Of a stretch of 64,000 bases of DNA, positions 1 through 64,000 are shown piece after piece. Numbering within the stretch: position 1 is the stretch's first letter; every line of letters begins with the position of its first letter. The position numbers and the translations under genes were made by a program. The notes beneath the pieces were generated by a model. That model made no database searches, was not told the DNA's origin, and saw nothing but the letters and a program-made list of their open reading frames with translations. The DNA is taken from positions 1,860,001 to 1,924,000 of the forward strand of contig CP013099.1 in NCBI GenBank assembly GCA_001447805.1, written 5' to 3'. This DNA comes from Candidatus Tenderia electrophaga. Lineage in GTDB: Bacteria; Pseudomonadota; Gammaproteobacteria; Tenderiales; Tenderiaceae.

Positions 1-678
1 ATTCGTAATCAAGAACCCAAAGATGACTTTCTTCATAAGGTCAGAAAGCTGGCTACTGACAATGGTGTTGTGTTGATATTTGATGAGTGTACTTCAGGAT
101 TTCGTGAGACATTTGGGGGGATACATAAAAAATATGGGGTGGAGCCAGATGTGGCGATTTTTGGTAAAGCCTTGGGTAATGGTTATGCTATTACAGCTGT
201 AATAGGAAAACGCGATATTATGGAAGCAGCTCAGAGCACGTTTATTAGTAGTACATTTTGGACAGAGCGCATAGGCCCGTCAGCTGCATTAAAAGCCTTA
301 GAGGTGATGGAGAAAACAAATTCATGGTGGAAAATTACTGAAACAGGTTTAACTATTAGTAGGTATTGGCAATCATTAGCTGATAAGTATGGGCTGTCCA
401 TAACTCATTCTGGTATACCAGCACTAACCAGCTTTTCATTTAATAATAAAAATTCACTAGCATATAAAACATTAATAACACAGGAAATGTTATCCAAGGG
501 CTACTTGGCTGGCACGAGCACTTATGTTTGTACGGAGCATGTTCCTGAAATCGTCAATGGGTATATTGAGGCTCTTGAATCTGTTTTTGAACTGATTGGA
601 GACTGCGAAGAGGGGCGTGATGTGTATTCGCTACTTAAGGGGCCAGTATGTCATAGCGCTTTTAAGCGTTTAAACTAA
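1..678 (+). CDS. Class III PLP-dependent aminotransferase, C-terminal part (5' end outside window)
   Basis: The frame is open from base 1, so the gene begins upstream; 225 residues are visible. The segment LIFDECTSGFRE followed by the lysine motif FGKALGNGYA is the PLP-binding core of class III aminotransferases of the glutamate-1-semialdehyde aminomutase type: Asp contacts the pyridine nitrogen and Lys forms the Schiff base. The stop codon overlaps the pseG start by one base (TAATG), so the two are probably translationally coupled. In this setting it probably adds an amino group to a sugar or a precursor for a nonulosonic acid. The usual PseC aminotransferase belongs to the DegT family, so this is not PseC. 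The exact substrate cannot be read from the sequence. Confidence 0.85.
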   Translation: MRNQEPKDDFLHKVRKLATDNGVVLIFDECTSGFRETFGGIHKKYGVEPDVAIFGKALGNGYAITAVIGKRDIMEAAQSTFISSTFWTERIGPSAALKALEVMEKTNSWWKITETGLTISRYWQSLADKYGLSITHSGIPALTSFSFNNKNSLAYKTLITQEMLSKGYLAGTSTYVCTEHVPEIVNGYIEALESVFELIGDCEEGRDVYSLLKGPVCHSAFKRLN

Positions 679-1748
679 TGCGAATAGTTTTTCGTGTGGA
701 CTCTTCTGATGTTATAGGTGCTGGGCACATTATGCGATGTTTGGCATTGTCTGAAGCGCTATCAGCACGAGGAGAAACCTGTCATTTTATAGTTCGTTCC
801 CATAGTGGTCATCTTGCATCGTATATAGAGGAGAAGGGTTATACAGTTTCACTCTTGGAGTTACCTAATACAGAGATTAAAGAGCTATCTGATACTGATT
901 ACGCTGCCTGGCTTGGTGTCACTCAGGCTGATGATGCAGAAGAATGTATTGTTGCATTAAATGACGAACAAGCAGACTGGTTAATAGTAGATCATTATGC
1001 CTTGGATATTGTTTGGGAACAACAAATGCGGAGCCATTGTTGCAAATTAATGGTAATAGATGACTTGGCAAACAGAAAACACGAATGTGATTTATTGCTT
1101 GATCAAACGTATAAAAGAAGCAAAGAAAATTATTCGTCTCACGTTTCCAATGAATGCCAACTATTATGTGGCACAGAATATTCGCTGTTGAGAAGAGAAT
1201 TCCAACTTTGGCGTGATTTTAGCCTTTTAAGACGACAATCGAGAAAACTAAATAATATACTGGTAAACATGGGAGGTGTGGATAATGACAACCTCACATG
1301 TCAAGTGTTGCAGGTGCTACAAAATTGTCTTTTGCCAAAGGGTTGTTCTGTCACCATTGTAATGGGGTCGACTGCGCCTTGGGCTAGAGAGGTTAAGCGC
1401 ATAGCGGGTGTGTTGCCATTTACAGCAAATGTAAAAATTGGTGTAAACAATATGGCTGAGCTGATGGCTAATTGCGATCTGGCCATAGGGGCTGCGGGGT
1501 CAACCTCATGGGAGAGGTGCTGTTTGGGGTTGCCTACTATTCTGTTGGTTGTTGCTGAAAATCAACGTGAAATTGCACAGGCCTTGTCTACTGTAAGGGC
1601 AGTTCGATTTGTAGATAATATTGCTGATATTGCTAGTGAGATAAATAGTGCTTTAGATTGGATGGGTACGGCTAGTATAGAAAGCTCTAAAATTGTAGAT
1701 GGCTTTGGCGCGGATAGAGTTGCAGACTTAATCGTTGGCAATAACTAG
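678..1748 (+). CDS. pseG: PseG, UDP-2,4-diacetamido-2,4,6-trideoxy-beta-L-altropyranose hydrolase
   Basis: A 356-residue GT-B-fold sugar-nucleotide hydrolase of pseudaminic acid synthesis; it removes UDP to give the free 2,4-diacetamido sugar. The N-terminal GHIMRC motif (about residues 16-21) is the family signature and carries the catalytic His. A second Rossmann half starts near MGGVDNDN (about 198), and AAGSTSWERC (about 271-280) is the nucleotide-contacting loop. The start overlaps the upstream stop by one base. It is followed by pseH and pseI, the canonical order of late pseudaminate steps. The DNA is AT-rich like its neighbours. Confidence 0.92.
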   Translation: MRIVFRVDSSDVIGAGHIMRCLALSEALSARGETCHFIVRSHSGHLASYIEEKGYTVSLLELPNTEIKELSDTDYAAWLGVTQADDAEECIVALNDEQADWLIVDHYALDIVWEQQMRSHCCKLMVIDDLANRKHECDLLLDQTYKRSKENYSSHVSNECQLLCGTEYSLLRREFQLWRDFSLLRRQSRKLNNILVNMGGVDNDNLTCQVLQVLQNCLLPKGCSVTIVMGSTAPWAREVKRIAGVLPFTANVKIGVNNMAELMANCDLAIGAAGSTSWERCCLGLPTILLVVAENQREIAQALSTVRAVRFVDNIADIASEINSALDWMGTASIESSKIVDGFGADRVADLIVGNN

Positions 1749-1783
1749 AAAGATACGATGTTGTATCCAAAGAATAAAATCTC

Positions 1784-2242
1784 ATGAATAAGAAAATTTC
1801 ACTGCGAAGGGCTACTATACGAGATGCGAGCACTCTCTTGGATTGGCGGAATGATCCAGAAACAAGGAAGTCGAGTCACAATGTATCTGAAGTAAATAAG
1901 GAAGAGCATGTTTCATGGTTAACTGCACAATTGGAAAACAGTAAATGTCGAATATATGTAGCTGAACAAAATGGTGTCCCTATTGGTACAGTTCGTGCGG
2001 ATTATTCAGGTGGTGTATGGGAATTGTCTTGGACAACAGCGCCAAGCGCGAGAGGAAAAGGAGTGGCTAAACGCATGGTTGCCATATTAGCACGGCTGAT
2101 TTGTGACCCAATTCGAGCTGAAGTTAAAGTCGGCAATGTAGCATCTGCGCGAATTGCGGAAAACGCAGGAATGGAACTGATCAATGAAGTTGAAGGAATT
2201 CTTCACTATGGTAGGGGGATGCTAAAAAATGAAAAGTCATAA
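1784..2242 (+). CDS. pseH: PseH-like GNAT N-acetyltransferase
   Basis: A 152-residue GNAT-fold protein. The start of the fold (LRRATIRDASTLLDWRNDPE) and the acetyl-CoA-binding stretch PSARGKGVAKRMV (about residues 84-96) are typical of acetyltransferases that act on amino sugars. Lying between pseG and pseI, it most likely N-acetylates the 4-amino group of the altropyranose intermediate, as PseH does. It is slightly shorter than Helicobacter PseH (about 180 residues). Family membership is secure; the PseH assignment rests on context. Confidence 0.82.
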   Translation: MNKKISLRRATIRDASTLLDWRNDPETRKSSHNVSEVNKEEHVSWLTAQLENSKCRIYVAEQNGVPIGTVRADYSGGVWELSWTTAPSARGKGVAKRMVAILARLICDPIRAEVKVGNVASARIAENAGMELINEVEGILHYGRGMLKNEKS

Positions 2243-2274
2243 TAAGTGATTTATTCCAAATATTGAGGTGGTCG

Positions 2275-3327
2275 ATGTTCCCTAATTTCAGAATCAATGG
2301 TAGAGAGATAGGTAATGGCTGTTGTCCTTATATGATTGCGGAGCTTTCAGCAAATCATAATGGGAAGTTAGAAAATGCGCTCAGAATAATTGAGCAAGCT
2401 AAATTAGCTGGCGCGGATGCGGTTAAGTTGCAAACCTATAAACCTGATACAATTACTTTGAGTTCTGATCGTGAAGAATTTCAGATCAAAGATGGGCTTT
2501 GGGCAGGTAAAACACTCTATTCTCTCTATGAGCAGGCGCATATGCCTTGGGAATGGCACGGCGTTCTTTTTGAATATGCAAGAAATCTAGGGATCACGAT
2601 ATTTAGCTCTCCATTCGATAATACGGCCATAGACCTGCTCGAGGATTTGAATGCGCCAGCATATAAAATAGCCTCCTTCGAAGCTATTGACTTACCTCTA
2701 ATTAAGTATGCAGGCCAAACCGGCAAACCATTGATTATCTCGACAGGAATGGCTGATAAAGAAGAAATTCAAGAAGCAATAGATGCGGCAAAAAGTGCAG
2801 GTTGTAAAGAATTAGCAATATTGCACTGCGTAAGTGGTTATCCTGCGCCCGCGGATGATTATAACTTGATTACAATAAAAGATATGCAAAGCAGTTTTCA
2901 GGTTCCTGTTGGGCTTTCTGATCATACGCTTGATAATACGACCGCTATTGCAAGTATAGCCCTCGGTGCATGCATAATTGAGAAACACGTGACTATGGAT
3001 CGTAATGGAGGTGGGCCGGATGATAGTTTCTCTCTTGAACCCGATGAGCTGGAACGGCTTTGCACAGGCACAAGAGTTGCCTGGAAAGCCATGGGAAATG
3101 TCGACTATGGTCGAAAATCAAGTGAGGAGGGCAATATAAAATTTCGCCGTTCGCTTTACTTCATGCAGAATGTTAAAGCAGGTGAGAAGGTAAGCGAGAA
3201 AAACGTTAAAAGCATTAGGCCTGGCTACGGGTTGCCTCCAAAGTATCTTGAAGAAATTCTTGGGAAGGTTGTAAAGACTGATGTTAAGCGTGGCATGCCA
3301 GTAAGCTTTGAATTGATAGAAAAGTAA
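2275..3327 (+). CDS. pseI: PseI, pseudaminic acid synthase
   Basis: NeuB-family synthase that condenses phosphoenolpyruvate with the six-carbon 2,4-diacetamido sugar to make pseudaminic acid. The TIM barrel contains AELSANHNG (about 22-30), KLQTYKPDT and GLSDHT; the metal and PEP-binding segment IEKHVTMDRNGGGPDD is intact. A C-terminal SAF (antifreeze-like) domain covers about 290-350. I chose the ATG at 2275 (350 residues), because GAGGTGG lies 3-10 bases upstream; a TTG at 2263 would add four residues. The genes before it make its substrate. Confidence 0.92.
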   Translation: MFPNFRINGREIGNGCCPYMIAELSANHNGKLENALRIIEQAKLAGADAVKLQTYKPDTITLSSDREEFQIKDGLWAGKTLYSLYEQAHMPWEWHGVLFEYARNLGITIFSSPFDNTAIDLLEDLNAPAYKIASFEAIDLPLIKYAGQTGKPLIISTGMADKEEIQEAIDAAKSAGCKELAILHCVSGYPAPADDYNLITIKDMQSSFQVPVGLSDHTLDNTTAIASIALGACIIEKHVTMDRNGGGPDDSFSLEPDELERLCTGTRVAWKAMGNVDYGRKSSEEGNIKFRRSLYFMQNVKAGEKVSEKNVKSIRPGYGLPPKYLEEILGKVVKTDVKRGMPVSFELIEK

Positions 3328-3388
3328 CTTTGCCCTAGGTTGTAGGGGCGAAAGTAATGTTAGCCATGTAAGATTTGAAGGAAAGTAG

Positions 3389-4264
3389 ATGGTTTGTTTG
3401 ATTTTTGGTCCAAGGAAGGGTGGTACAAGTTTGCTGCAACGGCTAATAGATAATAATAATGTGTTTAGCCATCCAACGGAAACCAATATAAAACACTATA
3501 AAAAATTGCAACATATTCTTAACGAAGATTCGGACGAAAAACCTTTTTTTTCGAAATACGAGAAGTATTTTTATACTCGCTATGAAAAAGATATTGGACT
3601 TGATAAGGAAAGGTATCAAAGTCATATAGTCGAATCACTAAAGGATGTTAAAACGCTTAAAGATTATGTTTTATTGCACGTAAGGGCTACTGTTGAAGCG
3701 TCTAATAATATCAATAAAGATGTTAGCGTATTTTTTATCAAGGAAGTCTCAGGGGACATAGAAAAAATATTTGCTGAATTTTTAGAAGAGTTTGAAGACG
3801 GAAAAATTGTATCGCTAAGGCGTAACCCTAGATGGGTTGCAAGAGCCGTGCTGACTGATCGGGGCAGAAGAGGCATTAAACTCGGACTTAACAAAAAAAT
3901 AAGACAGATCGTTGACCCAATTTATATTGATAAGCAACAAATTAAATTTGTAGATAATCCACGTGTAATTACGGAGACATATGAGGACTTGATAGAGAAT
4001 ACAGAAGTGACAATGACAAAAATAATGAATTTTTGCGGATGCAGCATGGAAAACGAGAATTTGGTGCCAACAATATGTGGAAGGCCAACTGTGGTCGTAA
4101 CTTCTTCTAAAAACGAAGGAAAAGTTTTTCAGCAGGCAGATAAAAAGCTATGGGATGACGTCTCAAAATTAGATTATTTGCTTCTTTTCATGGGGCCTAT
4201 ATTTTATTTCATTATTAGGTTGCTGGTTAATGCGAAATCTGAGTTTCATAGAGCATTTAAATAG
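3389..4264 (+). CDS. Sulfotransferase-family protein
   Basis: A 291-residue protein with an N-terminal 5'-phosphosulfate-binding loop, FGPRKGGTSLLQRL (about residues 6-19), the signature of PAPS-dependent sulfotransferases. The later segment SLRRNPRWVARAV resembles the 3'-phosphate-binding region (Arg...Ser/Arg helix). A GAAGG Shine-Dalgarno lies just upstream of the ATG. A hydrophobic stretch near the C-terminus (LLFMGPIFYFIIRLLV) suggests membrane association. Inside a glycan cluster it probably sulfates a sugar or lipid-linked glycan. An eight-C run follows the stop codon at 4269-4276. The acceptor is unknown. Confidence 0.75.
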   Translation: MVCLIFGPRKGGTSLLQRLIDNNNVFSHPTETNIKHYKKLQHILNEDSDEKPFFSKYEKYFYTRYEKDIGLDKERYQSHIVESLKDVKTLKDYVLLHVRATVEASNNINKDVSVFFIKEVSGDIEKIFAEFLEEFEDGKIVSLRRNPRWVARAVLTDRGRRGIKLGLNKKIRQIVDPIYIDKQQIKFVDNPRVITETYEDLIENTEVTMTKIMNFCGCSMENENLVPTICGRPTVVVTSSKNEGKVFQQADKKLWDDVSKLDYLLLFMGPIFYFIIRLLVNAKSEFHRAFK

Positions 4265-4352
4265 ATTGCCCCCCCCTTATATTGCTGAAAGGCTTTATTT
4301 AAGTTCTCTCTTTTAATTTTAAATGACAATGATTTGTTAGTTTTTTAGAGAA

Positions 4353-5846
4353 ATGAAACGCTACTGTTATTTTATGACAGGAAGTCCGCTATGGATGAAT
4401 GTCGCAGTTGATCTTTACGAAAAAGGTATAGCGAAGCCCGTACTCTGGCTTGGTGATGATAGGCATTATGAAAATGCTAAAGCTGTGTTTGGGGATGATG
4501 TTGTAAGAATGCTACATTTTGTTCATCGTCCTTATCAGTTACAAGGTATAGAGTATTGCGGTGAGAATTCTGAATTCTTCTATTCTGAAAATTATTTAAG
4601 AGCTAAAGATATATGTATCAAAATGATGGATCGGTTAGATCTGTATGGAACGTTCGGCAGGCTAGATCGCGAAGTATATTTCCATAATCTTTGTATTTGG
4701 GCATTGGCTAAACTGGAAAAAGAGCGCCCAGATGCACTCCTTATGGTGGAAAGACCCCACTCCCATGCTCAATATTTAATATATGAAATATGTCTATTCT
4801 TAGGTGTTCATATTGCACACTTTATTGCGTGGGCAATACTGCCTTTGAATTTTCTATACGATAAAACGAATGGACATAATGTAAGGAAATCATTTGCTAC
4901 CGACAGGGGAGCTATAGATATTTTTGACCAAGAACTAGATAAATACGTTTCTAAGCTTTCAGGGTTATCAGATAAAGAAGGTAAGCATGAGCCATCTTAT
5001 ATGAAGCATCAACGATTGAGGTCAAGATGGTTGGTTAAAAAGAAGGATGCTGTCACTAGAGGGAGTGTTTTGTTATACCGTGAAATTAGGCATCATTTAG
5101 GTAACAAGTTGAGGAGGCAATATAATCCAATAAACCCTTATGATATGGGAGTCTGGGGCTGGTCAAAAATAAGGTCTAAGAGGCAGGCTAAATTATTAGG
5201 TAGTTGTCGAAAAGCAGGTGTAAATGTAGAGTTTTCAAATCAATATGTTTACTTTCCGTTACATTTTGAGCCAGAAAGAACTACAAACCCTGATGGAGGA
5301 AGGTTCCATGATCACTTTGTGGTACTGGTTGCGCTTCGTAGCATATTACCCACGAATGTGGATATATTAGTAAAGGAACATCCTTCACAATTCTTTTATG
5401 CAAATAAAGGCTCTAGAGGCCGAAGTCCGTTATTTTATGATTTGGTAAAAAATATTAAAGGCGTACGTTTTGTTGGAACAGAAGGTGACTCAATTGATTT
5501 TATTAGAAAGTCAGTTTTTGTTGCCACAATTACTGGGTCTGTGGGTTTGGAAGCCGCTCTAATGGGTAAAAAATGTTTGACTTTCGGGCAAACATGGTAC
5601 GAGGGTTGTCCAAACACGATTAATTGGAAAGATGGGATCACTTACGAAGATATTGTTAGTGGATATATTCAAAAGCCGGATAATATATTAGAATACTTAA
5701 GAAATGTGATGAACCAGTATAGCGTCCCTCTTTTACATAATCCTAGTGCTGATATTGTACATAAAGAATATGTGTCTGATGAGTTTCACCGGATTCAGCG
5801 AGATGAAGTGTCGAGATTAATTAGTGACTTTTTTGAGGCAGTATAA
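4353..5846 (+). CDS. Capsule-polysaccharide-biosynthesis-like glycosyltransferase
   Basis: A 497-residue protein whose C-terminal half resembles KpsS/KpsC-type capsule synthesis enzymes. KEHPSQF (about residues 341-347) and the loop TGSVGLEAALMGKKCLTFG (about 394-412) fit the nucleotide-sugar-binding half of a GT-B fold in which Lys-x-His-Pro contacts CMP or another nucleotide. The N-terminal half has no motif I recognise. No signal peptide is seen. It lies between a sulfotransferase and the cytidylyltransferase. It could be a CMP-nonulosonate- or Kdo-type transferase; that is inference. Confidence 0.62.
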   Translation: MKRYCYFMTGSPLWMNVAVDLYEKGIAKPVLWLGDDRHYENAKAVFGDDVVRMLHFVHRPYQLQGIEYCGENSEFFYSENYLRAKDICIKMMDRLDLYGTFGRLDREVYFHNLCIWALAKLEKERPDALLMVERPHSHAQYLIYEICLFLGVHIAHFIAWAILPLNFLYDKTNGHNVRKSFATDRGAIDIFDQELDKYVSKLSGLSDKEGKHEPSYMKHQRLRSRWLVKKKDAVTRGSVLLYREIRHHLGNKLRRQYNPINPYDMGVWGWSKIRSKRQAKLLGSCRKAGVNVEFSNQYVYFPLHFEPERTTNPDGGRFHDHFVVLVALRSILPTNVDILVKEHPSQFFYANKGSRGRSPLFYDLVKNIKGVRFVGTEGDSIDFIRKSVFVATITGSVGLEAALMGKKCLTFGQTWYEGCPNTINWKDGITYEDIVSGYIQKPDNILEYLRNVMNQYSVPLLHNPSADIVHKEYVSDEFHRIQRDEVSRLISDFFEAV

Positions 5847-5916
5847 AGCCGGTTTTTAATGAATGCTTGACGACAAGATATAAAAATTCATTTGAATAGG
5901 CAGGCAGGTCGCTACA

Positions 5917-6627
5917 ATGACAGTGAACGGGGTAATAATATTTTCAAGGCTGGACTCTAACCGTCTCCCAGGAAAGGTTATGTTGGATATATCAGGACGC
6001 CCTTTGCTTGGTAGGGTGATTGATAGAGCAAAGTGCATTCCGGAAGCAAATAAAATTATTGTGGCAACATCTTCACGTTCAATAGATGATCCTATCGCAA
6101 CCTTTGCGAATGCAGAAGGTGTGGATTTGTTTCGGGGAAGTATAGATGACGTAGCATTGCGTGCATTGTGTGCTTGTGATGAATTCAACATAACAAAGTT
6201 TGCGCGAATTTGTGGGGATCGGCCTTTTTTTGATCCGGATGTGGTGTCGCATCTCTTTGCTATTCATGAAGATGGTGTCGATTTGGCTACTACTTCGTTC
6301 CCAAGAACATATCCACCTGGCTTGACGGGAGAAGTGATAAGAACAGAAGCATTACGTAGGGCTCTATCTCAAACTGATGATCCAGAAGATAAAGAGCATA
6401 TTACGAGGTATTTTTACCAGCACCCCAATGAATTCGTTATAAGGAACATAGAAGCTCCAAAAGATATTGATTTGAATGGGCTACGTTTAGTCGTTGATGA
6501 TGAATCAGATTTAGCACGTGCTAGATGGATTGCCTCTGGAGTAGTAAAAAACGGCAAAGACAATTGCAGAAATCTCAGACAGGTTGTTGATCTTGCACGT
6601 GAATGGGATCGTATAAATTTAGTTTAA
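5917..6627 (+). CDS. SpsF-family cytidylyltransferase (CMP-nonulosonate synthetase candidate)
   Basis: A 236-residue nucleotidyltransferase of the SpsF/NeuA type. The nucleotide-binding motif SRLDSNRLPGK (about residues 10-20) and the metal-binding CGDRPFFDPD motif (about 99-108) are intact, so it is probably active. Enzymes of this family activate nonulosonic acids as CMP sugars; in B. subtilis spsF lies with spsE and spsG. It is the most likely CMP-pseudaminate synthetase visible here, although a canonical pseF could lie upstream of the window. It shares the LPGK-LxDISGRPxL pattern with the degenerate domain of the fusion gene at 8478. Confidence 0.8.
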   Translation: MTVNGVIIFSRLDSNRLPGKVMLDISGRPLLGRVIDRAKCIPEANKIIVATSSRSIDDPIATFANAEGVDLFRGSIDDVALRALCACDEFNITKFARICGDRPFFDPDVVSHLFAIHEDGVDLATTSFPRTYPPGLTGEVIRTEALRRALSQTDDPEDKEHITRYFYQHPNEFVIRNIEAPKDIDLNGLRLVVDDESDLARARWIASGVVKNGKDNCRNLRQVVDLAREWDRINLV

Positions 6628-6659
6628 GCGTGATATATATTAAATATTGAGGAAAAGCC

Positions 6660-8441
6660 ATGATTGTTTTGGGTGTTCACGATGGGCACAATGCTAGTGC
6701 CGCGCTTGTAATCGATGGAAACCTAGTAGGTTCCATTGCTGAAGAACGTTTGTCACGCAATAAACACGAATATGGGTTTCCGGGACGGGCTATAAAAACT
6801 GTACTTGATACTGCGGGGATAACCATCGACGATGTTGATCATATCGCGATGGCAACTCCTACATTGCCTCCTGCTTATTATTACACTTCGCGTAATGCAA
6901 AGTTTTCTATAAGTGATTATTGGAAAGAGCAAAAAGAATACTGGTACCCAAAATTATATGAAAGTAAAGATCCTAGCTATATGGATATCTTTTCTGAGCA
7001 TGTAGATCGCGATAACTTTCCTTATGATGAATCGCTTATTAGTGATGAAAAAGACTATAAAGGGATGTGGCAAGCACGTCTAGCGCATTTGTGTTTCACT
7101 CTTGGAGTCAGTAAAGATATCGTGTCTGTACATAACCACCATGAATGTCATGCGTATTATGGGTACTTAGCCTGTCCGTATCGTGAGAATGAGTCTGTTT
7201 TGGTTTACACAATGGATGGTGGTGGAGATGGTGTCAATGGAAGTGTATCGATAGGTCGCCCTGGTGAGACTTTAGAGATTATTTCCAAATCATCCAATTG
7301 CAATATCGGAAGAATATACCGATACACGACACTGTTATTGGGTATGCGCCCCGCCGATCATGAGTATAAATTGATGGGACTGGCAGCGTATAACAGTGGT
7401 GAATTTTCCCAAGAAGCTTACAATGTTTTCGCAGAGACTCTTCAAGTTGATGGTCTCGGGTTTAAATATAAGACTGAGGTGAAAGATCATTTTTTCCACT
7501 TTAAAGATCGATTAGAAGGTCAAAGATTCGACTCAATTGCGTATGGTATACAACGTCGAACAGAAGAGTTGCTAACAGAATGGATTAGTAATGGGGTTCA
7601 AGAAACAGGCATCGGTAATATAGTAATGTCTGGTGGAGTTGCCCAAAATATCAAAGCGAATAAAGCTATATGGGAAATGGATGGCGTGACTCAGTTGTTT
7701 ATTCCACCTGGTCCTGGAGATGAGTCTATCTCGATTGGTGCAGCTTACGCTGAATCTATCAAGCAGGGATTAAAGGCTAATCAGTTTGAGCCTATTTCTA
7801 ACGGTTATTTTGGGCCGTCTTACGATGATTCTTCTATTCGGAAGGCAATTGACAGCAGTGATTTGAAGGACTGGACTGTTAGGCAAGTTACTCCCGAAGA
7901 TGTTGCCAATGTTTTAGCAAATGGTGATGTAGTCGCGCGTTTTGGTGCAGATAATGCGGAGTTTGGTGCGCGTGCTTTGGGGAATCGCTCTATAATTGCT
8001 GATCCGCGTCGCCCAGATGTAATTCATCATATTAACAAACTTGTGAAAATGCGTGATTTCTGGATGCCATTTGCACCAAGCATTTTGGCTGAGCGTGAAG
8101 ATGATTATATGATTAATCCAAAAGGGATTGATGGGCGCTTTATGGCTATTGGCTTTGATTCAACACCACTTGCACGTGAACACTTGCCTGCAGGGCTGCA
8201 TCCATTTGATCGCTCAGCAAGGCCTCAAATTGTTCGTAAGGAAGACAATCCTGGCTACCATGCGGTCATCAAGGCCTTTGAAAGTATCACAGGTGTTGGT
8301 GCTGTACTAAATACCTCATTTAACATTCACGGAGAACCAATAGTTGGTACGCCTGAACAAGCTATTGACACTTTCAGTCGCTGTGGCCTTCATCATCTGC
8401 TGCTAGGGTCATGGCTTATTAGCAAGCCTGCATCTAATTAG
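6660..8441 (+). CDS. NodU/CmcH-family O-carbamoyltransferase
   Basis: A 593-residue carbamoyltransferase that transfers carbamoyl from carbamoyl phosphate, through carbamoyl-AMP, onto a sugar hydroxyl. The N-terminal HDGHNASAALV is the Kae1-like ATPase start; HNHHECHAYYGY (from residue 158) supplies the metal-binding histidines; the C-terminal domain carries GARALGNRSI (about 436-445) and the RDFWMPFAPS segment typical of NodU, TobZ and CmcH. Length matches the family. AGGAAAAG precedes the ATG. It probably decorates a sugar of this glycan, possibly a nonulosonic acid. Confidence 0.9.
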   Translation: MIVLGVHDGHNASAALVIDGNLVGSIAEERLSRNKHEYGFPGRAIKTVLDTAGITIDDVDHIAMATPTLPPAYYYTSRNAKFSISDYWKEQKEYWYPKLYESKDPSYMDIFSEHVDRDNFPYDESLISDEKDYKGMWQARLAHLCFTLGVSKDIVSVHNHHECHAYYGYLACPYRENESVLVYTMDGGGDGVNGSVSIGRPGETLEIISKSSNCNIGRIYRYTTLLLGMRPADHEYKLMGLAAYNSGEFSQEAYNVFAETLQVDGLGFKYKTEVKDHFFHFKDRLEGQRFDSIAYGIQRRTEELLTEWISNGVQETGIGNIVMSGGVAQNIKANKAIWEMDGVTQLFIPPGPGDESISIGAAYAESIKQGLKANQFEPISNGYFGPSYDDSSIRKAIDSSDLKDWTVRQVTPEDVANVLANGDVVARFGADNAEFGARALGNRSIIADPRRPDVIHHINKLVKMRDFWMPFAPSILAEREDDYMINPKGIDGRFMAIGFDSTPLAREHLPAGLHPFDRSARPQIVRKEDNPGYHAVIKAFESITGVGAVLNTSFNIHGEPIVGTPEQAIDTFSRCGLHHLLLGSWLISKPASN

Positions 8442-8477
8442 CCTTATTGATCAGCGAGCTTGGTTGAAAGCAGTATT

Positions 8478-10193
8478 ATGGGAAGGTATTTAAATATCGG
8501 TATAGCTGTGATATGCCGTTATGATACGAGTACATTAACGGGTAAGCTTCTTTTCGATATTAGCGGTCGGCCTGTGCTTAGTTATACGATTGAACGTGTT
8601 CGGAAAGCAGCTCCAGGAATCTCTTTAGTCGTTGTTACGTCTACCGCCGCATCTGATGACCCCATAGTTTCTTATTGTAGAAGGTCAGGGCTTGAATATC
8701 TACGCATCGATGACAGTGAAGACGAACTAATTTATTGTATTGAATATTATGGTTGGGACTTTGCAGCCTGTCTAAGTGGTGAAGAATTGTTCCTTGATAC
8801 GGGGGTGCTACGAGACATGATTGCTGTGGCTAATACTGATCACTTCGATTTTGTCTCTAACGTACCTGGAGATACGTTTCCTGGGGGTATGGCGGTTGAA
8901 ATTATTCGGTCTGATTTTTATCGCTCAACCAAGACTAGCATCAATGCTAAGAAGCATGAGAAAGTATTTTCATGGCTTTATGAAAATGTCGAAATTGGTC
9001 AACGATACATATACGAAAACAGAATATGTCCAGAAGCTTCAGATTTGACACTAGTATTAGAGACATCAACTGACCTAGAACAAGCTCGTCAGATTATTCA
9101 ATATGCAGGTTTACCCGCATCAAATCTTGGGTTACAGGAAATCTATTCGTTTCTAAGCCGTGAACTAAAGTCGTCTCCTTGGGAAGGTGCTGTTGGACCG
9201 TTATTGATAGCCGAGATAGGCGGCAACCATGAAGGAGATTTTAACCTTGCCAAACATATGGCAAACCTTGCAATTTCTTGTGGTGCAGATAGCGTTAAGT
9301 TTCAATTGTATCGAGGTAACACTCTAGTAAGTCCTGTGGAGAGTGCCGACAGGAATCGTCATTTTAAAAAATTCGAATTGACGAAGAATCAGCACATCTA
9401 TCTTGCAGAGATGTGTCGTGATGCAAGCGTATCCTACTCGGCGTCAGTTTGGGATTTGGATATGCTCGATTGGATAGATCCATACCTCGAATTCTATAAA
9501 ATTGGTTCTGGTGATATGACTGCGTGGCCTATATTGGCGGAATTTGCGCGGCGAGGAAAACCAATATTATTATCAACGGGACTGTCAACAATGGAAGAAA
9601 TACTTCAGACGGTTGAATTCTTGAAGCGTATAAATCCTCGTTATTCTGAACCCAACATGCTTTGCATTTTGCAGTGCACCTCTATGTATCCTATACCCGA
9701 TGAAGATGCGAATCTTAGAGTAATGGACTCATTGCGTGATGTTGCGCGTGCGTCTGTTGGATATTCAGATCATACAATCGGAATGGACGCCTTATTGGCA
9801 GCGGCAGCTATGGGAGCAAGAGTGTTGGAGTTTCATTTCACAGACGACCGTGAAGGCAAATCGTTCCGAGACCACAAAGTATCGTTAACTCCTGACGAGG
9901 TACAAAACTTAAAGAGTCAGATTAAACGCATCATAGCTTTGCGCGGTGATGGTGTGAAGTTGCCACAACCTAGTGAACTAGCTAACGAACATGAAGTGTC
10001 ATTTCGCAGAGGCGTGTTTATACAGCGTCCGATGAAAGCCGGAGAACTAATAAAAGAAGACGATCTGGTCTTTTTACGCCCCGCTCACGGCACGGATGCA
10101 CGTGATGCAGAGATGCTTATTGGTTGCAAAGTACTCCGTGATATAGAGCCTTTCAAGGCTATTGAGTCAGGTGTGGATTATTCAAACTCTTAG
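8478..10193 (+). CDS. Fusion: degenerate SpsF-like cytidylyltransferase + NeuB-family nonulosonate synthase
   Basis: A 571-residue two-domain protein. Residues 1 to about 225 align with the SpsF protein two genes upstream, but the catalytic motifs are altered: RLDSNRLPGK has become RYDTSTLTGK and CGDRPFFDP has become LSGEELFLDT, so activity is doubtful. Residues 242 to 571 form a full NeuB-like synthase: AEIGGNHEGD, KFQLYRG, STGLSTMEEI, GYSDHTIG, then a SAF domain from about 509 (FRRGVFIQRPMKAG). EFHFTDDREGKS replaces the usual EKHxTxDR segment. The ATG at 8478 has GAAAG seven bases upstream; a TTG at 8460 is possible. It is the second synthase in the cluster, suggesting a second nine-carbon acid. 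Confidence 0.85.
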   Translation: MGRYLNIGIAVICRYDTSTLTGKLLFDISGRPVLSYTIERVRKAAPGISLVVVTSTAASDDPIVSYCRRSGLEYLRIDDSEDELIYCIEYYGWDFAACLSGEELFLDTGVLRDMIAVANTDHFDFVSNVPGDTFPGGMAVEIIRSDFYRSTKTSINAKKHEKVFSWLYENVEIGQRYIYENRICPEASDLTLVLETSTDLEQARQIIQYAGLPASNLGLQEIYSFLSRELKSSPWEGAVGPLLIAEIGGNHEGDFNLAKHMANLAISCGADSVKFQLYRGNTLVSPVESADRNRHFKKFELTKNQHIYLAEMCRDASVSYSASVWDLDMLDWIDPYLEFYKIGSGDMTAWPILAEFARRGKPILLSTGLSTMEEILQTVEFLKRINPRYSEPNMLCILQCTSMYPIPDEDANLRVMDSLRDVARASVGYSDHTIGMDALLAAAAMGARVLEFHFTDDREGKSFRDHKVSLTPDEVQNLKSQIKRIIALRGDGVKLPQPSELANEHEVSFRRGVFIQRPMKAGELIKEDDLVFLRPAHGTDARDAEMLIGCKVLRDIEPFKAIESGVDYSNS

Positions 10194-10229
10194 TCAGCTA
10201 TGAGCGGCTATTTACTGTTTCAATTCTAA

Positions 10230-11642
10230 ATGCCGAAGTTTATAGATTTCATGGATTCCTCTCCTCTCGTTACTGTTTATATTCCTTGTCGGAACTACGG
10301 TCGTTTTCTGCAGAAGTGTGTAGATAGTGTATTTGAACAGCTTTATACCAACTGGGAACTGATCATTGTTGATGAAGCGTCAGATGATGATAGCGCAGAG
10401 ATAGCTCGTGATGTGTGTCGTCGTTATCCTGACAAAACGACATTTATACAAAACAAGAAGGCAACGGGATTGCAGAGACTTGCCAATACCGTTCTAGGAA
10501 TATCTAAAGGTAAATATATGGTACGCCTAGACGCAGACGACTGGCTAGATGAATGCGCCTTGCTACTTATGGTTGCAAAGCTTGAAGCAACGCCTCATAT
10601 AGGAATGGTATACGGTAACTACTTCTATACAGATCCTGAAGGTAAAATTATCGGAATAGAGCGCAGGCACAAGCTTGGTAATGAAGATACCGTAGGACAT
10701 TTACCGCCACATGGCGCCTGTACTATGTTTCGCACGCGCGCGCTTAAGGCGGTTGGTGGATATTCTGAGGACGTCAATGCTCAAGATGGTTGGGAGCTCT
10801 GGTACAAGCTATATAAAAGAATTGGTGCTGCAAACCTAGATATACCGGTTTTTTATTATCGACAGCATGGGAGTTCATTAAGTCATGACTCAAAACGTTT
10901 GCTTGTTGCTCGTACACGTATCTTTGATCGTATAAGCGAAGCATTGGAAGGGGATTATAAGCCAAAGAATATTGCTGTTATTCCAGTGCGCGAGTCCTAT
11001 CCCGGATTTGAGGGTGTGCCCTACCGCGAATATGAAGGAATGTCTTTGCTGGAGAGAGCAATTTTAACTGCGGCGCAGTCGGATAAGATAGACCGTATCA
11101 TTGTGTCATCTCAGAGCCAGAAAGTACTCGATTACGCACAGGAGTTAGCGGAGACTGGGCGGGTACCAGAACATTTAAGAGTTCTGCGAGATGAGGATGA
11201 ATGTTCTGGAAGGAATATTCCAATTAGAGATTTAATGATTAATGCGGGTAGCTATTACGCCGAGGTAGAAGGGGTGTTCCCAGATGTGATGGCGTTTTTA
11301 AGTATGCATGCAGTTCATCGACGTGTTGAACATATAGATAAGGCATTAAACGTACTAAGAATTACTGAGAGTGATACTGTTGTTTCCGTTCAGGAAGAGC
11401 GTGAGCCCATGTTTACTCATGGTGAAAACGGGTTGGCGTTATTTAATCCAGGGCGTTTTCAGGATTTGACATATGATCGGGAACGTTTGTACCGTTTTAA
11501 TGGCTCGATCATTGCAACCTGGTGGGAAGTTTTGAAAGAGCATCATTTATTTGGTGAAAAAATATCATTCATCGAAATGTCCACTGAAGATAGTTATCAA
11601 ATAAAGAATGCTTCGATGTTAATCAATAACAGTAATCAATAG
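10230..11642 (+). CDS. Fusion: GT2 glycosyltransferase + divergent NeuA-like cytidylyltransferase domain
   Basis: A 470-residue protein. The N-terminal half (about 1-220) is a GT-A-fold family-2 glycosyltransferase: VTVYIPCRNYGRFLQKCVDS, LIIVDEASDDDS and the metal-binding RLDADDW (about 99-105). From about 246 to the end it resembles CMP-sugar synthetases (IAVIPVRESYPGFEG, then VVSVQEEREPMF). The usual nucleotide-binding run R-G-G-S-K-G is missing, and the QPTSPLR motif reads SMHAVHRR. The second half may therefore be inactive or use another substrate. No clear Shine-Dalgarno precedes the ATG at 10230; an in-frame ATG at 10251 is an alternative. Its stop is one base before the next gene. Confidence 0.78.
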   Translation: MPKFIDFMDSSPLVTVYIPCRNYGRFLQKCVDSVFEQLYTNWELIIVDEASDDDSAEIARDVCRRYPDKTTFIQNKKATGLQRLANTVLGISKGKYMVRLDADDWLDECALLLMVAKLEATPHIGMVYGNYFYTDPEGKIIGIERRHKLGNEDTVGHLPPHGACTMFRTRALKAVGGYSEDVNAQDGWELWYKLYKRIGAANLDIPVFYYRQHGSSLSHDSKRLLVARTRIFDRISEALEGDYKPKNIAVIPVRESYPGFEGVPYREYEGMSLLERAILTAAQSDKIDRIIVSSQSQKVLDYAQELAETGRVPEHLRVLRDEDECSGRNIPIRDLMINAGSYYAEVEGVFPDVMAFLSMHAVHRRVEHIDKALNVLRITESDTVVSVQEEREPMFTHGENGLALFNPGRFQDLTYDRERLYRFNGSIIATWWEVLKEHHLFGEKISFIEMSTEDSYQIKNASMLINNSNQ

Positions 11643-11643
11643 T

Positions 11644-12597
11644 ATGCCACTACAACCTAAATTAATTAGTGATGCAATTGAAAATGGCTGGGATCATGTA
11701 TTTATGATTAACAGTCCGGTTGTTGCGATGGTGGCTAGAATGGTTATTGACGCATACAAAATTCCAGATGGAAATATTGTCTGTGTTTCAATGCGTAGAG
11801 CAGACACCTCACTGGTTTGCAAGCGAGCGTATCTTTCTAAGGTTAAATGGTTTGATCGATACGTGGTAAGAGGATTGGGTTTCAGTCCAGCTGGTAGACG
11901 TATACTTAGTAAGGTTAACAAAAATAATAATAACTTTGTGGTCTATGCGGCATGGGTGTATCCGGAAGTAGAAAGCTTATTGAAATCTAAAAATTGTGCA
12001 GGACATGTATATCTAGAAGAAGGTCAGTTATCTTATTATAAAGCCAACGCTTATCCTTCTGATAAAAAATTGTCTTGGCGGTTTAGAAAAAAGCAGAAAC
12101 TATCGGGGAACTCCGATTATCAATATCGTGATGATGCAGCAGCCTGGATAGGTATATTGCCAGATGTATTTCCTTTGATGCCTGAAGATAAGCGGGTTGT
12201 ACTGCAGAACTTCAGCGATGTATGTCAAAAGTATTCCGCCCGATTGAAGGGGGTAAAAAAGATAGGGCTTATGCCAACACCTCACAGGATTCCTTTCGAA
12301 AAGCTCAAAGCTGCGTTGGAATTGCTTATAGAAAAAATGCCGGATGGCGGCGTTATTAAGTTGCATCCAGGGTTTAGAAAAATGCCTGAGAGTAGACAAC
12401 ACCTAAATTCGTTATTGCAAAATATTTCGCCAGGTAATGTTGAATTTTGTGATGATAGCGTTGTATTAGAGTTAGAAATGCTGGCAGAGCCTAAGACACT
12501 AATAGGTGCTAGAAGCTCCTTGACTAAGTATGCTGAAGGCTTTGGGTCAGACTTTGAATATGTTGAATTTGATGGGTACACGGCGCCTAATAACTGA
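11644..12597 (+). CDS. Unassigned glycan-cluster protein, sialyltransferase-like features
   Basis: 317 residues, starting one base after the upstream stop codon. I do not recognise the family with certainty. The motif EEGQLSYY (about residues 125-132) and IKLHPGFRKMPE (about 237-248) resemble the E/D-D/E-G and K/H-P motifs of bacterial GT52/GT38-type sialyl- and polysialyltransferases, where they bind the acceptor and CMP. GARSSLTKYAE near the C-terminus would fit the second nucleotide-contact loop. Position after two cytidylyltransferase fusions supports a nonulosonate transferase. There is no signal peptide or membrane segment. Function is inference. Confidence 0.5.
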   Translation: MPLQPKLISDAIENGWDHVFMINSPVVAMVARMVIDAYKIPDGNIVCVSMRRADTSLVCKRAYLSKVKWFDRYVVRGLGFSPAGRRILSKVNKNNNNFVVYAAWVYPEVESLLKSKNCAGHVYLEEGQLSYYKANAYPSDKKLSWRFRKKQKLSGNSDYQYRDDAAAWIGILPDVFPLMPEDKRVVLQNFSDVCQKYSARLKGVKKIGLMPTPHRIPFEKLKAALELLIEKMPDGGVIKLHPGFRKMPESRQHLNSLLQNISPGNVEFCDDSVVLELEMLAEPKTLIGARSSLTKYAEGFGSDFEYVEFDGYTAPNN

Positions 12598-12638
12598 GGC
12601 CACTTGATCGCTATCGTTATTGACTAGGTACATCAAAC

Positions 12639-14543
12639 ATGTGTGGCGTAGTAGGATTTTTCAAACCTAAAGGACTAACTGATTATGAGAAGAGTAAAGT
12701 GCTTTCCTCTATGTGTAATCAGTTGGTGCATCGAGGTCCGGATGATGAGGGGAAATGGATTGATGCTGAATCCGGGATTGCCTTGGCACACAGGCGCCTT
12801 TCAATTGTAGACTTAACATATGCTGGTCACCAGCCAATGGATTCTACATCCGGGCGCTATTGTTTGATTTTTAATGGAGAACTATATAACCACTTAGAGA
12901 TCAGGCGGAAATTAGGTGAAGGTATAGTCTGGCGGGGAACCTCGGACACTGAGACTCTGGTAGCTGCCATAGAACACTGGGGTATAATCAAAACCTTGCA
13001 AGCCTGCGTTGGTATGTTCGCAATTGTCGTTTGGGATCGCATAGAAAGGACACTGTCATTAGCTAGAGATAGAATGGGTGAAAAGCCTCTTTATTTTGGC
13101 TGGCAAGATGACACGCTATTATTTGCTTCAGAGCTTAAAGCTCTAAAAGTACATCCGGCATTTAAGAAGGAAATTGATAGAGATGTCCTGTCTCTGTATT
13201 TACGATTAGGATATATTCCAGCACCATGGAGTATCTGGCGAGGCATACGTAAGCTTAAACCTGGTTGTGTAATCTCATTTTCTTCTGATTCTGCAAATAG
13301 GTATCCTGAGCCCGTTGTGTATTGGTCTTTTGAAGATGTGGTTGTTCGTGGATCGCAGTCTCCTTTTGAAGGTTCATATGAAGAAGCTATACATTCCTTA
13401 GAAAGCATTCTGGGCAATGCTGTGTCTGGTCAGATGGTTGCAGATGTTCCCTTGGGAGCTTTTCTTTCAGGGGGAGTGGATTCCTCTGCGATTGTTGCTT
13501 TAATGCAAGAGCGTGCAAGTCGTCCTATTAAAACGTATTCGATAGGATTTCATGAACAGGACTATGATGAGGCGTTGCACGCAAAAAAGGTCGCTTCGCA
13601 TCTGGGTACTGAGCATACGGAATTCTATATTACACCGAAGGAAGCCTATGAAGTAGTTCCAGAATTGCATACGATATACGATGAACCCTTTGGGGATTCA
13701 TCCGCCATACCTACTCATTTGGTGTCAAAGCTGGCGCGGCAAGAGGTAACTGTAGCTCTAAGTGGCGATGGTGGTGATGAGCTATTTGGTGGGTATGGGC
13801 GCTATTTTAATAAAAAGGCTGAGCATTTAAGGAAAGTCTTACGAGTCACGCCAACTGTGGCCATAAGCGCGATAAAACACTTGTTTGAAGCTATTCCAGT
13901 ACCTAGCTCAAAATTCGCCTCTAATATTGAAGCACGACTCCAGTTAGTCGAAGACTTGGCTAAATGTAATGATTTTCAATCTTTTTATCAGCGATTTACT
14001 AGCCAATGGGCTCCCCCGCCGGTAAGTTTTGACTCAAAGTCTTTAACCTATGGTTTGGATTCTCGTGTATTGAAAAATATTCAAGATCATGTTGGGAAGA
14101 TGATGGCCATGGATACCTGTGTTTATATGCCGGATTGTATACTTACTAAACTTGATCGTGCCGCAATGTCGACGAGTCTGGAGACGCGGGTGCCTTTGCT
14201 AGATCACCGAGTGGTTGAATTTGCATGGCGTATTCCTATTACTATGAAGGTTAATGAAGGTAAGGGTAAGTGGATATTCAAACAATTACTTTACCGTCAT
14301 GTACCGAAAGAATTAATTGAAAGACCCAAACAAGGATTTGGTGTGCCTGTGGGGAGCTGGATTAAGGGACCTCTCCGAGAATGGGCTGAAAGTCTTTTGG
14401 ATGCACAGAGACTTAGAGAGCAGGGTTTGCTTGATTCAAGCCGAATAAGGGATCGATGGGCTGAACACGCGTCAGGGTATCGAAATTGGCAGCACCCGTT
14501 ATGGGTTATTTTGATGTTTCAGGCGTGGGCCGAAGCTCAGTAG
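12639..14543 (+). CDS. asnB: Asparagine synthase (glutamine-hydrolysing), glycan-cluster paralogue
   Basis: A 634-residue class II amidotransferase. The mature N-terminal Cys2 (MCGVVGFF) is the glutaminase nucleophile; RGPDDEG and the SGGVDSS ATP-pyrophosphatase loop (about residues 278-284) are intact. The enzyme transfers glutamine ammonia to an adenylated carboxylate. In O-antigen clusters such proteins often amidate uronic or other sugar acids, so the substrate may be a glycan carboxylate rather than aspartate. Its AT-rich composition matches the island. Wzy-like and transferase genes follow on the same strand. Confidence 0.85.
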   Translation: MCGVVGFFKPKGLTDYEKSKVLSSMCNQLVHRGPDDEGKWIDAESGIALAHRRLSIVDLTYAGHQPMDSTSGRYCLIFNGELYNHLEIRRKLGEGIVWRGTSDTETLVAAIEHWGIIKTLQACVGMFAIVVWDRIERTLSLARDRMGEKPLYFGWQDDTLLFASELKALKVHPAFKKEIDRDVLSLYLRLGYIPAPWSIWRGIRKLKPGCVISFSSDSANRYPEPVVYWSFEDVVVRGSQSPFEGSYEEAIHSLESILGNAVSGQMVADVPLGAFLSGGVDSSAIVALMQERASRPIKTYSIGFHEQDYDEALHAKKVASHLGTEHTEFYITPKEAYEVVPELHTIYDEPFGDSSAIPTHLVSKLARQEVTVALSGDGGDELFGGYGRYFNKKAEHLRKVLRVTPTVAISAIKHLFEAIPVPSSKFASNIEARLQLVEDLAKCNDFQSFYQRFTSQWAPPPVSFDSKSLTYGLDSRVLKNIQDHVGKMMAMDTCVYMPDCILTKLDRAAMSTSLETRVPLLDHRVVEFAWRIPITMKVNEGKGKWIFKQLLYRHVPKELIERPKQGFGVPVGSWIKGPLREWAESLLDAQRLREQGLLDSSRIRDRWAEHASGYRNWQHPLWVILMFQAWAEAQ

Positions 14544-14638
14544 AGTTGTCATGCGTGAATCTGTGCATGAGGTATATTAATGGTCAATTATTTTTGTACT
14601 GGATCGCAAATTTACGTTAGAGACCGGTAATATATGAT

Positions 14639-15898
14639 ATGGATTACGATTATTATGAGTCTGTCCAGCGATCGACGAATTCTATTTTAAAGCATCTTCA
14701 GACCATCGCTTTATGCTTCTATGCATTTTCCTTAAATATAGAATTTTTTGATCCCTTTAATAGCGGAGGTAGTTTTTCCTTTGCTAAGCTGGCGGGATTA
14801 ATTTACTTGTTTTTTATTTTTCTTTCATTTAATAAGTACTTCATACTGCGAAAAAGAATTATTTATTGCTTATGGCCTATATGGGGTGTCTTTTTAGTCA
14901 TGACAATAAATGGGCTCGCTCATATTAATTCTCTTTCAAGTAATTTTTTTGATGTCGCCTTTTTTCTTAATTTGATAATGATTTTTGTCATGATTAATCA
15001 TGGCATAGTCGATACGAAAGTTCTGGATCTGGCAATGCTTTCTTTCGCTATAGGTGCTGCAATAATCAGTATTTTTATGTTCTTAGGGATCGGCGTAGAA
15101 GAAATCGGTCAAGGTAGAATTAAGCTTATAGGTACTAATATTAATTCGTTGGGTATTAAGCTCAGTATTGCATTTAGCATACTTATGAGTTTTTTCTATA
15201 ATGATAGGCTGAAATTTGGTGTAAATAGGTATTGGTTTGTATTGGCTATTCCCTTTCTGCTTACTGCAATCGTTCAAACAGGATCAAGATCAGCTTTATT
15301 AGTAATGATTTTAACGTTCTTGACTATGATTTTTCTATTTAAGGGAAAAAACATTATAAAGAGAATTATTTTTTATCTGATGGCGATTGCATTATTTTCA
15401 CTAGGCATTGAATTTATTCTAAATTCAGATGTAATGATGGCGCGCTTATCTTCACTCGCATTTGAGGCCTCGGAACGCGATGGCATGGGAGTGCGCTTAG
15501 ATGTATGGGCTGTTTATATACCACTAGCCCTAGAGAATCCTATTATCGGATTGGGTAAGACTGGGTTCGAATATGAGGCAATCCAATTATTTGGTGGAGT
15601 GAAAAGTCCTCACAACGTAGTATTAGAGATAATGCTGTATAGCGGAATCGTTGGAGTAATTCTATTTCTTTTTTTTATATTTAAAATTATGCGTTGCGCA
15701 TTTCTAGCTTACCGATACTCTTCTAATGAATTGCCAATACTTCTATTGCCTGCGATATTCGTAATGGTTGGCGCGAATCAAGTGCTCAATATTAAGGTTA
15801 GTTGGTTTCTATTTGCCTATATTGTCGTTATATATTTAAAGCATTTTAGACTCAGAGTGCGAAAAATATCGTCCAATGAAAATACTATGTATTATTGA
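14639..15898 (+). CDS. O-antigen polymerase/ligase-type membrane protein (Wzy/WaaL superfamily)
   Basis: A 419-residue integral membrane protein with about ten to twelve hydrophobic segments. The C-terminal half has the superfamily features TGSRSALLVMILTFL (about 216-230) and SPHNVVLEIMLYSGIVG (about 325-341), whose His-Asn lies in the large periplasmic loop. In Wzx/Wzy pathways this protein polymerises lipid-linked repeat units in the periplasm. WaaL ligases share the domain, so the two cannot be told apart by sequence alone; the cluster position favours Wzy. Its 3' end overlaps the next gene by 23 bases. Confidence 0.8.
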   Translation: MDYDYYESVQRSTNSILKHLQTIALCFYAFSLNIEFFDPFNSGGSFSFAKLAGLIYLFFIFLSFNKYFILRKRIIYCLWPIWGVFLVMTINGLAHINSLSSNFFDVAFFLNLIMIFVMINHGIVDTKVLDLAMLSFAIGAAIISIFMFLGIGVEEIGQGRIKLIGTNINSLGIKLSIAFSILMSFFYNDRLKFGVNRYWFVLAIPFLLTAIVQTGSRSALLVMILTFLTMIFLFKGKNIIKRIIFYLMAIALFSLGIEFILNSDVMMARLSSLAFEASERDGMGVRLDVWAVYIPLALENPIIGLGKTGFEYEAIQLFGGVKSPHNVVLEIMLYSGIVGVILFLFFIFKIMRCAFLAYRYSSNELPILLLPAIFVMVGANQVLNIKVSWFLFAYIVVIYLKHFRLRVRKISSNENTMYY

Positions 15899-16976
15899 CT
15901 CTCTTGGTTCTGGTGGTGCCCAACGTCAAATGACGTATCTGGTAAAAGGGCTTAAGAAGCAAGGCCATGATGTGAGTTTATTTATATATCAACCAGGTCA
16001 TAATCATTTTAGATCGACTATTGAGTCTATAGGAATTCCAATTTATGAAGTGGAAAGAAATGGCCGCAAAGGGTTCTCCTTGCTTGTGCTATGGAAGCTT
16101 TATTTGCGACTAGTTGGAGGGATGGATGGTATAGTTAGCTTCCTTCCTACGGCCAATGTCTACGCAGCCTTAGCTAAGGTTATGGTTCCTAACTGCCGTT
16201 TAATCGTTAGCCAAAGAACTTCATCTGTAGCTGTAACTTCAAAGGTTCGCAAATGGATATCTTGTTTTGCGTATTATTGTGGATCAACAGTAACCACTAA
16301 TAGCCAAACCGAAACGGATGTCCTTCGCAAAGCGCTGCCACGGTTGGCAGGCAAGATTCATACGGTTTGGAATGGATATGACTTTGATGAATTCGAATTA
16401 GAGCGCTCTCGAAATATAGGGGTGCGAAAACTTTTAGTTGTCGGGCGTGTCGCGTATATGAAAAACGGCTTGAGGCTTCTTCAGGCTTTAGATCTGTTTC
16501 AACGTCGAAATGGTTGGTTGCCATATGTACAATGGGCGGGCCGAAGAGAAACGAGCGCACACTCTTATAAGATTCAGATGGAAATGGATCAGTTTTTGAA
16601 GAAGCACCCGATGGTTGCTGATCGTTGGGCATGGTTGGGAGAAGTTAGTAATGTCGATCAGCTTTATAGAGAAAGCGATGCTTTGGTCCATGTTAGCTTA
16701 TTTGAGGGGCTTCCTAATGTGGTTTGCGAGGCGATGATTGCTGGGTGCCCGGTTATTGCTTCCGATGTATGTGATCATCCAATACTACTAGGACGAGGCG
16801 AGCGTGGATTGTTATGTGATCCGCTATCACATGAGGCTATTTGTGAAGCTATTGAGAGGCTTGATTCTATGGCAGAGAATGATCGCACAACAATGGTTCT
16901 TAAAGCACGTGAGTTTGCCGAAAAAAATTTGGGGATAGAACGTATGGTCAAAGAATATGAGGCATTTCTCACTTAA
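15876..16976 (+). CDS. GT4 glycosyltransferase
   Basis: A 366-residue GT-B-fold retaining glycosyltransferase. The glycine-rich N-terminus ILCIIDSLGSGGAQRQM and the C-terminal E-x7-E region HVSLFEGLPNVVCEAM (nucleotide-sugar binding) are diagnostic. It starts inside the 3' end of the Wzy-like gene, in another frame. The likely role is cytoplasmic assembly of the repeat unit; the donor sugar cannot be assigned. Confidence 0.85.
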   Translation: MKILCIIDSLGSGGAQRQMTYLVKGLKKQGHDVSLFIYQPGHNHFRSTIESIGIPIYEVERNGRKGFSLLVLWKLYLRLVGGMDGIVSFLPTANVYAALAKVMVPNCRLIVSQRTSSVAVTSKVRKWISCFAYYCGSTVTTNSQTETDVLRKALPRLAGKIHTVWNGYDFDEFELERSRNIGVRKLLVVGRVAYMKNGLRLLQALDLFQRRNGWLPYVQWAGRRETSAHSYKIQMEMDQFLKKHPMVADRWAWLGEVSNVDQLYRESDALVHVSLFEGLPNVVCEAMIAGCPVIASDVCDHPILLGRGERGLLCDPLSHEAICEAIERLDSMAENDRTTMVLKAREFAEKNLGIERMVKEYEAFLT

Positions 16977-17040
16977 GTATATTTGTTAGAGGGAGAGAAG
17001 CGTAGAAGTATAACGTTTTATCTATAAATTAATTGAATTT

Positions 17041-18159
17041 ATGTCAAGTGCTCTCAAATTATTAATTGTAGGATCTTTTTTAGCCGAAGAGAAAAGGGTC
17101 TTTGGTGGTATAGCAAGATCTTGCCAAACTCTAATGCAGTCGACGTTCTCAAAGCGGTTTACCATCATTCCAGTCGATTCGACACAAATTTCAAATCCGC
17201 CGCCCGGCTTGTTGATACGTAGCGTTTTGGCGCTGAGACGTTTGGCCATTTTTATTGGGCTGTTGATTCGGCACCGCCCGGATGGCGTGTTATTGTTTAC
17301 AGCCGTTGGTGTCAGTTTTATCGAAAAATCGCTGATGGCCTGGGTGAGTCGCATATTTGGTTGTACATCGTTTATCTTTCCACGAGGTGGTAGGCTGATT
17401 GATCAAACGGAACAATCTCATTTAATGTTTTTTATCGTTAGTACCTTACTTAAGGGGGCAGACGTTTTCCTTAGTCAAGGTCCTAGTTGGAGTGACTTCG
17501 CTGTAAAAAGAATGGGTTTCAATCCTTCCAGGGTACATGAAATTCCAAACTGGACTGCGACAGAGCATCATTTAAAAATTGGCTCGCAACGTGATTTTGA
17601 TGCTAACAGAAAACCTCCTTGTATACTTTTTGTTGGTTGGCTAGAGGAATTTAAGGGGGTATTCGACTTATTGGAAGCCGCTCATAACCTCGTAAAACAA
17701 GGCCACATTTTTAAACTTACATTTGCTGGTAGCGGGCACGCTGAGGAACCAGCAAAAGGATTTGTTAAGAAAAACCACTTAGAAAATGTAATAACTTTTG
17801 TCGGTTGGGTGGATTCGGAAGATATAGGAGAATTGTTGAGTGCAAATGATATCTTCGTGCTCCCGTCTTGGGCTGAAGGATTACCCAATTCTATGATTGA
17901 AGCGATGGCTGGAGGACTTGCGGTAGTCGTGACCAATGTGGGAATGATTCCGGATTTCGTTAAAGATAAAAAACACGCGTTACTTGTGCCTCCCAAAGAT
18001 GCCAAGTCTCTAGAGGAAGCATTGAGTCTTTTAATTACTGATGCGGAATTGCGTTGTCAAATCGCAATTAATGGTTTTGAAATGGCTTCACGAGAGTTTT
18101 CTGTCGAGCCAGTTATCGGTAAGCTTGGAGACGTAATTGAAGCGGCGATATTGCGGTAG
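17041..18159 (+). CDS. GT4 glycosyltransferase
   Basis: A 372-residue GT-B-fold transferase. FGGIARSCQTL near the N-terminus binds the acceptor side; CILFVGWLEEFKGVFDLLEA and LPSWAEGLPNSMIEAMAGG (E-x7-E) form the donor-binding half. It lies between another GT4 gene and fnlA, so it is likely part of repeat-unit assembly. Donor and linkage are unknown. Confidence 0.85.
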   Translation: MSSALKLLIVGSFLAEEKRVFGGIARSCQTLMQSTFSKRFTIIPVDSTQISNPPPGLLIRSVLALRRLAIFIGLLIRHRPDGVLLFTAVGVSFIEKSLMAWVSRIFGCTSFIFPRGGRLIDQTEQSHLMFFIVSTLLKGADVFLSQGPSWSDFAVKRMGFNPSRVHEIPNWTATEHHLKIGSQRDFDANRKPPCILFVGWLEEFKGVFDLLEAAHNLVKQGHIFKLTFAGSGHAEEPAKGFVKKNHLENVITFVGWVDSEDIGELLSANDIFVLPSWAEGLPNSMIEAMAGGLAVVVTNVGMIPDFVKDKKHALLVPPKDAKSLEEALSLLITDAELRCQIAINGFEMASREFSVEPVIGKLGDVIEAAILR

Positions 18160-18207
18160 TGCTAGCGTGTTTTCAGAATTATAAATGCTTTGGGATTGGA
18201 TATTGAA

Positions 18208-19236
18208 ATGTTCAAAGATAATGTATTGCTGATTACCGGTGGAACAGGTTCATTTGGGAACGCGGTTTTACGACGTTTCCTAAACAGTGATCTTTCAGAG
18301 ATACGTATATTGAGCCGAGATGAAAAAAAGCAGGACGATATGCGCAAGTTGTACAGTGATCCTAAGCTTAAATTTTACATAGGTGATGTGCGTGACTATG
18401 ACTCAGTATTGAGCGCAACCCGTGGTGCTGATTTCGTATTTCATGCGGCAGCTTTAAAGCAGGTTCCGTCTTGTGAATTTCATCCGCTCCAAGCGACCAA
18501 GACTAATGTGCTGGGTACCGAAAATGTGCTAGAAGCAGCAATTGTTTGTAACGTCCAAAGAGTGATTTGTTTAAGTACAGATAAGGCAGTTTACCCGATT
18601 AATGCAATGGGAATATCTAAGGCGTTAATGGAAAAGGTGGCTGTCGCTAAATCGCGTATCAAAAGCAATACCACAATATGTGTTACACGTTATGGTAATG
18701 TTATGGCATCGCGTGGGTCAGTAATTCCGCTATTTGTTGACCAGATTCGTGGGGGGCAGTCGATTACAATTACTGATCCAAATATGACACGTTTTATGAT
18801 GACGCTGGATGATGCAGTAGACCTAGTTTTGTATGCATTTGAGCATGGTAAACCCGGGGATATTTTTGTGCAAAAAGCACCTGCTGCAACTATTGAAACG
18901 TTGGCTAAAGCACTGACCGAATTGATGGAAGTGCCTGAGCATCCAGTGAATATGATCGGGACCCGCCATGGAGAAAAACTCTACGAAGCTTTGTTAAGTC
19001 GAGAAGAAATGGCGGAGGCAGAAGATATGGGAAGTTATTTCCGTGTCCCCCCAGATTTACGCGATCTTAATTACGGTAAGTTTGTTGATCAGGGTGAGGA
19101 GCGCATTTCGCACTCAGAAGATTATAACTCCCACAATACTGATCGGCTTGATGTTGACAGGATGAAAAGCATGCTGATAAGGCTTGCCTTCGTTAGGGCT
19201 GCTGCACGTGGCGAATATATTGAACCAGAAGAATAG
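18208..19236 (+). CDS. fnlA: FnlA/CapE, UDP-GlcNAc 4,6-dehydratase/5-epimerase
   Basis: A 342-residue short-chain dehydrogenase that starts UDP-N-acetyl-L-fucosamine synthesis. The NAD(P)-binding loop GGTGSFG begins at residue 11. In the catalytic site Met134 and Lys138 (NAMGISKAL) replace the usual Tyr-x3-Lys, exactly as in S. aureus CapE, which separates it from ordinary 4,6-dehydratases. The ATG at 18208 matches the family start; a TTG at 18190 would add six residues. fnlB and fnlC follow, but a sulfotransferase gene and a gap of about 330 bases intervene. Confidence 0.92.
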   Translation: MFKDNVLLITGGTGSFGNAVLRRFLNSDLSEIRILSRDEKKQDDMRKLYSDPKLKFYIGDVRDYDSVLSATRGADFVFHAAALKQVPSCEFHPLQATKTNVLGTENVLEAAIVCNVQRVICLSTDKAVYPINAMGISKALMEKVAVAKSRIKSNTTICVTRYGNVMASRGSVIPLFVDQIRGGQSITITDPNMTRFMMTLDDAVDLVLYAFEHGKPGDIFVQKAPAATIETLAKALTELMEVPEHPVNMIGTRHGEKLYEALLSREEMAEAEDMGSYFRVPPDLRDLNYGKFVDQGEERISHSEDYNSHNTDRLDVDRMKSMLIRLAFVRAAARGEYIEPEE

Positions 19237-19255
19237 TACAACGCCTATTGATACC

Positions 19256-20155
19256 ATGCAAAGTCAGGTTAAATCAATTTTGCTAATTGGCATGAATCGT
19301 TCTGGTACTAAGTGGTTGTCGAATATTTTCTGTAACCATTCTGATGTTATAGGAATACAGCACCAACGTCATTTTGGTATTGTAGAAACAAATATGTTTG
19401 GAGTTATGCAGGCTAAATTTGGGGAGCTGTCTGCACTGGATGATTATATTGGTTTTATAGAGCTTTGGTCTAAAACTGACTTTTTTAAAATCTCTGGAGT
19501 CGATAAGGAGTTATTCTATAAATTAGATCCTAGGCCAACAAGTTATTGTGAGCTATTCGATATTCTTATGTCAAAGGTGGCCAGTAATCTCAATAAGCCT
19601 TTTTGGCTACAAAAAACGTCCCCTTTGAATGTATATGTCTTGGAGAAAAAGTTTTTGCGATATTTTGGAGATAGTTTTTTTATATTAATACAAAGAAACA
19701 TGATTGATACATTAAAGTCAAATACGCAGCTTTCCCAGCAAAGACAGCAATCTATATTTCGTATTGTTCAAAGAGTATTTTCGTACACGTTACAAAAGAA
19801 AATTATGATTTATATTTCTAGAAATTATGATGTCGCGCTTGTCTCTTATGAGGATTTGTTGATTAGTCCTGAAAAAGTAATCAAAGGGATATGTGAAAAG
19901 ATTGGGATAGAATATCAGCCTAATATGCTTGAGGTGTTTTATAATAAAAATACCTCGTTTTCTACAAAAGCAGATCGTAAATCAGTCTTTTATAAGTACC
20001 AGATGTTTGTAATTTACTTAGTGTATTTTATATTTCAGTTATTTCCTTTGAAATTGCTCAGCAAAATGTATGAATTTAGCAAAAGGAAAAAGCTGGTTTT
20101 TCCTTTTGTGTTTGGTACATTTTCAGAAATTAAAGAAAAGCACAATCTTCTTTGA
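19256..20155 (+). CDS. Sulfotransferase-family protein inserted between fnlA and fnlB
   Basis: About 299 residues. The N-terminal loop ILLIGMNRSGTKWLSNIF (about 8-25) is the 5'-phosphosulfate-binding motif of PAPS-dependent sulfotransferases; SVFYK-type basic residues and a hydrophobic stretch (MFVIYLVYFIFQLFPL) lie near the C-terminus. I chose the ATG at 19256, 18 bases after the fnlA stop, over an upstream TTG inside fnlA. It is very AT-rich, more so than the fnl genes. It is the second sulfotransferase of the cluster and is only distantly similar to the first. The acceptor is unknown. Confidence 0.72.
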   Translation: MQSQVKSILLIGMNRSGTKWLSNIFCNHSDVIGIQHQRHFGIVETNMFGVMQAKFGELSALDDYIGFIELWSKTDFFKISGVDKELFYKLDPRPTSYCELFDILMSKVASNLNKPFWLQKTSPLNVYVLEKKFLRYFGDSFFILIQRNMIDTLKSNTQLSQQRQQSIFRIVQRVFSYTLQKKIMIYISRNYDVALVSYEDLLISPEKVIKGICEKIGIEYQPNMLEVFYNKNTSFSTKADRKSVFYKYQMFVIYLVYFIFQLFPLKLLSKMYEFSKRKKLVFPFVFGTFSEIKEKHNLL

Positions 20156-20486
20156 TCTATATGACCTATATTTGGTTTTATAAACTTTCTTCTTTTGGCT
20201 TTAAGTTTTACAGGGATTGTTGAGTAAATCGAATCGGTTCCCAGTTTATTTACGCCTTATAGAAATCGCACCGCCTCTATAGAATGACAGATAATCATAC
20301 GTTAGACCAAAGGGCTCAGGATTCGAATGAGTTGTAAAAGAATAAATACGGGTACTTAATTAAATGATCCGTAATAATCAGTGAAATTAAGCAGTGTTTT
20401 TAGCCGATTCTGGTTTCAGTAGCTGTGGATATAATTGTAAATTGTGCGGATTGTTTCTCGTGAATGTATTCAGCGCTTGAGGAATT
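20156..20486. other. Intergenic gap between sulfotransferase and fnlB
   Basis: About 330 AT-rich bases without a convincing gene, hairpin terminator or repeat. It interrupts the normally contiguous fnlA-fnlB pair and may hold a promoter for fnlB, but I see no clear -35/-10 pair. Confidence 0.5.
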
Positions 20487-20504
20487 ATGTTGGTGGATGA
20501 GAAA

Positions 20505-21611
20505 ATGCGTATTTTAATAACTGGTTCAAATGGGTTTATCGGTAAAAACCTTATGTTAAAACTGAGCGAGTTAAAAAAATATGATGTATGCGAGTTTGTT
20601 CGAGACGACTCGTTTGACTTATTAAATGAGCTGATATCAAAGGCAGATGTCATTATCCATCTTGCCGGTGAAAATCGTCCGAAATGTATTGAGGCATTTG
20701 AAACTGTAAATGTAAATTTAACGCAATCAATTTGCGAGCTTATTAGAAAGTCAAATAAAAAAATTCCGATAATTCTAGCCTCTTCAATTCAGGCAGATAG
20801 AGATAATCCATATGGGAGAAGTAAGCTTGAAGCCGAACGTGTGGTACAAAAGTTTGCTAGTGAGACGGGTAATCCTGCCTATATATATCGTTTGCCAAAT
20901 GTTTTCGGGAAATGGTGTAAACCTAATTACAACTCGGTGGTTGCTACTTATTGCTACAACATCGCCCACAATTTACCGATTACAATCAATGATGCCACGA
21001 TAACGTTAAAGTTGGTATATATTGATGATGTGGTTGATGAATTCATACGTGTGATTGGCCTAGAACCTAAAGGTATTTCGCGGCCGGTCGTAGAGCCAGA
21101 ATACACAATTACTCTTGGTGACTTGGCCGAACAGATACAAGCATTTAGGTCTTCTCGTGAATCCCTCGTTTCTGAACCAGTTGGCGTGGGTTTGGTGCGC
21201 GCCTTGTATTCAACTTATGTTAGCTATTTCAACGCCGATCAGTTCTCTTATTCCCTGCCCAGCTACGAAGATGATCGGGGCATATTCGTTGAGATGTTAA
21301 AGACGAAAGATAGCGGCCAGTTTTCTTTCTTTACGTCTCTCCCAGGGGTCACGAGAGGAGAGCATTATCACCATTCTAAAACCGAAAAGTTTCTTGTTAT
21401 CAAAGGTTCAGCCCATTTTAGATTTCGTCATTTAATTACTAATGATACCCATGAAATTTATACAACTGGTAGTAAGCCGCAAGTCGTGGAGTCAATACCA
21501 GGGTGGGCACATGACATCACTAACGTTGGGGAAGATGAAATGATAGTTATGTTATGGGCAAATGAAATATTTTGTCGTGTTCGGCCTGATACCATTGCTT
21601 GCAAGGTCTAA
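20505..21611 (+). CDS. fnlB: FnlB/CapF, bifunctional C-3 epimerase/C-4 reductase for UDP-L-FucNAc
   Basis: About 368 residues. The N-terminal SDR domain begins [14 protein letters not shown] and reduces the 4-keto intermediate. The C-terminal cupin, from about residue 245, carries [18 protein letters not shown]; its histidines bind a metal for C-3 epimerisation, as in S. aureus CapF. The ATG at 20505 has GGTGGA seven bases upstream; an ATG at 20487 is also possible. It overlaps no other real gene; fnlC follows after one base. Confidence 0.92.
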
Positions 21612-21612
21612 T

Positions 21613-22743
21613 ATGAAGAAATTAAAAGTCATGACCGTGGTTGGGACGAGGCCGGAGATTATTCGTCTATCTCGCGTTCTTGTTCGATTAGATGAATTTT
21701 GTGACCATATTTTGGTCCATACTGGGCAAAATTATGATTACGAACTCAACCAGATATTTTTCGAAGATCTAGGCATTCGTAAGCCGGATTATTTTTTGAA
21801 CGCAGCGGGGGAGAGCGCGGCTCAGACCATTGGCGCTATTATAGCGTCCATAGATAGCGTATTATTGGATGTAAAGCCTGATGCGCTGCTGGTACTGGGT
21901 GATACCAATAGCTGTCTGTCCGTATTGCCCGCGAAGCGACGAAAGATTCCTGTGTTTCATATGGAGGCAGGTAACCGCTGCTTTGATCAGCGGGTGCCAG
22001 AAGAAATCAATCGACGTATCGTCGACCATACCGCCGATATTAATCTTACTTATAGCTCTATTGCCCGCGAATACTTGCTGCACGAAGGCCTCTCACCTGA
22101 TTTGGTAATTAAGACAGGAAGTCCGATGTTCGAAGTTTTGAGTTATTATCGGCATGGTATTGAAGGCTCTGATGTGCTTGAGCGCTTAGGTCTTGAATCA
22201 GAGCAATATTTTGTGGTTAGCGCCCATCGCGAAGAAAATATCGAGTCAGAGAGTAAGTTTGAGAAGCTTGTAGAAGTGCTGAACGTGATAGCCGAGAATT
22301 ATGGCCTGCCAGTGATTGTCTCTACTCATCCACGTACGAGAAAGCGCGTAGATGCTGCCGGGGTCAGATTTCATTCTCTGGTGCGATTGCTTAAACCACT
22401 TGGGTTCAATGATTACATCAATCTGCAAATGAGCGCGAAGGCAGTGCTTTCGGACAGCGGTACGATAACTGAAGAATCGTCTATTCTTAATTTTCCGGCA
22501 CTAAATATCCGCGAAGCGCATGAGCGACCGGAAGGTATGGAAGAGGCTTCAACTATGATGGTCGGTTTCGAGTGTGAGCGGGTAATGCAGGGTTTGGCAA
22601 TTCTTGACAGCCAGCCGCGTCATCAGAATCGTCTGTTGCGTCAGGTTGACGATTATTCTATGCCTAATGTTTCCGACAAGGTTGTACGTATAATTCATAG
22701 TTATACTGATTATGTTAATCGTGTGGTTTGGAAAAAATATTAA
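21613..22743 (+). CDS. fnlC: FnlC/CapG, UDP-N-acetyl-L-talosamine-type 2-epimerase
   Basis: 376 residues, the usual length for FnlC. It belongs to the non-hydrolysing UDP-GlcNAc 2-epimerase family: [13 protein letters not shown] at the N-terminus, HMEAGNR, and the C-terminal [15 protein letters not shown] segment. It makes UDP-L-FucNAc in the last step of the pathway. I chose the ATG at 21613 immediately after the fnlB stop; an upstream ATG at 21562 lies inside fnlB. Only three bases separate it from wbuB. Confidence 0.92.
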
Positions 22744-22746
22744 GCA

Positions 22747-23988
22747 ATGCGAATCTTGGTTGTAACACAGTACTTCTGGCCGGAGAATTTCAGAATCAAT
22801 GATCTAATTGCAGAGCTCAAGCAGAGAGGCCACGAGCTTACTGTGTTAACCGGAAAGCCAAATTATCCTTTAGGCGAGGTATTTCCCGAGTTTCGGCGCG
22901 CTCCTTCTTTGTTCTCAAATTATGAGGGTGTGGAAATTTTTCGGGTTCCGATGTTGCGTCGTGCTCGAGGGTCGGTGCGTTTAATTTTGAATTATCTGAG
23001 TTTTGTTTTGGGTGGCTCACTTTGGGGCCCCTGGTTTCTCCGCAAGCGTGAATTCGACGTCGTCTTTATTTACGAGCCTTCGCCAGTTACGGTGGCTTTG
23101 CCCGCCATTCTTCTGGGTCGGATTAAGAAAATCCCCGTCGTGTTTTGGGTGCTTGATCTATGGCCGGAGACACTTGCTGCGATAGGCGTTGTGCGCTCAC
23201 CTAGACTTCTTCGTTGGATTGGTCATTTGGTACAATTTAGTTACAACAATTGCGATATTGTGCTTGGCCAGTCCAGGGCATTTATTGATGGAATTGCGAA
23301 GTATTGTTCGGATAAAAGTAAAATACGTTATTATCCTAGCTGGGCCGAGGACGTGTTTTTAGACAATGCCTCTGAGAAAGCAAATGAGATCCCTGTACGG
23401 GGCCGCACATTTGACATTCTCTTTGCGGGAAATATTGGAGAGGCACAGGATATGCCGTCGATTTTGTCAGCGGCTGAATTACTGAAACATGACGATGGGG
23501 TACGTTGGATTATTGTCGGCGACGGACGGAAGTCGGAATGGCTAAAGGCGGAAGTTGAGCGCCGTGGGTTGGCCGAAAAGGTATTGCTTTTAGGTCGCTA
23601 TTCTGTTGATCGAATGCCATCATTTTATGCTCATGCAGATGCATTACTGGTATCGCTAATGAGTGATGCGGTGTTCAGTATGACGATTCCAGGTAAGCTC
23701 CAGACTTATCTTATGGCAGGCGTTCCTGTGTTAGGGATGCTTGATGGCGAGGGTGCTTCCGCCATTAGACAGGCAAAGGCCGGATTTACCTGTCCTGCTG
23801 GTGATGCTAATGGCCTGGCCGCTGCCGTGAAGCAGCTGGCTGCTATGCCTGAATCTGAGCGCCGAGATATGGGCTTGAATGGGCGGCGTTATGCGCAAAG
23901 AGAGTTTGACCGAGATATGCTGATAAGCAAACTGGAAGGTTTTTTTGAAGAGGCTATATTGAGTTATCGAGAAAGGGAAACCATTTGA
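22747..23988 (+). CDS. wbuB: WbuB-type GT4 glycosyltransferase (L-FucNAc transferase)
   Basis: 413 residues, GT4 fold. The N-terminus ILVVTQYFWPENFRINDL and the segment LTGKPNYPLGEVF are characteristic of WbuB, the N-acetyl-L-fucosaminyl transferase that follows fnlABC in E. coli O26-type clusters. The gene order here is the same. It overlaps the next gene by four bases. GC content rises noticeably through this gene, at the right margin of the AT-rich island. Confidence 0.87.
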   Translation: MRILVVTQYFWPENFRINDLIAELKQRGHELTVLTGKPNYPLGEVFPEFRRAPSLFSNYEGVEIFRVPMLRRARGSVRLILNYLSFVLGGSLWGPWFLRKREFDVVFIYEPSPVTVALPAILLGRIKKIPVVFWVLDLWPETLAAIGVVRSPRLLRWIGHLVQFSYNNCDIVLGQSRAFIDGIAKYCSDKSKIRYYPSWAEDVFLDNASEKANEIPVRGRTFDILFAGNIGEAQDMPSILSAAELLKHDDGVRWIIVGDGRKSEWLKAEVERRGLAEKVLLLGRYSVDRMPSFYAHADALLVSLMSDAVFSMTIPGKLQTYLMAGVPVLGMLDGEGASAIRQAKAGFTCPAGDANGLAAAVKQLAAMPESERRDMGLNGRRYAQREFDRDMLISKLEGFFEEAILSYRERETI

Positions 23989-24935
23989 TCGCAATTACAG
24001 GCGCTTCTGGCTTTGTTGGTGAGCGGCTGTGTCAACGGACTCAGCATGAAGGCTGGCAGGTCCGGCGCATAGTCCGGCGCGCTGAGCATGCTGGGGGTGT
24101 GGTTGTCGGTAACATCTGTTCCGATACCGATTTTGCATCAGCATTGGCCGAAGTGGCCTGTGTTGTGCACCTCGCCGCCCGAGTCCACGTCATGCAGGAT
24201 GTTTCTGCCGATCCCTTGGCGGAGTTTCGGCGCGTTAATGTCGAAGGCACGTTGAATCTTGCGAGGCAGGCGGCCGCAGCAGGGGTGAGGCGGTTCGTCT
24301 ATGTCAGTTCGGTGAAGGTCAATGGCGAGGCGACACGGCCGGGTCACCCGTTTACGGCGTGTGACGGGCCTTCGCCAACTGATCCCTATGGGGTTTCTAA
24401 ATTTGAGGCCGAGCAGGGGCTGTTGTCGCTCGCCCGTGAAATAGGCATGGAGGTGGTGATCGTCCGTCCACCGTTGGTCTATGGCCCAGGAGTTAAAGCC
24501 AATTTTCTTGAGATGATGCGGTGGCTGGACAGGGGGATTCCGCTGCCGTTGGGGGCGATTCGCAACAAACGCAGTCTGGTGGCGCTGGACAATTTAGTCG
24601 ATCTAATCATTACTTGCATTGATCATCCCGCCGCGGCCAACGAGGTGTTCCTGGTCAGCGATGGCGAGGATTTGTCCACCACCGATTTGCTTCGTCGGAC
24701 CGCGATGGCGCTGGGCAGACCGTCACGACTGATTCCGCTGCCAACGGTTATGTTGTCCGCTGGTTTGTCAGCAATCGGAAAAGGTGACTTGGCGCGGCGG
24801 CTGTGCGATTCCTTGCAGGTGGATATCAGCAAGACGCGGGAACGGTTGGGCTGGGAGCCGCCGGTCAAGATTGACGTAGCGCTCAGGAAAACCGCCGAGG
24901 ATTATCTCGCGCGCAGGACAGGCGATGCCCGATAG
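23985..24935 (+). CDS. wbpV: WbpV-like NAD-dependent sugar epimerase/reductase
   Basis: A 316-residue extended SDR. ITGASGFVGERL (NAD loop) lies at the N-terminus, and YVSSVKVNG with YGVSKFEAE (Tyr-x3-Lys, about 137-145) forms the active site. It uses a TTG start at 23985 that overlaps the wbuB stop, with AAGGGA just upstream. The order wbpV-wbpL-wbpM is that of Pseudomonas aeruginosa O6-type clusters, where WbpV reduces the WbpM product to UDP-QuiNAc. The 4-reductase role is inferred from this order; a 4-epimerase is the alternative. Confidence 0.83.
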   Translation: MIAITGASGFVGERLCQRTQHEGWQVRRIVRRAEHAGGVVVGNICSDTDFASALAEVACVVHLAARVHVMQDVSADPLAEFRRVNVEGTLNLARQAAAAGVRRFVYVSSVKVNGEATRPGHPFTACDGPSPTDPYGVSKFEAEQGLLSLAREIGMEVVIVRPPLVYGPGVKANFLEMMRWLDRGIPLPLGAIRNKRSLVALDNLVDLIITCIDHPAAANEVFLVSDGEDLSTTDLLRRTAMALGRPSRLIPLPTVMLSAGLSAIGKGDLARRLCDSLQVDISKTRERLGWEPPVKIDVALRKTAEDYLARRTGDAR

Positions 24936-24962
24936 CACCGGGATGTAGTACTATCCCACGCC

Positions 24963-25997
24963 ATGAAAACTGAAATCATATGGATGTGGCTGCTGGCCGG
25001 TGTGCTGTCTTGGGGACTCACCGGCCTTTTGCGTCGTTATGCCTTGGAGCGCAGCCTCCTGGATCTGCCCAACGAGCGCAGTTCGCATGCAGTTGCCATG
25101 CCTAGGGGGGGCGGACTGGCAATTGTGTTGACCTGCCTGGCCGGAGTATTGTTCGCAGGATGGGCAGGAATGATTGCGCTGAATGTGGTCTGGGCGTTGC
25201 TCGGGGCCGGTGCGCTGGTTGCACTGGTTGGTTGGCTGGACGACCACGGCCATGTGGCGGCGCGCTGGCGACTATTGGCCCATTTTTTAGGTGCGATGTG
25301 GGTGCTTTGGTGGCTTGGCGGCTTGCCGCCCTTATTATTGCTGTTCGGCGCTGTGATCGACCTCGGCTGGCTTGGCCATGGGGTAGGGGTGCTTTATCTG
25401 GTCTGGCTATTGAATTTATATAATTTCATGGACGGCATTGATGGTATCGCTGGAATCGAGGCGGTGACTGTTTGTTTCGGGGGCGGGGTCCTCTATATTT
25501 TCTCTCCGATGGCAAATCAGGAATGGATTGTGCCGATACTGCTTTTGGCAACAGTGCTTGGGTTTCTTGTGTGGAATTTTCCGAAAGCCAGGATATTTAT
25601 GGGGGATGCAGGCAGCGGCTTTCTCGGCATGATGCTCGGTGTCTTGTCCCTTCAAGCTGGGTGGGTGGCACCTGAATTATTTTGGGGCTGGCTGATACTG
25701 CTCGGTGTCTTTATCGTGGATGCGACGGTAACATTATTTCGCCGGGTACAGCGCGGTGATAAATTTTATGAGGCCCACAGGAGCCATGCCTACCAGTACG
25801 CATCAAGGTATTACGGTTCCCATAAAAAGGTGAGTCTGGCGGTGGGTTTTATCAATTCGCTCTGGCTATTACCGGTCGCGATCCTGGTTGGATTGGGGGT
25901 ATTGGATGGGGTTATCGGGATGGTTTTGGCGTATGCGCCGCTGATTCTGCTGGCATTTCGATACAAGGCCGGCGCCAGAGAATTGCAGGTAGGGTGA
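24963..25997 (+). CDS. wbpL: WbpL/WecA-family undecaprenyl-phosphate sugar-1-phosphate transferase
   Basis: A 344-residue polytopic membrane protein of the MraY/WecA family. LLDLPNERSSHAVAMPRGGG near the N-terminus, the cytoplasmic WLDDHG, NLYNFMDGIDGIAGIE and FMGDAGSGFLG (metal- and nucleotide-binding aspartates), and the RAHRSHAYQ-like segment (EAHRSHAYQYASR) mark the family. It transfers a sugar-1-phosphate (FucNAc or QuiNAc type) to undecaprenyl phosphate and starts repeat-unit synthesis at the inner membrane. It lies between its sugar-supply genes. Confidence 0.9.
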   Translation: MKTEIIWMWLLAGVLSWGLTGLLRRYALERSLLDLPNERSSHAVAMPRGGGLAIVLTCLAGVLFAGWAGMIALNVVWALLGAGALVALVGWLDDHGHVAARWRLLAHFLGAMWVLWWLGGLPPLLLLFGAVIDLGWLGHGVGVLYLVWLLNLYNFMDGIDGIAGIEAVTVCFGGGVLYIFSPMANQEWIVPILLLATVLGFLVWNFPKARIFMGDAGSGFLGMMLGVLSLQAGWVAPELFWGWLILLGVFIVDATVTLFRRVQRGDKFYEAHRSHAYQYASRYYGSHKKVSLAVGFINSLWLLPVAILVGLGVLDGVIGMVLAYAPLILLAFRYKAGARELQVG

Positions 25998-26132
25998 AGG
26001 GAGGTAGTATGTTAGGCATCTTCACATTGGGCTTGAAACGGTTGCTACTCCCCCCGACTTGAATGCCAATCCCAAAGATCCACAGCAAGGCGGTTCGTCG
26101 GCCTATTTTATTGTTTTTAATGGGTGAAAAGG

Positions 26133-26162
26133 TTAGCATGGCCCAACTGCAAATGTTATAAA
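26133..26162 (+). promoter_or_regulatory. Weak sigma-70-like promoter candidate before wbpM
   Basis: TTAGCA (26133-26138) and TATAAA (26157-26162) are separated by 18 bases in the 203-base gap before wbpM. The -35 box matches the consensus at four of six bases, the -10 at five of six. This is a pattern match only. Confidence 0.3.
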
Positions 26163-26200
26163 TTGTATTCATCGCCCAATGGGGAGGGCAGTATCTCTCA

Positions 26201-28090
26201 ATGAATCAGTTTACTCGCCGCATTGCCGTAATCGGTCATGACTTGGTCATGGTGAGCCTTGCCTGGCTACTTGCCTATCTAGTCAGATTCAATTTTTCCC
26301 TGGCGAATCTAAACTGGGATTCATACCTTGCTACGCTACCCGTGGTGTTGGCGGCTCAAGGGCTGGTTTTATGGTTTACCGGTTTATATCGTGGGGTCTG
26401 GCGCTTTGCCAGCATTCCGGATTTATGGAATATCACCCGTGCGGTATTAATAGGTGCCTTGGTGGCTGCCTTGTCGCTATTCCTTTATAACCGTCTCGCG
26501 GGCGTCCCCCGTACGATTCTGGTTCTTTATCCTGTTTTTCTGGTTTTGATGCTTGGCGCCCCCCGCCTGTCGTATCGCATGTGGAGGGATCATGGTCTCA
26601 ACACCAAGTTCGAGCCGGAGGCCAAGCGCGTCCTTATCTTGGGTGCGGGGCGGGCCGGGGAGATGCTGGTGCGCGACATGCGCCGGGAGTCTGTATACAA
26701 GCCGGTGGGGTTTCTTGACGACAGTCCTCGCCTGAAGGGGGCGAATGTCCATGGCATTCCCGTATTCGGTCCCATCGCCAGGCTGCGTGATGCGGTCGAG
26801 AAGAACGACATCGATCTGGTCATGATCGCCATGCCCTCGGCCACCAGCAGCCAGATGCGTCGCGTCGTCGCCCTGTGCGAGCAGGCGGAAGTGACTTTCC
26901 GCACCCTGCCTAGGTTGCAGGACCTGGTCTCTGGTCAGTCCGCGCTCAAGGAGATGCGTGAGGTGGCCATCGACGACCTCCTCGGTCGCGACCCGGTGGC
27001 GTTGGATTGGAAACACGTTAGCGAGAGTCTGGCCGGCAAGACCGTGTTGGTCAGCGGCGGTGGCGGCTCCATCGGTTCGGAGCTATGTCGCCAGATCGCC
27101 AAGCTGGGGCCGTCCACGCTGGTTCTCGTTGAACAATCCGAGTTCAACCTCTACAACGTGGAGATGGAGCTAGGCCGTGCCTATCCCAATCTGCAGCTCC
27201 ACAGCTGCCTGACGGATGTGGCCGATAAGACGGCGGTGGAGCATGTTTTGAAGACCTATCGCCCGGATGTAATTTTCCATGCCGCGGCCTACAAGCATGT
27301 TCCCATGTTGGAACATCAGGCGCGCGAGGCGGTTCATAACAATGTGTTAGGCACCCGTACATTAGCGACTGCCGCAGATAAGTTTGGTTGTGGCACGTTT
27401 GTAATGGTATCCACCGACAAGGCCGTCAATCCAGCCAACGTAATGGGGGCGAGCAAACGAGCGGCCGAGATCTACTGCCAAAGCCTGGATAAGAAGTCCA
27501 AGACCAAGTTCATTACCGTCCGCTTCGGCAACGTGCTCGGTTCCGCCGGTAGTGTGGTGCCGCTATTCCGAAAACAGATTGAGGCAGGCGGTCCGGTGAC
27601 GGTCACCCACCCTGAGATTACCCGCTTTTTCATGACCATCCCCGAGGCCAGCCAGCTGATTATGCAGGCCGGAGCCATGGGGACCGGCGGTGAGATATTC
27701 GTGCTGGATATGGGTGAACCGGTGAAGGTGAATTATCTAGCCGAGCAGATGATACGTCTCTCCGGCAAGGTGCCGGGCAAGGATATCGAAATCACTTATA
27801 CCGGGCTGCGGCCGGGCGAGAAGCTGTTTGAAGAGCTCTTCCATGATCAGGAGTGCCTTGCCGAGACCAGCCATGAGAAGATCCTGCTGGCTCAGTGTCG
27901 CCTGGCGGATTGGGAGCAGGTTCAAGAGGTGATGGGGCTCATGGAAACGGCCTGCGACAGCTATGATGAGCCTGAGTGTAAGCGTCTGTTGAAGAAGTTG
28001 GTGCCGGAGATGGGTGCCACAGGTGTGTCGGTGACAGATAAAGATAATGTCATTCCGCTAAAAGTAGCTAAGGTTAGCCATGAGAGTTAA
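26201..28090 (+). CDS. wbpM: WbpM/PglF-family membrane UDP-GlcNAc 4,6-dehydratase
   Basis: 629 residues. Four N-terminal membrane segments (about 9-29, 42-67, 77-97, 104-126) are followed by a CoA-binding-like region and a C-terminal SDR domain. [10 protein letters not shown] (about 285-294) binds [17 protein letters not shown] has Met where classical SDRs have Tyr, as in WbpM/FlaA1. It produces UDP-4-keto-6-deoxy-GlcNAc for WbpV. Its 3' end overlaps galU by 11 bases. Confidence 0.92.
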
Positions 28091-28967
28091 AAAGGCCGTC
28101 TTCCCCGTCGCGGGCATGGGGACCCGCTTCTTGCCCGCCACCAAGGCCAACCCCAAAGAGATGCTGCCCATCGTGGACAAGCCCTTGATCCAGTACGCGG
28201 CCGAAGAGGCGATCGCCGCGGGTATCGATGAACTGATCTTCGTCACCAGCAGCAGCAAGCGCGCCATCGAGGACCATTTCGATAAGAACTACGAGATGGA
28301 GACCGAGCTGGAGAAGCGCGGCAAGCGTGAGCTGCTCAATATTTTGCGCGGCATCGTGCCCGAGGGGGTGTCGTGCGTGTATGTGCGTCAGCCCGAGGCC
28401 TTAGGGCTAGGGCACGCAGTGCTATGCGCCAAGCCGGTGGTGGGCAATGATCCCTTCGCGGTGATTCTGGCGGACGATTTGATCAATGGCGGAGATAATC
28501 CTTGTCTGAGCCAGATGGTGGAGGTCTTTAATGACCGCCAGGCCAGCGTGCTGGGGGTGGAGCGGGTGGACCCCAGTGAGACCAACAAGTATGGCATCGT
28601 GAAGACCACCGAGAGCAAAGAACAACTCAACAAGGTCAGCGGCATCGTGGAAAAGCCCCATCCCGAGGTGGCGCCCTCCAATCTGGCCGTGGTAGGGCGT
28701 TATATCCTGACGCCGGAGATCTTCGGCCTGCTGGAGCGGACCGAACGCGGGGCGGGTGGCGAGATCCAGCTGACAGACGCCATCGCCATGCTTCTAAAAG
28801 ATCAGGCCGTATACGCCTATGAATTTGAGGGCAAGCGCTTCGACTGCGGCAGCAAGCTGGGGTATCTGCAGGCCACGGTGGAGTATGCCCTGGAGCATGA
28901 GGAGTTGGGGGAAGAGTTTCGGGCCTATCTCAAGTCGTTTATTTGTGATGTGGGCTTGGAGGGGTAA
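28080..28967 (+). CDS. galU: GalU, UTP-glucose-1-phosphate uridylyltransferase
   Basis: 295 residues, the normal length. [21 protein letters not shown] (within the first 30 residues) is the UTP-binding start; [10 protein letters not shown] holds the metal-binding Asp; [16 protein letters not shown] and [12 protein letters not shown] are GalU signatures. It makes UDP-glucose for surface polysaccharides. It is coupled to wbpM by an 11-base overlap and ends the glycan operon. A C-rich palindromic repeat begins immediately after its stop. Confidence 0.95.
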
Positions 28968-29057
28968 ATCCCCCTCAATCCCCCTTTAACAAAGGGGGAG
29001 GTTGGGCCTGGTGGTTATTTGCTCCCCTCATTTGTAAAGAGGGGGTGGGGGAGATTT
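28966..29057. repeat. REP-like C-rich palindromes after galU (two copies)
   Basis: Copy one starts at the galU stop (28966-29007): a tail AAATCCCCCTCA, then CCCCCTTT-loop-AAAGGGGG. Copy two (29031-29057) is in the opposite orientation, with the tail GGGTGGGGGAGATTT after the hairpin. A short, weaker hairpin follows at about 29078-29100. This is the first of eight or more sites of the same family, which reach to 48.4 kb. The hairpin could also act as a terminator or mRNA stabiliser. Confidence 0.8.
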
Positions 29058-29107
29058 GCCGGAAATCAAATTCTGCTCGATCTTCCTTTAATAAAGGGAA
29101 AATGGCC

Positions 29108-29310
29108 TAGCAGGCTGTTGAAAAAACGTTTTGATACCTTCTCCCTTAGGGAGAAGGTTAGGAAAGCTTACCCCGGAGCCTGCCCCGCGAAGCGCTTTGG
29201 GTACGAAGCGCATTGGGTATGAGGGGATACAATCAATAAGTTATGCTATTTTTATCCCCTCAGCCCAGCCCTCTCCCTGAGGGAGAGGGGGGTTTTTCAA
29301 CAGTCTGTTA
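29108..29310. mobile_element. MITE-like element, about 203 bp
   Basis: An 18-base terminal inverted repeat bounds the element: TAGCAGGCTGTTGAAAAA at 29108-29125 and the complement of TAACAGACTGTTGAAAAA at 29293-29310, matching at 16 of 18 bases. Inside are two smaller palindromes (CTCCCTTAGGGAG near 29141 and CTCTCCCTGAGGGAGAG near 29271) and no coding sequence. CTGTTGAAAAA ends are common in insertion sequences, so a non-autonomous element moved by a transposase elsewhere is likely. I see no clear target duplication. Confidence 0.6.
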
Positions 29311-29353
29311 GCGTGCCTGGACGCTGGTGCTTGCTGCATTTTAGTCAAAAGCA

Positions 29354-29403
29354 TCTTTCATAGAAAGATAGATATGGCTTGATTTGTCTTTCAGTGAAAG
29401 ATA
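29354..29403. promoter_or_regulatory. Twin palindromes upstream of the DUF4143 ATPase (operator candidates)
   Basis: Two near-identical 17-base palindromes, TCTTTCATAGAAAGATA (29354-29370) and TCTTTCAGTGAAAGATA (29387-29403), start 33 bases apart, about three helical turns. They lie just upstream of the ATG at 29414. The arrangement suits cooperative binding of a dimeric regulator, or autoregulation by the downstream protein. Confidence 0.5.
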
Positions 29404-29413
29404 TTATTTTGCC

Positions 29414-30718
29414 ATGGATGCCCTCTTGGAACAAATCATTGCCGATTTTCACGAGCGGCCACTGCCCCAGCTAACCCGTCGGACAGTAGAATTGCCCGCG
29501 CTTACCAACAAGATCGATACCGTGATCGGCATGCGGCGTACTGGCAAGACCTGGTTCCTGTATCAACAGATGCAGGACTGCATGGAGCGGGGGATTCCCA
29601 AGGAGTGCTTGCTTTACATCAATTTCGATGATGAGCGCCTCTACCCGATGCAGCGGGATGAATTGCGGCGTATACCCGAGACGTATTACCGCCTGTATCC
29701 GCTGCACAAACAGAACACCTGTTACTTCTTTTTCGATGAGATCCAGAATGTCGACGGCTGGGAGCCATTTGTACGCCGATTACTGGATAGCGAAAATATT
29801 CAGCTTGCGCTGACCGGTTCTTCTGCGCGGCTGTTGAGCCGGGAGATTGCCTCGACGCTGAGGGGGCGGGCCATTACCACAGAGATCTTCCCCTTCAGTT
29901 TTGCTGAGGTCCTGACACACCAGGGCATCGATCATGACCTTTTTCGTCCGCCGGGGGCAGAAAAGCGGGCTTTGTACGCCAATCGTCTGCATCAGTATCT
30001 ACTGCAGGGCGGATTCCCGGAGATCCAGGGCGTGGAGGCACCTTACCGGCAACAGATTCTCCAGGAGTATGTCGACGTTGTTATCCTGCGCGACGTGATC
30101 GAACGGCATGGCGTGACCAACATCGTACCGTTGCGTTATCTCATTCGTCATTTGCTGAATGCGCCGGCAACGCTGTTCAGCGTCAACCGCTTTCATAACG
30201 ATCTCAAGTCGCAGGGAATCGCCATTGGCAAGAATACCCTGCATGAATATCTGGAATACCTGATCGATGCCTATCTCATCGATACGGTGCCCATCTTCGC
30301 GCGCTCGGTACGGCGCCGGCAGGTCAACCCGCGTAAGGTCTACGCGATTGATACCGGATTGGCGCAGGCCTTTCGCCATGACGCTCATGTCGACCGGGGC
30401 AGGCTGTTGGAGAACATGGTCTTTACCGCGTTGCGTCGACAGCGGCTGGAGATCAGCTATTTTCGCAGTGAAGAGGGATACGAGGTGGATTTTCATACTA
30501 CTTCACGGGACGGCATCCGGCAGTTGATACAGGTCAGTGAAACACTCTCGAATTCCCAGACGCGCCAGCGCGAGTTGCGCGCCCTGGTGGTGGCGATGGA
30601 ACAGTGTCAGCTCAATACAGCCACCGTCGTGACCGTGGATGAGGCGGAGCGGATCGAACAGCATGGCCGGTTGATTGAAGTCATTCCCGCTTGGCGCTGG
30701 TTGCTGACCCAAACATGA
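29414..30718 (+). CDS. AAA_14 ATPase with DUF4143 domain
   Basis: 434 residues from the ATG at 29414 (a TTG at 29384 would lie inside the palindrome pair). The N-terminal AAA domain has Walker A GMRRTGKT (about 39-46) and Walker B YFFFDEIQNV (about 107-116); sensor-like LALTGSSARLLSREI follows. The C-terminal DUF4143 domain (about 230-390) resembles PD-(D/E)xK nuclease folds (YFRSEEGYEVDFH). Such ATPases are common in accessory regions of bacteria and archaea; their role is unsettled, with mobile or toxin-like functions suggested. It stands alone here. Confidence 0.87.
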   Translation: MDALLEQIIADFHERPLPQLTRRTVELPALTNKIDTVIGMRRTGKTWFLYQQMQDCMERGIPKECLLYINFDDERLYPMQRDELRRIPETYYRLYPLHKQNTCYFFFDEIQNVDGWEPFVRRLLDSENIQLALTGSSARLLSREIASTLRGRAITTEIFPFSFAEVLTHQGIDHDLFRPPGAEKRALYANRLHQYLLQGGFPEIQGVEAPYRQQILQEYVDVVILRDVIERHGVTNIVPLRYLIRHLLNAPATLFSVNRFHNDLKSQGIAIGKNTLHEYLEYLIDAYLIDTVPIFARSVRRRQVNPRKVYAIDTGLAQAFRHDAHVDRGRLLENMVFTALRRQRLEISYFRSEEGYEVDFHTTSRDGIRQLIQVSETLSNSQTRQRELRALVVAMEQCQLNTATVVTVDEAERIEQHGRLIEVIPAWRWLLTQT

Positions 30719-30730
30719 GACGTCGATCCC

Positions 30731-31273
30731 TCAGCCCGTCCATATACGCGCAAACTCAAATTCGATGGTGCATTTGCCGAGATCGAATAGGACGTTTTCA
30801 TCAGCAGCGTCTATCTGTTTTACGTACCGACCCTCGCGGAGCGAGTACACCTTGGCGACGTTGTTTTCGGGATCGACAATACAATAGTGACCTACACCCT
30901 CCCGTTCGTATATGGAAAACTTGGTGCGCCGGTCCTTCTCTGCGTTAGACGGTGACAGCACTTCAAATATCAGCGAGGGGGCTTTGGTCAAAAAATCACC
31001 GCTGGGTTGATAGCAGATAACCATGTTGTCGGGCTGGACCACCGTGTCCTCGGCGACTTTCCAATCAACAGGCAGAACGGCCTGACAATGGCTGCAATCG
31101 TCCAGCGCCTCGTCCAGCATTCGCGCGATAATCTGACTGATACGTTGGTGGCGAAAGCTGGGGGAAGGGGTCATGGCATAAGGGATGCCCTTGATTAACT
31201 CCCAGCGACCTTCCCACTGAATGTAGTCTGAGTATACGTAATGGGGCAGCTCATCGGGCGATAACATGTGCAA
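30731..31273 (-). CDS. Uma2 family protein (DUF820, PD-(D/E)xK nuclease fold)
   Basis: 180 residues on the minus strand, convergent with the DUF4143 gene, 12 bases from its stop. The restriction-endonuclease-like core is visible: ELIKGIPYAMTPSPS, VVQPDNMVICY (Asp), SLIFEVLSPSNAEKDRRTK (Glu and Lys of the nuclease site) and YCIVDPENNVAKVY. Uma2 proteins are abundant in cyanobacteria and scattered in accessory DNA elsewhere; their function is not established. The start is the ATG at 31273 or 31267. Confidence 0.85.
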   Translation of the reverse strand: MHMLSPDELPHYVYSDYIQWEGRWELIKGIPYAMTPSPSFRHQRISQIIARMLDEALDDCSHCQAVLPVDWKVAEDTVVQPDNMVICYQPSGDFLTKAPSLIFEVLSPSNAEKDRRTKFSIYEREGVGHYCIVDPENNVAKVYSLREGRYVKQIDAADENVLFDLGKCTIEFEFARIWTG

Positions 31274-31425
31274 GTCTCCTGTCCAGCAGGGGAGATTTCA
31301 TAAATTTCCTCAATTAAAATGCTACGCTGGTTATTGCCAAATGGCAATTTATCGGCGAAATGGGAATCCTCCACAATGGGCTCTATTCTCGTCACCCATC
31401 CGTCGTTCCGGTAAAATACCCCCCT

Positions 31426-32316
31426 ATGAATTTCCCAACCCTTGAAGACTTCATCGGCAATACGCCCCTGGTGCGCCTGCAACGCCTGTTGCGGAGCAGT
31501 TCCAACACCATCCTGGCCAAGTTGGAGGGCAATAACCCCGCTGGTTCGGTCAAGGACCGTCCGGCCCTGAGCATGATCCGGCACGCCGAGGCCCGGGGTG
31601 AGATCCGGCCCGGCGACACCCTTATCGAGGCCACCAGCGGCAATACAGGCATCGCCCTGGCTATGGCTGCCGCCACCAAGGGCTATCGCATGGTGTTGGT
31701 CATGCCCGAGCACATGAGTGTGGAGCGGCGCGCGGTGATGAAGGCCTTTGGCGCCGAGATCATTCTTACCGCCAAGGCGGGCAGCATGGAGGCGGCGATT
31801 GATCTGGCCGCCGAGATGGAAGGTCGGGGTGAGGGCAGGGTACTGAATCAGTTCGGCAACTTTGATAATCCCCTGGCTCACTATGAAGGGACGGGGCCGG
31901 AGATCTGGCGCGATACCCAGGGCAAGGTGACCCATTTTGTCAGTTCTATGGGGACCACCGGGACCATCATGGGGGTATCCCGTTATTTGAAGGAGCAGAA
32001 TCCCGATATACAGATCGTCGGTGTCCAGCCTACCGAGGGGGCCAGTATCCCCGGTATTCGTCGTTGGCCGCAGGAGTACCTGCCTAAGATTTATGAGTCT
32101 GAACGGGTGGATCGCATCATTGATGTCAGTCAGCAGGCAGCGGAGGAGACGACCCGCGCCCTGGGGGTCCAGGAGGGGATCTTTGCGGGGATTTCGTCGG
32201 GCGGGGCGGTGAGTGCCGCCCTGCGCCTGGCGCGTGAGGTGGAAGATGCGGTGATTGTGACCATTATCTGCGACCGTGGGGATCGGTATTTGTCGACGGG
32301 GGTGTTTCCGCAGTAG
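31426..32316 (+). CDS. cysM: CysM, cysteine synthase B
   Basis: 296 residues. It makes cysteine (or S-sulfocysteine) from O-acetylserine with a PLP cofactor. LEDFIGNTPLVRL and GNNPAGSVKDRPAL (the Lys binds PLP) lie in the first 55 residues; TSGNTGIALAMAAA binds the substrate and GTTGTIMGVSRYLKE the phosphate. The loop EGIFAGISSGGAVSAAL is near the C-terminus. The ATG at 31426 matches the family start; an upstream in-frame ATG at 31360 would add 22 unrelated residues. The gene stands alone between accessory genes. Confidence 0.95.
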   Translation: MNFPTLEDFIGNTPLVRLQRLLRSSSNTILAKLEGNNPAGSVKDRPALSMIRHAEARGEIRPGDTLIEATSGNTGIALAMAAATKGYRMVLVMPEHMSVERRAVMKAFGAEIILTAKAGSMEAAIDLAAEMEGRGEGRVLNQFGNFDNPLAHYEGTGPEIWRDTQGKVTHFVSSMGTTGTIMGVSRYLKEQNPDIQIVGVQPTEGASIPGIRRWPQEYLPKIYESERVDRIIDVSQQAAEETTRALGVQEGIFAGISSGGAVSAALRLAREVEDAVIVTIICDRGDRYLSTGVFPQ

Positions 32317-32340
32317 ATTTTGGGGGCGGGATGGGTCGGT

Positions 32341-32447
32341 TAAATCTCCCCTAACCCCTCTTTAGAAAAGAGGGGAATGAAGGCCTGCTATTTGAAACGA
32401 CCGGGTAATTCCCCCCTCTTTGGAAAGAGGGGTTAGGGGAGAATGGC
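32341..32447. repeat. Inverted pair of REP-like palindromes after cysM
   Basis: Forward copy at 32341-32377 (tail TAAATCTCCCCTAA, hairpin CCCCTCTTT-AGA-AAAGAGGGG) and reverse copy at 32405-32447 (hairpin, then tail GGTTAGGGGAGAAT). The two point tail-outward with about 27 bases between them, the layout of a BIME. Confidence 0.8.
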
Positions 32448-32449
32448 AC

Positions 32450-32711
32450 TTACTTAAGCTTCTTAGGGTGACCATTTTTCATCACTTCCGCTCTTGCTTC
32501 ATGCCGTGTTCTCGTCAATAAGGGATAGGCTTTCGGTCTTCGCTTCACCGCTCTCGGTTCGATTCGGCCGGGACGATTCCCCACCTTTTTCTGCACCATC
32601 ATGCGGAATAAATAACCGATATATTCATCATCCAAATACTGCGCGTTTTGTAGATAGATCAGCCATATCTGCAAGCAGTGCTTGAAACTTATACGTCTTG
32701 GGCTGATTGAT
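32450..32711 (-). pseudogene. C-terminal remnant of an IS4-family transposase
   Basis: Read on the minus strand, this fragment encodes the end of an IS4-family transposase: RRISFKHCLQIW, then VGNRPGRIEPRAVKRRPKAYPLL and the terminal GHPKKLK before TAA at 32450-32452. The DDE catalytic domain is missing. The fragment stops where the IS3-family element begins, at about 32712, and no other part of the IS4 gene appears on the far side. The insertion or a later deletion removed the rest. Confidence 0.75.
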
Positions 32712-32767
32712 GTGGTCTGATACATCCGGACACCGAGTTAAGGCTGTAAAATGCCATAACGGGGTGA

Positions 32768-33064
32768 ATGATGCCAACAGAGAAGAAGACAAGACGGAAA
32801 TACACGGAAGACTTCAAGCGGGACGCGGTGGCGCTGGTGACCGAACAGGGTTACAAGGTGGCGGAGGCGGCCCGGAGTCTGGGGATCAACGACAATCTGC
32901 TGCGCCGATGGCGGCAGGAATTTTCGGACGATGCCAGCGGTGCGCAGCTGTCGGCGGATGAGCGCGAGGAGCTGAATCGGCTGCGGAAGGAGAACCGCAT
33001 GCTGCGGATGGAAAAGGAGATTTTAAAAAAAGCCAGCCAGTACTTCGCGAAGGAAATGAAGTGA
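32768..33064 (+). CDS. IS3-family transposase OrfA
   Basis: 98 residues. A helix-turn-helix (KYTEDFKRDAVALVTEQGYK...VAEAARSLGINDNLLRRWRQ) and a C-terminal leucine-zipper-like helix (LNRLRKENRMLRMEKEIL) bind the IS ends and mediate dimerisation. A seven-A run at 33025-33031 overlaps the codons Leu-Lys-Lys and can serve as the slippery site for the -1 frameshift that makes the OrfAB transposase. Confidence 0.92.
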   Translation: MMPTEKKTRRKYTEDFKRDAVALVTEQGYKVAEAARSLGINDNLLRRWRQEFSDDASGAQLSADEREELNRLRKENRMLRMEKEILKKASQYFAKEMK

Positions 33065-33936
33065 AGTACGCCTTCATCCGGGACCATGCATGCCGTTGGC
33101 CGGTATTGCATCTGTGCCGCCTGCTAGGTGTGCAGCGCAGTGCCTACTACGACTGGCGGGACCGGCCTGGCCAGGTCATTCCGGCCGAGGAACTGGCCTT
33201 GCGGCGGCGCATGAAGGCGTTGTTCAAGGCCTCCCGGGACAGTTTGGGTAGTCGAACGATGGCGCGCAAACTGCGCGAGGAGGGCTTTGAGATCGGCCGT
33301 GACCGGACGCGCCGCCTGATGAAGGCGTTGAGCCTGGAGGTTAGAGCGAAGCGCAAATACAAGGCGACAACCGACAGCAAACACCAGCTGCCGGTGGCGG
33401 AGAATGTGCTGAACCGCCAGTTCAACCCGACGAGGCCGAACCAGGCCTGGGGCGCAGATATCACGTATCTGTGGACGCAGGAAGGCTGGGTATACCTGGC
33501 GGTGGTGATCGACCTGTATTCGCGCCGCGTGGTCGGCTGGGCCATGGATCGGCGCATGAAGAAAGCCCTGGTGATCCGGGCCTTGCTGATGGCGATCAAT
33601 CTGAGAAACCCGCCACCAGGCCTGATCCATCATTCGGACCGTGGCAGCCAATATGCCAGTCGCGCCTATCAGAAGCTGCTGGCACAACATGGGATGGTTT
33701 GCAGTATGAGTCGCAAGGGTAACTGCTGGGATAATGCCCCGGTGGAACGCTTCTTCAGTAGCCTGAAGCGGGAATGGACCGGTGATCGCTTGTACCGGAC
33801 CCGGAAGGAAGCGATTGCTGATGTCCGGGAATACGTGGCGGTGTATTACAATGCTCAGCGCCTGCATTCGACGCTGGGTTACAAGACACCGATGGATTAC
33901 GAAAAGGACCTTAACAAAGTGTCCGGAAACACTTGA
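33061..33936 (+). CDS. IS3-family transposase OrfB (DDE integrase domain)
   Basis: 291 residues in the -1 frame relative to orfA; the GTG start overlaps the orfA stop (GTGA). The N-terminal HTH_21 region precedes an rve integrase core with the catalytic triad in WGADITYLW, HHSDRGSQY and APVERFFSSLK. The frame is intact to the right terminal repeat, so the element may be active. Confidence 0.92.
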   Translation: MKYAFIRDHACRWPVLHLCRLLGVQRSAYYDWRDRPGQVIPAEELALRRRMKALFKASRDSLGSRTMARKLREEGFEIGRDRTRRLMKALSLEVRAKRKYKATTDSKHQLPVAENVLNRQFNPTRPNQAWGADITYLWTQEGWVYLAVVIDLYSRRVVGWAMDRRMKKALVIRALLMAINLRNPPPGLIHHSDRGSQYASRAYQKLLAQHGMVCSMSRKGNCWDNAPVERFFSSLKREWTGDRLYRTRKEAIADVREYVAVYYNAQRLHSTLGYKTPMDYEKDLNKVSGNT

Positions 33937-33944
33937 CCACTACA

Positions 33945-34003
33945 AACCCCTCCCTTTTACAAAGGGGGGAACTCGAGTTTCATTTTAGGTTTAGGGGGGA
34001 GGG
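33945..34003. repeat. REP-like palindrome between the IS and the DUF559 gene
   Basis: CCCCTCCCTTT-TAC-AAAGGGGGG hairpin at 33947-33970, followed by a separated G-rich tail (TTTAGGGGGGAGGGGG) at 33990-34005. It directly abuts the right end of the IS element and the start region of the DUF559 gene. Confidence 0.7.
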
Positions 34004-34010
34004 GGCTTCC

Positions 34011-34376
34011 ATGCTGCGCTATAGGGCAAATTTAAAAGGATGCTCGCGCCAGCTGCGCCGCGATATGACCGATGCTGAGCAGTTGTTGTGGTCGCGGCTA
34101 CGGCGCAAGCAGATTTTAGGGGTGCAGTTTTATCGCCAACGGCCCATCGGCGATTACATTGTCGATTTCTTTGCACCAAAGGCAAGGCTGGTGGTGGAGG
34201 TGGATGGCGGGCAGCATTTTGAGCTGGAAAATCAACGCCACGACGAACGCCGCGATCTATATCTGACCGGGCAGGGCCTGGACGTGATGAGGTTCGATAA
34301 CTTGCAGGTATTGAATGAGATTGATGCGGTGGCTGAAGCCATTTTCCAGGTTGTCACCAAGAGGTTGAGTGATTAG
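34011..34376 (+). CDS. DUF559 (Vsr-like) endonuclease-domain protein
   Basis: 121 residues from the ATG at 34011. The fold is that of very-short-patch-repair-type PD-(D/E)xK nucleases: MTDAEQLLWSRLR, GVQFYRQRPIGDYIVDFF, ARLVVEVDGGQHFE (Asp, then Glu-x-Asp of the active site) and ERRDLYLTGQGLDVMRF. The frame continues upstream through the palindromic repeat, but those codons are repeat-derived and unlikely to be used. The gene is bracketed by REP-like repeats on both sides. Cellular role is unknown. Confidence 0.85.
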   Translation: MLRYRANLKGCSRQLRRDMTDAEQLLWSRLRRKQILGVQFYRQRPIGDYIVDFFAPKARLVVEVDGGQHFELENQRHDERRDLYLTGQGLDVMRFDNLQVLNEIDAVAEAIFQVVTKRLSD

Positions 34377-34386
34377 TCTTGAAACT

Positions 34387-34492
34387 TCTCTCAATCCTTT
34401 ATGCCCTGTGGGTGCCCATTAAGTAAAGAAGGGGGTTAGGTTAAGTGTTTTTTTGCTCCCCTCTTTTTTAAAGAGGGGTTGGGGGAGATTTC
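34387..34492. repeat. REP-like palindromes after the DUF559 gene
   Basis: A long-form copy (34387-34438) contains CCTTTATGCCC...GGGTGCCC between the arms. A reverse short copy (34457-34492) follows, with hairpin CCCCTCTTT-TTT-AAAGAGGGG and tail TTGGGGGAGATTT. Confidence 0.75.
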
Positions 34493-34557
34493 TTATCCTG
34501 TCCGCCTCAGTAACAAATAAGGGAATATATGTTGAAACACCGGAGTGAGCCAAGGTA

Positions 34558-35889
34558 GTGGCAAGACGCCGTCAAAAACTAAAGCCCATGCCTGCAGGGG
34601 CATTTCCCGGCCACGTCGAGTCCCTCGACCACGACGGCCGCGGCGTGGCCCACGTGGATGGCAAGGCGACCTTCATCGAGGGGGCATTGCCGGGCGAAGA
34701 GGTGAGGTTCAAATACCTTACCCAGCACAAGAAGTTTGACGAGGGTTATGTCACCGATATCATCCAGTCCTCGTCCGATCGCGTCGAACCCAAGTGTCCC
34801 CACTTCGACATCTGCGGCGGCTGCAGTCTGCAGCACATGGATGCCGCTGCGCAGATCCAGGCCAAGCAGCAGATCATGCTGGACAACTTCAAGCACATCG
34901 GCAATGTGGTGCCTGAAGAGATATTGCCGCCATTGACCGCCAGCCACTGGGGCTACCGGCGCAAGGCCCGCTTGGGTTGTCGCTATGTCTTCAAAAAGGC
35001 ATCCATGCTGGTGGGCTTTCGCGAACGGCGCAGCGGCCTGCTGGCTGAGCTGAGCCGCTGCGAGGTGCTGCACCCCGCCATCGGCGAGCGCATTATGGCC
35101 TTGCGCGAATTAGTGGGTAGTTTGCAGGCCTACAAGCGCATGCCCCAGATCGAGGTGGCCATCGGCGATGATGTGGTGGCGCTTGTCTTTCGTAATCTCG
35201 ATGAGCTGGTAGAGCAGGATATTGAGCGCCTGGTTCAATTCGGCCAAGACAACCATATCCATATCTATCTTCAGCCCAAGGGGCCGGACAGCGCCTATCG
35301 GCTCTGGCCCGCACAGTCGCAGCTCAGTTATCGTCTGGATGAGTTCGATCTGGAGATGTTGTTTGAGCCCACCGATTTCACCCAGGTGAACGCGGAAATC
35401 AACCGCAAGATGGTGAGCCGGGCCGTCACCATGCTGGATCCACAGCCCAGCGAACGGGTCTTGGATCTGTTCTGCGGCCTGGGCAACTTCAGCTTACCGT
35501 TGGCGCGCAAGGCCGGCCATGTGATCGGCGTCGAAGGCGAGGCGGGGCTGGTGCAGCGGGCGCATGCAAATGCTGCACACAATCGAGTTAGCAATGCGGA
35601 GTTTCATGCCGCTGATCTGGCTCAGGAGCCCCATCAGCACCCATGGTTCGGCGCGGGTTTCGACAAGCTCCTCATCGACCCGCCACGCAGCGGGGCCTTT
35701 GAGATCGTCAAGCATGTGCCGGCCTTTGGCGCCGGTCGGGTGCTCTATGTCTCGTGCAATCCCGCCACCCTGGCGCGCGATGCCCAAGTGCTGGTCGAGG
35801 CGGGATACAGACTCAAGGCGGCCGGGGTGATGGATATGTTTCCGCATACCACCCATGTGGAGTCGATGGCCTTGTTCGAGCAGGGTTAG
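34558..35889 (+). CDS. rlmD: RlmD, 23S rRNA (uracil-1939 C5)-methyltransferase
   Basis: 443 residues. An N-terminal TRAM domain (to about 70) is followed by the iron-sulfur cysteines Cys80, Cys86, Cys89 (KCPHFDICGGCS) and Cys168, matching the spacing of E. coli RumA. The SAM-binding domain has LDLFCGLGNFSLPLA, and the catalytic Cys lies in VLYVSCNPATLARD. It uses a GTG start at 34558 with AAGG close upstream. It methylates U1939 of 23S rRNA. REP-like repeats flank it on both sides. Confidence 0.95.
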   Translation: MARRRQKLKPMPAGAFPGHVESLDHDGRGVAHVDGKATFIEGALPGEEVRFKYLTQHKKFDEGYVTDIIQSSSDRVEPKCPHFDICGGCSLQHMDAAAQIQAKQQIMLDNFKHIGNVVPEEILPPLTASHWGYRRKARLGCRYVFKKASMLVGFRERRSGLLAELSRCEVLHPAIGERIMALRELVGSLQAYKRMPQIEVAIGDDVVALVFRNLDELVEQDIERLVQFGQDNHIHIYLQPKGPDSAYRLWPAQSQLSYRLDEFDLEMLFEPTDFTQVNAEINRKMVSRAVTMLDPQPSERVLDLFCGLGNFSLPLARKAGHVIGVEGEAGLVQRAHANAAHNRVSNAEFHAADLAQEPHQHPWFGAGFDKLLIDPPRSGAFEIVKHVPAFGAGRVLYVSCNPATLARDAQVLVEAGYRLKAAGVMDMFPHTTHVESMALFEQG

Positions 35890-35893
35890 GTTA

Positions 35894-36000
35894 AGCCCCC
35901 TCTTTTGTAAAGAGGGGGTTGGGGGAGATTTAAGGACGTTGAGCCGTTCAGCGTATGGTGAATTAAATCCCCCCTAGCCCCCCTTTTTCAAAGGGGGGAA
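35894..36000. repeat. Inverted pair of REP-like palindromes between rlmD and the quinone oxidoreductase
   Basis: Reverse copy at 35894-35931 and forward copy at 35965-36000, each with a CCCC...TTT-loop-AAA...GGGG hairpin and an outward or inward AAAT-type tail. They fill the gap between two convergent genes and could terminate both. Confidence 0.8.
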
Positions 36001-36007
36001 CCTCGTG

Positions 36008-37006
36008 TCAGTCTGTGGTCAACACTACCTTGCCCATCATCCCCCCGGCCTCGATCAGGCGATGCGCCTCGGCTGCCTGTGCCAGGGACAATTGATGGCT
36101 CACATGGATCTTGAGTTTGCCCTGTTCCATCAGCGCGGCGCACTGACTCAGTATCCAACTCTGGTGGCTCTGCGCCTCAAACAGACCTTGGTGCATCGGC
36201 GTCAGCATCAACTCCAAGCTGACGCGCTGATTGCGCATTCGGGCGGTTTGCCAGTCGGTATCCGGGCCGGGTTGGAGCAGGGTCACCACATCACCGTAGA
36301 CACGTACCGCAGCGAAGGTTTGGTCCAGCACCTTGCCGCCGACGGTGTCGAAACCCACAGCGACGCCGGCACCCTCGGTCCATGCATTGACGGCGGCGAC
36401 TAGATCTTTCTGCTTGTAGATCACCGCCTCATCGGCGCCGAGCTCGCGCACGAATTCAGCCTTGTCTTCATCACCGACGCTGGTGATTACTTTGGCCCCA
36501 ACTGACTTGGCGAGTTGAATCGCCACATGGCCGACGCCGCCGGCGCCGGCATGGATCAAGACTGTGTGTCCGCTTTGAAGGTTGGCGCGATCAAACAGGC
36601 TTTCCCAGGCGGTGATCGACACCAGCGCTGCCGCGGCCGCTTCGGCGAAACTGACGGTGGCGGGCTTGCGGGCGGCGAAGGCTTCATCCACCACTGCCAG
36701 TTCGGCATAGTTGCCGGGATGAGCGCCGATGCCGCCGTTACAGAAAAAGACCTCATCGCCGGGTTTGAAACGGGTGACTTGCGTGCCCACATCTTCCACC
36801 ACACCCGCGCCGTCGCAGCCGAGGACCGTCGGCAGCTTGTCGGGATAGTAAGTCCCGCGGCTACGCAGTTTGGTATCCACCGGATTGACGCCGGCGACCT
36901 TGAGGCGCACCCGCATGTCGCCGGGGCGCTGCAACTCAGGCGCATCGACCTCTTTTAGCTGCAACACCTCCGGCGGGCCGGGCGCATTCATCAGTATGGC
37001 CTGCAT
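36008..37006 (-). CDS. Zinc-independent MDR-family quinone oxidoreductase
   Basis: 332 residues. A GroES-like N-terminal domain (GVNPVDTKLRSRG, LGCDGAGVVEDVG) is followed by an NADPH-binding Rossmann domain (LIHAGAGGVGHVAIQLAKS, about 144-162). The structural-zinc cysteines of alcohol dehydrogenases are absent, which fits the quinone oxidoreductase (Qor) or zeta-crystallin branch. It probably reduces quinones or enones with NADPH in the cytoplasm. It is convergent with rlmD. The ATG at 37006 follows a GAGGAAAGG Shine-Dalgarno. The physiological substrate is unknown. Confidence 0.88.
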   Translation of the reverse strand: MQAILMNAPGPPEVLQLKEVDAPELQRPGDMRVRLKVAGVNPVDTKLRSRGTYYPDKLPTVLGCDGAGVVEDVGTQVTRFKPGDEVFFCNGGIGAHPGNYAELAVVDEAFAARKPATVSFAEAAAAALVSITAWESLFDRANLQSGHTVLIHAGAGGVGHVAIQLAKSVGAKVITSVGDEDKAEFVRELGADEAVIYKQKDLVAAVNAWTEGAGVAVGFDTVGGKVLDQTFAAVRVYGDVVTLLQPGPDTDWQTARMRNQRVSLELMLTPMHQGLFEAQSHQSWILSQCAALMEQGKLKIHVSHQLSLAQAAEAHRLIEAGGMMGKVVLTTD

Positions 37007-37023
37007 CCTTTCCTCCGCGCGTA

Positions 37024-37950
37024 TTACGCCTCGCTGTCTTTTTCCTGTTTTTCTTTTTCGTGTTTCACCTTACTGAGAAATTCCACCATGAACGCGGCAA
37101 AGACACCCAGCATGCCGCCCAGAATAATCCCGAGGGCGATAATCATCAGGGGGGAGGTGCCTGTTGTCTTGGCGGTCTCTAACGTGACGCTGATCAAGGC
37201 CGTCTCGGGCATGGTATCGAGTTTGTAACGCAGCTCGTTGATCTTGCTTTGCAGCTCAATACTTCGGGTGGTGGCGGCCTGTTCTTCTTCGATGAGCTTG
37301 GTCTGCAGGAATCTGAGCTCGTCCTTAACGCTGAGTCTCACGCTGTCTGAGATGTTTTGCGCTTCTAGATATTGTTGCCTCAGCGTAGCCACATCATCAC
37401 GCAATACCGTCAGGTAGCCGCTGTTCTTAATACTCTCCAAGGTTAAACGCAAGCGCTCGATTTGGTTTTGGATGGCGACACGTTCTTGGTTCAGTTTTTT
37501 GTCGTGCTCGGCGATGAATCGCTGGGCAACCATACTATGCAGTTCATTGACCGCGTCGGGATTGTCAGCCACCGTCTGGGTCTCGAGAATTATCAAATCG
37601 CTATCCTTGGGGGCGCGGGCTTCTATGTTGAGAGCGCTGAGCGTTTCGTTGGCTTTGATCGCATTCAGGGTAGCTGGGATATAGGTTTCTTGCAGCTTGG
37701 TCAGCGCGCTGGTGCTGGACTCAATCTTGGGATCGCCGCCGATTTCTATGGTGGTGGCATAGGTGGTTTTTTCGCTTTTGATAAAGGTCGCGGCGATGGC
37801 TAGGCCGGTGCAGAGCAATAGCGTTAACAGGATGACCAGTTTGCGTCGGTAAAGGACGACAAATAAATCCACCAGACTGATTTCATCCTCCCGGTTGTCG
37901 ATATAATAGGCCGGGACTGGTACCGGGGTGGTGGGTTTGATATCGTTCAT
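37024..37950 (-). CDS. Wzz-family polysaccharide chain-length determinant
   Basis: 308 residues. An N-terminal cytoplasmic part with EDEISLVDLFVVLYRRK leads into membrane segment 1 (about 34-55). A long periplasmic, partly coiled-coil domain follows, then membrane segment 2 (about 272-295, with a Pro-rich TTGTSPLMII start). This is the topology of Wzz co-polymerases, which set the length of Wzy-made polymers. It lies 8 kb from the glycan cluster and in GC-rich DNA, so it may serve that cluster or another polymer. It is divergent from the CYTH gene. Confidence 0.85.
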   Translation of the reverse strand: MNDIKPTTPVPVPAYYIDNREDEISLVDLFVVLYRRKLVILLTLLLCTGLAIAATFIKSEKTTYATTIEIGGDPKIESSTSALTKLQETYIPATLNAIKANETLSALNIEARAPKDSDLIILETQTVADNPDAVNELHSMVAQRFIAEHDKKLNQERVAIQNQIERLRLTLESIKNSGYLTVLRDDVATLRQQYLEAQNISDSVRLSVKDELRFLQTKLIEEEQAATTRSIELQSKINELRYKLDTMPETALISVTLETAKTTGTSPLMIIALGIILGGMLGVFAAFMVEFLSKVKHEKEKQEKDSEA

Positions 37951-38060
37951 ATTTGGTTCTCAAGGTTCAGAAACTGCTTGGACTTTTAACCCTTTGGCTT
38001 TGGCCGGGTCGATATTTATGAGTCAGACATATTACCAGCCCCGTGCCCGGACGGAAACTC

Positions 38061-38540
38061 ATGGCGACCGAAATCGAACGTAAATTCCTGGTTAAAAATG
38101 ATGCCTGGCGCGACGCGGTAAAAAAGGCCTCGTTTTATCGCCAGGGCTACCTGGCCAATTCCGACGGCGCCTCGGTGCGGGTGCGCGTGGCCGACGGCAC
38201 AGGTTATCTAAATATCAAGAGTATGACCCTGGGCGTGAGTCGTCATGAATTTGAATATGTCATCCCCGTGAGTGACGCCGAGCAGATGCTCGATGAACTC
38301 TGCCTCGGGCCCAAGATCGAGAAGACGCGCTATTTTGTCGATCACGGCCATCACCTCTGGGAGGTGGATGTGTTCGAAGGCGACAACAAAGGCCTGGTCG
38401 TGGCGGAAGTGGAATTGAACGCCGAGGACGAAGACTTTGAGCGGCCGTCCTGGGTCGGCCGGGAGGTCTCCGACGACAAGCGCTATTACAACGTCTGCCT
38501 GGTCCAGCATCCCTATCGCGAGTGGAAGGACACCGACTGA
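38061..38540 (+). CDS. CYTH-domain triphosphate tunnel protein
   Basis: 159 residues. The start EIERKFLVK carries the ExExK motif that defines CYTH enzymes; alternating charged strands (VRVRVAD, HEFEYVI, WEVDVFEG, VVAEVELN) build the triphosphate tunnel. Bacterial relatives hydrolyse inorganic triphosphate or act on adenylate-type substrates. The ATG at 38061 matches the family start. The next gene overlaps its 3' end if the upstream GTG is used. Confidence 0.9.
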   Translation: MATEIERKFLVKNDAWRDAVKKASFYRQGYLANSDGASVRVRVADGTGYLNIKSMTLGVSRHEFEYVIPVSDAEQMLDELCLGPKIEKTRYFVDHGHHLWEVDVFEGDNKGLVVAEVELNAEDEDFERPSWVGREVSDDKRYYNVCLVQHPYREWKDTD

Positions 38541-40039
38541 TTTTGACCACGTTTGTCCGTTATGCGCTGCTGCTGGTATTGCTGGGGGCGTTGGCACTTT
38601 CCGGTTGCAGCCGGCCGGATCCTGAGGCGCTGCGCTTCGGCCTCTCCAGCAGCCCCATCAATCTCGATCCCCGTTTTGCCACCGATGCCGCCTCCACGCG
38701 CATCAACCGCCTGCTCTACCAACGTCTGGTGGATTTCGATCAGAACCTACGTCCGCAACCCTCCTTGGCCGAATGGCGCCGGCTCAGTCCGGACCATTAC
38801 CGCTTTCATCTGCTCATGGGCATGGCGACCTTTCACAATGACACCGCATTGACGGCGGCGGACGTCAAGGCGACCTATGCTGCTATTCTCGATCCCGCCA
38901 CCGGTTCGCCTCACCGTGCCGGTCTCAACATGATCGAGGCCATCGAGGTGATTGACGAGCAGACCCTAGATTTCCATCTCAAGGACGCCGATCCCTTGTT
39001 TCCCGGCCGGCTGGTGATCGGCATCCTGCCGGCCGAATTGCTGGCGGCTCAGCATCCCTTCAGCCGGCAACCGGTGGGCAGTGGGCCGTTCCAATTCCTC
39101 GCCTGGCCGGAGGAAGGTAAGTTGGTCCTCGAGCGGCTGGACGACGAGCGCCGTTTCGAATTCATTACGGTCAAGAATCCCACCGTGCGGGTGCTGAAAC
39201 TGCTGCGCGGCGAGATCGACATGTTGCAGAACGATCTGCCGCCCGAGCTGGTCAGCTATCTTGCCGAGCAGGAAGCGATTCGGCTGCGGCGCGCGCCGGG
39301 CTCCAATTTCACCTATCTGGGGTTTAACCTGGAGGACGAGGATACCGGTCGGCTCAAGCTGCGCCAGGCCATTGCCCACGCCATCGACCGTCAGGCCATC
39401 ATCGAATACATCATGGGCGGGGCGGCGACGCGCGCCAGCGCCCTGTTGCCGCCCGATCATTGGGCCGGCGATCCCGATCTAAAACTTTATCCCTACGCCC
39501 CCGCCCGGGCGCGGGTGCTGCTGAAAGAGGCGGGCTACATCGGCGCCAAGCGGCCGCACTTGGTCTACAAGACCTCCAGCGATCCCTTCCGCATTCGTCT
39601 GGCCACGGTGATACAGCAGCAGTTGGCCGAGGTCGGCATTGATGTGGAGCTGCGCAGTTACGACTGGGGCACCTTTTACGGTGACATCAAGGCGGGACGC
39701 TTTCAGATGTTCAGCCTCAGTTGGGTGGGCATCAAGACGCCGGACATCTTCCGCTATGTGTTTCACAGCGAATCGATACCGCCGCGCGGCGCCAATCGCG
39801 GCCGCTATTTTGATAAGCTGGCCGATGAGCTGATCGAGGCCGCTGAGCAGAAGACGGCCTTGGACGATCAGGCCCGGCTGTATGCCGAACTCCAGGCCCG
39901 CCTGTTGCAGCAGTTGCCCTATGTGCCTCTATGGTACGAAGATCATCTCTTCGCCGCGCGCAAAGGGATCAACGGTTATACCCTGGCGCGTGACGGCAAT
40001 TATGACGGACTGATCAATGTCAGCAAAGATGGAACCTGA
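38522..40039 (+). CDS. Family 5 solute-binding lipoprotein of a peptide ABC importer
   Basis: 505 residues. A lipoprotein signal ends in LALSGC (Cys about 29), so the protein is likely lipid-anchored and faces the periplasm. The mature part is a DppA/OppA-type binding protein: LDPRFATDAASTRINRLLYQ, LKLRQAIAHAIDRQAII and the C-terminal LPYVPLWYED. The GTG at 38522 overlaps the CYTH stop; a TTG at 38543 is an equally plausible start. It heads an operon with a YkuD gene and two permeases. No ATPase is encoded nearby. Confidence 0.9.
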   Translation: MEGHRLILTTFVRYALLLVLLGALALSGCSRPDPEALRFGLSSSPINLDPRFATDAASTRINRLLYQRLVDFDQNLRPQPSLAEWRRLSPDHYRFHLLMGMATFHNDTALTAADVKATYAAILDPATGSPHRAGLNMIEAIEVIDEQTLDFHLKDADPLFPGRLVIGILPAELLAAQHPFSRQPVGSGPFQFLAWPEEGKLVLERLDDERRFEFITVKNPTVRVLKLLRGEIDMLQNDLPPELVSYLAEQEAIRLRRAPGSNFTYLGFNLEDEDTGRLKLRQAIAHAIDRQAIIEYIMGGAATRASALLPPDHWAGDPDLKLYPYAPARARVLLKEAGYIGAKRPHLVYKTSSDPFRIRLATVIQQQLAEVGIDVELRSYDWGTFYGDIKAGRFQMFSLSWVGIKTPDIFRYVFHSESIPPRGANRGRYFDKLADELIEAAEQKTALDDQARLYAELQARLLQQLPYVPLWYEDHLFAARKGINGYTLARDGNYDGLINVSKDGT

Positions 40040-40568
40040 CGAACTTTGGATCGAAATCAGCGTTGCCGCGCAGCAGCTGAGGCTGCGTCGCGGCGCGGCG
40101 GTGGTGGCAAGCTTTCCGGTCTCCACCGCCGCCAACGGTGTGGGCGAACAAGACGGCAGCGCTTGTACCCCCCGCGGTTGGCACAAGGTGCGCGCCAAGA
40201 TCGGTGCGGGCGAACCGGAAAACGCCGTCTTTAGCGGGCGCCGGCCGACAGGGGAGATCTACACGCCCGCGCTGGCGGCGCGTCACCCGGAGCGGGATTG
40301 GATACTCAGTCGCATTCTCTGGCTCAGCGGACTGGAGCCGGGCGTGAATCGCCTGGGTAAAGTGGATACCATGAGGCGCTTTATTTATATCCACGGTACG
40401 CCCGACAGTGAAGCCATGGGCGTGGCCAATTCACATGGCTGCGTGCGGATGCGGAATCAGGATGTGATGCGCTTGTTCGACCTGGTGAAGGTAGGGACGC
40501 GGGTGTTTATTGCGGGGGAGGAGGGTGAAATCCCCCCTAGCCCCCCTTTAGTAAAGGGGGGGATATGA
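40017..40568 (+). CDS. YkuD-family L,D-transpeptidase or L,D-carboxypeptidase without signal peptide
   Basis: 183 residues. The YkuD catalytic motif is intact: IYIHGTPDSEAMG then NSHGCVRM, with His and nucleophilic Cys. There is no signal peptide, so it is probably cytoplasmic, like Acinetobacter ElsL, which trims murein tetrapeptides during recycling. This would suit its place inside a peptide-importer operon and near nagZ. The last 14 residues (GEIPPSPPLVKGGI) are encoded by a REP-like repeat that has replaced the original 3' end. The stop overlaps the ATG of the next ORF. Confidence 0.85.
   Translation: MSAKMEPDELWIEISVAAQQLRLRRGAAVVASFPVSTAANGVGEQDGSACTPRGWHKVRAKIGAGEPENAVFSGRRPTGEIYTPALAARHPERDWILSRILWLSGLEPGVNRLGKVDTMRRFIYIHGTPDSEAMGVANSHGCVRMRNQDVMRLFDLVKVGTRVFIAGEEGEIPPSPPLVKGGI
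40527..40563. repeat. REP-like palindrome forming the 3' end of the YkuD gene
   Basis: A forward copy: tail AAATCCCCCCTAG, hairpin CCCCCCTTT-AGT-AAAGGGGGG. It lies inside the coding frame, and the TGA stop comes just after it. Confidence 0.85.
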
Positions 40569-40987
40569 CGGGGCTGCGTCACAGCTATGGTGTTTCCTCT
40601 TGGCGGGACGGAGCCTCGCTAATCTCCCTCATTACTAAAGAGGGAGTGTGGGGGGTTAAAAGGCATGGCGTTTCCTCGAGGGAGGACGGAGCCCCGCTAA
40701 GCCCCCGCTTTTCTAAAGAGCACCCTAAAGGGCATAAAGGGGTTTGGGGGCGAATTAAAGGGCTTGATATTTACGCGTGGCGGGACGGCACCCCGCTAAG
40801 CCTTCTCTCTTTTAAAGAGGGGGTTTGCAGGAGATTTAAAAGACCTAGCGTTTCCTCGTGGCGGGGCGGTGGTCCCATAAGCCCCCTCTTTGCTAAAGAG
40901 CACCCTAAAGGGCATAAAGGGGTTGGGGGGAGATTTAAGGTCTGGGGGAGATTTAACAAGCCAGGAAAGACCCCCCCTCCATGCTGA
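40565..40987 (+). CDS. Possible 140-residue protein encoded by repeats
   Basis: An ATG overlapping the YkuD stop (ATGA) opens a 140-codon frame that runs through four degenerate tandem repeats and ends seven bases into the next permease gene. Each repeat gives the same peptide theme, VSSWRDGAPLSPLF-K, with an optional EHPKGHKG insert. All four copies keep the frame and have no stop. It has no known domain, signal peptide or membrane segment. It may be an untranslated repeat that kept the frame by chance, or a spacer translated to couple the operon. Confidence 0.3.
   Translation: MTGLRHSYGVSSWRDGASLISLITKEGVWGVKRHGVSSREDGAPLSPRFSKEHPKGHKGVWGRIKGLDIYAWRDGTPLSLLSFKEGVCRRFKRPSVSSWRGGGPISPLFAKEHPKGHKGVGGRFKVWGRFNKPGKTPPPC
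40583..40939. repeat. Four tandem copies of an 80-100 bp REP-derived unit
   Basis: Units start at about 40583, 40662, 40761 and 40844. Each has a conserved lead (GTTTCCTCGTGGCGGGACGG), a CCCCTCTTT-loop-AAAGAG hairpin and a G-rich AGATTTAAA tail. Units two and four carry the long form, with CACCCTAAAGGGCATAAAGG inserted. The array separates the YkuD gene from the permease genes of one operon. Confidence 0.85.
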
Positions 40988-41904
40988 GCTTTCTCGTCTC
41001 TCGCCTGGCCAGTGCCCTGTTCGTCGTCTTCGGCGTGACCACCCTGGTGTTCTTCTTTCTGCACCTGGTGCCCGGCGATCCGGTGGAGGTGATGCTGGGC
41101 GAATCGGCCCAGGCCGCCGACCGCGAGGCGCTGCGCCAATCTTTGGGACTGGATCAACCCCTCGCGGTACAATACGGCCACTATCTTGCCCAACTGGTGC
41201 GCTTTGATCTGGGTACCTCGCTTTACTCCCAGCAACCCATCACCGAGATGCTGGCCGAGCGCATCCCGGCCACGGCGGAATTGGCGCTCGCCGCCCTGAT
41301 CGTCGCCGTGCTGATCGCGTTTCCCCTGGGCGTACTGGCGGCGGTGCGCAAGGGCAGCCATTGGGATCAAAGCGCCATGGGCTTGTCGCTGCTGGGTGTC
41401 TCCATCCCCAACTTCCTCATGGGGCCGATCCTGATCCTGGTGTTCTCGCTCTGGCTGGGCTGGTTTCCGGTCAGCGGCCGCGACGGTCTGGCCTCGCTGA
41501 TTCTGCCCGCCCTGACCCTGGGTACGGCCATGGCGGCCATCTTGTCGCGCATGGTGCGCGCCACCCTGTTGGAGACCCTGGGAGAGGACTACATCCGTAC
41601 CGCCCGCGCCAAGGGTCTGAGCGAGCGCCTGGTGATCTGGCGCCATGCCTTGGGCAACGCCTTGCTGCCGGTGATTACCCTGCTGGGTTTGCAGCTCGGG
41701 GTGCTGCTGGGCGGGGCGGTGATCACCGAGGTGGTGTTTTCCTGGCCCGGCCTGGGTCAGCTCACCATTGAGTCCATCCAGCGCCGCGATTACCCCGTGG
41801 TGCAGGCCTGCGTGTTACTGATCAGCCTGAGCTATGTGGTGGTCAACACGCTGACCGACGTACTCTACGGCTGGCTCGACCCGCGCGTGAGGGTGACGGA
41901 ATGA
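40981..41904 (+). CDS. DppB/OppB-type ABC permease
   Basis: 307 residues with about six membrane segments. The N-terminus RLASALFVVFGVTTLVFF and HLVPGDPVEVMLG are typical of DppB. The EAA loop (EDYIRTARAKGLSERLVIWRHALGNALLPV, about 200-229) contacts the ATPase. It forms the inner-membrane channel with the next gene. A repeat-rich stretch of about 410 bases separates it from the YkuD gene. The stop overlaps the start of the second permease (ATGA). Confidence 0.93.
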   Translation: MLSFLVSRLASALFVVFGVTTLVFFFLHLVPGDPVEVMLGESAQAADREALRQSLGLDQPLAVQYGHYLAQLVRFDLGTSLYSQQPITEMLAERIPATAELALAALIVAVLIAFPLGVLAAVRKGSHWDQSAMGLSLLGVSIPNFLMGPILILVFSLWLGWFPVSGRDGLASLILPALTLGTAMAAILSRMVRATLLETLGEDYIRTARAKGLSERLVIWRHALGNALLPVITLLGLQLGVLLGGAVITEVVFSWPGLGQLTIESIQRRDYPVVQACVLLISLSYVVVNTLTDVLYGWLDPRVRVTE

Positions 41905-42695
41905 TCCGCCTGTACTGGCCGGCCGGGGTGCTAGTCGTGTGGGCCTTTCTCGCCCTGTTCGGCGGTTGGCTGGGGCTCATGCCCAACGACATCCACCTGC
42001 CCAAGATCCTGCAAACGCCGGGCATTGATGCCTGGCTGGGTTACGACGACCTGGGTCGACCCTTGTGGGACCGGCTGGTGGCCGGGGCCCGGACCTCGTT
42101 TCTGGTGGCGGTGGTGGTGGTGCTGTTGTCTCTCATCGTCGGTACCCTGATCGGTGCGGTAAGCGCCTATGCCGGCGGCTGGCTGGATCACCTGGTGGTG
42201 CGCATTATCGACATCTTCCTGGCATTTCCCGGCATCCTGCTGGCCATCGCCCTGGCGGGTCTGTTGGGGCCGGGCATTAACAATGTCATCATCGCCCTGA
42301 GCGTGGTGGGGTGGGTGGGCTTCGCGCGTCTGGCGCGGGCCCAGGTGCTCACCATCAAGCATCGCGAGCACGTGGTGGCGGCCCATGCCCTGGGCACGCC
42401 GCCCGCCAAGATTATTCTGAAACACATTCTGCCCTTGATCATGGCACCACTGATTGTGGAGGCCACTTTTGCCGTCGCCGGGGCGGTGATCGCCGAGGCC
42501 GGGCTGTCGTTTCTGGGTCTGGGGGTGCAGCCGCCGGCGGCCTCTTGGGGCAGCATGATCCGCGACGGCGCGCGCTATCTGCTGGTGGCGCCGCACATGG
42601 TGTTGGTGCCCGGGGTGATGTTGATGCTGGTGGTGCTGGCGGTGAATCTGTTGGGGGATCAAATGCGTGATTGGTTGGATGTGCGCGGGCGCTGA
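41901..42695 (+). CDS. DppC/OppC-type ABC permease
   Basis: 264 residues, overlapping the previous gene by four bases. It has an N-terminal membrane segment, YDDLGRPLWDRLVAGARTS (the DppC GTDxxGRDxxSR region), and an EAA loop (EHVVAAHALGTPPAKIILKHILPLI). With the binding protein and the other permease it would import peptides; the ATPase subunits must be encoded elsewhere. REP-like repeats begin about 70 bases after the stop. Confidence 0.93.
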   Translation: MIRLYWPAGVLVVWAFLALFGGWLGLMPNDIHLPKILQTPGIDAWLGYDDLGRPLWDRLVAGARTSFLVAVVVVLLSLIVGTLIGAVSAYAGGWLDHLVVRIIDIFLAFPGILLAIALAGLLGPGINNVIIALSVVGWVGFARLARAQVLTIKHREHVVAAHALGTPPAKIILKHILPLIMAPLIVEATFAVAGAVIAEAGLSFLGLGVQPPAASWGSMIRDGARYLLVAPHMVLVPGVMLMLVVLAVNLLGDQMRDWLDVRGR

Positions 42696-42764
42696 GGCTG
42701 GTCGCGTTTGCCTTGCCCAGCTCGGATGATTTGTCAGGACTCTGAGGGCGCACCAACCCAGCGT

Positions 42765-43060
42765 CCCCCTTTTTTAAAGGGGGATGGAGGGGGATTTACA
42801 GGGCGGCGAAATCCCCCCTAACCCTTTATGCCCGCGAGGGTGCCCTTTTTCAAAGGGGGGAACCGTGAGGTGGTTTCCGGACATCGGCGGATAGTAGGAT
42901 AAGTCCCTGTTTGGCAAAGAGCATCCTGATGTCTCCGCGTTACGCGGGTGTACGTACTTAGCCTCCCCCTTTTTAAAGGGGGATGGAGGGGGGATTTAGA
43001 GGACGGCGAAATCCCCCCTAACCCTTTATGCCCGCGAGGGTGCCCTTTAAAAAGGGGGGC
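42765..43060. repeat. Two direct copies of a compound REP-like unit before nagZ
   Basis: Copies at 42765-42862 and 42965-43060 are nearly identical over about 97 bases. Each is a reverse palindrome (CCCCCTTT...AAAGGGGG, then ATGGAGGGGGATTT), the linker CGGCGAAATCC, and a long-form forward palindrome with CCCTTTATGCCCGCGAGGGTGCCC. The 102-base segment between the copies has no gene. Both lie in the 447-base gap between the permease and nagZ. Confidence 0.85.
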
Positions 43061-43142
43061 GGGAAGGTGGATCTCGGATTAATGAACTAACGACTAACAC
43101 CAACATGACGAATGTATTCACCACAAACACAAGGACAATCCC

Positions 43143-44186
43143 ATGTCACTAGGCCCGGTAATGGTCGGCCTGTCAGGCAAGACCCTGAACCAGGAAGAAC
43201 GGGACATGCTGCTCCACCCGATGGTGGGGGCGGTAATCCTGTTCAGCCGTAACTATGACAGTCCGCACCAACTGCAAACACTGATCGCCGAGATCCATCA
43301 ACTGCGCGATCCCCATTTGCTGGTCAGTGTCGATCACGAGGGGGGTCGGGTGCAGCGTTTTCGCGACGGCTTCAGCCGCTTGCCACCCATGCGCCGTCTG
43401 GGCGAGATCTACGACGACGAGCCTAAGCGTGCCCGGCGCCTGGCCGAGACCGTGGGCTGGCTGATGGCGGTGGAGCTGCGCGCCGTGGGGGTGGATTTCA
43501 GTTTCGCCCCGGTGCTGGATTTGGATCACGGCGTATCCGAGATCATTGGTGATCGCTCGTTTCACCGCCAGGCGCAGGCCGTGGCCGACCTGGCCCAAAG
43601 TGTTGTCAGCGGCATGAACAAGGCCGGCATGTCGGCGACGGGCAAGCACTTTCCCGGCCATGGCGCGGTGGAGGTCGATACCCACGTAGGCATCGCGCGC
43701 GACGAGCGCGCATTGGTGGACATCGAGCTGGAAGACCTGGTCCCCTTCGAACGCCTGGTCCATGCCGGGCTGGCCGGCGTCATGCCCGGCCATGTGATCT
43801 ATCCCCAGGTGGACAGCCAGCCCGCCGGTTTCTCCCGCTTTTGGTTGCAGGAGGTATTACGCAAGCGTCTCGGTTTTCAGGGCGCCATTTTCAGCGACGA
43901 TTTGCTGATGGCGGGGGCGGCGCCGATGGGCAGTGTCAGCGATCGCGCCGAGGCGGCGCTGGCGGCGGGCTGCGACATGGTATTGGTGTGCGACAATTTC
44001 ACCGAGATCTGCAATACCCTGGAACGCCTGGAGCGCTTCGACAACCCGGCGTCCCATTTGCGTCTGGCGCGCATGCACGGCCGCCAGCCCATCAGCCGCG
44101 ACCGGCTCCACAACGATCCCCATTGGCACCAGGCCTTGCAGGCCGTTGAGCCGTTGTTGCAGGCCAAGCCGCTGGATTTATTGTAA
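43143..44186 (+). CDS. nagZ: NagZ, beta-N-acetylhexosaminidase
   Basis: 347 residues, GH3 family. It removes GlcNAc from cytoplasmic anhydro-muropeptides in murein recycling. VSVDHEGGRVQRF, GKHFPGHGAVEVDTH (the His and Asp of the flexible loop) and IFSDDLLM (the nucleophilic Asp) are intact. There is no signal peptide. AAGGA precedes the ATG. It lies 450 bases after a peptide importer that may bring in murein peptides. In Pseudomonas nagZ is followed by the methylthioinosine phosphorylase gene; here two other genes come between. Confidence 0.95.
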   Translation: MSLGPVMVGLSGKTLNQEERDMLLHPMVGAVILFSRNYDSPHQLQTLIAEIHQLRDPHLLVSVDHEGGRVQRFRDGFSRLPPMRRLGEIYDDEPKRARRLAETVGWLMAVELRAVGVDFSFAPVLDLDHGVSEIIGDRSFHRQAQAVADLAQSVVSGMNKAGMSATGKHFPGHGAVEVDTHVGIARDERALVDIELEDLVPFERLVHAGLAGVMPGHVIYPQVDSQPAGFSRFWLQEVLRKRLGFQGAIFSDDLLMAGAAPMGSVSDRAEAALAAGCDMVLVCDNFTEICNTLERLERFDNPASHLRLARMHGRQPISRDRLHNDPHWHQALQAVEPLLQAKPLDLL

Positions 44187-44209
44187 AATCCGCCAATGTT
44201 TTATCAAGC

Positions 44210-44249
44210 TGTGATGGCCGCCGCGGTCGCCACCGAACGGCGCATCACA
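44210..44249. promoter_or_regulatory. Hairpin between nagZ and the peroxidase gene
   Basis: TGTGATG (44210-44216) pairs with CATCACA (44243-44249). Five more GC pairs (CGCCG/CGGCG) follow after a two-base bulge, leaving a loop of about 14 bases. No T-run follows, so it is not a standard terminator. The outer arms resemble CRP half-sites but are too far apart for one CRP dimer. Confidence 0.35.
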
Positions 44250-44278
44250 ACACCTTTCATTTCGATATAGGAACAAGC

Positions 44279-45337
44279 ATGCAGTTATCCCAACTCGTTT
44301 CCGCATTGGTTCTACTGATGATGATGTCAGTGGCCCAGGCCGCCATCCCCTGGACCTTTCAGCCCCTGCCGCCGCAGCCGCCCATTCCAGACGAAAATCC
44401 GCAAAGTCAGGCTAAGATCGCGCTGGGCAAGCAACTGTTCTTTGATCCGCGCCTGTCGGTCACCGGCACCCATGCCTGTCAGAGCTGCCACAATCTCGCC
44501 GCCGGCGGCGAGGACGGCCGCGCCCAGCCGGTGGGCGTCTACGGCCGCACGGGCCGGCGCAGCACCCTGACGATTTGGAACGCCGCCTATCATACCGTCT
44601 ATAACTGGGACGGCAGCGCCCAGACCCTGGAGCAACAAAATCAGCGGCATCTGCTCGATCCCAAGGTGATGGGCATGGCGGACGGCTATCAGCTCGCCGC
44701 GCGCATCGCTGCCATTCCCGAGTATCGGCAGCAGTTCGAGCAGGTGTTCGGCGAGCCGGGGGTGAGCTTTGCCAACATTGTCCGCGCCCTGGCCAGTTTC
44801 GAACGCACCCTGGTGACCGCCGACAGTCCCTTTGATCGTTATTTGCGTGGCGCTGAGCAGGCCATCTCAACGCAAGCGCAACGGGGTTTTGAGACCTTTA
44901 TTGAGCAGCGTTGCGCCTCTTGTCATTTCTGGGTCAATCTGGCCGGTCCGCAACCCGGGCTGGCCTTGCAGCAGGGCCAAGGCTTTTACGAATTGTTCCC
45001 CAATCATCCCGGCACCGATTACGAGCGGCGCTACCGCCTGGCCGAGGACATCGGCCGCTACGACTACAGCCAGATCGACACCGACCGGCGCATGTGGCGC
45101 GTGCCGTCGCTGCGCAATGTGGCGCTAACCGCGCCCTATTTTCATAATGGGGCGGTGAAGACCCTGGACGAGGCGGTGCGCGTCATGGCCAAGACCCAGA
45201 CCCAAACCGAATTGGATGAGGCGCAGGTGGCCGACATCGTCGCCTTCTTGCGGACCCTGAGCGGCGAATTCCCTACCATCGACCTGCCGCGGCTGCCGGC
45301 GACGCCGGGGCGCACCGCCGTGGCGGGGCATGATTAA
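44279..45337 (+). CDS. Di-haem cytochrome c peroxidase (CcpA/MauG family)
   Basis: 352 residues with a cleavable signal peptide (to about residue 21, VAQAA), so it is periplasmic. Two haem-binding motifs, CQSCH (about 63-67) and CASCH (about 212-216), mark the family. LGKQLFFDPRLS, SFERTLVTADSPFDRYL, and TAPYFHNGAVKTLDEAV are typical segments. It reduces hydrogen peroxide with electrons from cytochrome c or a similar donor. TAGGAA lies upstream of the ATG. Confidence 0.93.
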   Translation: MQLSQLVSALVLLMMMSVAQAAIPWTFQPLPPQPPIPDENPQSQAKIALGKQLFFDPRLSVTGTHACQSCHNLAAGGEDGRAQPVGVYGRTGRRSTLTIWNAAYHTVYNWDGSAQTLEQQNQRHLLDPKVMGMADGYQLAARIAAIPEYRQQFEQVFGEPGVSFANIVRALASFERTLVTADSPFDRYLRGAEQAISTQAQRGFETFIEQRCASCHFWVNLAGPQPGLALQQGQGFYELFPNHPGTDYERRYRLAEDIGRYDYSQIDTDRRMWRVPSLRNVALTAPYFHNGAVKTLDEAVRVMAKTQTQTELDEAQVADIVAFLRTLSGEFPTIDLPRLPATPGRTAVAGHD

Positions 45338-45352
45338 GCGAGTGGAGCAGCG

Positions 45353-45910
45353 ATGATGACATCCGACTATCTGGACGAGGCAAAGCAGGTCATGCGCGAG
45401 GCCGATCTGCTCTGCAGCAAGGCGCAGGTCGAAGCCGCCTTCGACACAATGGCCGCCGCGATCAGCGCCGAACTGGCGGATAAAAATCCGCTGGTGCTGT
45501 GCGTTATGACCGGCGGTGTGATCCCCGCCGGCATGTTGCTGCCGCGCCTCGATTTCCCGCTGATGACCGATTACATCCACGCCACCCGCTACGGTCACAA
45601 TACCGCGGGCGGCAGCCTGGACTGGGTCGTCAAACCCCACAAGCCGCTCAAGGATCGGGTGGTGCTGCTGGTGGATGACATCTTCGACGAGGGTTTGACC
45701 CTGGAGGCCATCGTCGCCGACTGCCAGGCCGCCGGCGCGGCGCAGGTCTATACCGCGGTGTTGGTGGAAAAGACGCGCCAACGCGCATCCCACCTGCAGG
45801 TCGATTTCGTCGGTCTGCAGGTGGAAGACCGTTATCTGTTCGGCTACGGCATGGATTACAAAGGTTACCTGCGCAACGCCGCCGGCATTTACGCGGTCAA
45901 GGGCATGTAG
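45353..45910 (+). CDS. hpt: Hypoxanthine-guanine phosphoribosyltransferase
   Basis: 185 residues. The PRPP-binding motif VVLLVDDIFDEGLTLEAI (about 103-120) and the N-terminal CVMTGGVIPAGMLL are diagnostic; VDFVGLQVEDRYLFGYGMDY is the base-binding C-terminal part. It salvages hypoxanthine and guanine to IMP and GMP. The next gene releases hypoxanthine from methylthioinosine, so the pair forms a salvage route. An ATG at 45356 is an alternative start. Confidence 0.92.
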   Translation: MMTSDYLDEAKQVMREADLLCSKAQVEAAFDTMAAAISAELADKNPLVLCVMTGGVIPAGMLLPRLDFPLMTDYIHATRYGHNTAGGSLDWVVKPHKPLKDRVVLLVDDIFDEGLTLEAIVADCQAAGAAQVYTAVLVEKTRQRASHLQVDFVGLQVEDRYLFGYGMDYKGYLRNAAGIYAVKGM

Positions 45911-45947
45911 TGCCTGCCATACATCTGAATTTTCGGGAGCGATCAAA

Positions 45948-46688
45948 ATGAGCAATGTGGCCATTATCGGCGGTACCGGACTCACCCGTCTGGAGCAACT
46001 GGAAATCACCAAGCGGGAAGTGGTGCACACCCCCTACGGCGAACCCTCGGGCACCATCACCCACGGCACTCTGTGCGGTAAGAATGTGTTGTTTCTGCCG
46101 CGCCACGGCGCCGGTCACACCATCCCGCCGCACAAGATCAACTACCGCGCCAACATCTGGGCGCTCAATAATCTGGGCGTTGAACGCATCGTCGCCATTG
46201 CCGCGGTCGGCGCCATCGATTCAGCCTTTGTGCCCACCTCGCTGGGCATTCCCGATCAGATTGTCGACTACACCTGGTCACGCAAGAACACCTTTTTCGA
46301 GGAAGGGCTGGACGAAGTGGTGCATATCGATTTCACCTATCCCTATGACGCCGAGCTGCGCCGCCTGTTGATTCAGGCCTGCACTGAGGCGAAGGTGGAC
46401 TTCTGCGACGCCGGCACCTATGCCGCCGCCCAAGGCCCGCGGCTGGAGACCGCCGCCGAGATCAATCGCTACGCGCGCGACGGTTGCACCATGGTGGGCA
46501 TGACCGGCATGCCCGAGGCCGCCCTGGCACGGGAGCTGGGCATGGCCTATGCCACCTGTGCCGTGAGCGTCAATTGGGCCGCGGGACGCAGTGAGGGCGA
46601 GATCACCATGGCGGAAATCCAGAAGTGTCTGGGCAAGGGCATGGATAATGTGCGCGCCATGTTTGAGCGGCTGGTGCCGTTGCTTTAG
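45948..46688 (+). CDS. S-methyl-5'-thioinosine phosphorylase
   Basis: 246 residues, purine nucleoside phosphorylase/MTAP family. VAIIGGTGLTRLEQL, LPRHGAGHTIPPHKINYRAN (phosphate and ribose binding) and MVGMTGMPEAALARELG (base pocket) are seen. Synteny with nagZ and hpt fits the Pseudomonas enzyme (PA3004) that cleaves methylthioinosine to hypoxanthine and methylthioribose-1-phosphate. A true methylthioadenosine phosphorylase is the alternative. GGGAGCG lies 6 bases before the ATG. Confidence 0.87.
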   Translation: MSNVAIIGGTGLTRLEQLEITKREVVHTPYGEPSGTITHGTLCGKNVLFLPRHGAGHTIPPHKINYRANIWALNNLGVERIVAIAAVGAIDSAFVPTSLGIPDQIVDYTWSRKNTFFEEGLDEVVHIDFTYPYDAELRRLLIQACTEAKVDFCDAGTYAAAQGPRLETAAEINRYARDGCTMVGMTGMPEAALARELGMAYATCAVSVNWAAGRSEGEITMAEIQKCLGKGMDNVRAMFERLVPLL

Positions 46689-46709
46689 CCCGGCGTTCTC
46701 ACCGCCCGT

Positions 46710-47672
46710 CTACTGCGACTGCCGTGTCGGAGTGCTTTGATTGACGTCGACAAAGGGTTCGATGGCCTTATCCGAGTCGGATTGTGCATCGGCCGGTTGC
46801 GGTTCCGGGGGTGTGTAGGGAGTAAACAGAATCAGCATGCCCACCCGTGGGTGATCCAGATAATGCACTTCGCCGCTGGGCAAACGCAGATCGCCCTGGA
46901 TGCGGAATAACTCGGGGGGATGCTCGTCTTCTTCGGCTACGGCGTCGCGCCCGGCGGTATCGGCCAGGGCTGAGGGTGGTTCAAACTCCAGGTTTTCATC
47001 CAGCGGCGCGTTCTGCGCCATCTCCTGCGCCTGCGGTTTATACAGCAACAGGTCGGCGTTGACGTGCAGATAACGCCCAATCCCGAGACTGATCACACCG
47101 CTTAGGGTGTGGGCGGGCGGATTAAAATCCAGCGGCCCTTCGATGAGCATGTCATCGGCGAATATATCGGCGGCCGAGGGGGCCGCCTGCGCTGCTTGAG
47201 CCGCCGGTGACTCGTCGCCGGGTGCGTCCTGAAGCGCTGCGCTGAGTTGGTCATGAATGAAGATGCGGTCGGGGTGTTCGCGCGGCGGAATGATCTGGCG
47301 CCAGGCCACATGGACATAGGGCAGGTAGTCCGGCGCGTCGACCAGCTCGCGGTAGGCGTCATTGAGTTGATATTGCTCAGGCGGCAGAATCAGGTAGGGA
47401 GCGGCGCCGCCGGGCGTGCCGCTTGCCGCTGCGTCGGGCGCGGCGGTGGCCTCGGCAGTATCCTCGGGCGGGGCTTCATGCAGCAATTCGATACTGCCCT
47501 CGAGATTCGGCGCGACGACCTCCCGAGGCCAGCGCTCGGACGCCGCGGCATCCGGATTTAGATGTTCGAAGAGGATGATCTCGACCTCGTACCAGGGCGG
47601 CGCCTGCTGCGCCTGGGCCATCGCCGGCAGGGCGATCGAGACGAAAATAAGGCCGTGAATTACGCGTTTCAT
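46710..47672 (-). CDS. csiV: CsiV-family protein
   Basis: 320 residues from the ATG at 47672, with a signal peptide ending near AMAQAQQ. The mature start PPWYEVEIILFEHL and the later YLPYVHVAWRQ, RIFIHD and LRLPSGEVHYLDHPRVGMLILF segments match CsiV, a periplasmic peptidoglycan-binding protein of gammaproteobacteria. The middle is rich in Ala and acidic residues, likely unstructured. It is divergent from def, sharing a 56-base promoter region. Confidence 0.8.
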   Translation of the reverse strand: MKRVIHGLIFVSIALPAMAQAQQAPPWYEVEIILFEHLNPDAAASERWPREVVAPNLEGSIELLHEAPPEDTAEATAAPDAAASGTPGGAAPYLILPPEQYQLNDAYRELVDAPDYLPYVHVAWRQIIPPREHPDRIFIHDQLSAALQDAPGDESPAAQAAQAAPSAADIFADDMLIEGPLDFNPPAHTLSGVISLGIGRYLHVNADLLLYKPQAQEMAQNAPLDENLEFEPPSALADTAGRDAVAEEDEHPPELFRIQGDLRLPSGEVHYLDHPRVGMLILFTPYTPPEPQPADAQSDSDKAIEPFVDVNQSTPTRQSQ

Positions 47673-47728
47673 AGGCACCGCGATCGGGTTATGATGGGTT
47701 AATCGTTTGCTTATCGAGAGGGAGCAGG

Positions 47729-48253
47729 ATGGCAATCAGGCAGGTCTTGCGCATGGGCCACCCGACCCTGTTACAGGTCGCTCAACCGGTGACAGAGTTT
47801 AACACAGCCGTGCTGGATGCGTTGATCGCCGACATGTTCGACACCATGGCCGAATATCAAGGTGTGGGCTTGGCGGCGCCGCAGATCGGCGTAAGTCTGC
47901 GCATCATTATTTTCGGCTTTGAACGGAACGCGCGCTACCCCGAGGCCGAGCCGGTACCCACTACCGTACTGATCAATCCCGACATCGAATATCCGGTGGC
48001 CGAGCAGCAGGAAGGCTGGGAGGGCTGCCTGAGCGTGCCGGGGATGCGCGGCCTGGTGCCGCGCTATACCCAGATTCGCTATCGCGGCGTCGATCAGGCG
48101 GGCACGCTCATCGATCGCAGTGTGAACGGCTTCCACGCCCGGGTGGTGCAACACGAGGTGGATCATCTGGACGGCATCCTGTATCCGCAGCGGGTCGAGG
48201 ATATGACTCAGTTTGGGTTTATCGAGGAGTTGGGTTTGCGGGGTGGTGCTTGA
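47729..48253 (+). CDS. def: Peptide deformylase
   Basis: 174 residues. All three active-site motifs are present: [18 protein letters not shown] (metal Cys) and QHEVDHLDG (metal His residues and catalytic Glu). It removes the formyl group from new N-termini. It is not next to fmt, as it often is, so it may be a second deformylase. GAGGGAGCAGG precedes the ATG. A REP-like repeat begins at its stop codon. Confidence 0.95.
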
Positions 48254-48424
48254 AATCCCCCCTAACCCCCCTTTACGAAAGGGGGGAACAAGGGGCCTTT
48301 ACGAAACGGGGGAAGCAGTTAGAGGTCTTTACCAGAGATTGCCGGTCAGAGATAAAAAGAGATAGCTACAATTTGACATCGACCCATTTCCCCCTTTGAA
48401 AAAGGGGGGTTAGGGGGGATTTAA
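48253..48424. repeat. Inverted pair of REP-like palindromes after def
   Basis: Forward copy at 48253-48291 (tail AAATCCCCCCTAA, hairpin CCCCCCTTT-ACG-AAAGGGGGG), a partial copy at about 48293-48312, and a reverse copy at 48386-48424 with tail GGTTAGGGGGGATTT. These are the last members of the family in this window. Confidence 0.85.
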
Positions 48425-48475
48425 GCCCCTGTGATAAAATCACGGTTCTTCCCCAACAACCATTTACACACGCAC

Positions 48476-49117
48476 ATGTTTGACCCCAATTGCCGGCAAT
48501 GCCCGCGCCTTGCGAGCTTTCTCGACCAGGTCAAGGCCGATTATCCCGCTTATCACGCCCGTCCGGTGGCACCCTTCGGGCCGAAGAATATCCAGTTACT
48601 GATTGTCGGCCTGGCCCCGGGGATGCATGGCGCCAATGCGACCGGTCGGCCCTTCACGGGCGATTACGCAGGGGTGCTGTTGTACCAGACCCTCTATGAT
48701 TTTGGCTTCAGCAACCGGCCCGTTTCCGCGTCGGCCGCCGACGGCTTGAAGCTGAAAAACTGCCGCATCACCAATGCGGTGAAGTGCCTGCCGCCGCAAA
48801 ACAAGCCGAGCACCGACGAGATCAAGGGCTGTAATGGTTTCCTCAAGCAGGAATTGGCCGCGCTCAAGCCGGGCACCGTGGTGTTGGCCCTGGGGTCCAT
48901 CGCCCACCATGCCGTGCTGCGCGCGCAGGGACTGAAACAGGGGCAGTACAGGTTCGGCCATGCCCATGAATATGCCCTGCCTGACGGCCTGTGGCTGCTG
49001 GATTCGTATCACTGCAGCCGTTACAACACCCAGACCAAGCGCCTCACCGAGTCGATGTTCCAACAGGTCTTTGCACGCGCCCGCCAGTTGATGGGGACGC
49101 CTGCGCAAGCGGCATGA
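48476..49117 (+). CDS. Family 5 uracil-DNA glycosylase (UDGb type)
   Basis: 213 residues from the ATG at 48476. Motif one, GLAPGMHGANATGRPFTGD (about 43-61), and motif two, SYHCSRYNTQTKRLT, match family 5 (UDGb) glycosylases; an N-terminal CRQCPRL with later Cys residues suggests the usual iron-sulfur cluster. It removes uracil and related bases from DNA. It sits where E. coli has uvrY before uvrC, and overlaps uvrC by four bases (ATGA). Confidence 0.88.
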   Translation: MFDPNCRQCPRLASFLDQVKADYPAYHARPVAPFGPKNIQLLIVGLAPGMHGANATGRPFTGDYAGVLLYQTLYDFGFSNRPVSASAADGLKLKNCRITNAVKCLPPQNKPSTDEIKGCNGFLKQELAALKPGTVVLALGSIAHHAVLRAQGLKQGQYRFGHAHEYALPDGLWLLDSYHCSRYNTQTKRLTESMFQQVFARARQLMGTPAQAA

Positions 49118-50943
49118 GCGGGCAGCCCCACAGCGCCGACTTCGATCCCAAGGCCTTCCTCAAGACCCTCAGCTCACACCCGGGGGTGTACCGCATGCTC
49201 AACGCCGCGGGCGAGGTGATCTACGTCGGCAAGGCGCGCAACCTGGCCAAGCGCGTCGGCAGCTATTTCAGCCGCGGCGCCGGCTCGCCCAAGACCCGCG
49301 CCATGGTGAGCCAGATCGCCAACATCGAGGTGACGGTCACCAACACCGAGAACGAGGCGTTGATCCTTGAGAACAATCTGATCAAGGAGTTGCGGCCGCG
49401 CTACAACGTGCTGTTGCGTGACGACAAGAGTTATCCTTATATCTATATTTCCGCCGACGGCTTTCCGCGCATGTCGTTCCATCGCGGTGCCAAGCGTGGC
49501 AAGGGGCGTTACTTCGGCCCCTTTCCCAGCGCCGGGGCGGTGCGCGAAACCTTGAACCTGTTGCAGAAGGTGTTCCGTGTGCGCCAGTGCGAGGACAGCT
49601 TTTTCCGCAATCGTTCGCGCCCCTGCCTGCAATACCAGATCAAACGCTGCACCGCGCCCTGTGTCGGTTACGTCAGCGAGGCGGACTATGCCGAGGACGT
49701 GCGCCATGCCGAGATGTTTCTCGAGGGCAGGGACAGTCAGGTGATTGACGAGCTGGTCAGCGAGATGGAGCGCGCCAGTGCCGCGCTGGCATTTGAAAAG
49801 GCGGCGGCATTGCGCGATCAGATCGCCACGCTGCGGCGCATACAGCAAAAGCAGTATGTCAGCGGCGCCGGCGGCGACCTGGATATCATCGTCAGCGATG
49901 TCAAAAATGGGGTGGGCTGCGTGCAGGTATTTTTCATCCGCGGCGGCCATCACCTGGGCAACAAGACCTTCTTCCCCAAGCATACTCGGGAGTCTGATCC
50001 GGCCGAAGTGCTGGGCGCCTTCCTGCCCCAGTATTATCTGGGCAAGCCGGTGCCCGCCGAAGTCTTGGTCAATCAGGCCCTGGAGGAACAGCAATGGCTG
50101 GAGTCGGTGCTGGGCGAGCAGGCCGGGCGCAAGGTCTCTATCAGCCACAACCTGCGCGGCGATCGGGCGCGCTGGCTGGAGATGGCCGAGGCCAATCTGC
50201 AGCAGGCCCTGGCGCGGCAACTGGTGAACAAAACCGGTCTGCGCCAGCGCTACGAGGCCTTGCAGGATGCCCTGGGCTTGGACGATCTGCCCAACCGCTT
50301 GGAGTGCTTCGACATCAGCCATACTCAGGGTGAGGCGACGGTGGCCTCCTGTGTGGTGTTCGATCACGACGGGCCGCGCAAGAGCGATTATCGCCGTTTT
50401 AACATCGAGGGCATCACACCCGGCGATGACTACGGCGCCATGCACCAGGCCTTAACAAGACGCTACACGCGCCTGAAAAAGGGGGAGGGCAAGCTGCCCG
50501 ATATCCTGTTTATCGACGGTGGCAAGGGGCAGTTATCGCAGGCGCGCGCGGTGCTGGATGAGCTGCAGGTGGCGGATGTCGCCCTGGTGGGCATCGCCAA
50601 GGGGCCGGAGCGCAGACCCGGGCTGGAGACGCTGTTCTTGTCCGGGCGTGGCGAGCCGATTATACTGCCCGCGGACTCGCCGGCCCTGCATTTGATCCAA
50701 CAGATTCGCGACGAGGCGCATCGCTTTGCCATCACCGGCCATCGCCAGCGTCGCGCCAAGGCGCGTAGCACGTCGCCCTTGGAAGGCGTGCCCGGTGTCG
50801 GTGCCAAACGGCGCCGCGATCTGCTTAACCAGTTTGGCGGCTGGCAGGAGGTGGCGCGTGCCGGGGTGGACGATCTGGCCCGGGTGAAGGGGGTCAGCCG
50901 GGCGCTGGCGCAACGCATCTACGACGCCTTTCATCAGGACTAA
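49114..50943 (+). CDS. uvrC: UvrC, nucleotide excision repair endonuclease subunit
   Basis: 609 residues, the normal length. The GIY-YIG nuclease (GVYRMLNAAGEVIYVGKARNL, first 60 residues), a UVR domain near 200, the RNase H-like domain (ECFDISHTQGEATVASCVVF; DGGKGQLSQA) and a C-terminal helix-hairpin-helix pair (LEGVPGVGAKRRRDLL; VKGVSRALAQ) are in order. With UvrAB it cuts both sides of a lesion. The ATG at 49114 overlaps the UDG stop. Confidence 0.97.
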   Translation: MSGQPHSADFDPKAFLKTLSSHPGVYRMLNAAGEVIYVGKARNLAKRVGSYFSRGAGSPKTRAMVSQIANIEVTVTNTENEALILENNLIKELRPRYNVLLRDDKSYPYIYISADGFPRMSFHRGAKRGKGRYFGPFPSAGAVRETLNLLQKVFRVRQCEDSFFRNRSRPCLQYQIKRCTAPCVGYVSEADYAEDVRHAEMFLEGRDSQVIDELVSEMERASAALAFEKAAALRDQIATLRRIQQKQYVSGAGGDLDIIVSDVKNGVGCVQVFFIRGGHHLGNKTFFPKHTRESDPAEVLGAFLPQYYLGKPVPAEVLVNQALEEQQWLESVLGEQAGRKVSISHNLRGDRARWLEMAEANLQQALARQLVNKTGLRQRYEALQDALGLDDLPNRLECFDISHTQGEATVASCVVFDHDGPRKSDYRRFNIEGITPGDDYGAMHQALTRRYTRLKKGEGKLPDILFIDGGKGQLSQARAVLDELQVADVALVGIAKGPERRPGLETLFLSGRGEPIILPADSPALHLIQQIRDEAHRFAITGHRQRRAKARSTSPLEGVPGVGAKRRRDLLNQFGGWQEVARAGVDDLARVKGVSRALAQRIYDAFHQD

Positions 50944-50950
50944 TGGATTT

Positions 50951-51508
50951 ATGACCAGCATACCGACCCTACTGACCTATCTCAGGATCGCATTGATCCC
51001 GGTGTTCGTTCTGGTGTTCTTCCTGCCCTATGACTGGGTCAATATCGCCGTGACCGCCATCTTCGGCGTGGCCGCCGTCACCGACTGGCTGGATGGCTAT
51101 CTGGCGCGCAAGCTGGGACAGATGTCGCGCTTCGGCGCCTTTCTCGATCCGGTCGCCGACAAGCTCATCGTCGGCGTGGCCCTGGTGCTGTTGGTGCAGG
51201 CCCACCCGACCTTCCTCATGACCGTAGCGGCGGCGGTGATTATCGGTCGCGAGATCACCGTCTCGGCCTTGCGCGAGTGGATGGCCGAGATCGGCGAGCG
51301 CGCCCAGGTGGCCGTTTCCAATCTGGGTAAGTGGAAGACCACGGCGCAGATGACGGCCCTGTTCATGCTGCTGTATCGCGATCCGCTGCTGGGTATCCCC
51401 ATGTACTCGCTGGGCATGGTGTTTCTCTACATCGCCGTGGCCTTGACCCTATGGTCGATGGTTCTGTATTTAAAGGCCGCGTGGCCGGTATTGAGCAGAG
51501 AAGAATAA
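50951..51508 (+). CDS. pgsA: PgsA, CDP-diacylglycerol-glycerol-3-phosphate 3-phosphatidyltransferase
   Basis: 185 residues, integral membrane. The CDP-alcohol phosphotransferase motif DWLDGYLARKLGQMSRFGAF followed by LDPVADK is complete. It makes phosphatidylglycerol phosphate. It lies seven bases after uvrC, as in E. coli, and is followed by the tRNA-Gly/Cys/Leu genes. Confidence 0.95.
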   Translation: MTSIPTLLTYLRIALIPVFVLVFFLPYDWVNIAVTAIFGVAAVTDWLDGYLARKLGQMSRFGAFLDPVADKLIVGVALVLLVQAHPTFLMTVAAAVIIGREITVSALREWMAEIGERAQVAVSNLGKWKTTAQMTALFMLLYRDPLLGIPMYSLGMVFLYIAVALTLWSMVLYLKAAWPVLSREE

Positions 51509-51599
51509 GGGCGATTTGGCTCATGGCGCAATGTCTCCGTGCCGTTCCACGGGTGCCCGAATGCTTGCGAATAAAAAGTAAAAACAGTGAGATAGAAGC

Positions 51600-51627
51600 T
51601 TGACAGGCGGACGGAAAACGTTAAAAT
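51600..51627 (+). promoter_or_regulatory. Strong sigma-70 promoter of the tRNA genes
   Basis: A perfect -35 box TTGACA (51600-51605), a 16-base spacer and -10 TAAAAT (51622-51627), followed by a GC-rich discriminator (AGCGCTCAC) of the kind seen at stringently controlled stable-RNA promoters. tRNA-Gly starts 24 bases after the -10 box. Confidence 0.8.
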
Positions 51628-51650
51628 AGCGCTCACTTTTTGTGAAGCAA

Positions 51651-51726
<76 letters not shown>

Positions 51727-51733
51727 AATCTCG

Positions 51734-51763
51734 AACCTCGGATACACTCCCCGGGGTTTTTTT
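51734..51763 (+). terminator. Rho-independent terminator-like hairpin between tRNA-Gly and tRNA-Cys
   Basis: AACCTCGG (51734-51741) pairs with CCGGGGTT (51751-51758), with one G-U pair and a nine-base loop, followed by seven T. It could lower or stop transcription before tRNA-Cys. A TATACT box at 51781-51786 could be a -10 element for a separate tRNA-Cys promoter, but no good -35 box accompanies it. Confidence 0.5.
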
Positions 51764-51797
51764 GTAGCGAATTAATCCGCTATACTCGATTTCCGAT

Positions 51798-51871
51798 GGC
51801 TGGGTGGCAGAGTGGCTATGCAGCGGCCTGCAAAGCCGTGGACGGCGGTTCGATTCCGCCCTCAGCCTCCA
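51798..51871 (+). tRNA. tRNA-Cys(GCA)
   Basis: A 74-nt cloverleaf with acceptor GGCTGGG, anticodon GCA at 51830-51832, T-loop GTTCGATTC and encoded CCA. Position matches E. coli cysT. Confidence 0.96.
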
Positions 51872-51941
51872 TTGTTCTAGTAGTTGTAACAAGCAAGTCA
51901 CCTATAGCCCGGGTGGCGAAATTGGTAGACGCAAGGGACTT

Positions 51942-52537
51942 AAATATCTGAGCACCCAGGCTGGAAACACCTGGCGTGAATGGAGTCAAATTCGGGGAAA
52001 CCTCAGCGCATCCGGCGGTGGCAATCCCGAGCTAAGTCCTGGTTCTGTTTTTGCTTCGATACGTCGGAGTAAGGGCATGGCAGTTGGGGCAGAGAAGACG
52101 CAGGTTTTCTAATCTATTGTCTTTGTTGTTGCCATTGACATGGTCAAGCTCAAGGGGGATCGGCGTGTTTTAGCCGACGGGTGTTGTTGCAGAGGCTGCA
52201 ACGGTGCTCGAACATGCCCTCTTTTAAAAGTCTTCTTTTCAATGTGCAAGATTGAATATGGACTTTGTTGGACAGGCAATCACCGCTTGATGTTTTACGC
52301 GGCAGAGCTTGTCCTGTGTTCCAGGCTTGGCCTTTGAAATGGGATGTACCTAATTGGAAATGATTGATGGCCGCTTTCCTTAGAACATCATCGTTGCCCC
52401 CATTGCCAAGACCAGGAAAAGTGTAGAGACTTGACGGCTCCCGCCTACGTCATGCTTGCATGATACGGTGAAGAGAAAGTCCAGACCACAAATGCGTTTT
52501 CAATGAAAATGCAGCAGCGAAAGCTGTAGTGGGTAAG
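51942..52537 (+). ncRNA. Group I self-splicing intron in the tRNA-Leu(UAA) anticodon
   Basis: The intron opens AAATATCTGAGC, with the exon end U51941 able to form the required U-G pair with G51950 (exon CUU with guide GAG). Core elements are in order: P (AATTCGGGGAAACC, 51989-52002), Q (GGCAATCCCGAGCTAAG, 52020-52036), R (GTGTAGAGACTTGACGG, 52421-52437) and S (AAGAGAAAGTCC, 52471-52482). P7 forms between GACTT (52428-52432) and AAGTC (52477-52481). The last base is G52537, the omega-G. The core resembles the cyanobacterial tRNA-Leu(UAA) intron. The segment between Q and R is about 380 bases and holds an antisense HNH gene remnant. Confidence 0.92.
52032..52449 (-). pseudogene. Decayed HNH homing endonuclease gene, antisense inside the intron
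   Basis: On the minus strand, frame A (52449 down to a TGA at 52150-52152) encodes an N-terminal part with LGTSHFKGQAWNTGQ, then LKRRLLKEGMFEHRCSLC. Frame B (open from 52169 to TAG at 52032-52034) continues with IPLELDHVNGNNKDNRLEN and LRLLCPNCHALTPTYRSK. Together they give the HNH residues (Asp-His, Asn, His) and both zinc-binding Cys pairs. One extra base in a five-C run (52154-52158) breaks the frame. No start codon is found before the conserved part; an in-frame TGA lies at 52450-52452. The coding region overlaps the Q and R core elements. Confidence 0.85.
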
Positions 52538-52677
52538 AAAATCCCTCGACTGGAGACGGTCGTGCCGGTTCGATTCCGGCCCCGGGCACCATCTCGTGAT
52601 TCCCGCTTTCTTCTTTTCTTGCTCAAGCTCATAGATTAAAGTGAGGTGACGGTTATCGGTCATCAAAAGGATTCTGG

Positions 52678-54819
52678 ATGAATTTCTTAAGGACGCTGTG
52701 TTTCCTCATTGCAATGCTTTCAACGCTGTCGGCGTTGGGTCAGGGCGAAAGCGTCATTCACCACGATCTGGATGTCCGTCTGCACCCCGGCGATCATCGG
52801 CTAGACGTCACTGACCGGATTCGTTTTACGGCAGGTGAGTCGCTGGTGTTTTATCTCAACGCGGCGCTGACCCTGGAAGCGCCGCCGGACAACGTGGAAC
52901 TCGTCTCCCAAGAGACAAACGGCGCGGTACCGGCAAAGGCCTACCGGATTTCAGCGGCGCCGGATCAAACCACCTTGACTCTGCGCTATTCCGGCCTCAT
53001 CGATCACGGTCTGAGCGAGGAGGCCACCGAATACGCCGGGAGTTTTCCTCAGAGCGCCGGGGTGATTGCCGATGAGGGTGTGTTCCTGGCCGGCTCGTCG
53101 CTCTGGTATCCGCATGTGGAAGGCCGTTATGTCTCATTTACCCTGAATACTGTTGTGCCGGCGCGATGGCAAACGGTCAGTCAGGGCGCGCGGCAGCTGG
53201 CGGACGACGGGCGGGTCAGCTGGCGGGAGCGCCATGCGCAGGAAGAGATCTATCTCATCGCCGCGCCGTTTCATGTCTATTCAAGGCCGGCCGGGCGGGT
53301 GCAGGCCATGGCCTTTTTGCGCGCCGAAGATACCGCCCTGGCCGACCGCTATCTCGAGGTGACGGCGCAATATCTGGCAATGTATAACCGCCTGCTGGGC
53401 CCATATCCCTATACGAAGTTCGCGCTGGTGGAGAATTTTTGGGAGACCGGCTACGGCATGCCTTCGTTCACCTTGCTGGGACCGACGGTCATCCGCCTGC
53501 CGTTTATCCTGCACTCGTCCTATCCACACGAGATAGTGCACAACTGGTGGGGCAACAGTGTCTATGTGGATTATCGCCAGGGCAATTGGGCGGAGGGCTT
53601 GACCTCCTATCTGGCCGACCATCTGATTCAGCAGCAGCGCGGGACGGCCCTCATCTTTCGCCGCAATCTGTTGCAGCACTATGCCGACTTCGTCTCCGAG
53701 GGGCGCGATTTTCCCCTGGCCGAGTTCACCGCCCGGCACAGTTCCAGCAGCGAGGCCGTCGGTTACGGCAAGACTCAGATGCTGTTTCACATGTTGCGCC
53801 AGCGCCTGGGCGATGAGGCCTTTGTCCGCGGCCTGCGCCGCTTCTATCGCCAGTATCAGTTCAAGCAGGCCGGCTTCGCTGAGCTGGCCGAGGTGTTTCA
53901 GGGGCTCGACGAGGCCGATTTGAGCGGATTTTTCGAGCAGTGGGTGCAGCGCACCGGGGCGCCCGAGCTACAAGTAAAAACGGTGGAGACGGCCGAGCAG
54001 GACGACGGCTGGCGCCTGACCGTGGTGTTGCAGCAGCAACAGCCGGGGGCCGCCTATCGCATGTCCGTGCCCTTGGCGGTGACGCTGAAGGGCGTCGAGC
54101 AGGCCGTTCAAACCCGCGTCGAGATGAAACAGAAACAGCAGGCCTTTTCCCTAAGGTTGGATGCCAAACCGATGCGGCTGGATGTGGACCCGCAGTTTGA
54201 TCTGTTTCGCCGCCTGAGTCGGGCCGAGATCCCGCCGGCCCTGTCCCAGGCCTTCGGCGCCGAGCGGGTGTTGTTGGTGTTGCCGGCCGCGGCCGCCGCC
54301 GAGACGCGCGCCGCCTATGAAACCCTGGCGGCGTCTTGGCGCCAAGGTCAATCCGCCGAGGTGGACGTGCGTTATGACGACACCTTGATCAGCTTACCGG
54401 ACGACCGCACGGTGTGGTTGTTGGGGGGCGCCAATCGCTTTGCCCCGGTGCTGGTGGCGGCCTTGGCCGAACAGGGTGTGGAACAGCGCGACGGGCAGGT
54501 TGTTCTGAATCAGCGTCATTTTGACCCGGCCCGCGACGCTGTGGTGTTGGCCGCCCGGCGCGCCGGTGACAATGCCCATGCCTTGGTCTGGCTGGCAGCG
54601 GATCGGGCCGCGGCGCTGCCGGGCCTGGCGCGCAAGCTGCCCCATTATCGTAAATACAGCTATCTGGTCTTCAGCGGCGACGAACCCACCAATGAGCTCA
54701 AGGGCCAATGGCCGGTGATCGCCTCGCCCATGACAGTGCGCTTGGCGGAACAGCCGATTCCAATGGCGCAATTGGAGTCGCGCCAGGCCCTGGCACAGTT
54801 GCCGACGGCGTCCCGGTGA
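52678..54819 (+). CDS. M1-family (gluzincin) metallopeptidase, secreted
   Basis: 713 residues with a signal peptide (to about ALG, 22). The zinc site HEIVH starts at residue 284, and the third ligand is probably Glu306 in GNWAEGL, giving a spacing one residue shorter than classical M1 enzymes. ENFWETGYGMPSFTLLG occupies the place of the GAMEN exopeptidase motif. The C-terminal third has no domain I recognise. It is likely a periplasmic or outer-surface peptidase. The start lies 86 bases after the tRNA-Leu 3' exon. Confidence 0.85.
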   Translation: MNFLRTLCFLIAMLSTLSALGQGESVIHHDLDVRLHPGDHRLDVTDRIRFTAGESLVFYLNAALTLEAPPDNVELVSQETNGAVPAKAYRISAAPDQTTLTLRYSGLIDHGLSEEATEYAGSFPQSAGVIADEGVFLAGSSLWYPHVEGRYVSFTLNTVVPARWQTVSQGARQLADDGRVSWRERHAQEEIYLIAAPFHVYSRPAGRVQAMAFLRAEDTALADRYLEVTAQYLAMYNRLLGPYPYTKFALVENFWETGYGMPSFTLLGPTVIRLPFILHSSYPHEIVHNWWGNSVYVDYRQGNWAEGLTSYLADHLIQQQRGTALIFRRNLLQHYADFVSEGRDFPLAEFTARHSSSSEAVGYGKTQMLFHMLRQRLGDEAFVRGLRRFYRQYQFKQAGFAELAEVFQGLDEADLSGFFEQWVQRTGAPELQVKTVETAEQDDGWRLTVVLQQQQPGAAYRMSVPLAVTLKGVEQAVQTRVEMKQKQQAFSLRLDAKPMRLDVDPQFDLFRRLSRAEIPPALSQAFGAERVLLVLPAAAAAETRAAYETLAASWRQGQSAEVDVRYDDTLISLPDDRTVWLLGGANRFAPVLVAALAEQGVEQRDGQVVLNQRHFDPARDAVVLAARRAGDNAHALVWLAADRAAALPGLARKLPHYRKYSYLVFSGDEPTNELKGQWPVIASPMTVRLAEQPIPMAQLESRQALAQLPTASR

Positions 54820-55353
54820 CGTAATCGAAGTGGCCACGGGGGCCCGAGTCGCAACGCAAATGATGACTCCGGATTTGAATCTATTGACTAAGTTATTGAT
54901 CAAAAAAGATATCTCGCGTTATCCACAAAAGCTGTGGATAACTTTGTGGATGAGTTGCCCGGAAGGGCGTGCAAGCTTGATAAAATCGGGCTCCATGACA
55001 AATTGATTAAAAAATAGCCACCTTGTAAGCTATTGATTATTCGAGGCTAAAAGTGGGTCAAACGAAGCGGCGCGATGATCAGAAGAGGTCTATTGTCACA
55101 CAAACCCATCTGATGCCAGCTTGTGAGTAACTCGGGGCTTTAAGTGTAAATTACCATTAGAATGCTATATTAAACATTAAGAATAGCTCTCAACATATTG
55201 TTATTTAGTGAAACGTTTTGCCATAACAATTTTTAGCAAGAATCGCCGGTTGATTTTGCTAAGGTAAGGGCTTCGCAACGTCTTATTAGTTAAACACGCA
55301 GTTCCGATGACTTACTCGACCAACATGTTTTCTCTGGTACCGATACAACTCAA
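54820..55353. other. Intergenic region with a DnaA-box cluster
   Basis: A 534-base gap without a convincing gene. It contains three DnaA boxes near 54919-54953, several GATC sites and an AT-rich stretch from about 55130 to 55260. No REP-like repeat, tRNA or clear terminator is seen. Confidence 0.6.
54919..54953. promoter_or_regulatory. Cluster of three DnaA boxes
   Basis: TTATCCACA (54919-54927) matches the DnaA consensus. Five bases later TGTGGATAA (54933-54941) is its exact inverted partner. TGTGGATGA (54945-54953) is a third box with one mismatch. Such a tight inverted pair is typical of DnaA-binding regions. Confidence 0.65.
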
Positions 55354-56595
55354 TTGGGGGTTTTTCTATTGATTAGTAATCCATTCCTGGCAATTCGTGC
55401 GTATGGGCCGCGCTGGGCATTGCTGGCGACGCTGTTGTTCGGTACGGCAGTGACGGCGGACGATTGTGTCCCCGTCGGCAGCGTTCTAATGCCCGCCAGC
55501 GGAAAGCAGATCAGCGTGGTTGATTTGATTAAGTCCAGCGCCAAGCGCCGCATCGTGTTGCTGGGCGAGCATCATGACAACATGGAACACCACCGCTGGC
55601 AGTTGCAGATGATTACCGGATTGCACAGCCTGGATCCCCAGATGGTGCTGGGCTTCGAGATGTTTCCGCGCCAGGTTCAGGGCGTGCTCGACGAATGGGT
55701 TGCCGGGACGCTGAGCGAGGAGGCGTTTCTGCAAAGGGTGAACTGGGATGAGTACTGGAGTTTCGATCCCCAGCTCTATCTTCCCCTGTTTCATTTTGCC
55801 CGCATGAACAGCATCCCCATATACGCGCTGAATGTGGATCGGACCTTGATCCGTGAAGTGGGCAGGCAAGGTTGGGGTAACGTCAGCGAAGAGCGCAAAG
55901 AAGGGGTCTCGGAGCCGGCCGCCGCCAGTGAAGGCTATCGTCAATTACTGGCCAACGTCTTCATGCAGCATGGCGAGAATCACGCCGAGGGCAGTGACAA
56001 AGAATTGGTGCAGAAGGCGATGGCCATGCCCGGCTTTGCGCGTTTTGTTGAGAGCCAGCAGGTGTGGGACAGGGCCATGGCACAGGCCATTGCCGAAGGC
56101 GCGCGCGCAAATCCCGATGCGCAGTTCGTCGCCGTGCTGGGCAGTGGGCACATGATGTATGACTTCGGGGTGCCCGAGCAGTTGGCCGATTTGGGGATGC
56201 CCAAGCCCTACGTCTTGATTCCCTGGGATCCGGAATTCGAATGTGATTATATCCAGAAAAATTTTGCCGACGCGGTGATCGGCTTGAAGGCGTTTCGCTT
56301 TTCGGAACAACGGGGGCCCAACGACGGGCCGCGGCTGGGTGTTTACCTTGACGCGGGCGAAAACGGTGTGGTGATTAAAGATATCGTCCCCGATAGCGTG
56401 GCCGAGGGGCTGGGGCTGAAGCCCGGCGACCTGATCGTGGGTATGGCGGGCAGTAAAATTACCGAGGTCGAACAAGTCATCGATATCGTCAAGTCGACAC
56501 ACTTCGGCACGTGGCTGCCGTTGAAGGTGAAAAGGGCCGACGCGATGCTGGACCTGGTGGCTAAATTTCCACCCCAGGCGGAGCAGAGCGAATAG
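55354..56595 (+). CDS. ChaN-family (DUF399) protein with C-terminal PDZ domain
   Basis: About 413 residues. An N-terminal signal-like hydrophobic segment (WALLATLLFGTAVTA) is followed by a ChaN/Tiki-type domain: VLLGEHHDNMEHHRWQLQ (His and Glu cluster, about 68-85), LGFEMFPRQVQGVLD and FVAVLGSGHMMYDFG. A PDZ domain (about 325-405) has GVVIKDIVPDSVAEGLGLKPGD. ChaN proteins bind haem or metals at the outer membrane; no lipobox is seen here. There is no ATG start: TTG at 55354 or TTG at 55369, the latter eight bases after a GGGGG run. Confidence 0.8.
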   Translation: MGVFLLISNPFLAIRAYGPRWALLATLLFGTAVTADDCVPVGSVLMPASGKQISVVDLIKSSAKRRIVLLGEHHDNMEHHRWQLQMITGLHSLDPQMVLGFEMFPRQVQGVLDEWVAGTLSEEAFLQRVNWDEYWSFDPQLYLPLFHFARMNSIPIYALNVDRTLIREVGRQGWGNVSEERKEGVSEPAAASEGYRQLLANVFMQHGENHAEGSDKELVQKAMAMPGFARFVESQQVWDRAMAQAIAEGARANPDAQFVAVLGSGHMMYDFGVPEQLADLGMPKPYVLIPWDPEFECDYIQKNFADAVIGLKAFRFSEQRGPNDGPRLGVYLDAGENGVVIKDIVPDSVAEGLGLKPGDLIVGMAGSKITEVEQVIDIVKSTHFGTWLPLKVKRADAMLDLVAKFPPQAEQSE

Positions 56596-56628
56596 CCCCG
56601 TATTGAGCACCACAACGATGTTCCACGC

Positions 56629-59415
<2,787 letters not shown>

Positions 59416-59422
59416 AAGCCCG

Positions 59423-60916
59423 CTAAGCGCCGCTGCATTCGTGAGTGATTTCGCTTGAACCGTCTTCGTGAAAGGTTTCGATGCGGGTGGTAAATCCCCA
59501 TAGCCTAACCAGGTGTTTTAATACCTCTTCGGTTTCGTCGCCCAGCGGCCGGCGGTTGTAAGGTTCATATTTCAAGGTCAACGAACGGTCACCGCGTCGG
59601 TCCACCTTGTAGACCTGCAGATTCGGTTCGCGACTGCCGAGATTGTATTGGTCGGAAAGCGTACGTCTGATGTGACGATAACCTTTTTCGTCATGAATAG
59701 CCGATACATTCAAGCTGGACTCGCGATCGTCGTCGAGAATGGAAAACAGCTTAAGATCGCGGATCACCTTGGGGGACAGGTATTGAGCGATGAAACTCTC
59801 GTCTTTAAAGTTGCGCATGGCGAAGTCCAGCACCTTGAGCCAATCACCGCCGGCGATGTCCGGAAACCAGTAGCGATCTTCGTCGGTGGGTTCTTCGCAG
59901 ATACGTCTCAGATCCTGGTACATGTTGAACCCCAGTGTATAGGGGTTGAGTCCGCTGTAGTACGGACTGTCAAAGGGAGGCTGGTATATCACGTTGGTAT
60001 GGGACTGTAGGAACTCTATCATAAAACCGTCATTCACCAACCCCTCGTCGTACAGTTTGTTCAAGAGTGTGTAGTGCCAGAACGTAGCCCAGCCTTCGTT
60101 CATCACCTGGGTTTGACGCTGTGGATAGAAGTATTGTGCGACCTTTCTGACGATGCGTACGATCTCGCGCTGCCAGGTTTCGAGGATGGGCGAATTCTTT
60201 TCTATAAAGTAGAGCAGATTTTCCTGAGGCTCGGGCGGCCAAATCGGCTCTTGCTGTGCCTGTGCATCTTTATCCGCGATGGGCAGCGTCCGCCATAGAT
60301 CATTGACTTGGGACTGGAGATATTCCTCACGTTCCCGTTGGCGGGCCTCCTCATTGCGTAGAGAAATGCGCTTCGGGCGTTTATAGCGATCCACGCCGTA
60401 GTTCATGAGCGCATGGCAGGAATCAATTAATTGCTCCACTTCGTCGGTACCGTAACGTTGTTCGCATTTGAGCACATAGCTCTTGGCGAACAGCAGATAG
60501 TCGATAATGGAATCCGCGACCGTCCAGGTTTTGAACAAATAGTTGTTCTTGAAAAACGAATTGTGGCCGTAAGAGGCATGGGCGATCACCAGCGCTTGCA
60601 TAGGCATGGTGTTTTCTTCCATGAGGTAGGCTATACAAGGGCTGGAATTGATCACGATTTCGTAGGCCAACCCCATGTGGCCCCGCTTGTAGCGTTGTTC
60701 CACGCTGAGGAACTGTTTGCCGAAGGACCAGTGATGGTAGCCCACCGGCATGCCGATCGTGGAGTAGGCATCCATCATCTGTTCTGCGGAGATGACCTCG
60801 ATTTGGTTGGGATAGGTGTCGAGGCCGAAATCGGCGGCGATACGGGAGATTTCGCGGTCGTAATCCTTGAGCAGGTCAAAGGTCCATTCGGATGTTGCGG
60901 ATATATGTTTTCCCAT
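59423..60916 (-). CDS. spoVR: SpoVR family protein
   Basis: 497 residues, the usual length of SpoVR/YcgB. Conserved segments include GMPVGYHHWSFGKQF, RYKRGHMGLAYEIVINSSP and the central MNEGWATFWHYTLLN, with conserved His and Glu residues. It is the last gene of the prkA-yeaH-spoVR operon; its start overlaps the yeaH stop by one base. In E. coli the homologues are induced in stationary phase and nitrogen stress; the biochemical role is not settled. Confidence 0.94.
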   Translation of the reverse strand: MGKHISATSEWTFDLLKDYDREISRIAADFGLDTYPNQIEVISAEQMMDAYSTIGMPVGYHHWSFGKQFLSVEQRYKRGHMGLAYEIVINSSPCIAYLMEENTMPMQALVIAHASYGHNSFFKNNYLFKTWTVADSIIDYLLFAKSYVLKCEQRYGTDEVEQLIDSCHALMNYGVDRYKRPKRISLRNEEARQREREEYLQSQVNDLWRTLPIADKDAQAQQEPIWPPEPQENLLYFIEKNSPILETWQREIVRIVRKVAQYFYPQRQTQVMNEGWATFWHYTLLNKLYDEGLVNDGFMIEFLQSHTNVIYQPPFDSPYYSGLNPYTLGFNMYQDLRRICEEPTDEDRYWFPDIAGGDWLKVLDFAMRNFKDESFIAQYLSPKVIRDLKLFSILDDDRESSLNVSAIHDEKGYRHIRRTLSDQYNLGSREPNLQVYKVDRRGDRSLTLKYEPYNRRPLGDETEEVLKHLVRLWGFTTRIETFHEDGSSEITHECSGA

Positions 60917-62181
60917 TACTGCTGCTTCTCGAATAGTTTGCGGAATACTGGATATATTTCCCCGACTTCAACCAGCTTTTGCATAGCGAAGTTGGGACAC
61001 GTCTCGGATACCTTCTCGTATTCTCGCCATAGGTTGCCGATGGGCGTGTCTGCATTGATCTCGATATAGGCGTAGTACTGCAGGTACGGCATGATGGATT
61101 CGATCAGAAGATTCCGACAGGTGGGCGAATCATCGGTCCAGTTGTCACCATCGGAGGCTTGGGCGGCGTAAATGTTCCACTCGGTTGTCGGATAGCGATC
61201 CTGAATGATTTCCCGCATCAGTTTCAAGGCGCTCGACACCACCGTACCCCCGGTTTCACGGGAATAGAAGAATTCTTCCTCGTCCACTTCCTTGGCTATG
61301 GTGTGGTGGCGGATGAAGACCAGCTCGATATACTCGTATGACCGCGTCAGAAACAGGTAGAGCAGGGTGAAGAAGCGCTTGGCAACATCCTTTTCGAATT
61401 CACCCATGGAACCGGACACATCCATCAGACAGAACATCACCGCCTGCGTGGTCGGGACCGGTTCGTCGATGCGGTTGTTATATCTAAGGTCAAAGGTGTC
61501 GATGTAGGGAATGCGCTTAACCTTGCCTTTCAGGCTGAGGATTTCCTCCTCCAGTATGGTGATGCGTTTTTCGTCCGGTGTGGGAGACGCCTTTTCATCG
61601 GCGATCTGCTCGTTTATTTCCCTGATCTGGCTGTTATATGGGCCGGCGAGGGCGATCCTGCGTGCCAGAGCACCCTTCATGGAGCGAACCACATTGATAT
61701 TGGAGGGGTTGCCGGTGGTGGTATAGCCGGCGCGGACCTTCTTGAATTGAATGTCCTTGGCCAGCTGGGTCTTGATCATGTTGGGCAGCTCAAGGTCTTC
61801 GAAAAACAGGTCCATGAACTCTTCGCGCGAGAGGGTAAAGGTAAAGTCATCCTCACCCTCGCCCGAGCTGCTGGCGTCTTTTCCACCACCCTGGCCGGCC
61901 CCCCCTTTGGGGCGCGGAATTTCATCGCCGGTGACAAACTCCTTGTTGCCGGGGAAGACAGTGTCACGCTTACCGCCGCGGCCGATGCCGAAGGTGGGTT
62001 CCGAGATGTCGCGGGAAGGGATGTTGACATTCTCACCGCGCTCCATGTCGGTGATGCTGCGTTTGGAGACGGCGTCTTCGACGGCCTTTTTCAGGTGCTT
62101 TTTATAGCGCCCGATAAATTTTTGCCGATTTACCGCGCTTTTATTCTTTCCATTGACACGTCTGTCGATAATCTGGCTCAC
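60916..62181 (-). CDS. yeaH: YeaH/YhbH family protein (DUF444)
   Basis: 421 residues. The start IIDRRVNGKNKSAVNRQKFI and a low-complexity Gly-rich linker (GGAGQGGGKDASSSGEGEDD, about 96-115) precede a von Willebrand A-like domain with VMFCLMDVSGSMGEFEK (MIDAS motif, about 247-263). It is normally co-transcribed with the PrkA kinase. It starts 74 bases after prkA on the minus strand. Confidence 0.94.
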   Translation of the reverse strand: MSQIIDRRVNGKNKSAVNRQKFIGRYKKHLKKAVEDAVSKRSITDMERGENVNIPSRDISEPTFGIGRGGKRDTVFPGNKEFVTGDEIPRPKGGAGQGGGKDASSSGEGEDDFTFTLSREEFMDLFFEDLELPNMIKTQLAKDIQFKKVRAGYTTTGNPSNINVVRSMKGALARRIALAGPYNSQIREINEQIADEKASPTPDEKRITILEEEILSLKGKVKRIPYIDTFDLRYNNRIDEPVPTTQAVMFCLMDVSGSMGEFEKDVAKRFFTLLYLFLTRSYEYIELVFIRHHTIAKEVDEEEFFYSRETGGTVVSSALKLMREIIQDRYPTTEWNIYAAQASDGDNWTDDSPTCRNLLIESIMPYLQYYAYIEINADTPIGNLWREYEKVSETCPNFAMQKLVEVGEIYPVFRKLFEKQQ

Positions 62182-62255
62182 AATACATCCACCTCAATTT
62201 GTGCACGCTGTCTGCCTGGCGGGAGCCCCTTGATCGCGGAGGTCCTCGTCGGCAT

Positions 62256-64000
62256 TTATGACGACTTGCGCGTCCTCAGGTGCCATTCGCACAGTAGCCG
62301 CACCTGCTTCGGTGTATAGCCTTTCGATACCATCCGGTCGACGAACTCCTGATGCTTTTTATGTTCCTCGGTAGACGACTTGGCGCTGAAGGAGATCACC
62401 GGCAGAATATCTTCCGTGGTGGAAAACATTTTGGTCTCAATTACCGAGCGCATCTTTTCGTAGCTGGTCCAGGCCGGATTCTTACCGGCATTATTCGCCC
62501 GGGCGCGCAGGGTGAAATTGACGATCTCGTTGCGAAAATCCTTAGGATTACTGATGCCGGCCGGTTTCTCGATCTTCTCCAACTCATCATTAAGGGCCGC
62601 ACGGTCAAGCATTTCGCCGGTGTCCGGGTCGCGGTACTCGGAATCCTGGATCCAATAATCCGCATATGTGACGTAACGGTCGAAGATGTTCTGACCAAAC
62701 TCGGCATACGATTCGAGATAGGCCGTCTGCAATTCCTTGGTCAGTGATTCGGCGTAATTAGGTGCCAGGTAGCCCTTCAGGTACGACAGATACCTGTCCT
62801 TGACTTCAGGGGGGTACTGTTCCTGTTCCACCTGCTGCTCCAAAATATAGAGCAGATGCACCGGGTTGGCCGCCACCTCAGAGTGATCGTAGTTGAATAC
62901 CTTGGACAGGATCTTAAAGGCGAAGCGGGTGGACAGACCCGTCATGCCTTCATCCGGGCCGGCTGCGTCTTTGTATTCCTGCAGCGACTTGGCCTTGGGG
63001 TCCACGTCCTTCAAATTCTCACCGTCGTAGATGCGCATCTTGGAATAGATACTGGAGTTCTCCGGCTCTTTTAGCCGGGTGAGTACGGCAAACTGGGCCA
63101 TCATTTCCAGAGTGTCGGGTGCGCAGGGGGACTCGCGCAGCGAGCTGCTCTTCAACAGTTTCTGGTATATCTTCACCTCTTCGGAGACACGCAGGCAATA
63201 CGGCACCTTGACTATATAGATGCGGTCGAGAAAGGCTTCGTTGTTTTTGTTGTTCTTGAACGACAGCCACTCGGATTCATTGGAGTGGGCCAGGATGACG
63301 CCGTTGAAGGGGATGGCGGGGAAACCCTCGGTGCCTTTGTAGTTGCCTTCCTGGGTAGCGGTGAGCAGCGGGTGCAGCACCTTGATGGGTGCCTTGAACA
63401 TTTCCACGAATTCCAGCAAGCCCTGATTGGCCAGGCACAGACCGCCGGAGTAGCTGTAGGCGTCCGGGTCGTCCTGCGAGAACTGCTCAAGCTTGCGGAT
63501 ATCCACTTTACCGACCAGTGATGAGATATCCTGATTGTTTTCGTCGCCGGGCTCAGTTTTGGCCACAGCGATTTGTTGCAGCACGGACGGCTTCATACGC
63601 ACTACCCTGAACTTGGACAGGTCGCCATTGAACTCATGCAGACGTTTGATCGCCCACGGTGACATGACGCCGGGCAGGTAGCGGCGATGAATACCGTAAT
63701 CCTCCTCCAGGATGCGGCCGTCTTCTTCCGGTGAAAACAGTCCCAGCGGTGATTCGTTCACCGGTGATCCCTTGATGGCATAGAAAGGGACCTTCTCCAT
63801 CAAGGATTTAAGTTTTTCCGCGAGCGAGGATTTGCCGCCGCCGACTGGGCCGAGCAGGTACAGAATCTGCTTTTTCTCTTCCAGGCCCTGGGCGGCATGC
63901 TTGTAGAACGAGACGATCTGTTCGATGGTCTCTTCCATGCCGTAAAATTCTTTGAAAGCGGGGTAGATCTTGATGACCTTGTTGGAGAACATCCGGCTCA
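62256..64000 (-). CDS. prkA: PrkA family serine protein kinase (YeaG), 5' end outside window
   Basis: The frame is open to the right edge. At least 578 residues are visible, against about 640 for full-length PrkA, so roughly 60 N-terminal residues are missing. The AAA-like domain has Walker A LLGPVGGGKSSLAEK; GVILAHSNESEWLSFK and the C-terminal PrkA domain (KHQEFVDRMVSKGYTPKQVR) are typical. It heads the prkA-yeaH-spoVR operon and probably phosphorylates stress-related targets. Confidence 0.95.
   Translation of the reverse strand, partial: SRMFSNKVIKIYPAFKEFYGMEETIEQIVSFYKHAAQGLEEKKQILYLLGPVGGGKSSLAEKLKSLMEKVPFYAIKGSPVNESPLGLFSPEEDGRILEEDYGIHRRYLPGVMSPWAIKRLHEFNGDLSKFRVVRMKPSVLQQIAVAKTEPGDENNQDISSLVGKVDIRKLEQFSQDDPDAYSYSGGLCLANQGLLEFVEMFKAPIKVLHPLLTATQEGNYKGTEGFPAIPFNGVILAHSNESEWLSFKNNKNNEAFLDRIYIVKVPYCLRVSEEVKIYQKLLKSSSLRESPCAPDTLEMMAQFAVLTRLKEPENSSIYSKMRIYDGENLKDVDPKAKSLQEYKDAAGPDEGMTGLSTRFAFKILSKVFNYDHSEVAANPVHLLYILEQQVEQEQYPPEVKDRYLSYLKGYLAPNYAESLTKELQTAYLESYAEFGQNIFDRYVTYADYWIQDSEYRDPDTGEMLDRAALNDELEKIEKPAGISNPKDFRNEIVNFTLRARANNAGKNPAWTSYEKMRSVIETKMFSTTEDILPVISFSAKSSTEEHKKHQEFVDRMVSKGYTPKQVRLLCEWHLRTRKSS

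Follow-up and report, generated by a model that had tools for sequence, protein, structure and literature searches.

Textbooks present the tRNA-Leu(UAA) intron as ancient and immobile, and its origin, by inheritance or by transfer, has been disputed for decades. The locus described here raises the question of how an intron came to occupy the same site in a gammaproteobacterium, Candidatus Tenderia electrophaga, and why it is retained. The window, i.e., the whole stretch of DNA that was analysed, comprised 64,000 nt of contig CP013099.1.

The joined exons were recognized by ARAGORN as an 89-nt tRNA-Leu(taa), so the gene is split between U34 and A35 (Table 1). Both exons were perfect, and the 596-nt insert lay exactly where the original prediction had placed it, at the classic cyanobacterial and plastid insertion point after U34. 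The split gene belongs to a Gly-Cys-Leu tRNA cluster, downstream of which lies an unrelated peptidase-like gene (name read from the ORF). It was missed when ARAGORN without introns and Rfam at the gathering score were run on the window. When introns were allowed, ARAGORN called the split tRNA as Phe(aaa); this call was rejected as a two-base shift. In the genome (3.76 Mb in 2 contigs), which has a listed completeness of 100%, the remaining tRNA-Leu genes had the anticodons CAA, UAG, CAG and GAG, and no second UAA gene was found, as the original prediction had envisaged. UUA codons accounted for 185 of the 15,761 codons in long ORFs of the window. With UUA codons in use and the split gene as the only UAA gene, the cell very probably depends on splicing for its UUA-reading tRNA.

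Table 1. Features of the split tRNA-Leu(UAA) gene and its intron (positions in the window).
Feature	Position	Strand	Remark
tRNA-Gly(GCC), opens Gly-Cys-Leu cluster	51651..51726	+	ARAGORN
tRNA-Cys(GCA)	51798..51871	+	ARAGORN
tRNA-Leu(UAA) 5' exon, last base U34	51907..51941	+	
Group I intron, 596 nt, last base G	51942..52537	+	
GAG pairing with exon CUU (P1, U.G at splice site)	51950..51952	+	kept in 21/21 aligned introns
P3 5' strand (GGAGUC)	51982..51987	+	21-intron alignment
P4 5' strand (P element)	51991..51997	+	21-intron alignment
Q element AATCCCGAGCTAAG	52023..52036	+	contains complement of HNH stop codon, CTA 52032-52034
P6 5' strand	52037..52043	+	21-intron alignment
Degenerate HNH homing endonuclease gene, loop L6	52032..52404	-	no start codon, frameshifted
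HNH relic, C-terminal HNH part	52032-52169	-	
HNH relic, N-terminal part	about 52162-52404	-	
P6 3' strand	52411..52417	+	21-intron alignment
R element GTGTAGAGACTTGACGG	52421..52437	+	
P7 5' strand	52428..52432	+	covariation in L017, L107, L261, L256
P3 3' strand	52436..52441	+	21-intron alignment
P7 3' strand (S element)	52477..52481	+	21-intron alignment
P9 domain	52485..52534	+	21-intron alignment
tRNA-Leu(UAA) 3' exon including CCA	52538..52591	+	

The insert had been predicted to be a group I intron with a P7 pairing and a terminal G, and both features were found. In a structure alignment of 21 introns of this family, which included that of the window and had L6 trimmed, 97.0% of the cells were paired across P1, P2-P6, the P3/P7 pseudoknot, P8 and P9. 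The number of two-sided changes was 159, versus 44 ± 6 in shuffles, and it fell to 19-38 when the structure was slid by one to three columns. P7 covaried, and the U.G pair at the splice site was present in every intron of the alignment. RNAalifold initially paired exon GGACU with S, and this pairing was replaced by P1 and P7. The RF00028 model gave the intron 19.7 bits (E 0.014), below the gathering score of 50, and skipped the true R element in its alignment; the nearest relative lacking a homing gene (L014) scored 50.2 bits, above the gathering score. The low score of the window is due to the long L6 insert, which puts the R element beyond reach. By eye, the core is presumably similar to that of the Azoarcus intron. 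Judged from sequence and predicted fold, the insert is most likely a self-splicing group I intron of the tRNA-anticodon type.

In L6, approximately 375 nt of the intron were, read on the minus strand, the remains of an HNH gene, which the original prediction had overlooked. The minus strand of L6 matched the PHROGs family phrog_10822 (HNH endonuclease) with E 5e-33, and a profile of intronic HNH proteins matched the relic in two frames (E 6.5e-28 and 3.2e-25). With a profile made from intact intronic copies, the relic was the sole significant match in the genome. Its translation reads ...LKRRLLKEGMFEHRCSLCNNT... in one frame and, after a frame change, ...PIPLELDHVNGNNKDNRLENLRLLCPNCHALTPTYRSKN. 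The catalytic residues remain readable, an HNH motif with a catalytic His and zinc-binding Cys pairs could be recognised, and Cys and His columns were invariant across 40 relatives. Compared with the intact gene of G136, about 112 nt (about 35 codons) of the 5' end were absent, and frame-changing indels were present. With two frames, no start and this 5' deletion, the locus contains no intact HNH open frame, and the gene must be considered a relic. A wholly chance antisense frame was rejected because two frames matched one protein family and intact orthologues were found in the same place.

Among 369 genomes of the class that were searched, G136, G273, G104 and G188 had open antisense frames of about 154 codons in the same loop, and intact antisense copies of this length occupied L6 of the tRNA-Leu(UAA) intron in over 20 further contigs. 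For some of them, a good ribosome-binding site preceded the gene, as in L065 (AAAGGAG ahead of ATG). In three unsaturated pairs of intact copies, dN/dS was 0.07-0.14, which on the sequence evidence places such copies under constraint. The stop codon lay inside the Q element in the gammaproteobacterial intronic copies inspected, where TAG ran on into CTCGG, complementary to Q (CTCGGT in L094); the sole exception among them was L111, which had a premature stop. Broken copies were also found in L125 and L171. The sequence search of PDB and NCBIfam returned no close HNH relatives. The model of the predicted enzyme had a mean pLDDT of 88; its N-terminal helical part aligned to helix-turn-helix domains, and its C-terminal part aligned weakly to HNH nucleases (e.g., Gme HNH, Z 4.5). 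All of these fold matches had Z values under 6, so they serve as a lead only.

When 84,980 named genomes were scanned with the HNH alignment and the tRNAs and introns neighbouring the best 80 bacterial homologues were typed by ARAGORN, tRNA-Leu(UAA) was found to contain or adjoin the HNH gene in about 76 of these 80 loci. At 27 loci the gene ran antisense within tRNA-Leu(UAA) introns 672-1099 nt long, at four it had the sense orientation within such an intron, and at another four it was convergent with and adjoined an intron-bearing tRNA-Leu(UAA). At 39 loci it immediately preceded, on the 5' side and in the same orientation, an intronless tRNA-Leu(UAA), usually by no more than 35 nt. L106 proved to be an intronic copy for which the ARAGORN call was off by two bases, L168 ended at a contig edge with the R element visible, and L156, L157 and L161 were at tRNA-Leu(UAG); L128 was the only locus of the 80 that showed no tRNA. 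In viral contigs, the gene was linked to tRNA-Leu(UAA) in 62 of 80 cases, and many copies were located about 30-80 nt downstream of the tRNA. Since the scan patterns were protein patterns, the link to one tRNA gene was not built in. The attachment of this HNH family to tRNA-Leu(UAA) appears to be almost exclusive.

Several arrangements at these loci were observed in addition. Sense-orientation intronic members of the family (L124, L126, L131, L137, L210, L229, L236 and L237) had hosts that included Armatimonadota and viral contigs. In the 1099-nt intron of L125 (Acidobacteria), the antisense HNH in L6 was broken, and a second HNH-like open frame, in sense orientation, lay in the P5 region within the core's 5' half. 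The copies 5' of an intronless tRNA-Leu(UAA), among them L134, L138, L146, L123 and L136, were often placed between tRNA-Cys and tRNA-Leu, and in Patescibacteria, mycobacteria and Hymenobacter the HNH frame ended a few bases from the 5' end of the tRNA. In G253, a convergent fragment of the HNH C-terminus (L082:1360-1600) was found about 60 nt downstream of an intronless tRNA-Leu(UAA); it is probably a relic of a past element.

The distribution of tRNA-Leu(UAA) introns was sporadic. The congeners G001, G005 and G006 had an intronless tRNA-Leu(UAA) in the same tRNA cluster, and the gene of G001 was identical to the spliced tRNA of the window at 86 of 89 positions. The contigs with antisense intronic HNH copies were assigned to Gammaproteobacteria, Acidobacteriota, Fermentibacterota and Cyanobacteria (two), and one was a viral contig (L175); for metagenome bins such assignments can be wrong (one host label was Klebsiella and one Alphaproteobacteria). 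The genes flanking L175 gave no match in PHROGs, so that its assignment as viral comes from IMG/VR. For the cyanobacterial L121, contamination was rejected in view of its ndhL- and trpA-like neighbours (read from ORFs) and of a second cyanobacterial genome of the order (G393, L261), which carried an intact HNH copy. The cyanobacterial host of an HNH-bearing intron is thus considered safe.

Other tRNA introns came to light in the same material. In the gammaproteobacterium G017, introns were present in tRNA-Leu(CAA) and tRNA-Ile(CAU) (L045 and L046; exons read by eye), and its tRNA-Leu(UAA) was intact and intronless. Gammaproteobacterial tRNA-Arg(CCU) group I introns without a homing gene were found at L083 and L086, and the viral contigs L185 and L186 had a short tRNA-Leu(UAA) intron adjoining the HNH gene of this family. 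The cultured Agrobacterium phage Atu_ph07 (L294:775-1136) contained a tRNA-Leu(UAA) split by an unannotated 278-nt intron. In Gordonia phage Daredevil (L295:822-1133), a tRNA-Lys(UUU) called by ARAGORN was split by an unannotated 238-nt insert with group I-like P, Q, R and S elements, near an integrase gene. According to a 2014 review, phage introns were to that date known only in protein genes (PMC3984707).

The original prediction had related the intron to the classic cyanobacterial one. In a core tree of 66 introns and 221 columns, 13 classic cyanobacterial introns formed a separate clade (100/100) on a long branch, and a 98/95 split divided them from the family of the window; on this tree, the core of the window is a lineage separate from the classic cyanobacterial intron. 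A second group of cyanobacterial introns, with and without HNH, lay on the side of the proteobacterial family in the same 98/95 split, and the introns of L185 and L186 grouped with the classic cyanobacterial ones (98/95). The core nearest to that of the window was L110, the named counterpart of G136 (86%). Cores with and without a homing gene were interspersed, with 15 changes on the tree. In the HNH tree, in which many branches were weak, the window was placed among gammaproteobacterial intronic copies, and the acidobacterial L107 and L114 lay inside this clade. Free-standing HNH copies beside introns lacking a homing gene were nested in the intronic clade, with support values of 98 and 95. 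The trees, the interspersed homing genes and the intronless congeners fit the known cycle of gain, decay and loss described for homing elements (PMC1995217). The predicted gain by transfer or homing is supported by the sporadic distribution, the intronless congeners and the homing-gene relic.

The distances of core and HNH were not correlated among 19 gammaproteobacterial introns (r 0.13; 920 of 5000 shuffles were as high), so enzyme and intron may not always move as a unit, and they may exchange partners. Across phyla, for all 25 introns, r was 0.58, which was reached in 0 of 5000 shuffles.

It is highly likely that the intron of the window derives from a mobile group I intron, that its homing gene has died and that it is kept for the splicing of the sole UUA-decoding tRNA. 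The ancestor would have belonged to a mobile intron family whose P6 loop encoded, on the opposite strand, an HNH enzyme with a predicted N-terminal helix-turn-helix. Judging from the linkage, intact enzymes would recognise the tRNA-Leu(UAA) gene and cut intronless alleles, and repair after the cut would copy in the intron, i.e., homing, or the HNH gene itself. In the window, the homing gene was presumably killed by the 5' deletion and the frame-changing indels and the ribozyme core remained intact, so the intron would now be immobile; it would persist because the only tRNA that reads UUA could not be made without self-splicing. Counted against this explanation were the uncorrelated distances within gammaproteobacteria and the score of the window below the Rfam gathering threshold, the latter owing to the L6 insert.

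Those uncorrelated distances would also be expected if the HNH were a parasite of the tRNA-Leu(UAA) locus in its own right and had entered the intron loop on repeated, independent occasions, with the spread of the intron being incidental. The 39 of 80 bacterial homologues placed just 5' of an intronless gene, the many viral copies a short distance downstream of the tRNA and the nesting of the free-standing L093, L095, L096 and L116 inside the intronic clade point in this direction too. However, almost all gammaproteobacterial intronic copies share a fixed antisense point with the stop in the Q element, which suggests one founding insertion followed by travel, and the cross-phyla correlation likewise argues against repeated landing. 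We regard this alternative as possible but rather doubtful.

Transfer of the classic cyanobacterial or plastid intron into a gammaproteobacterium, for which the identical gene and insertion site speak, is hardly credible given that the classic introns have a clade of their own and that the cyanobacterial introns grouping with the window are a second lineage. Equally improbable is that the split tRNA gene is defunct and carries the insert as an unspliced scar: the broken homing gene does indicate that the element is partly decayed, but the exons are perfect, the core pairs like those of intact relatives, no other UAA tRNA-Leu gene was found in the genome and UUA codons are used. Beyond the mobile-intron reading of the window itself, we lean, with some reserve, towards a broader proposal, namely that one HNH lineage is a dedicated parasite of tRNA-Leu(UAA) across many bacterial phyla and phages, either free-standing or lying antisense or sense in its intron, and that it drove the spread of a second, mobile intron lineage among proteobacteria, acidobacteria, cyanobacteria and phages.

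In the open-access literature, no HNH gene in a tRNA-Leu intron, no antisense homing gene in a bacterial intron and no HNH family tied to tRNA-Leu(UAA) was found; within that literature, the antisense HNH and the attachment of its family to tRNA-Leu(UAA) provisionally appear to be unreported. With its homing gene intact and with members in several phyla, cyanobacteria among them, a sister family at this site would provide a concrete, testable engine of transfer. The window would represent one step of the gain-decay cycle, in which the homing gene is dead, the ribozyme is live and the tRNA is sole and essential. The near-exclusive linkage to one tRNA gene makes the target site easy to predict and test.

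Among known systems, the classic cyanobacterial and plastid tRNA-Leu(UAA) intron (L262) is like that of the window in gene, insertion point, P1-P9 plan and RF00028 family, but it belongs to the separate core clade, its P3, P4 and P7 sequences differ, and to our knowledge it is ORF-less. The IC3 introns of Azoarcus tRNA-Ile(CAU) and Agrobacterium tRNA-Arg(CCU) also lie in the anticodon loop and have similar P, Q, R and S elements, whereas their tRNAs and sites differ; they too are ORF-less as far as we know. A group I intron in the tRNA-Leu(UAA) of a gammaproteobacterium was reportedly described in a 2002 J. Bacteriol. paper. The intron of the window had been predicted to be new for proteobacteria, which was not borne out, since putative group I introns in tRNA-Leu(UAA) of Thiomargarita and Maribeggiatoa, alike in host gene and host class, have been published (PMC4853749). 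The intron type is not determined in that paper, which is not known to mention a homing gene (PMC4853749). The Synechocystis tRNA-fMet intron resembles that of the window as a group I intron in a tRNA that carries a homing gene, but its enzyme, I-Ssp6803I, is of the PD-(D/E)XK type (PMC1995217), whereas the relic of the window is HNH in tRNA-Leu(UAA). In the Didymium S956-2 nuclear rDNA introns, homing genes are likewise located in peripheral loops opposite the ribozyme strand, although in eukaryotic rRNA genes rather than in a bacterial tRNA (PMC3679873). HNH and SegB endonucleases of phage and mycobacterial tRNA clusters are also homing nucleases linked to tRNA genes; unlike the family of the window, they are not tied to one tRNA gene or intron (PMC6582537).

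Follow-up and report, generated by a model that had tools for sequence, protein, structure and literature searches.

The tRNA-Leu(UAA) gene of Candidatus Tenderia electrophaga is split by a group I intron that carries, on its opposite strand, a broken gene for an HNH endonuclease. The tRNA gene (51907-52591) is the third of a Gly-Cys-Leu tRNA cluster in the window, by which we mean the whole 64,000-nucleotide stretch of contig CP013099.1 that was analysed. We consider it very likely, based on sequence comparisons, that the HNH gene is the remnant of what would have been an intron-homing endonuclease directed at tRNA-Leu(UAA), which invaded the P6 loop of the intron, belongs to a lineage shared with phages, and has now decayed. 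The arrangement points to a mobile element common to phages and bacterial chromosomes.

The minus strand of the P6 loop encodes the halves of an HNH protein in two frames (Table 1), as the initial annotation had proposed for the region between the core elements Q and R. A profile search, on which that annotation had staked its reading, returned an HNH match: joined with an X, the two halves aligned collinearly with phrog_10822, "HNH endonuclease," over about 120 positions (E=1.5e-33), each half also matched on its own, and the C-terminal half exceeded the cut-off of Pfam HNH_3 (26.9 bits against 24.8). Judged by sequence, the matches are beyond chance. Frame A is open from 52449 to 52153 on the minus strand, with homology confined to about 52401-52183, and frame B runs from 52169 to 52035 before a TAG stop codon at 52034-52032. 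Frame B carries LELDHVNG and KDNRLENLRLLCPNCH, so that the motifs of the catalytic half (LELDHVNG, DNRLEN, and CPNCH) all lie within it. The HNH catalytic residues and Cys pairs (LDHVNG, CPNCH, C..C) are thus present in the window, split over two frames, and are mostly invariant in seven relatives. An AlphaFold model had a pTM of only 0.52. Viral HNH proteins with predicted structures matched it, which supports an HNH fold; a PDB fold search gave no match with E<=0.001, and a sequence search against solved structures gave no match. The window locus is the only HNH copy found in the source genome, and a DNA search of the 11 genomes of its family found no copy beyond it. A scan of 51700-52800 found no sigma-70-type promoter-like site.

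Table 1. Features of the interrupted tRNA-Leu(UAA) gene and its antisense HNH remnant (window coordinates; the labels R element and S element are the ones we take to apply to these segments)
Feature	Position	Strand	Basis or remark
tRNA-Leu(UAA) 5' exon, ending at U34	51907..51941	+	ARAGORN with introns; intron-bearing relatives; intronless tRNA-Leu(UAA) genes
Group I intron, 596 nt, at anticodon positions 34/35, last base G 52537	51942..52537	+	
tRNA-Leu(UAA) 3' exon with CCA	52538..52591	+	Comparison with relatives
Q element (GAGCTAAG)	52029..52036	+	Antisense supplies HNH stop codon TAG
P6 5' arm (TCCTGG)	52037..52042	+	Direct reading; pairs with 52412-52417
P6 3' arm (CCAGGA), edge of deletion removing HNH start	52412..52417	+	Direct reading; alignment with L061
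R element (GTGTAGAGACT), P7 5' strand	52421..52431	+	Conserved across introns compared
S element (AAAGTCC), P7 3' strand	52476..52482	+	Conserved across introns compared
HNH remnant, N-terminal half, frame A	52183..52401	-	phrog_10822 E=6.6e-9 alone; L061 alignment
HNH remnant, catalytic half, frame B	52032..52169	-	phrog_10822 E=3.3e-20; Pfam HNH_3 3.6e-6
Reading-frame change	52161..52170	-	10 nt in window vs 9 nt in L061

The intron itself appears sound. P6 reads as a six-pair stem that has been kept, and the window ribozyme core forms 56 of the 56 consensus pairs in an alignment of 35 intron cores, in which many helices show compensatory changes. Because the RNAalifold consensus is nested, a few of its pairs, those joining the exon to S, are artefacts; P7 and P1 were inspected by eye. 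Left out of the alignment were L085 (long P5 side), L077, L101, L108, L131, L150, and L192 (not parsed), and L187 and L188, which duplicate L061 and L063. Rfam Intron_gpI missed the intron at its gathering score of 50 and matched it weakly in an E-value search (19.7 bits, E 0.02), but the low score counts for little because the model is general and the insert large. Default ARAGORN did not call the tRNA gene; with introns allowed, it was called with the boundary shifted by 2 and was named Phe(aaa). The long-arm tRNAs detected elsewhere in the source genome (Leu CAA, UAG, CAG, and GAG, three Ser, and one Tyr) included no second tRNA-Leu(UAA), and a search of the genome with the exon DNA matched the window locus only. 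The window gene thus appears to be the sole tRNA-Leu(UAA) gene of the genome, in which case its intron must be removed, and we conclude from sequence that it probably still splices.

The HNH reading frame in the window, by comparison, is not intact, having suffered an N-terminal deletion and a change of frame. Relative to L061, one of the closest relatives of the window HNH and our reference for the lesions, about 99 nucleotides are missing at 52411/52412, and with them the start codon and about 30 codons. The absence of a start codon that had been remarked on earlier is due to this deletion. The frame break, attributed at the time to an extra base in a run of C, stands, but its site does not: the five-G/C run at 52154-52158 encodes, in frame B, the I-P-L of the family-conserved PIPLELDH. 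The run is thus in frame, and an extra base there was rejected as the lesion; the frame changes immediately upstream of it. Intact members are predicted to have three N-terminal helices, a part that probably binds DNA, and the deletion removes much of it. With start codon and N-terminal codons lost and the frame changed, the window gene is dead. It is extremely improbable that the frame break is a sequencing or assembly error in a gene that is in fact intact. Such an error might be suspected from one of the lesions, a length difference of one base close to a homopolymer, but it falls outside the homopolymer, the start codon and about 30 residues are missing as well, and four further bacterial copies are likewise broken.

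Decay of the nuclease is best seen against its intact relatives. A scan of GTDB species genomes for Q followed by an antisense CPNCH found 21 further loci with an antisense HNH gene in a tRNA-Leu intron; because the pattern demands CPNCH in antisense, the frequency of sense copies cannot be read from the scan, and P6 position and orientation are partly built into it. By record title, all 21 are proteobacterial, mostly Gammaproteobacteria or a subgroup thereof, with one "Proteobacteria" and one MAG labelled Alphaproteobacteria that may be misbinned. All 21 interrupt a tRNA of the Leu(UAA) type (20 called Leu(taa), one shifted to Phe like that of the window), and 15 have tRNA-Cys just upstream, as does the window, so the loci look chromosomal. 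The antisense frame is intact in 17 of the 21, at the same place and in the same orientation and each exactly 154 amino acids long, and is broken in the other four. The start codons of the intact copies are ATG (14) or GTG (3), and all 17 end in CTTAG, the TAG being the antisense of CTAAG in Q. Thus, of the claimed overlap with Q and R, only the part concerning Q held; overlap with R was rejected, as in all 17 the frame starts on the side of R that faces P6. A Shine-Dalgarno-like motif precedes the start in 7 of the 17 (shuffled mean, 0.57) and is absent from the other 10. Over 136 pairs of intact copies, uncorrected pN/pS averaged 0.28 and reached at most 0.42, and the true ratio should be lower than 0.28 because synonymous sites are near saturation; 55% of the differences fall at codon position 3. 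The intact bacterial copies are under purifying selection.

A survey free of the positional bias of the scan covered 369 genomes of the class with two exact patterns, the second of which gave 0 of 369 when reversed. It found at least 14 tRNA-Leu(UAA) introns (three recovered by the first pattern only), plus at least two in tRNA-Arg(CCU) and one, L190, whose host gene is unclear. Among the 14, L051 was taken as Leu by sequence despite an ARAGORN call of Ser, and the window was called Phe. The antisense HNH gene is intact in three (G136, G104, and G188, encoding the proteins of L061, L063, and L065), a remnant in the window, and without any HNH match in ten. Gammaproteobacterial tRNA-Leu introns of 295 to 358 nucleotides at L189, L193, L200, L048, and L051 are HNH-free with an expanded P6, which may be what is left of older inserts. 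We also note that the tRNA-Arg(CCU) genes at L198 and L199 (G166 and G276), from the same class, have related introns of 228 nucleotides. Intronless tRNA-Leu(UAA) genes occur at the matching place in three genomes of the same genus (G009, G005, and G004) and three of the same family (G002, G003, and G010); the gene was not recovered in the other four of the 11 family genomes. An HNH gene encoded within the intron, intact versions elsewhere, and intronless alleles in close relatives fit what a homing cycle predicts and support the reading of decay. The earlier placement of the window in the last phase of that cycle is upheld as far as decay goes, while past homing is a step that we infer.

The same arrangement is found in viral sequences. 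The scan pattern also matched seven viral contigs, and in each an intron resembling that of tRNA-Leu has an antisense HNH frame in its P6. Six of the seven interrupted tRNAs were called by ARAGORN, including one as Leu(UAG), and a Shine-Dalgarno-like motif precedes the start in five of the seven (shuffled mean, 0.22). Some IMG/VR contigs are possibly misassigned; the records LR756511 and Agrobacterium phage Atu_ph07 are those of phages. The tRNA called Leu(UAG), at L084:2976-3777 (locus reversed), has the same intron and antisense HNH gene and possibly reflects a change of target isoacceptor. Antisense HNH genes are not uncommon among the tRNA-Leu introns of Gammaproteobacteria and phages.

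Relatives outside introns also keep to tRNA genes. A search with the seven-protein alignment was followed through the best 80 of 496 viral relatives, which represent 66 distinct loci. A tRNA lies within 200 bp in 62 of these 66 loci, against 15% for random positions, and a tRNA-Leu(UAA) lies within 200 bp or contains the HNH gene in 52 of the 66, against 0 of 7732. The random positions were drawn within the same loci, since an unrelated HNH family intended as context control gave one locus. Among the best 80 of 496, Leu(UAA) is the nearest tRNA at 49 loci, and three layouts dominate there: a freestanding HNH gene on the same strand with the tRNA 48 to 76 bp upstream (28 loci), an HNH gene of opposite strand located 0 to 29 bp from the 3' end of the tRNA (8 loci), and an antisense gene within the intron (7 loci). 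In two sets of more distant HNH genes, 55 of 69 and 59 of 70 loci have some tRNA within 200 bp, and the counts for Leu(UAA) are 23 of 69 and 19 of 70; these wider sets weaken exclusivity for Leu(UAA) and extend the tRNA link to the wider family. We conclude that the whole HNH family is tied to tRNA genes and that the branch of the window is tied most strongly to Leu(UAA). Alternatively, the genes may persist next to tRNA-Leu(UAA) because it is a safe site, with no cutting involved.

Other viral loci display further combinations of intron and nuclease. At L089, which belongs to the record of a 595-kb phage genome, the HNH gene lies in sense orientation within the intron, and L104 has an HNH gene just outside a tRNA-Leu whose 202-nucleotide intron is ORF-less. 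In the 485-kb phage record of L092 (3001-3538), a freestanding relative directly adjoins an intronless tRNA-Leu(UAA) of opposite strand, where a block of five Leu tRNA genes has its edge. The tRNA-Leu(UAA) introns at L333:2860-3691 and L163:2918-3927 carry a sense HNH gene on the 5' side of the core, outside P6, and the frame in L163 extends to 276 amino acids. Viral tRNA-Lys(CUU) genes at L201:2942-3984, L202, and L206 contain introns of about 950 to 980 nucleotides with a sense HNH gene of the same wider family. The isolate jumbo phage Atu_ph07 (L463:1254-1615) has a tRNA-Leu(UAA) with a 278-nucleotide group I intron; the tRNA is unannotated, and a small hypothetical protein overlaps the locus. 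Finally, a tRNA call spans the R-S core in 50 of 70 distinct viral loci (from 80, L345-L424; 20 are without a tRNA call), comprising 21 Leu(UAA), 12 Arg(UCU), and others called Phe, Thr, Ser, Lys, Ala, Asn, and His, calls whose isotypes are possibly shifted. These introns are mostly about 200 nucleotides and ORF-less, and group I introns look common in phage tRNA genes.

In a tree of 91 HNH proteins, a single clade (94/89) unites the window with the 17 bacterial copies. It falls within a starred clade of 36 rows, alongside viral copies both intronic and freestanding, and this nesting of the bacterial clade among viral copies has moderate support at several forks. Excluded from the tree were L071 and L072 (broken), L068 and L075 (without an ORF), L103 and L139 (partial or set aside), 18 viral near-duplicates, and four duplicates of the L082-L088 contigs. 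The viral intronic antisense state requires nine changes on this tree, with freestanding classes assigned by hand, so moves between freestanding and intronic positions seem to have been repeated, with moderate support. The tree of intron cores is poorly resolved, and joint inheritance of core and HNH gene cannot be read from it. Perhaps the HNH gene was a freestanding, tRNA-associated mobile gene that entered P6 by chance and at no time moved the intron, which spread by ordinary recombination or descent. Freestanding relatives beside intronless tRNA-Leu(UAA) are indeed common in viral contigs (the 28 of 49 above, among the best 80 of 496), and the ten HNH-free introns of the 14 surveyed indicate that the intron persists alone. 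We nonetheless regard chance entry as unlikely, if deserving of serious thought, as the 17 intact copies are alike in loop, orientation, and length and are under purifying selection, and repeated intronic placement in the tree suggests that the intronic position brings an advantage.

Purifying selection across distant bacteria might also be expected if the HNH protein were a splicing helper (maturase) or served another host role rather than homing. We find this very unlikely: the protein is encoded antisense, introns persist without it, the window core is intact with no working HNH, and freestanding relatives adjoin tRNA genes that have no intron to splice.

The evidence is thus best accommodated by an HNH gene that would have invaded, on the opposite strand, the P6 loop of the tRNA-Leu(UAA) group I intron. 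The intact enzyme is predicted to have an N-terminal helical part and a C-terminal HNH domain. Its target would be the highly conserved tRNA-Leu(UAA) gene in its intronless form; the enzyme would cut or nick this, and repair would copy intron and HNH gene into the new site. The intron interrupts the target and would thereby make the intron-bearing allele immune. Antisense placement keeps the HNH reading frame outside the tRNA transcript, and the ribozyme lends the gene parts of itself, the antisense of Q serving as stop codon and the antisense of the P6 3' arm as the region before the start. In the source genome, the enzyme has decayed, and the intron would have been retained because the tRNA needs the intron spliced out. 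The lineage is one that phages share, with relatives in or beside tRNA-Leu(UAA). We infer the cutting by HNH, the homing or transfer, and the role of phage as vector. A broader proposal, which we hold to be evenly poised, is that an HNH homing lineage aimed at tRNA-Leu(UAA) circulates between phage tRNA arrays and bacterial chromosomes, switching repeatedly between a freestanding position next to the intronless gene and an antisense position in P6 of its group I intron. Phages would have brought it, together with the intron, into Gammaproteobacteria, and its decay there would leave behind essential, ORF-poor introns like that of the window. Ribozyme elements would then double as the HNH stop codon and, in part, as its translation start region.

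Viral as well as bacterial sequences contain tRNA-Leu introns whose nuclease is intact and conserved, and intronless, intact, decaying, and HNH-free stages are all available, so that the homing cycle and the step from freestanding to intron-encoded gene are directly testable on one small gene. The target is a tRNA anticodon arm that is nearly identical in all bacteria. The locus also matters for annotation, as default ARAGORN misses the tRNA gene.

The literature search, with most subscription papers outside its scope, returned no description of an antisense HNH gene in a tRNA-Leu intron. The review of Hausner et al. 2014 (PMC3984707) states that every phage group I intron known by then interrupts a protein-coding gene, although phage tRNA genes are numerous, and reports little evidence for intron movement between bacterial species; a 2025 huge-phage preprint describes many phage group I introns, and the word "tRNA" is absent from its main text. 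Beggiatoa BOGUAY and Thiomargarita (Beggiatoaceae) have tRNA-Leu-TAA genes interrupted by group I introns and so resemble the window as Gammaproteobacteria, but the available part of that report mentions no HNH gene (PMC4853749). Members of phrog_10822 lie in phage tRNA arrays and match both window halves collinearly, yet most were observed freestanding, whereas the clade of the window is intronic and antisense. A tRNA-Leu(UAA) intron has reportedly been described in a deep-subsurface gammaproteobacterium (Vepritskiy 2002). The window intron shares its gene, its U34/A35 position, its class, and its core elements, with core pairing computed, with the tRNA-Leu introns of cyanobacteria. Those introns, to our knowledge, usually have no reading frames, whereas gammaproteobacterial and phage versions can carry an antisense HNH gene in P6. 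Antisense homing genes exist in group I introns of eukaryotic nuclear rDNA, likewise on the strand opposite to the ribozyme but in another domain of life, another gene, and another nuclease lineage. I-Ssp6803I, from the cyanobacterial tRNA-fMet intron, is another endonuclease that a tRNA group I intron encodes and that targets the anticodon region of the tRNA gene, but it has a PD-(D/E)XK fold and belongs to tRNA-fMet, whereas the window nuclease is an HNH protein, antisense, in tRNA-Leu(UAA).
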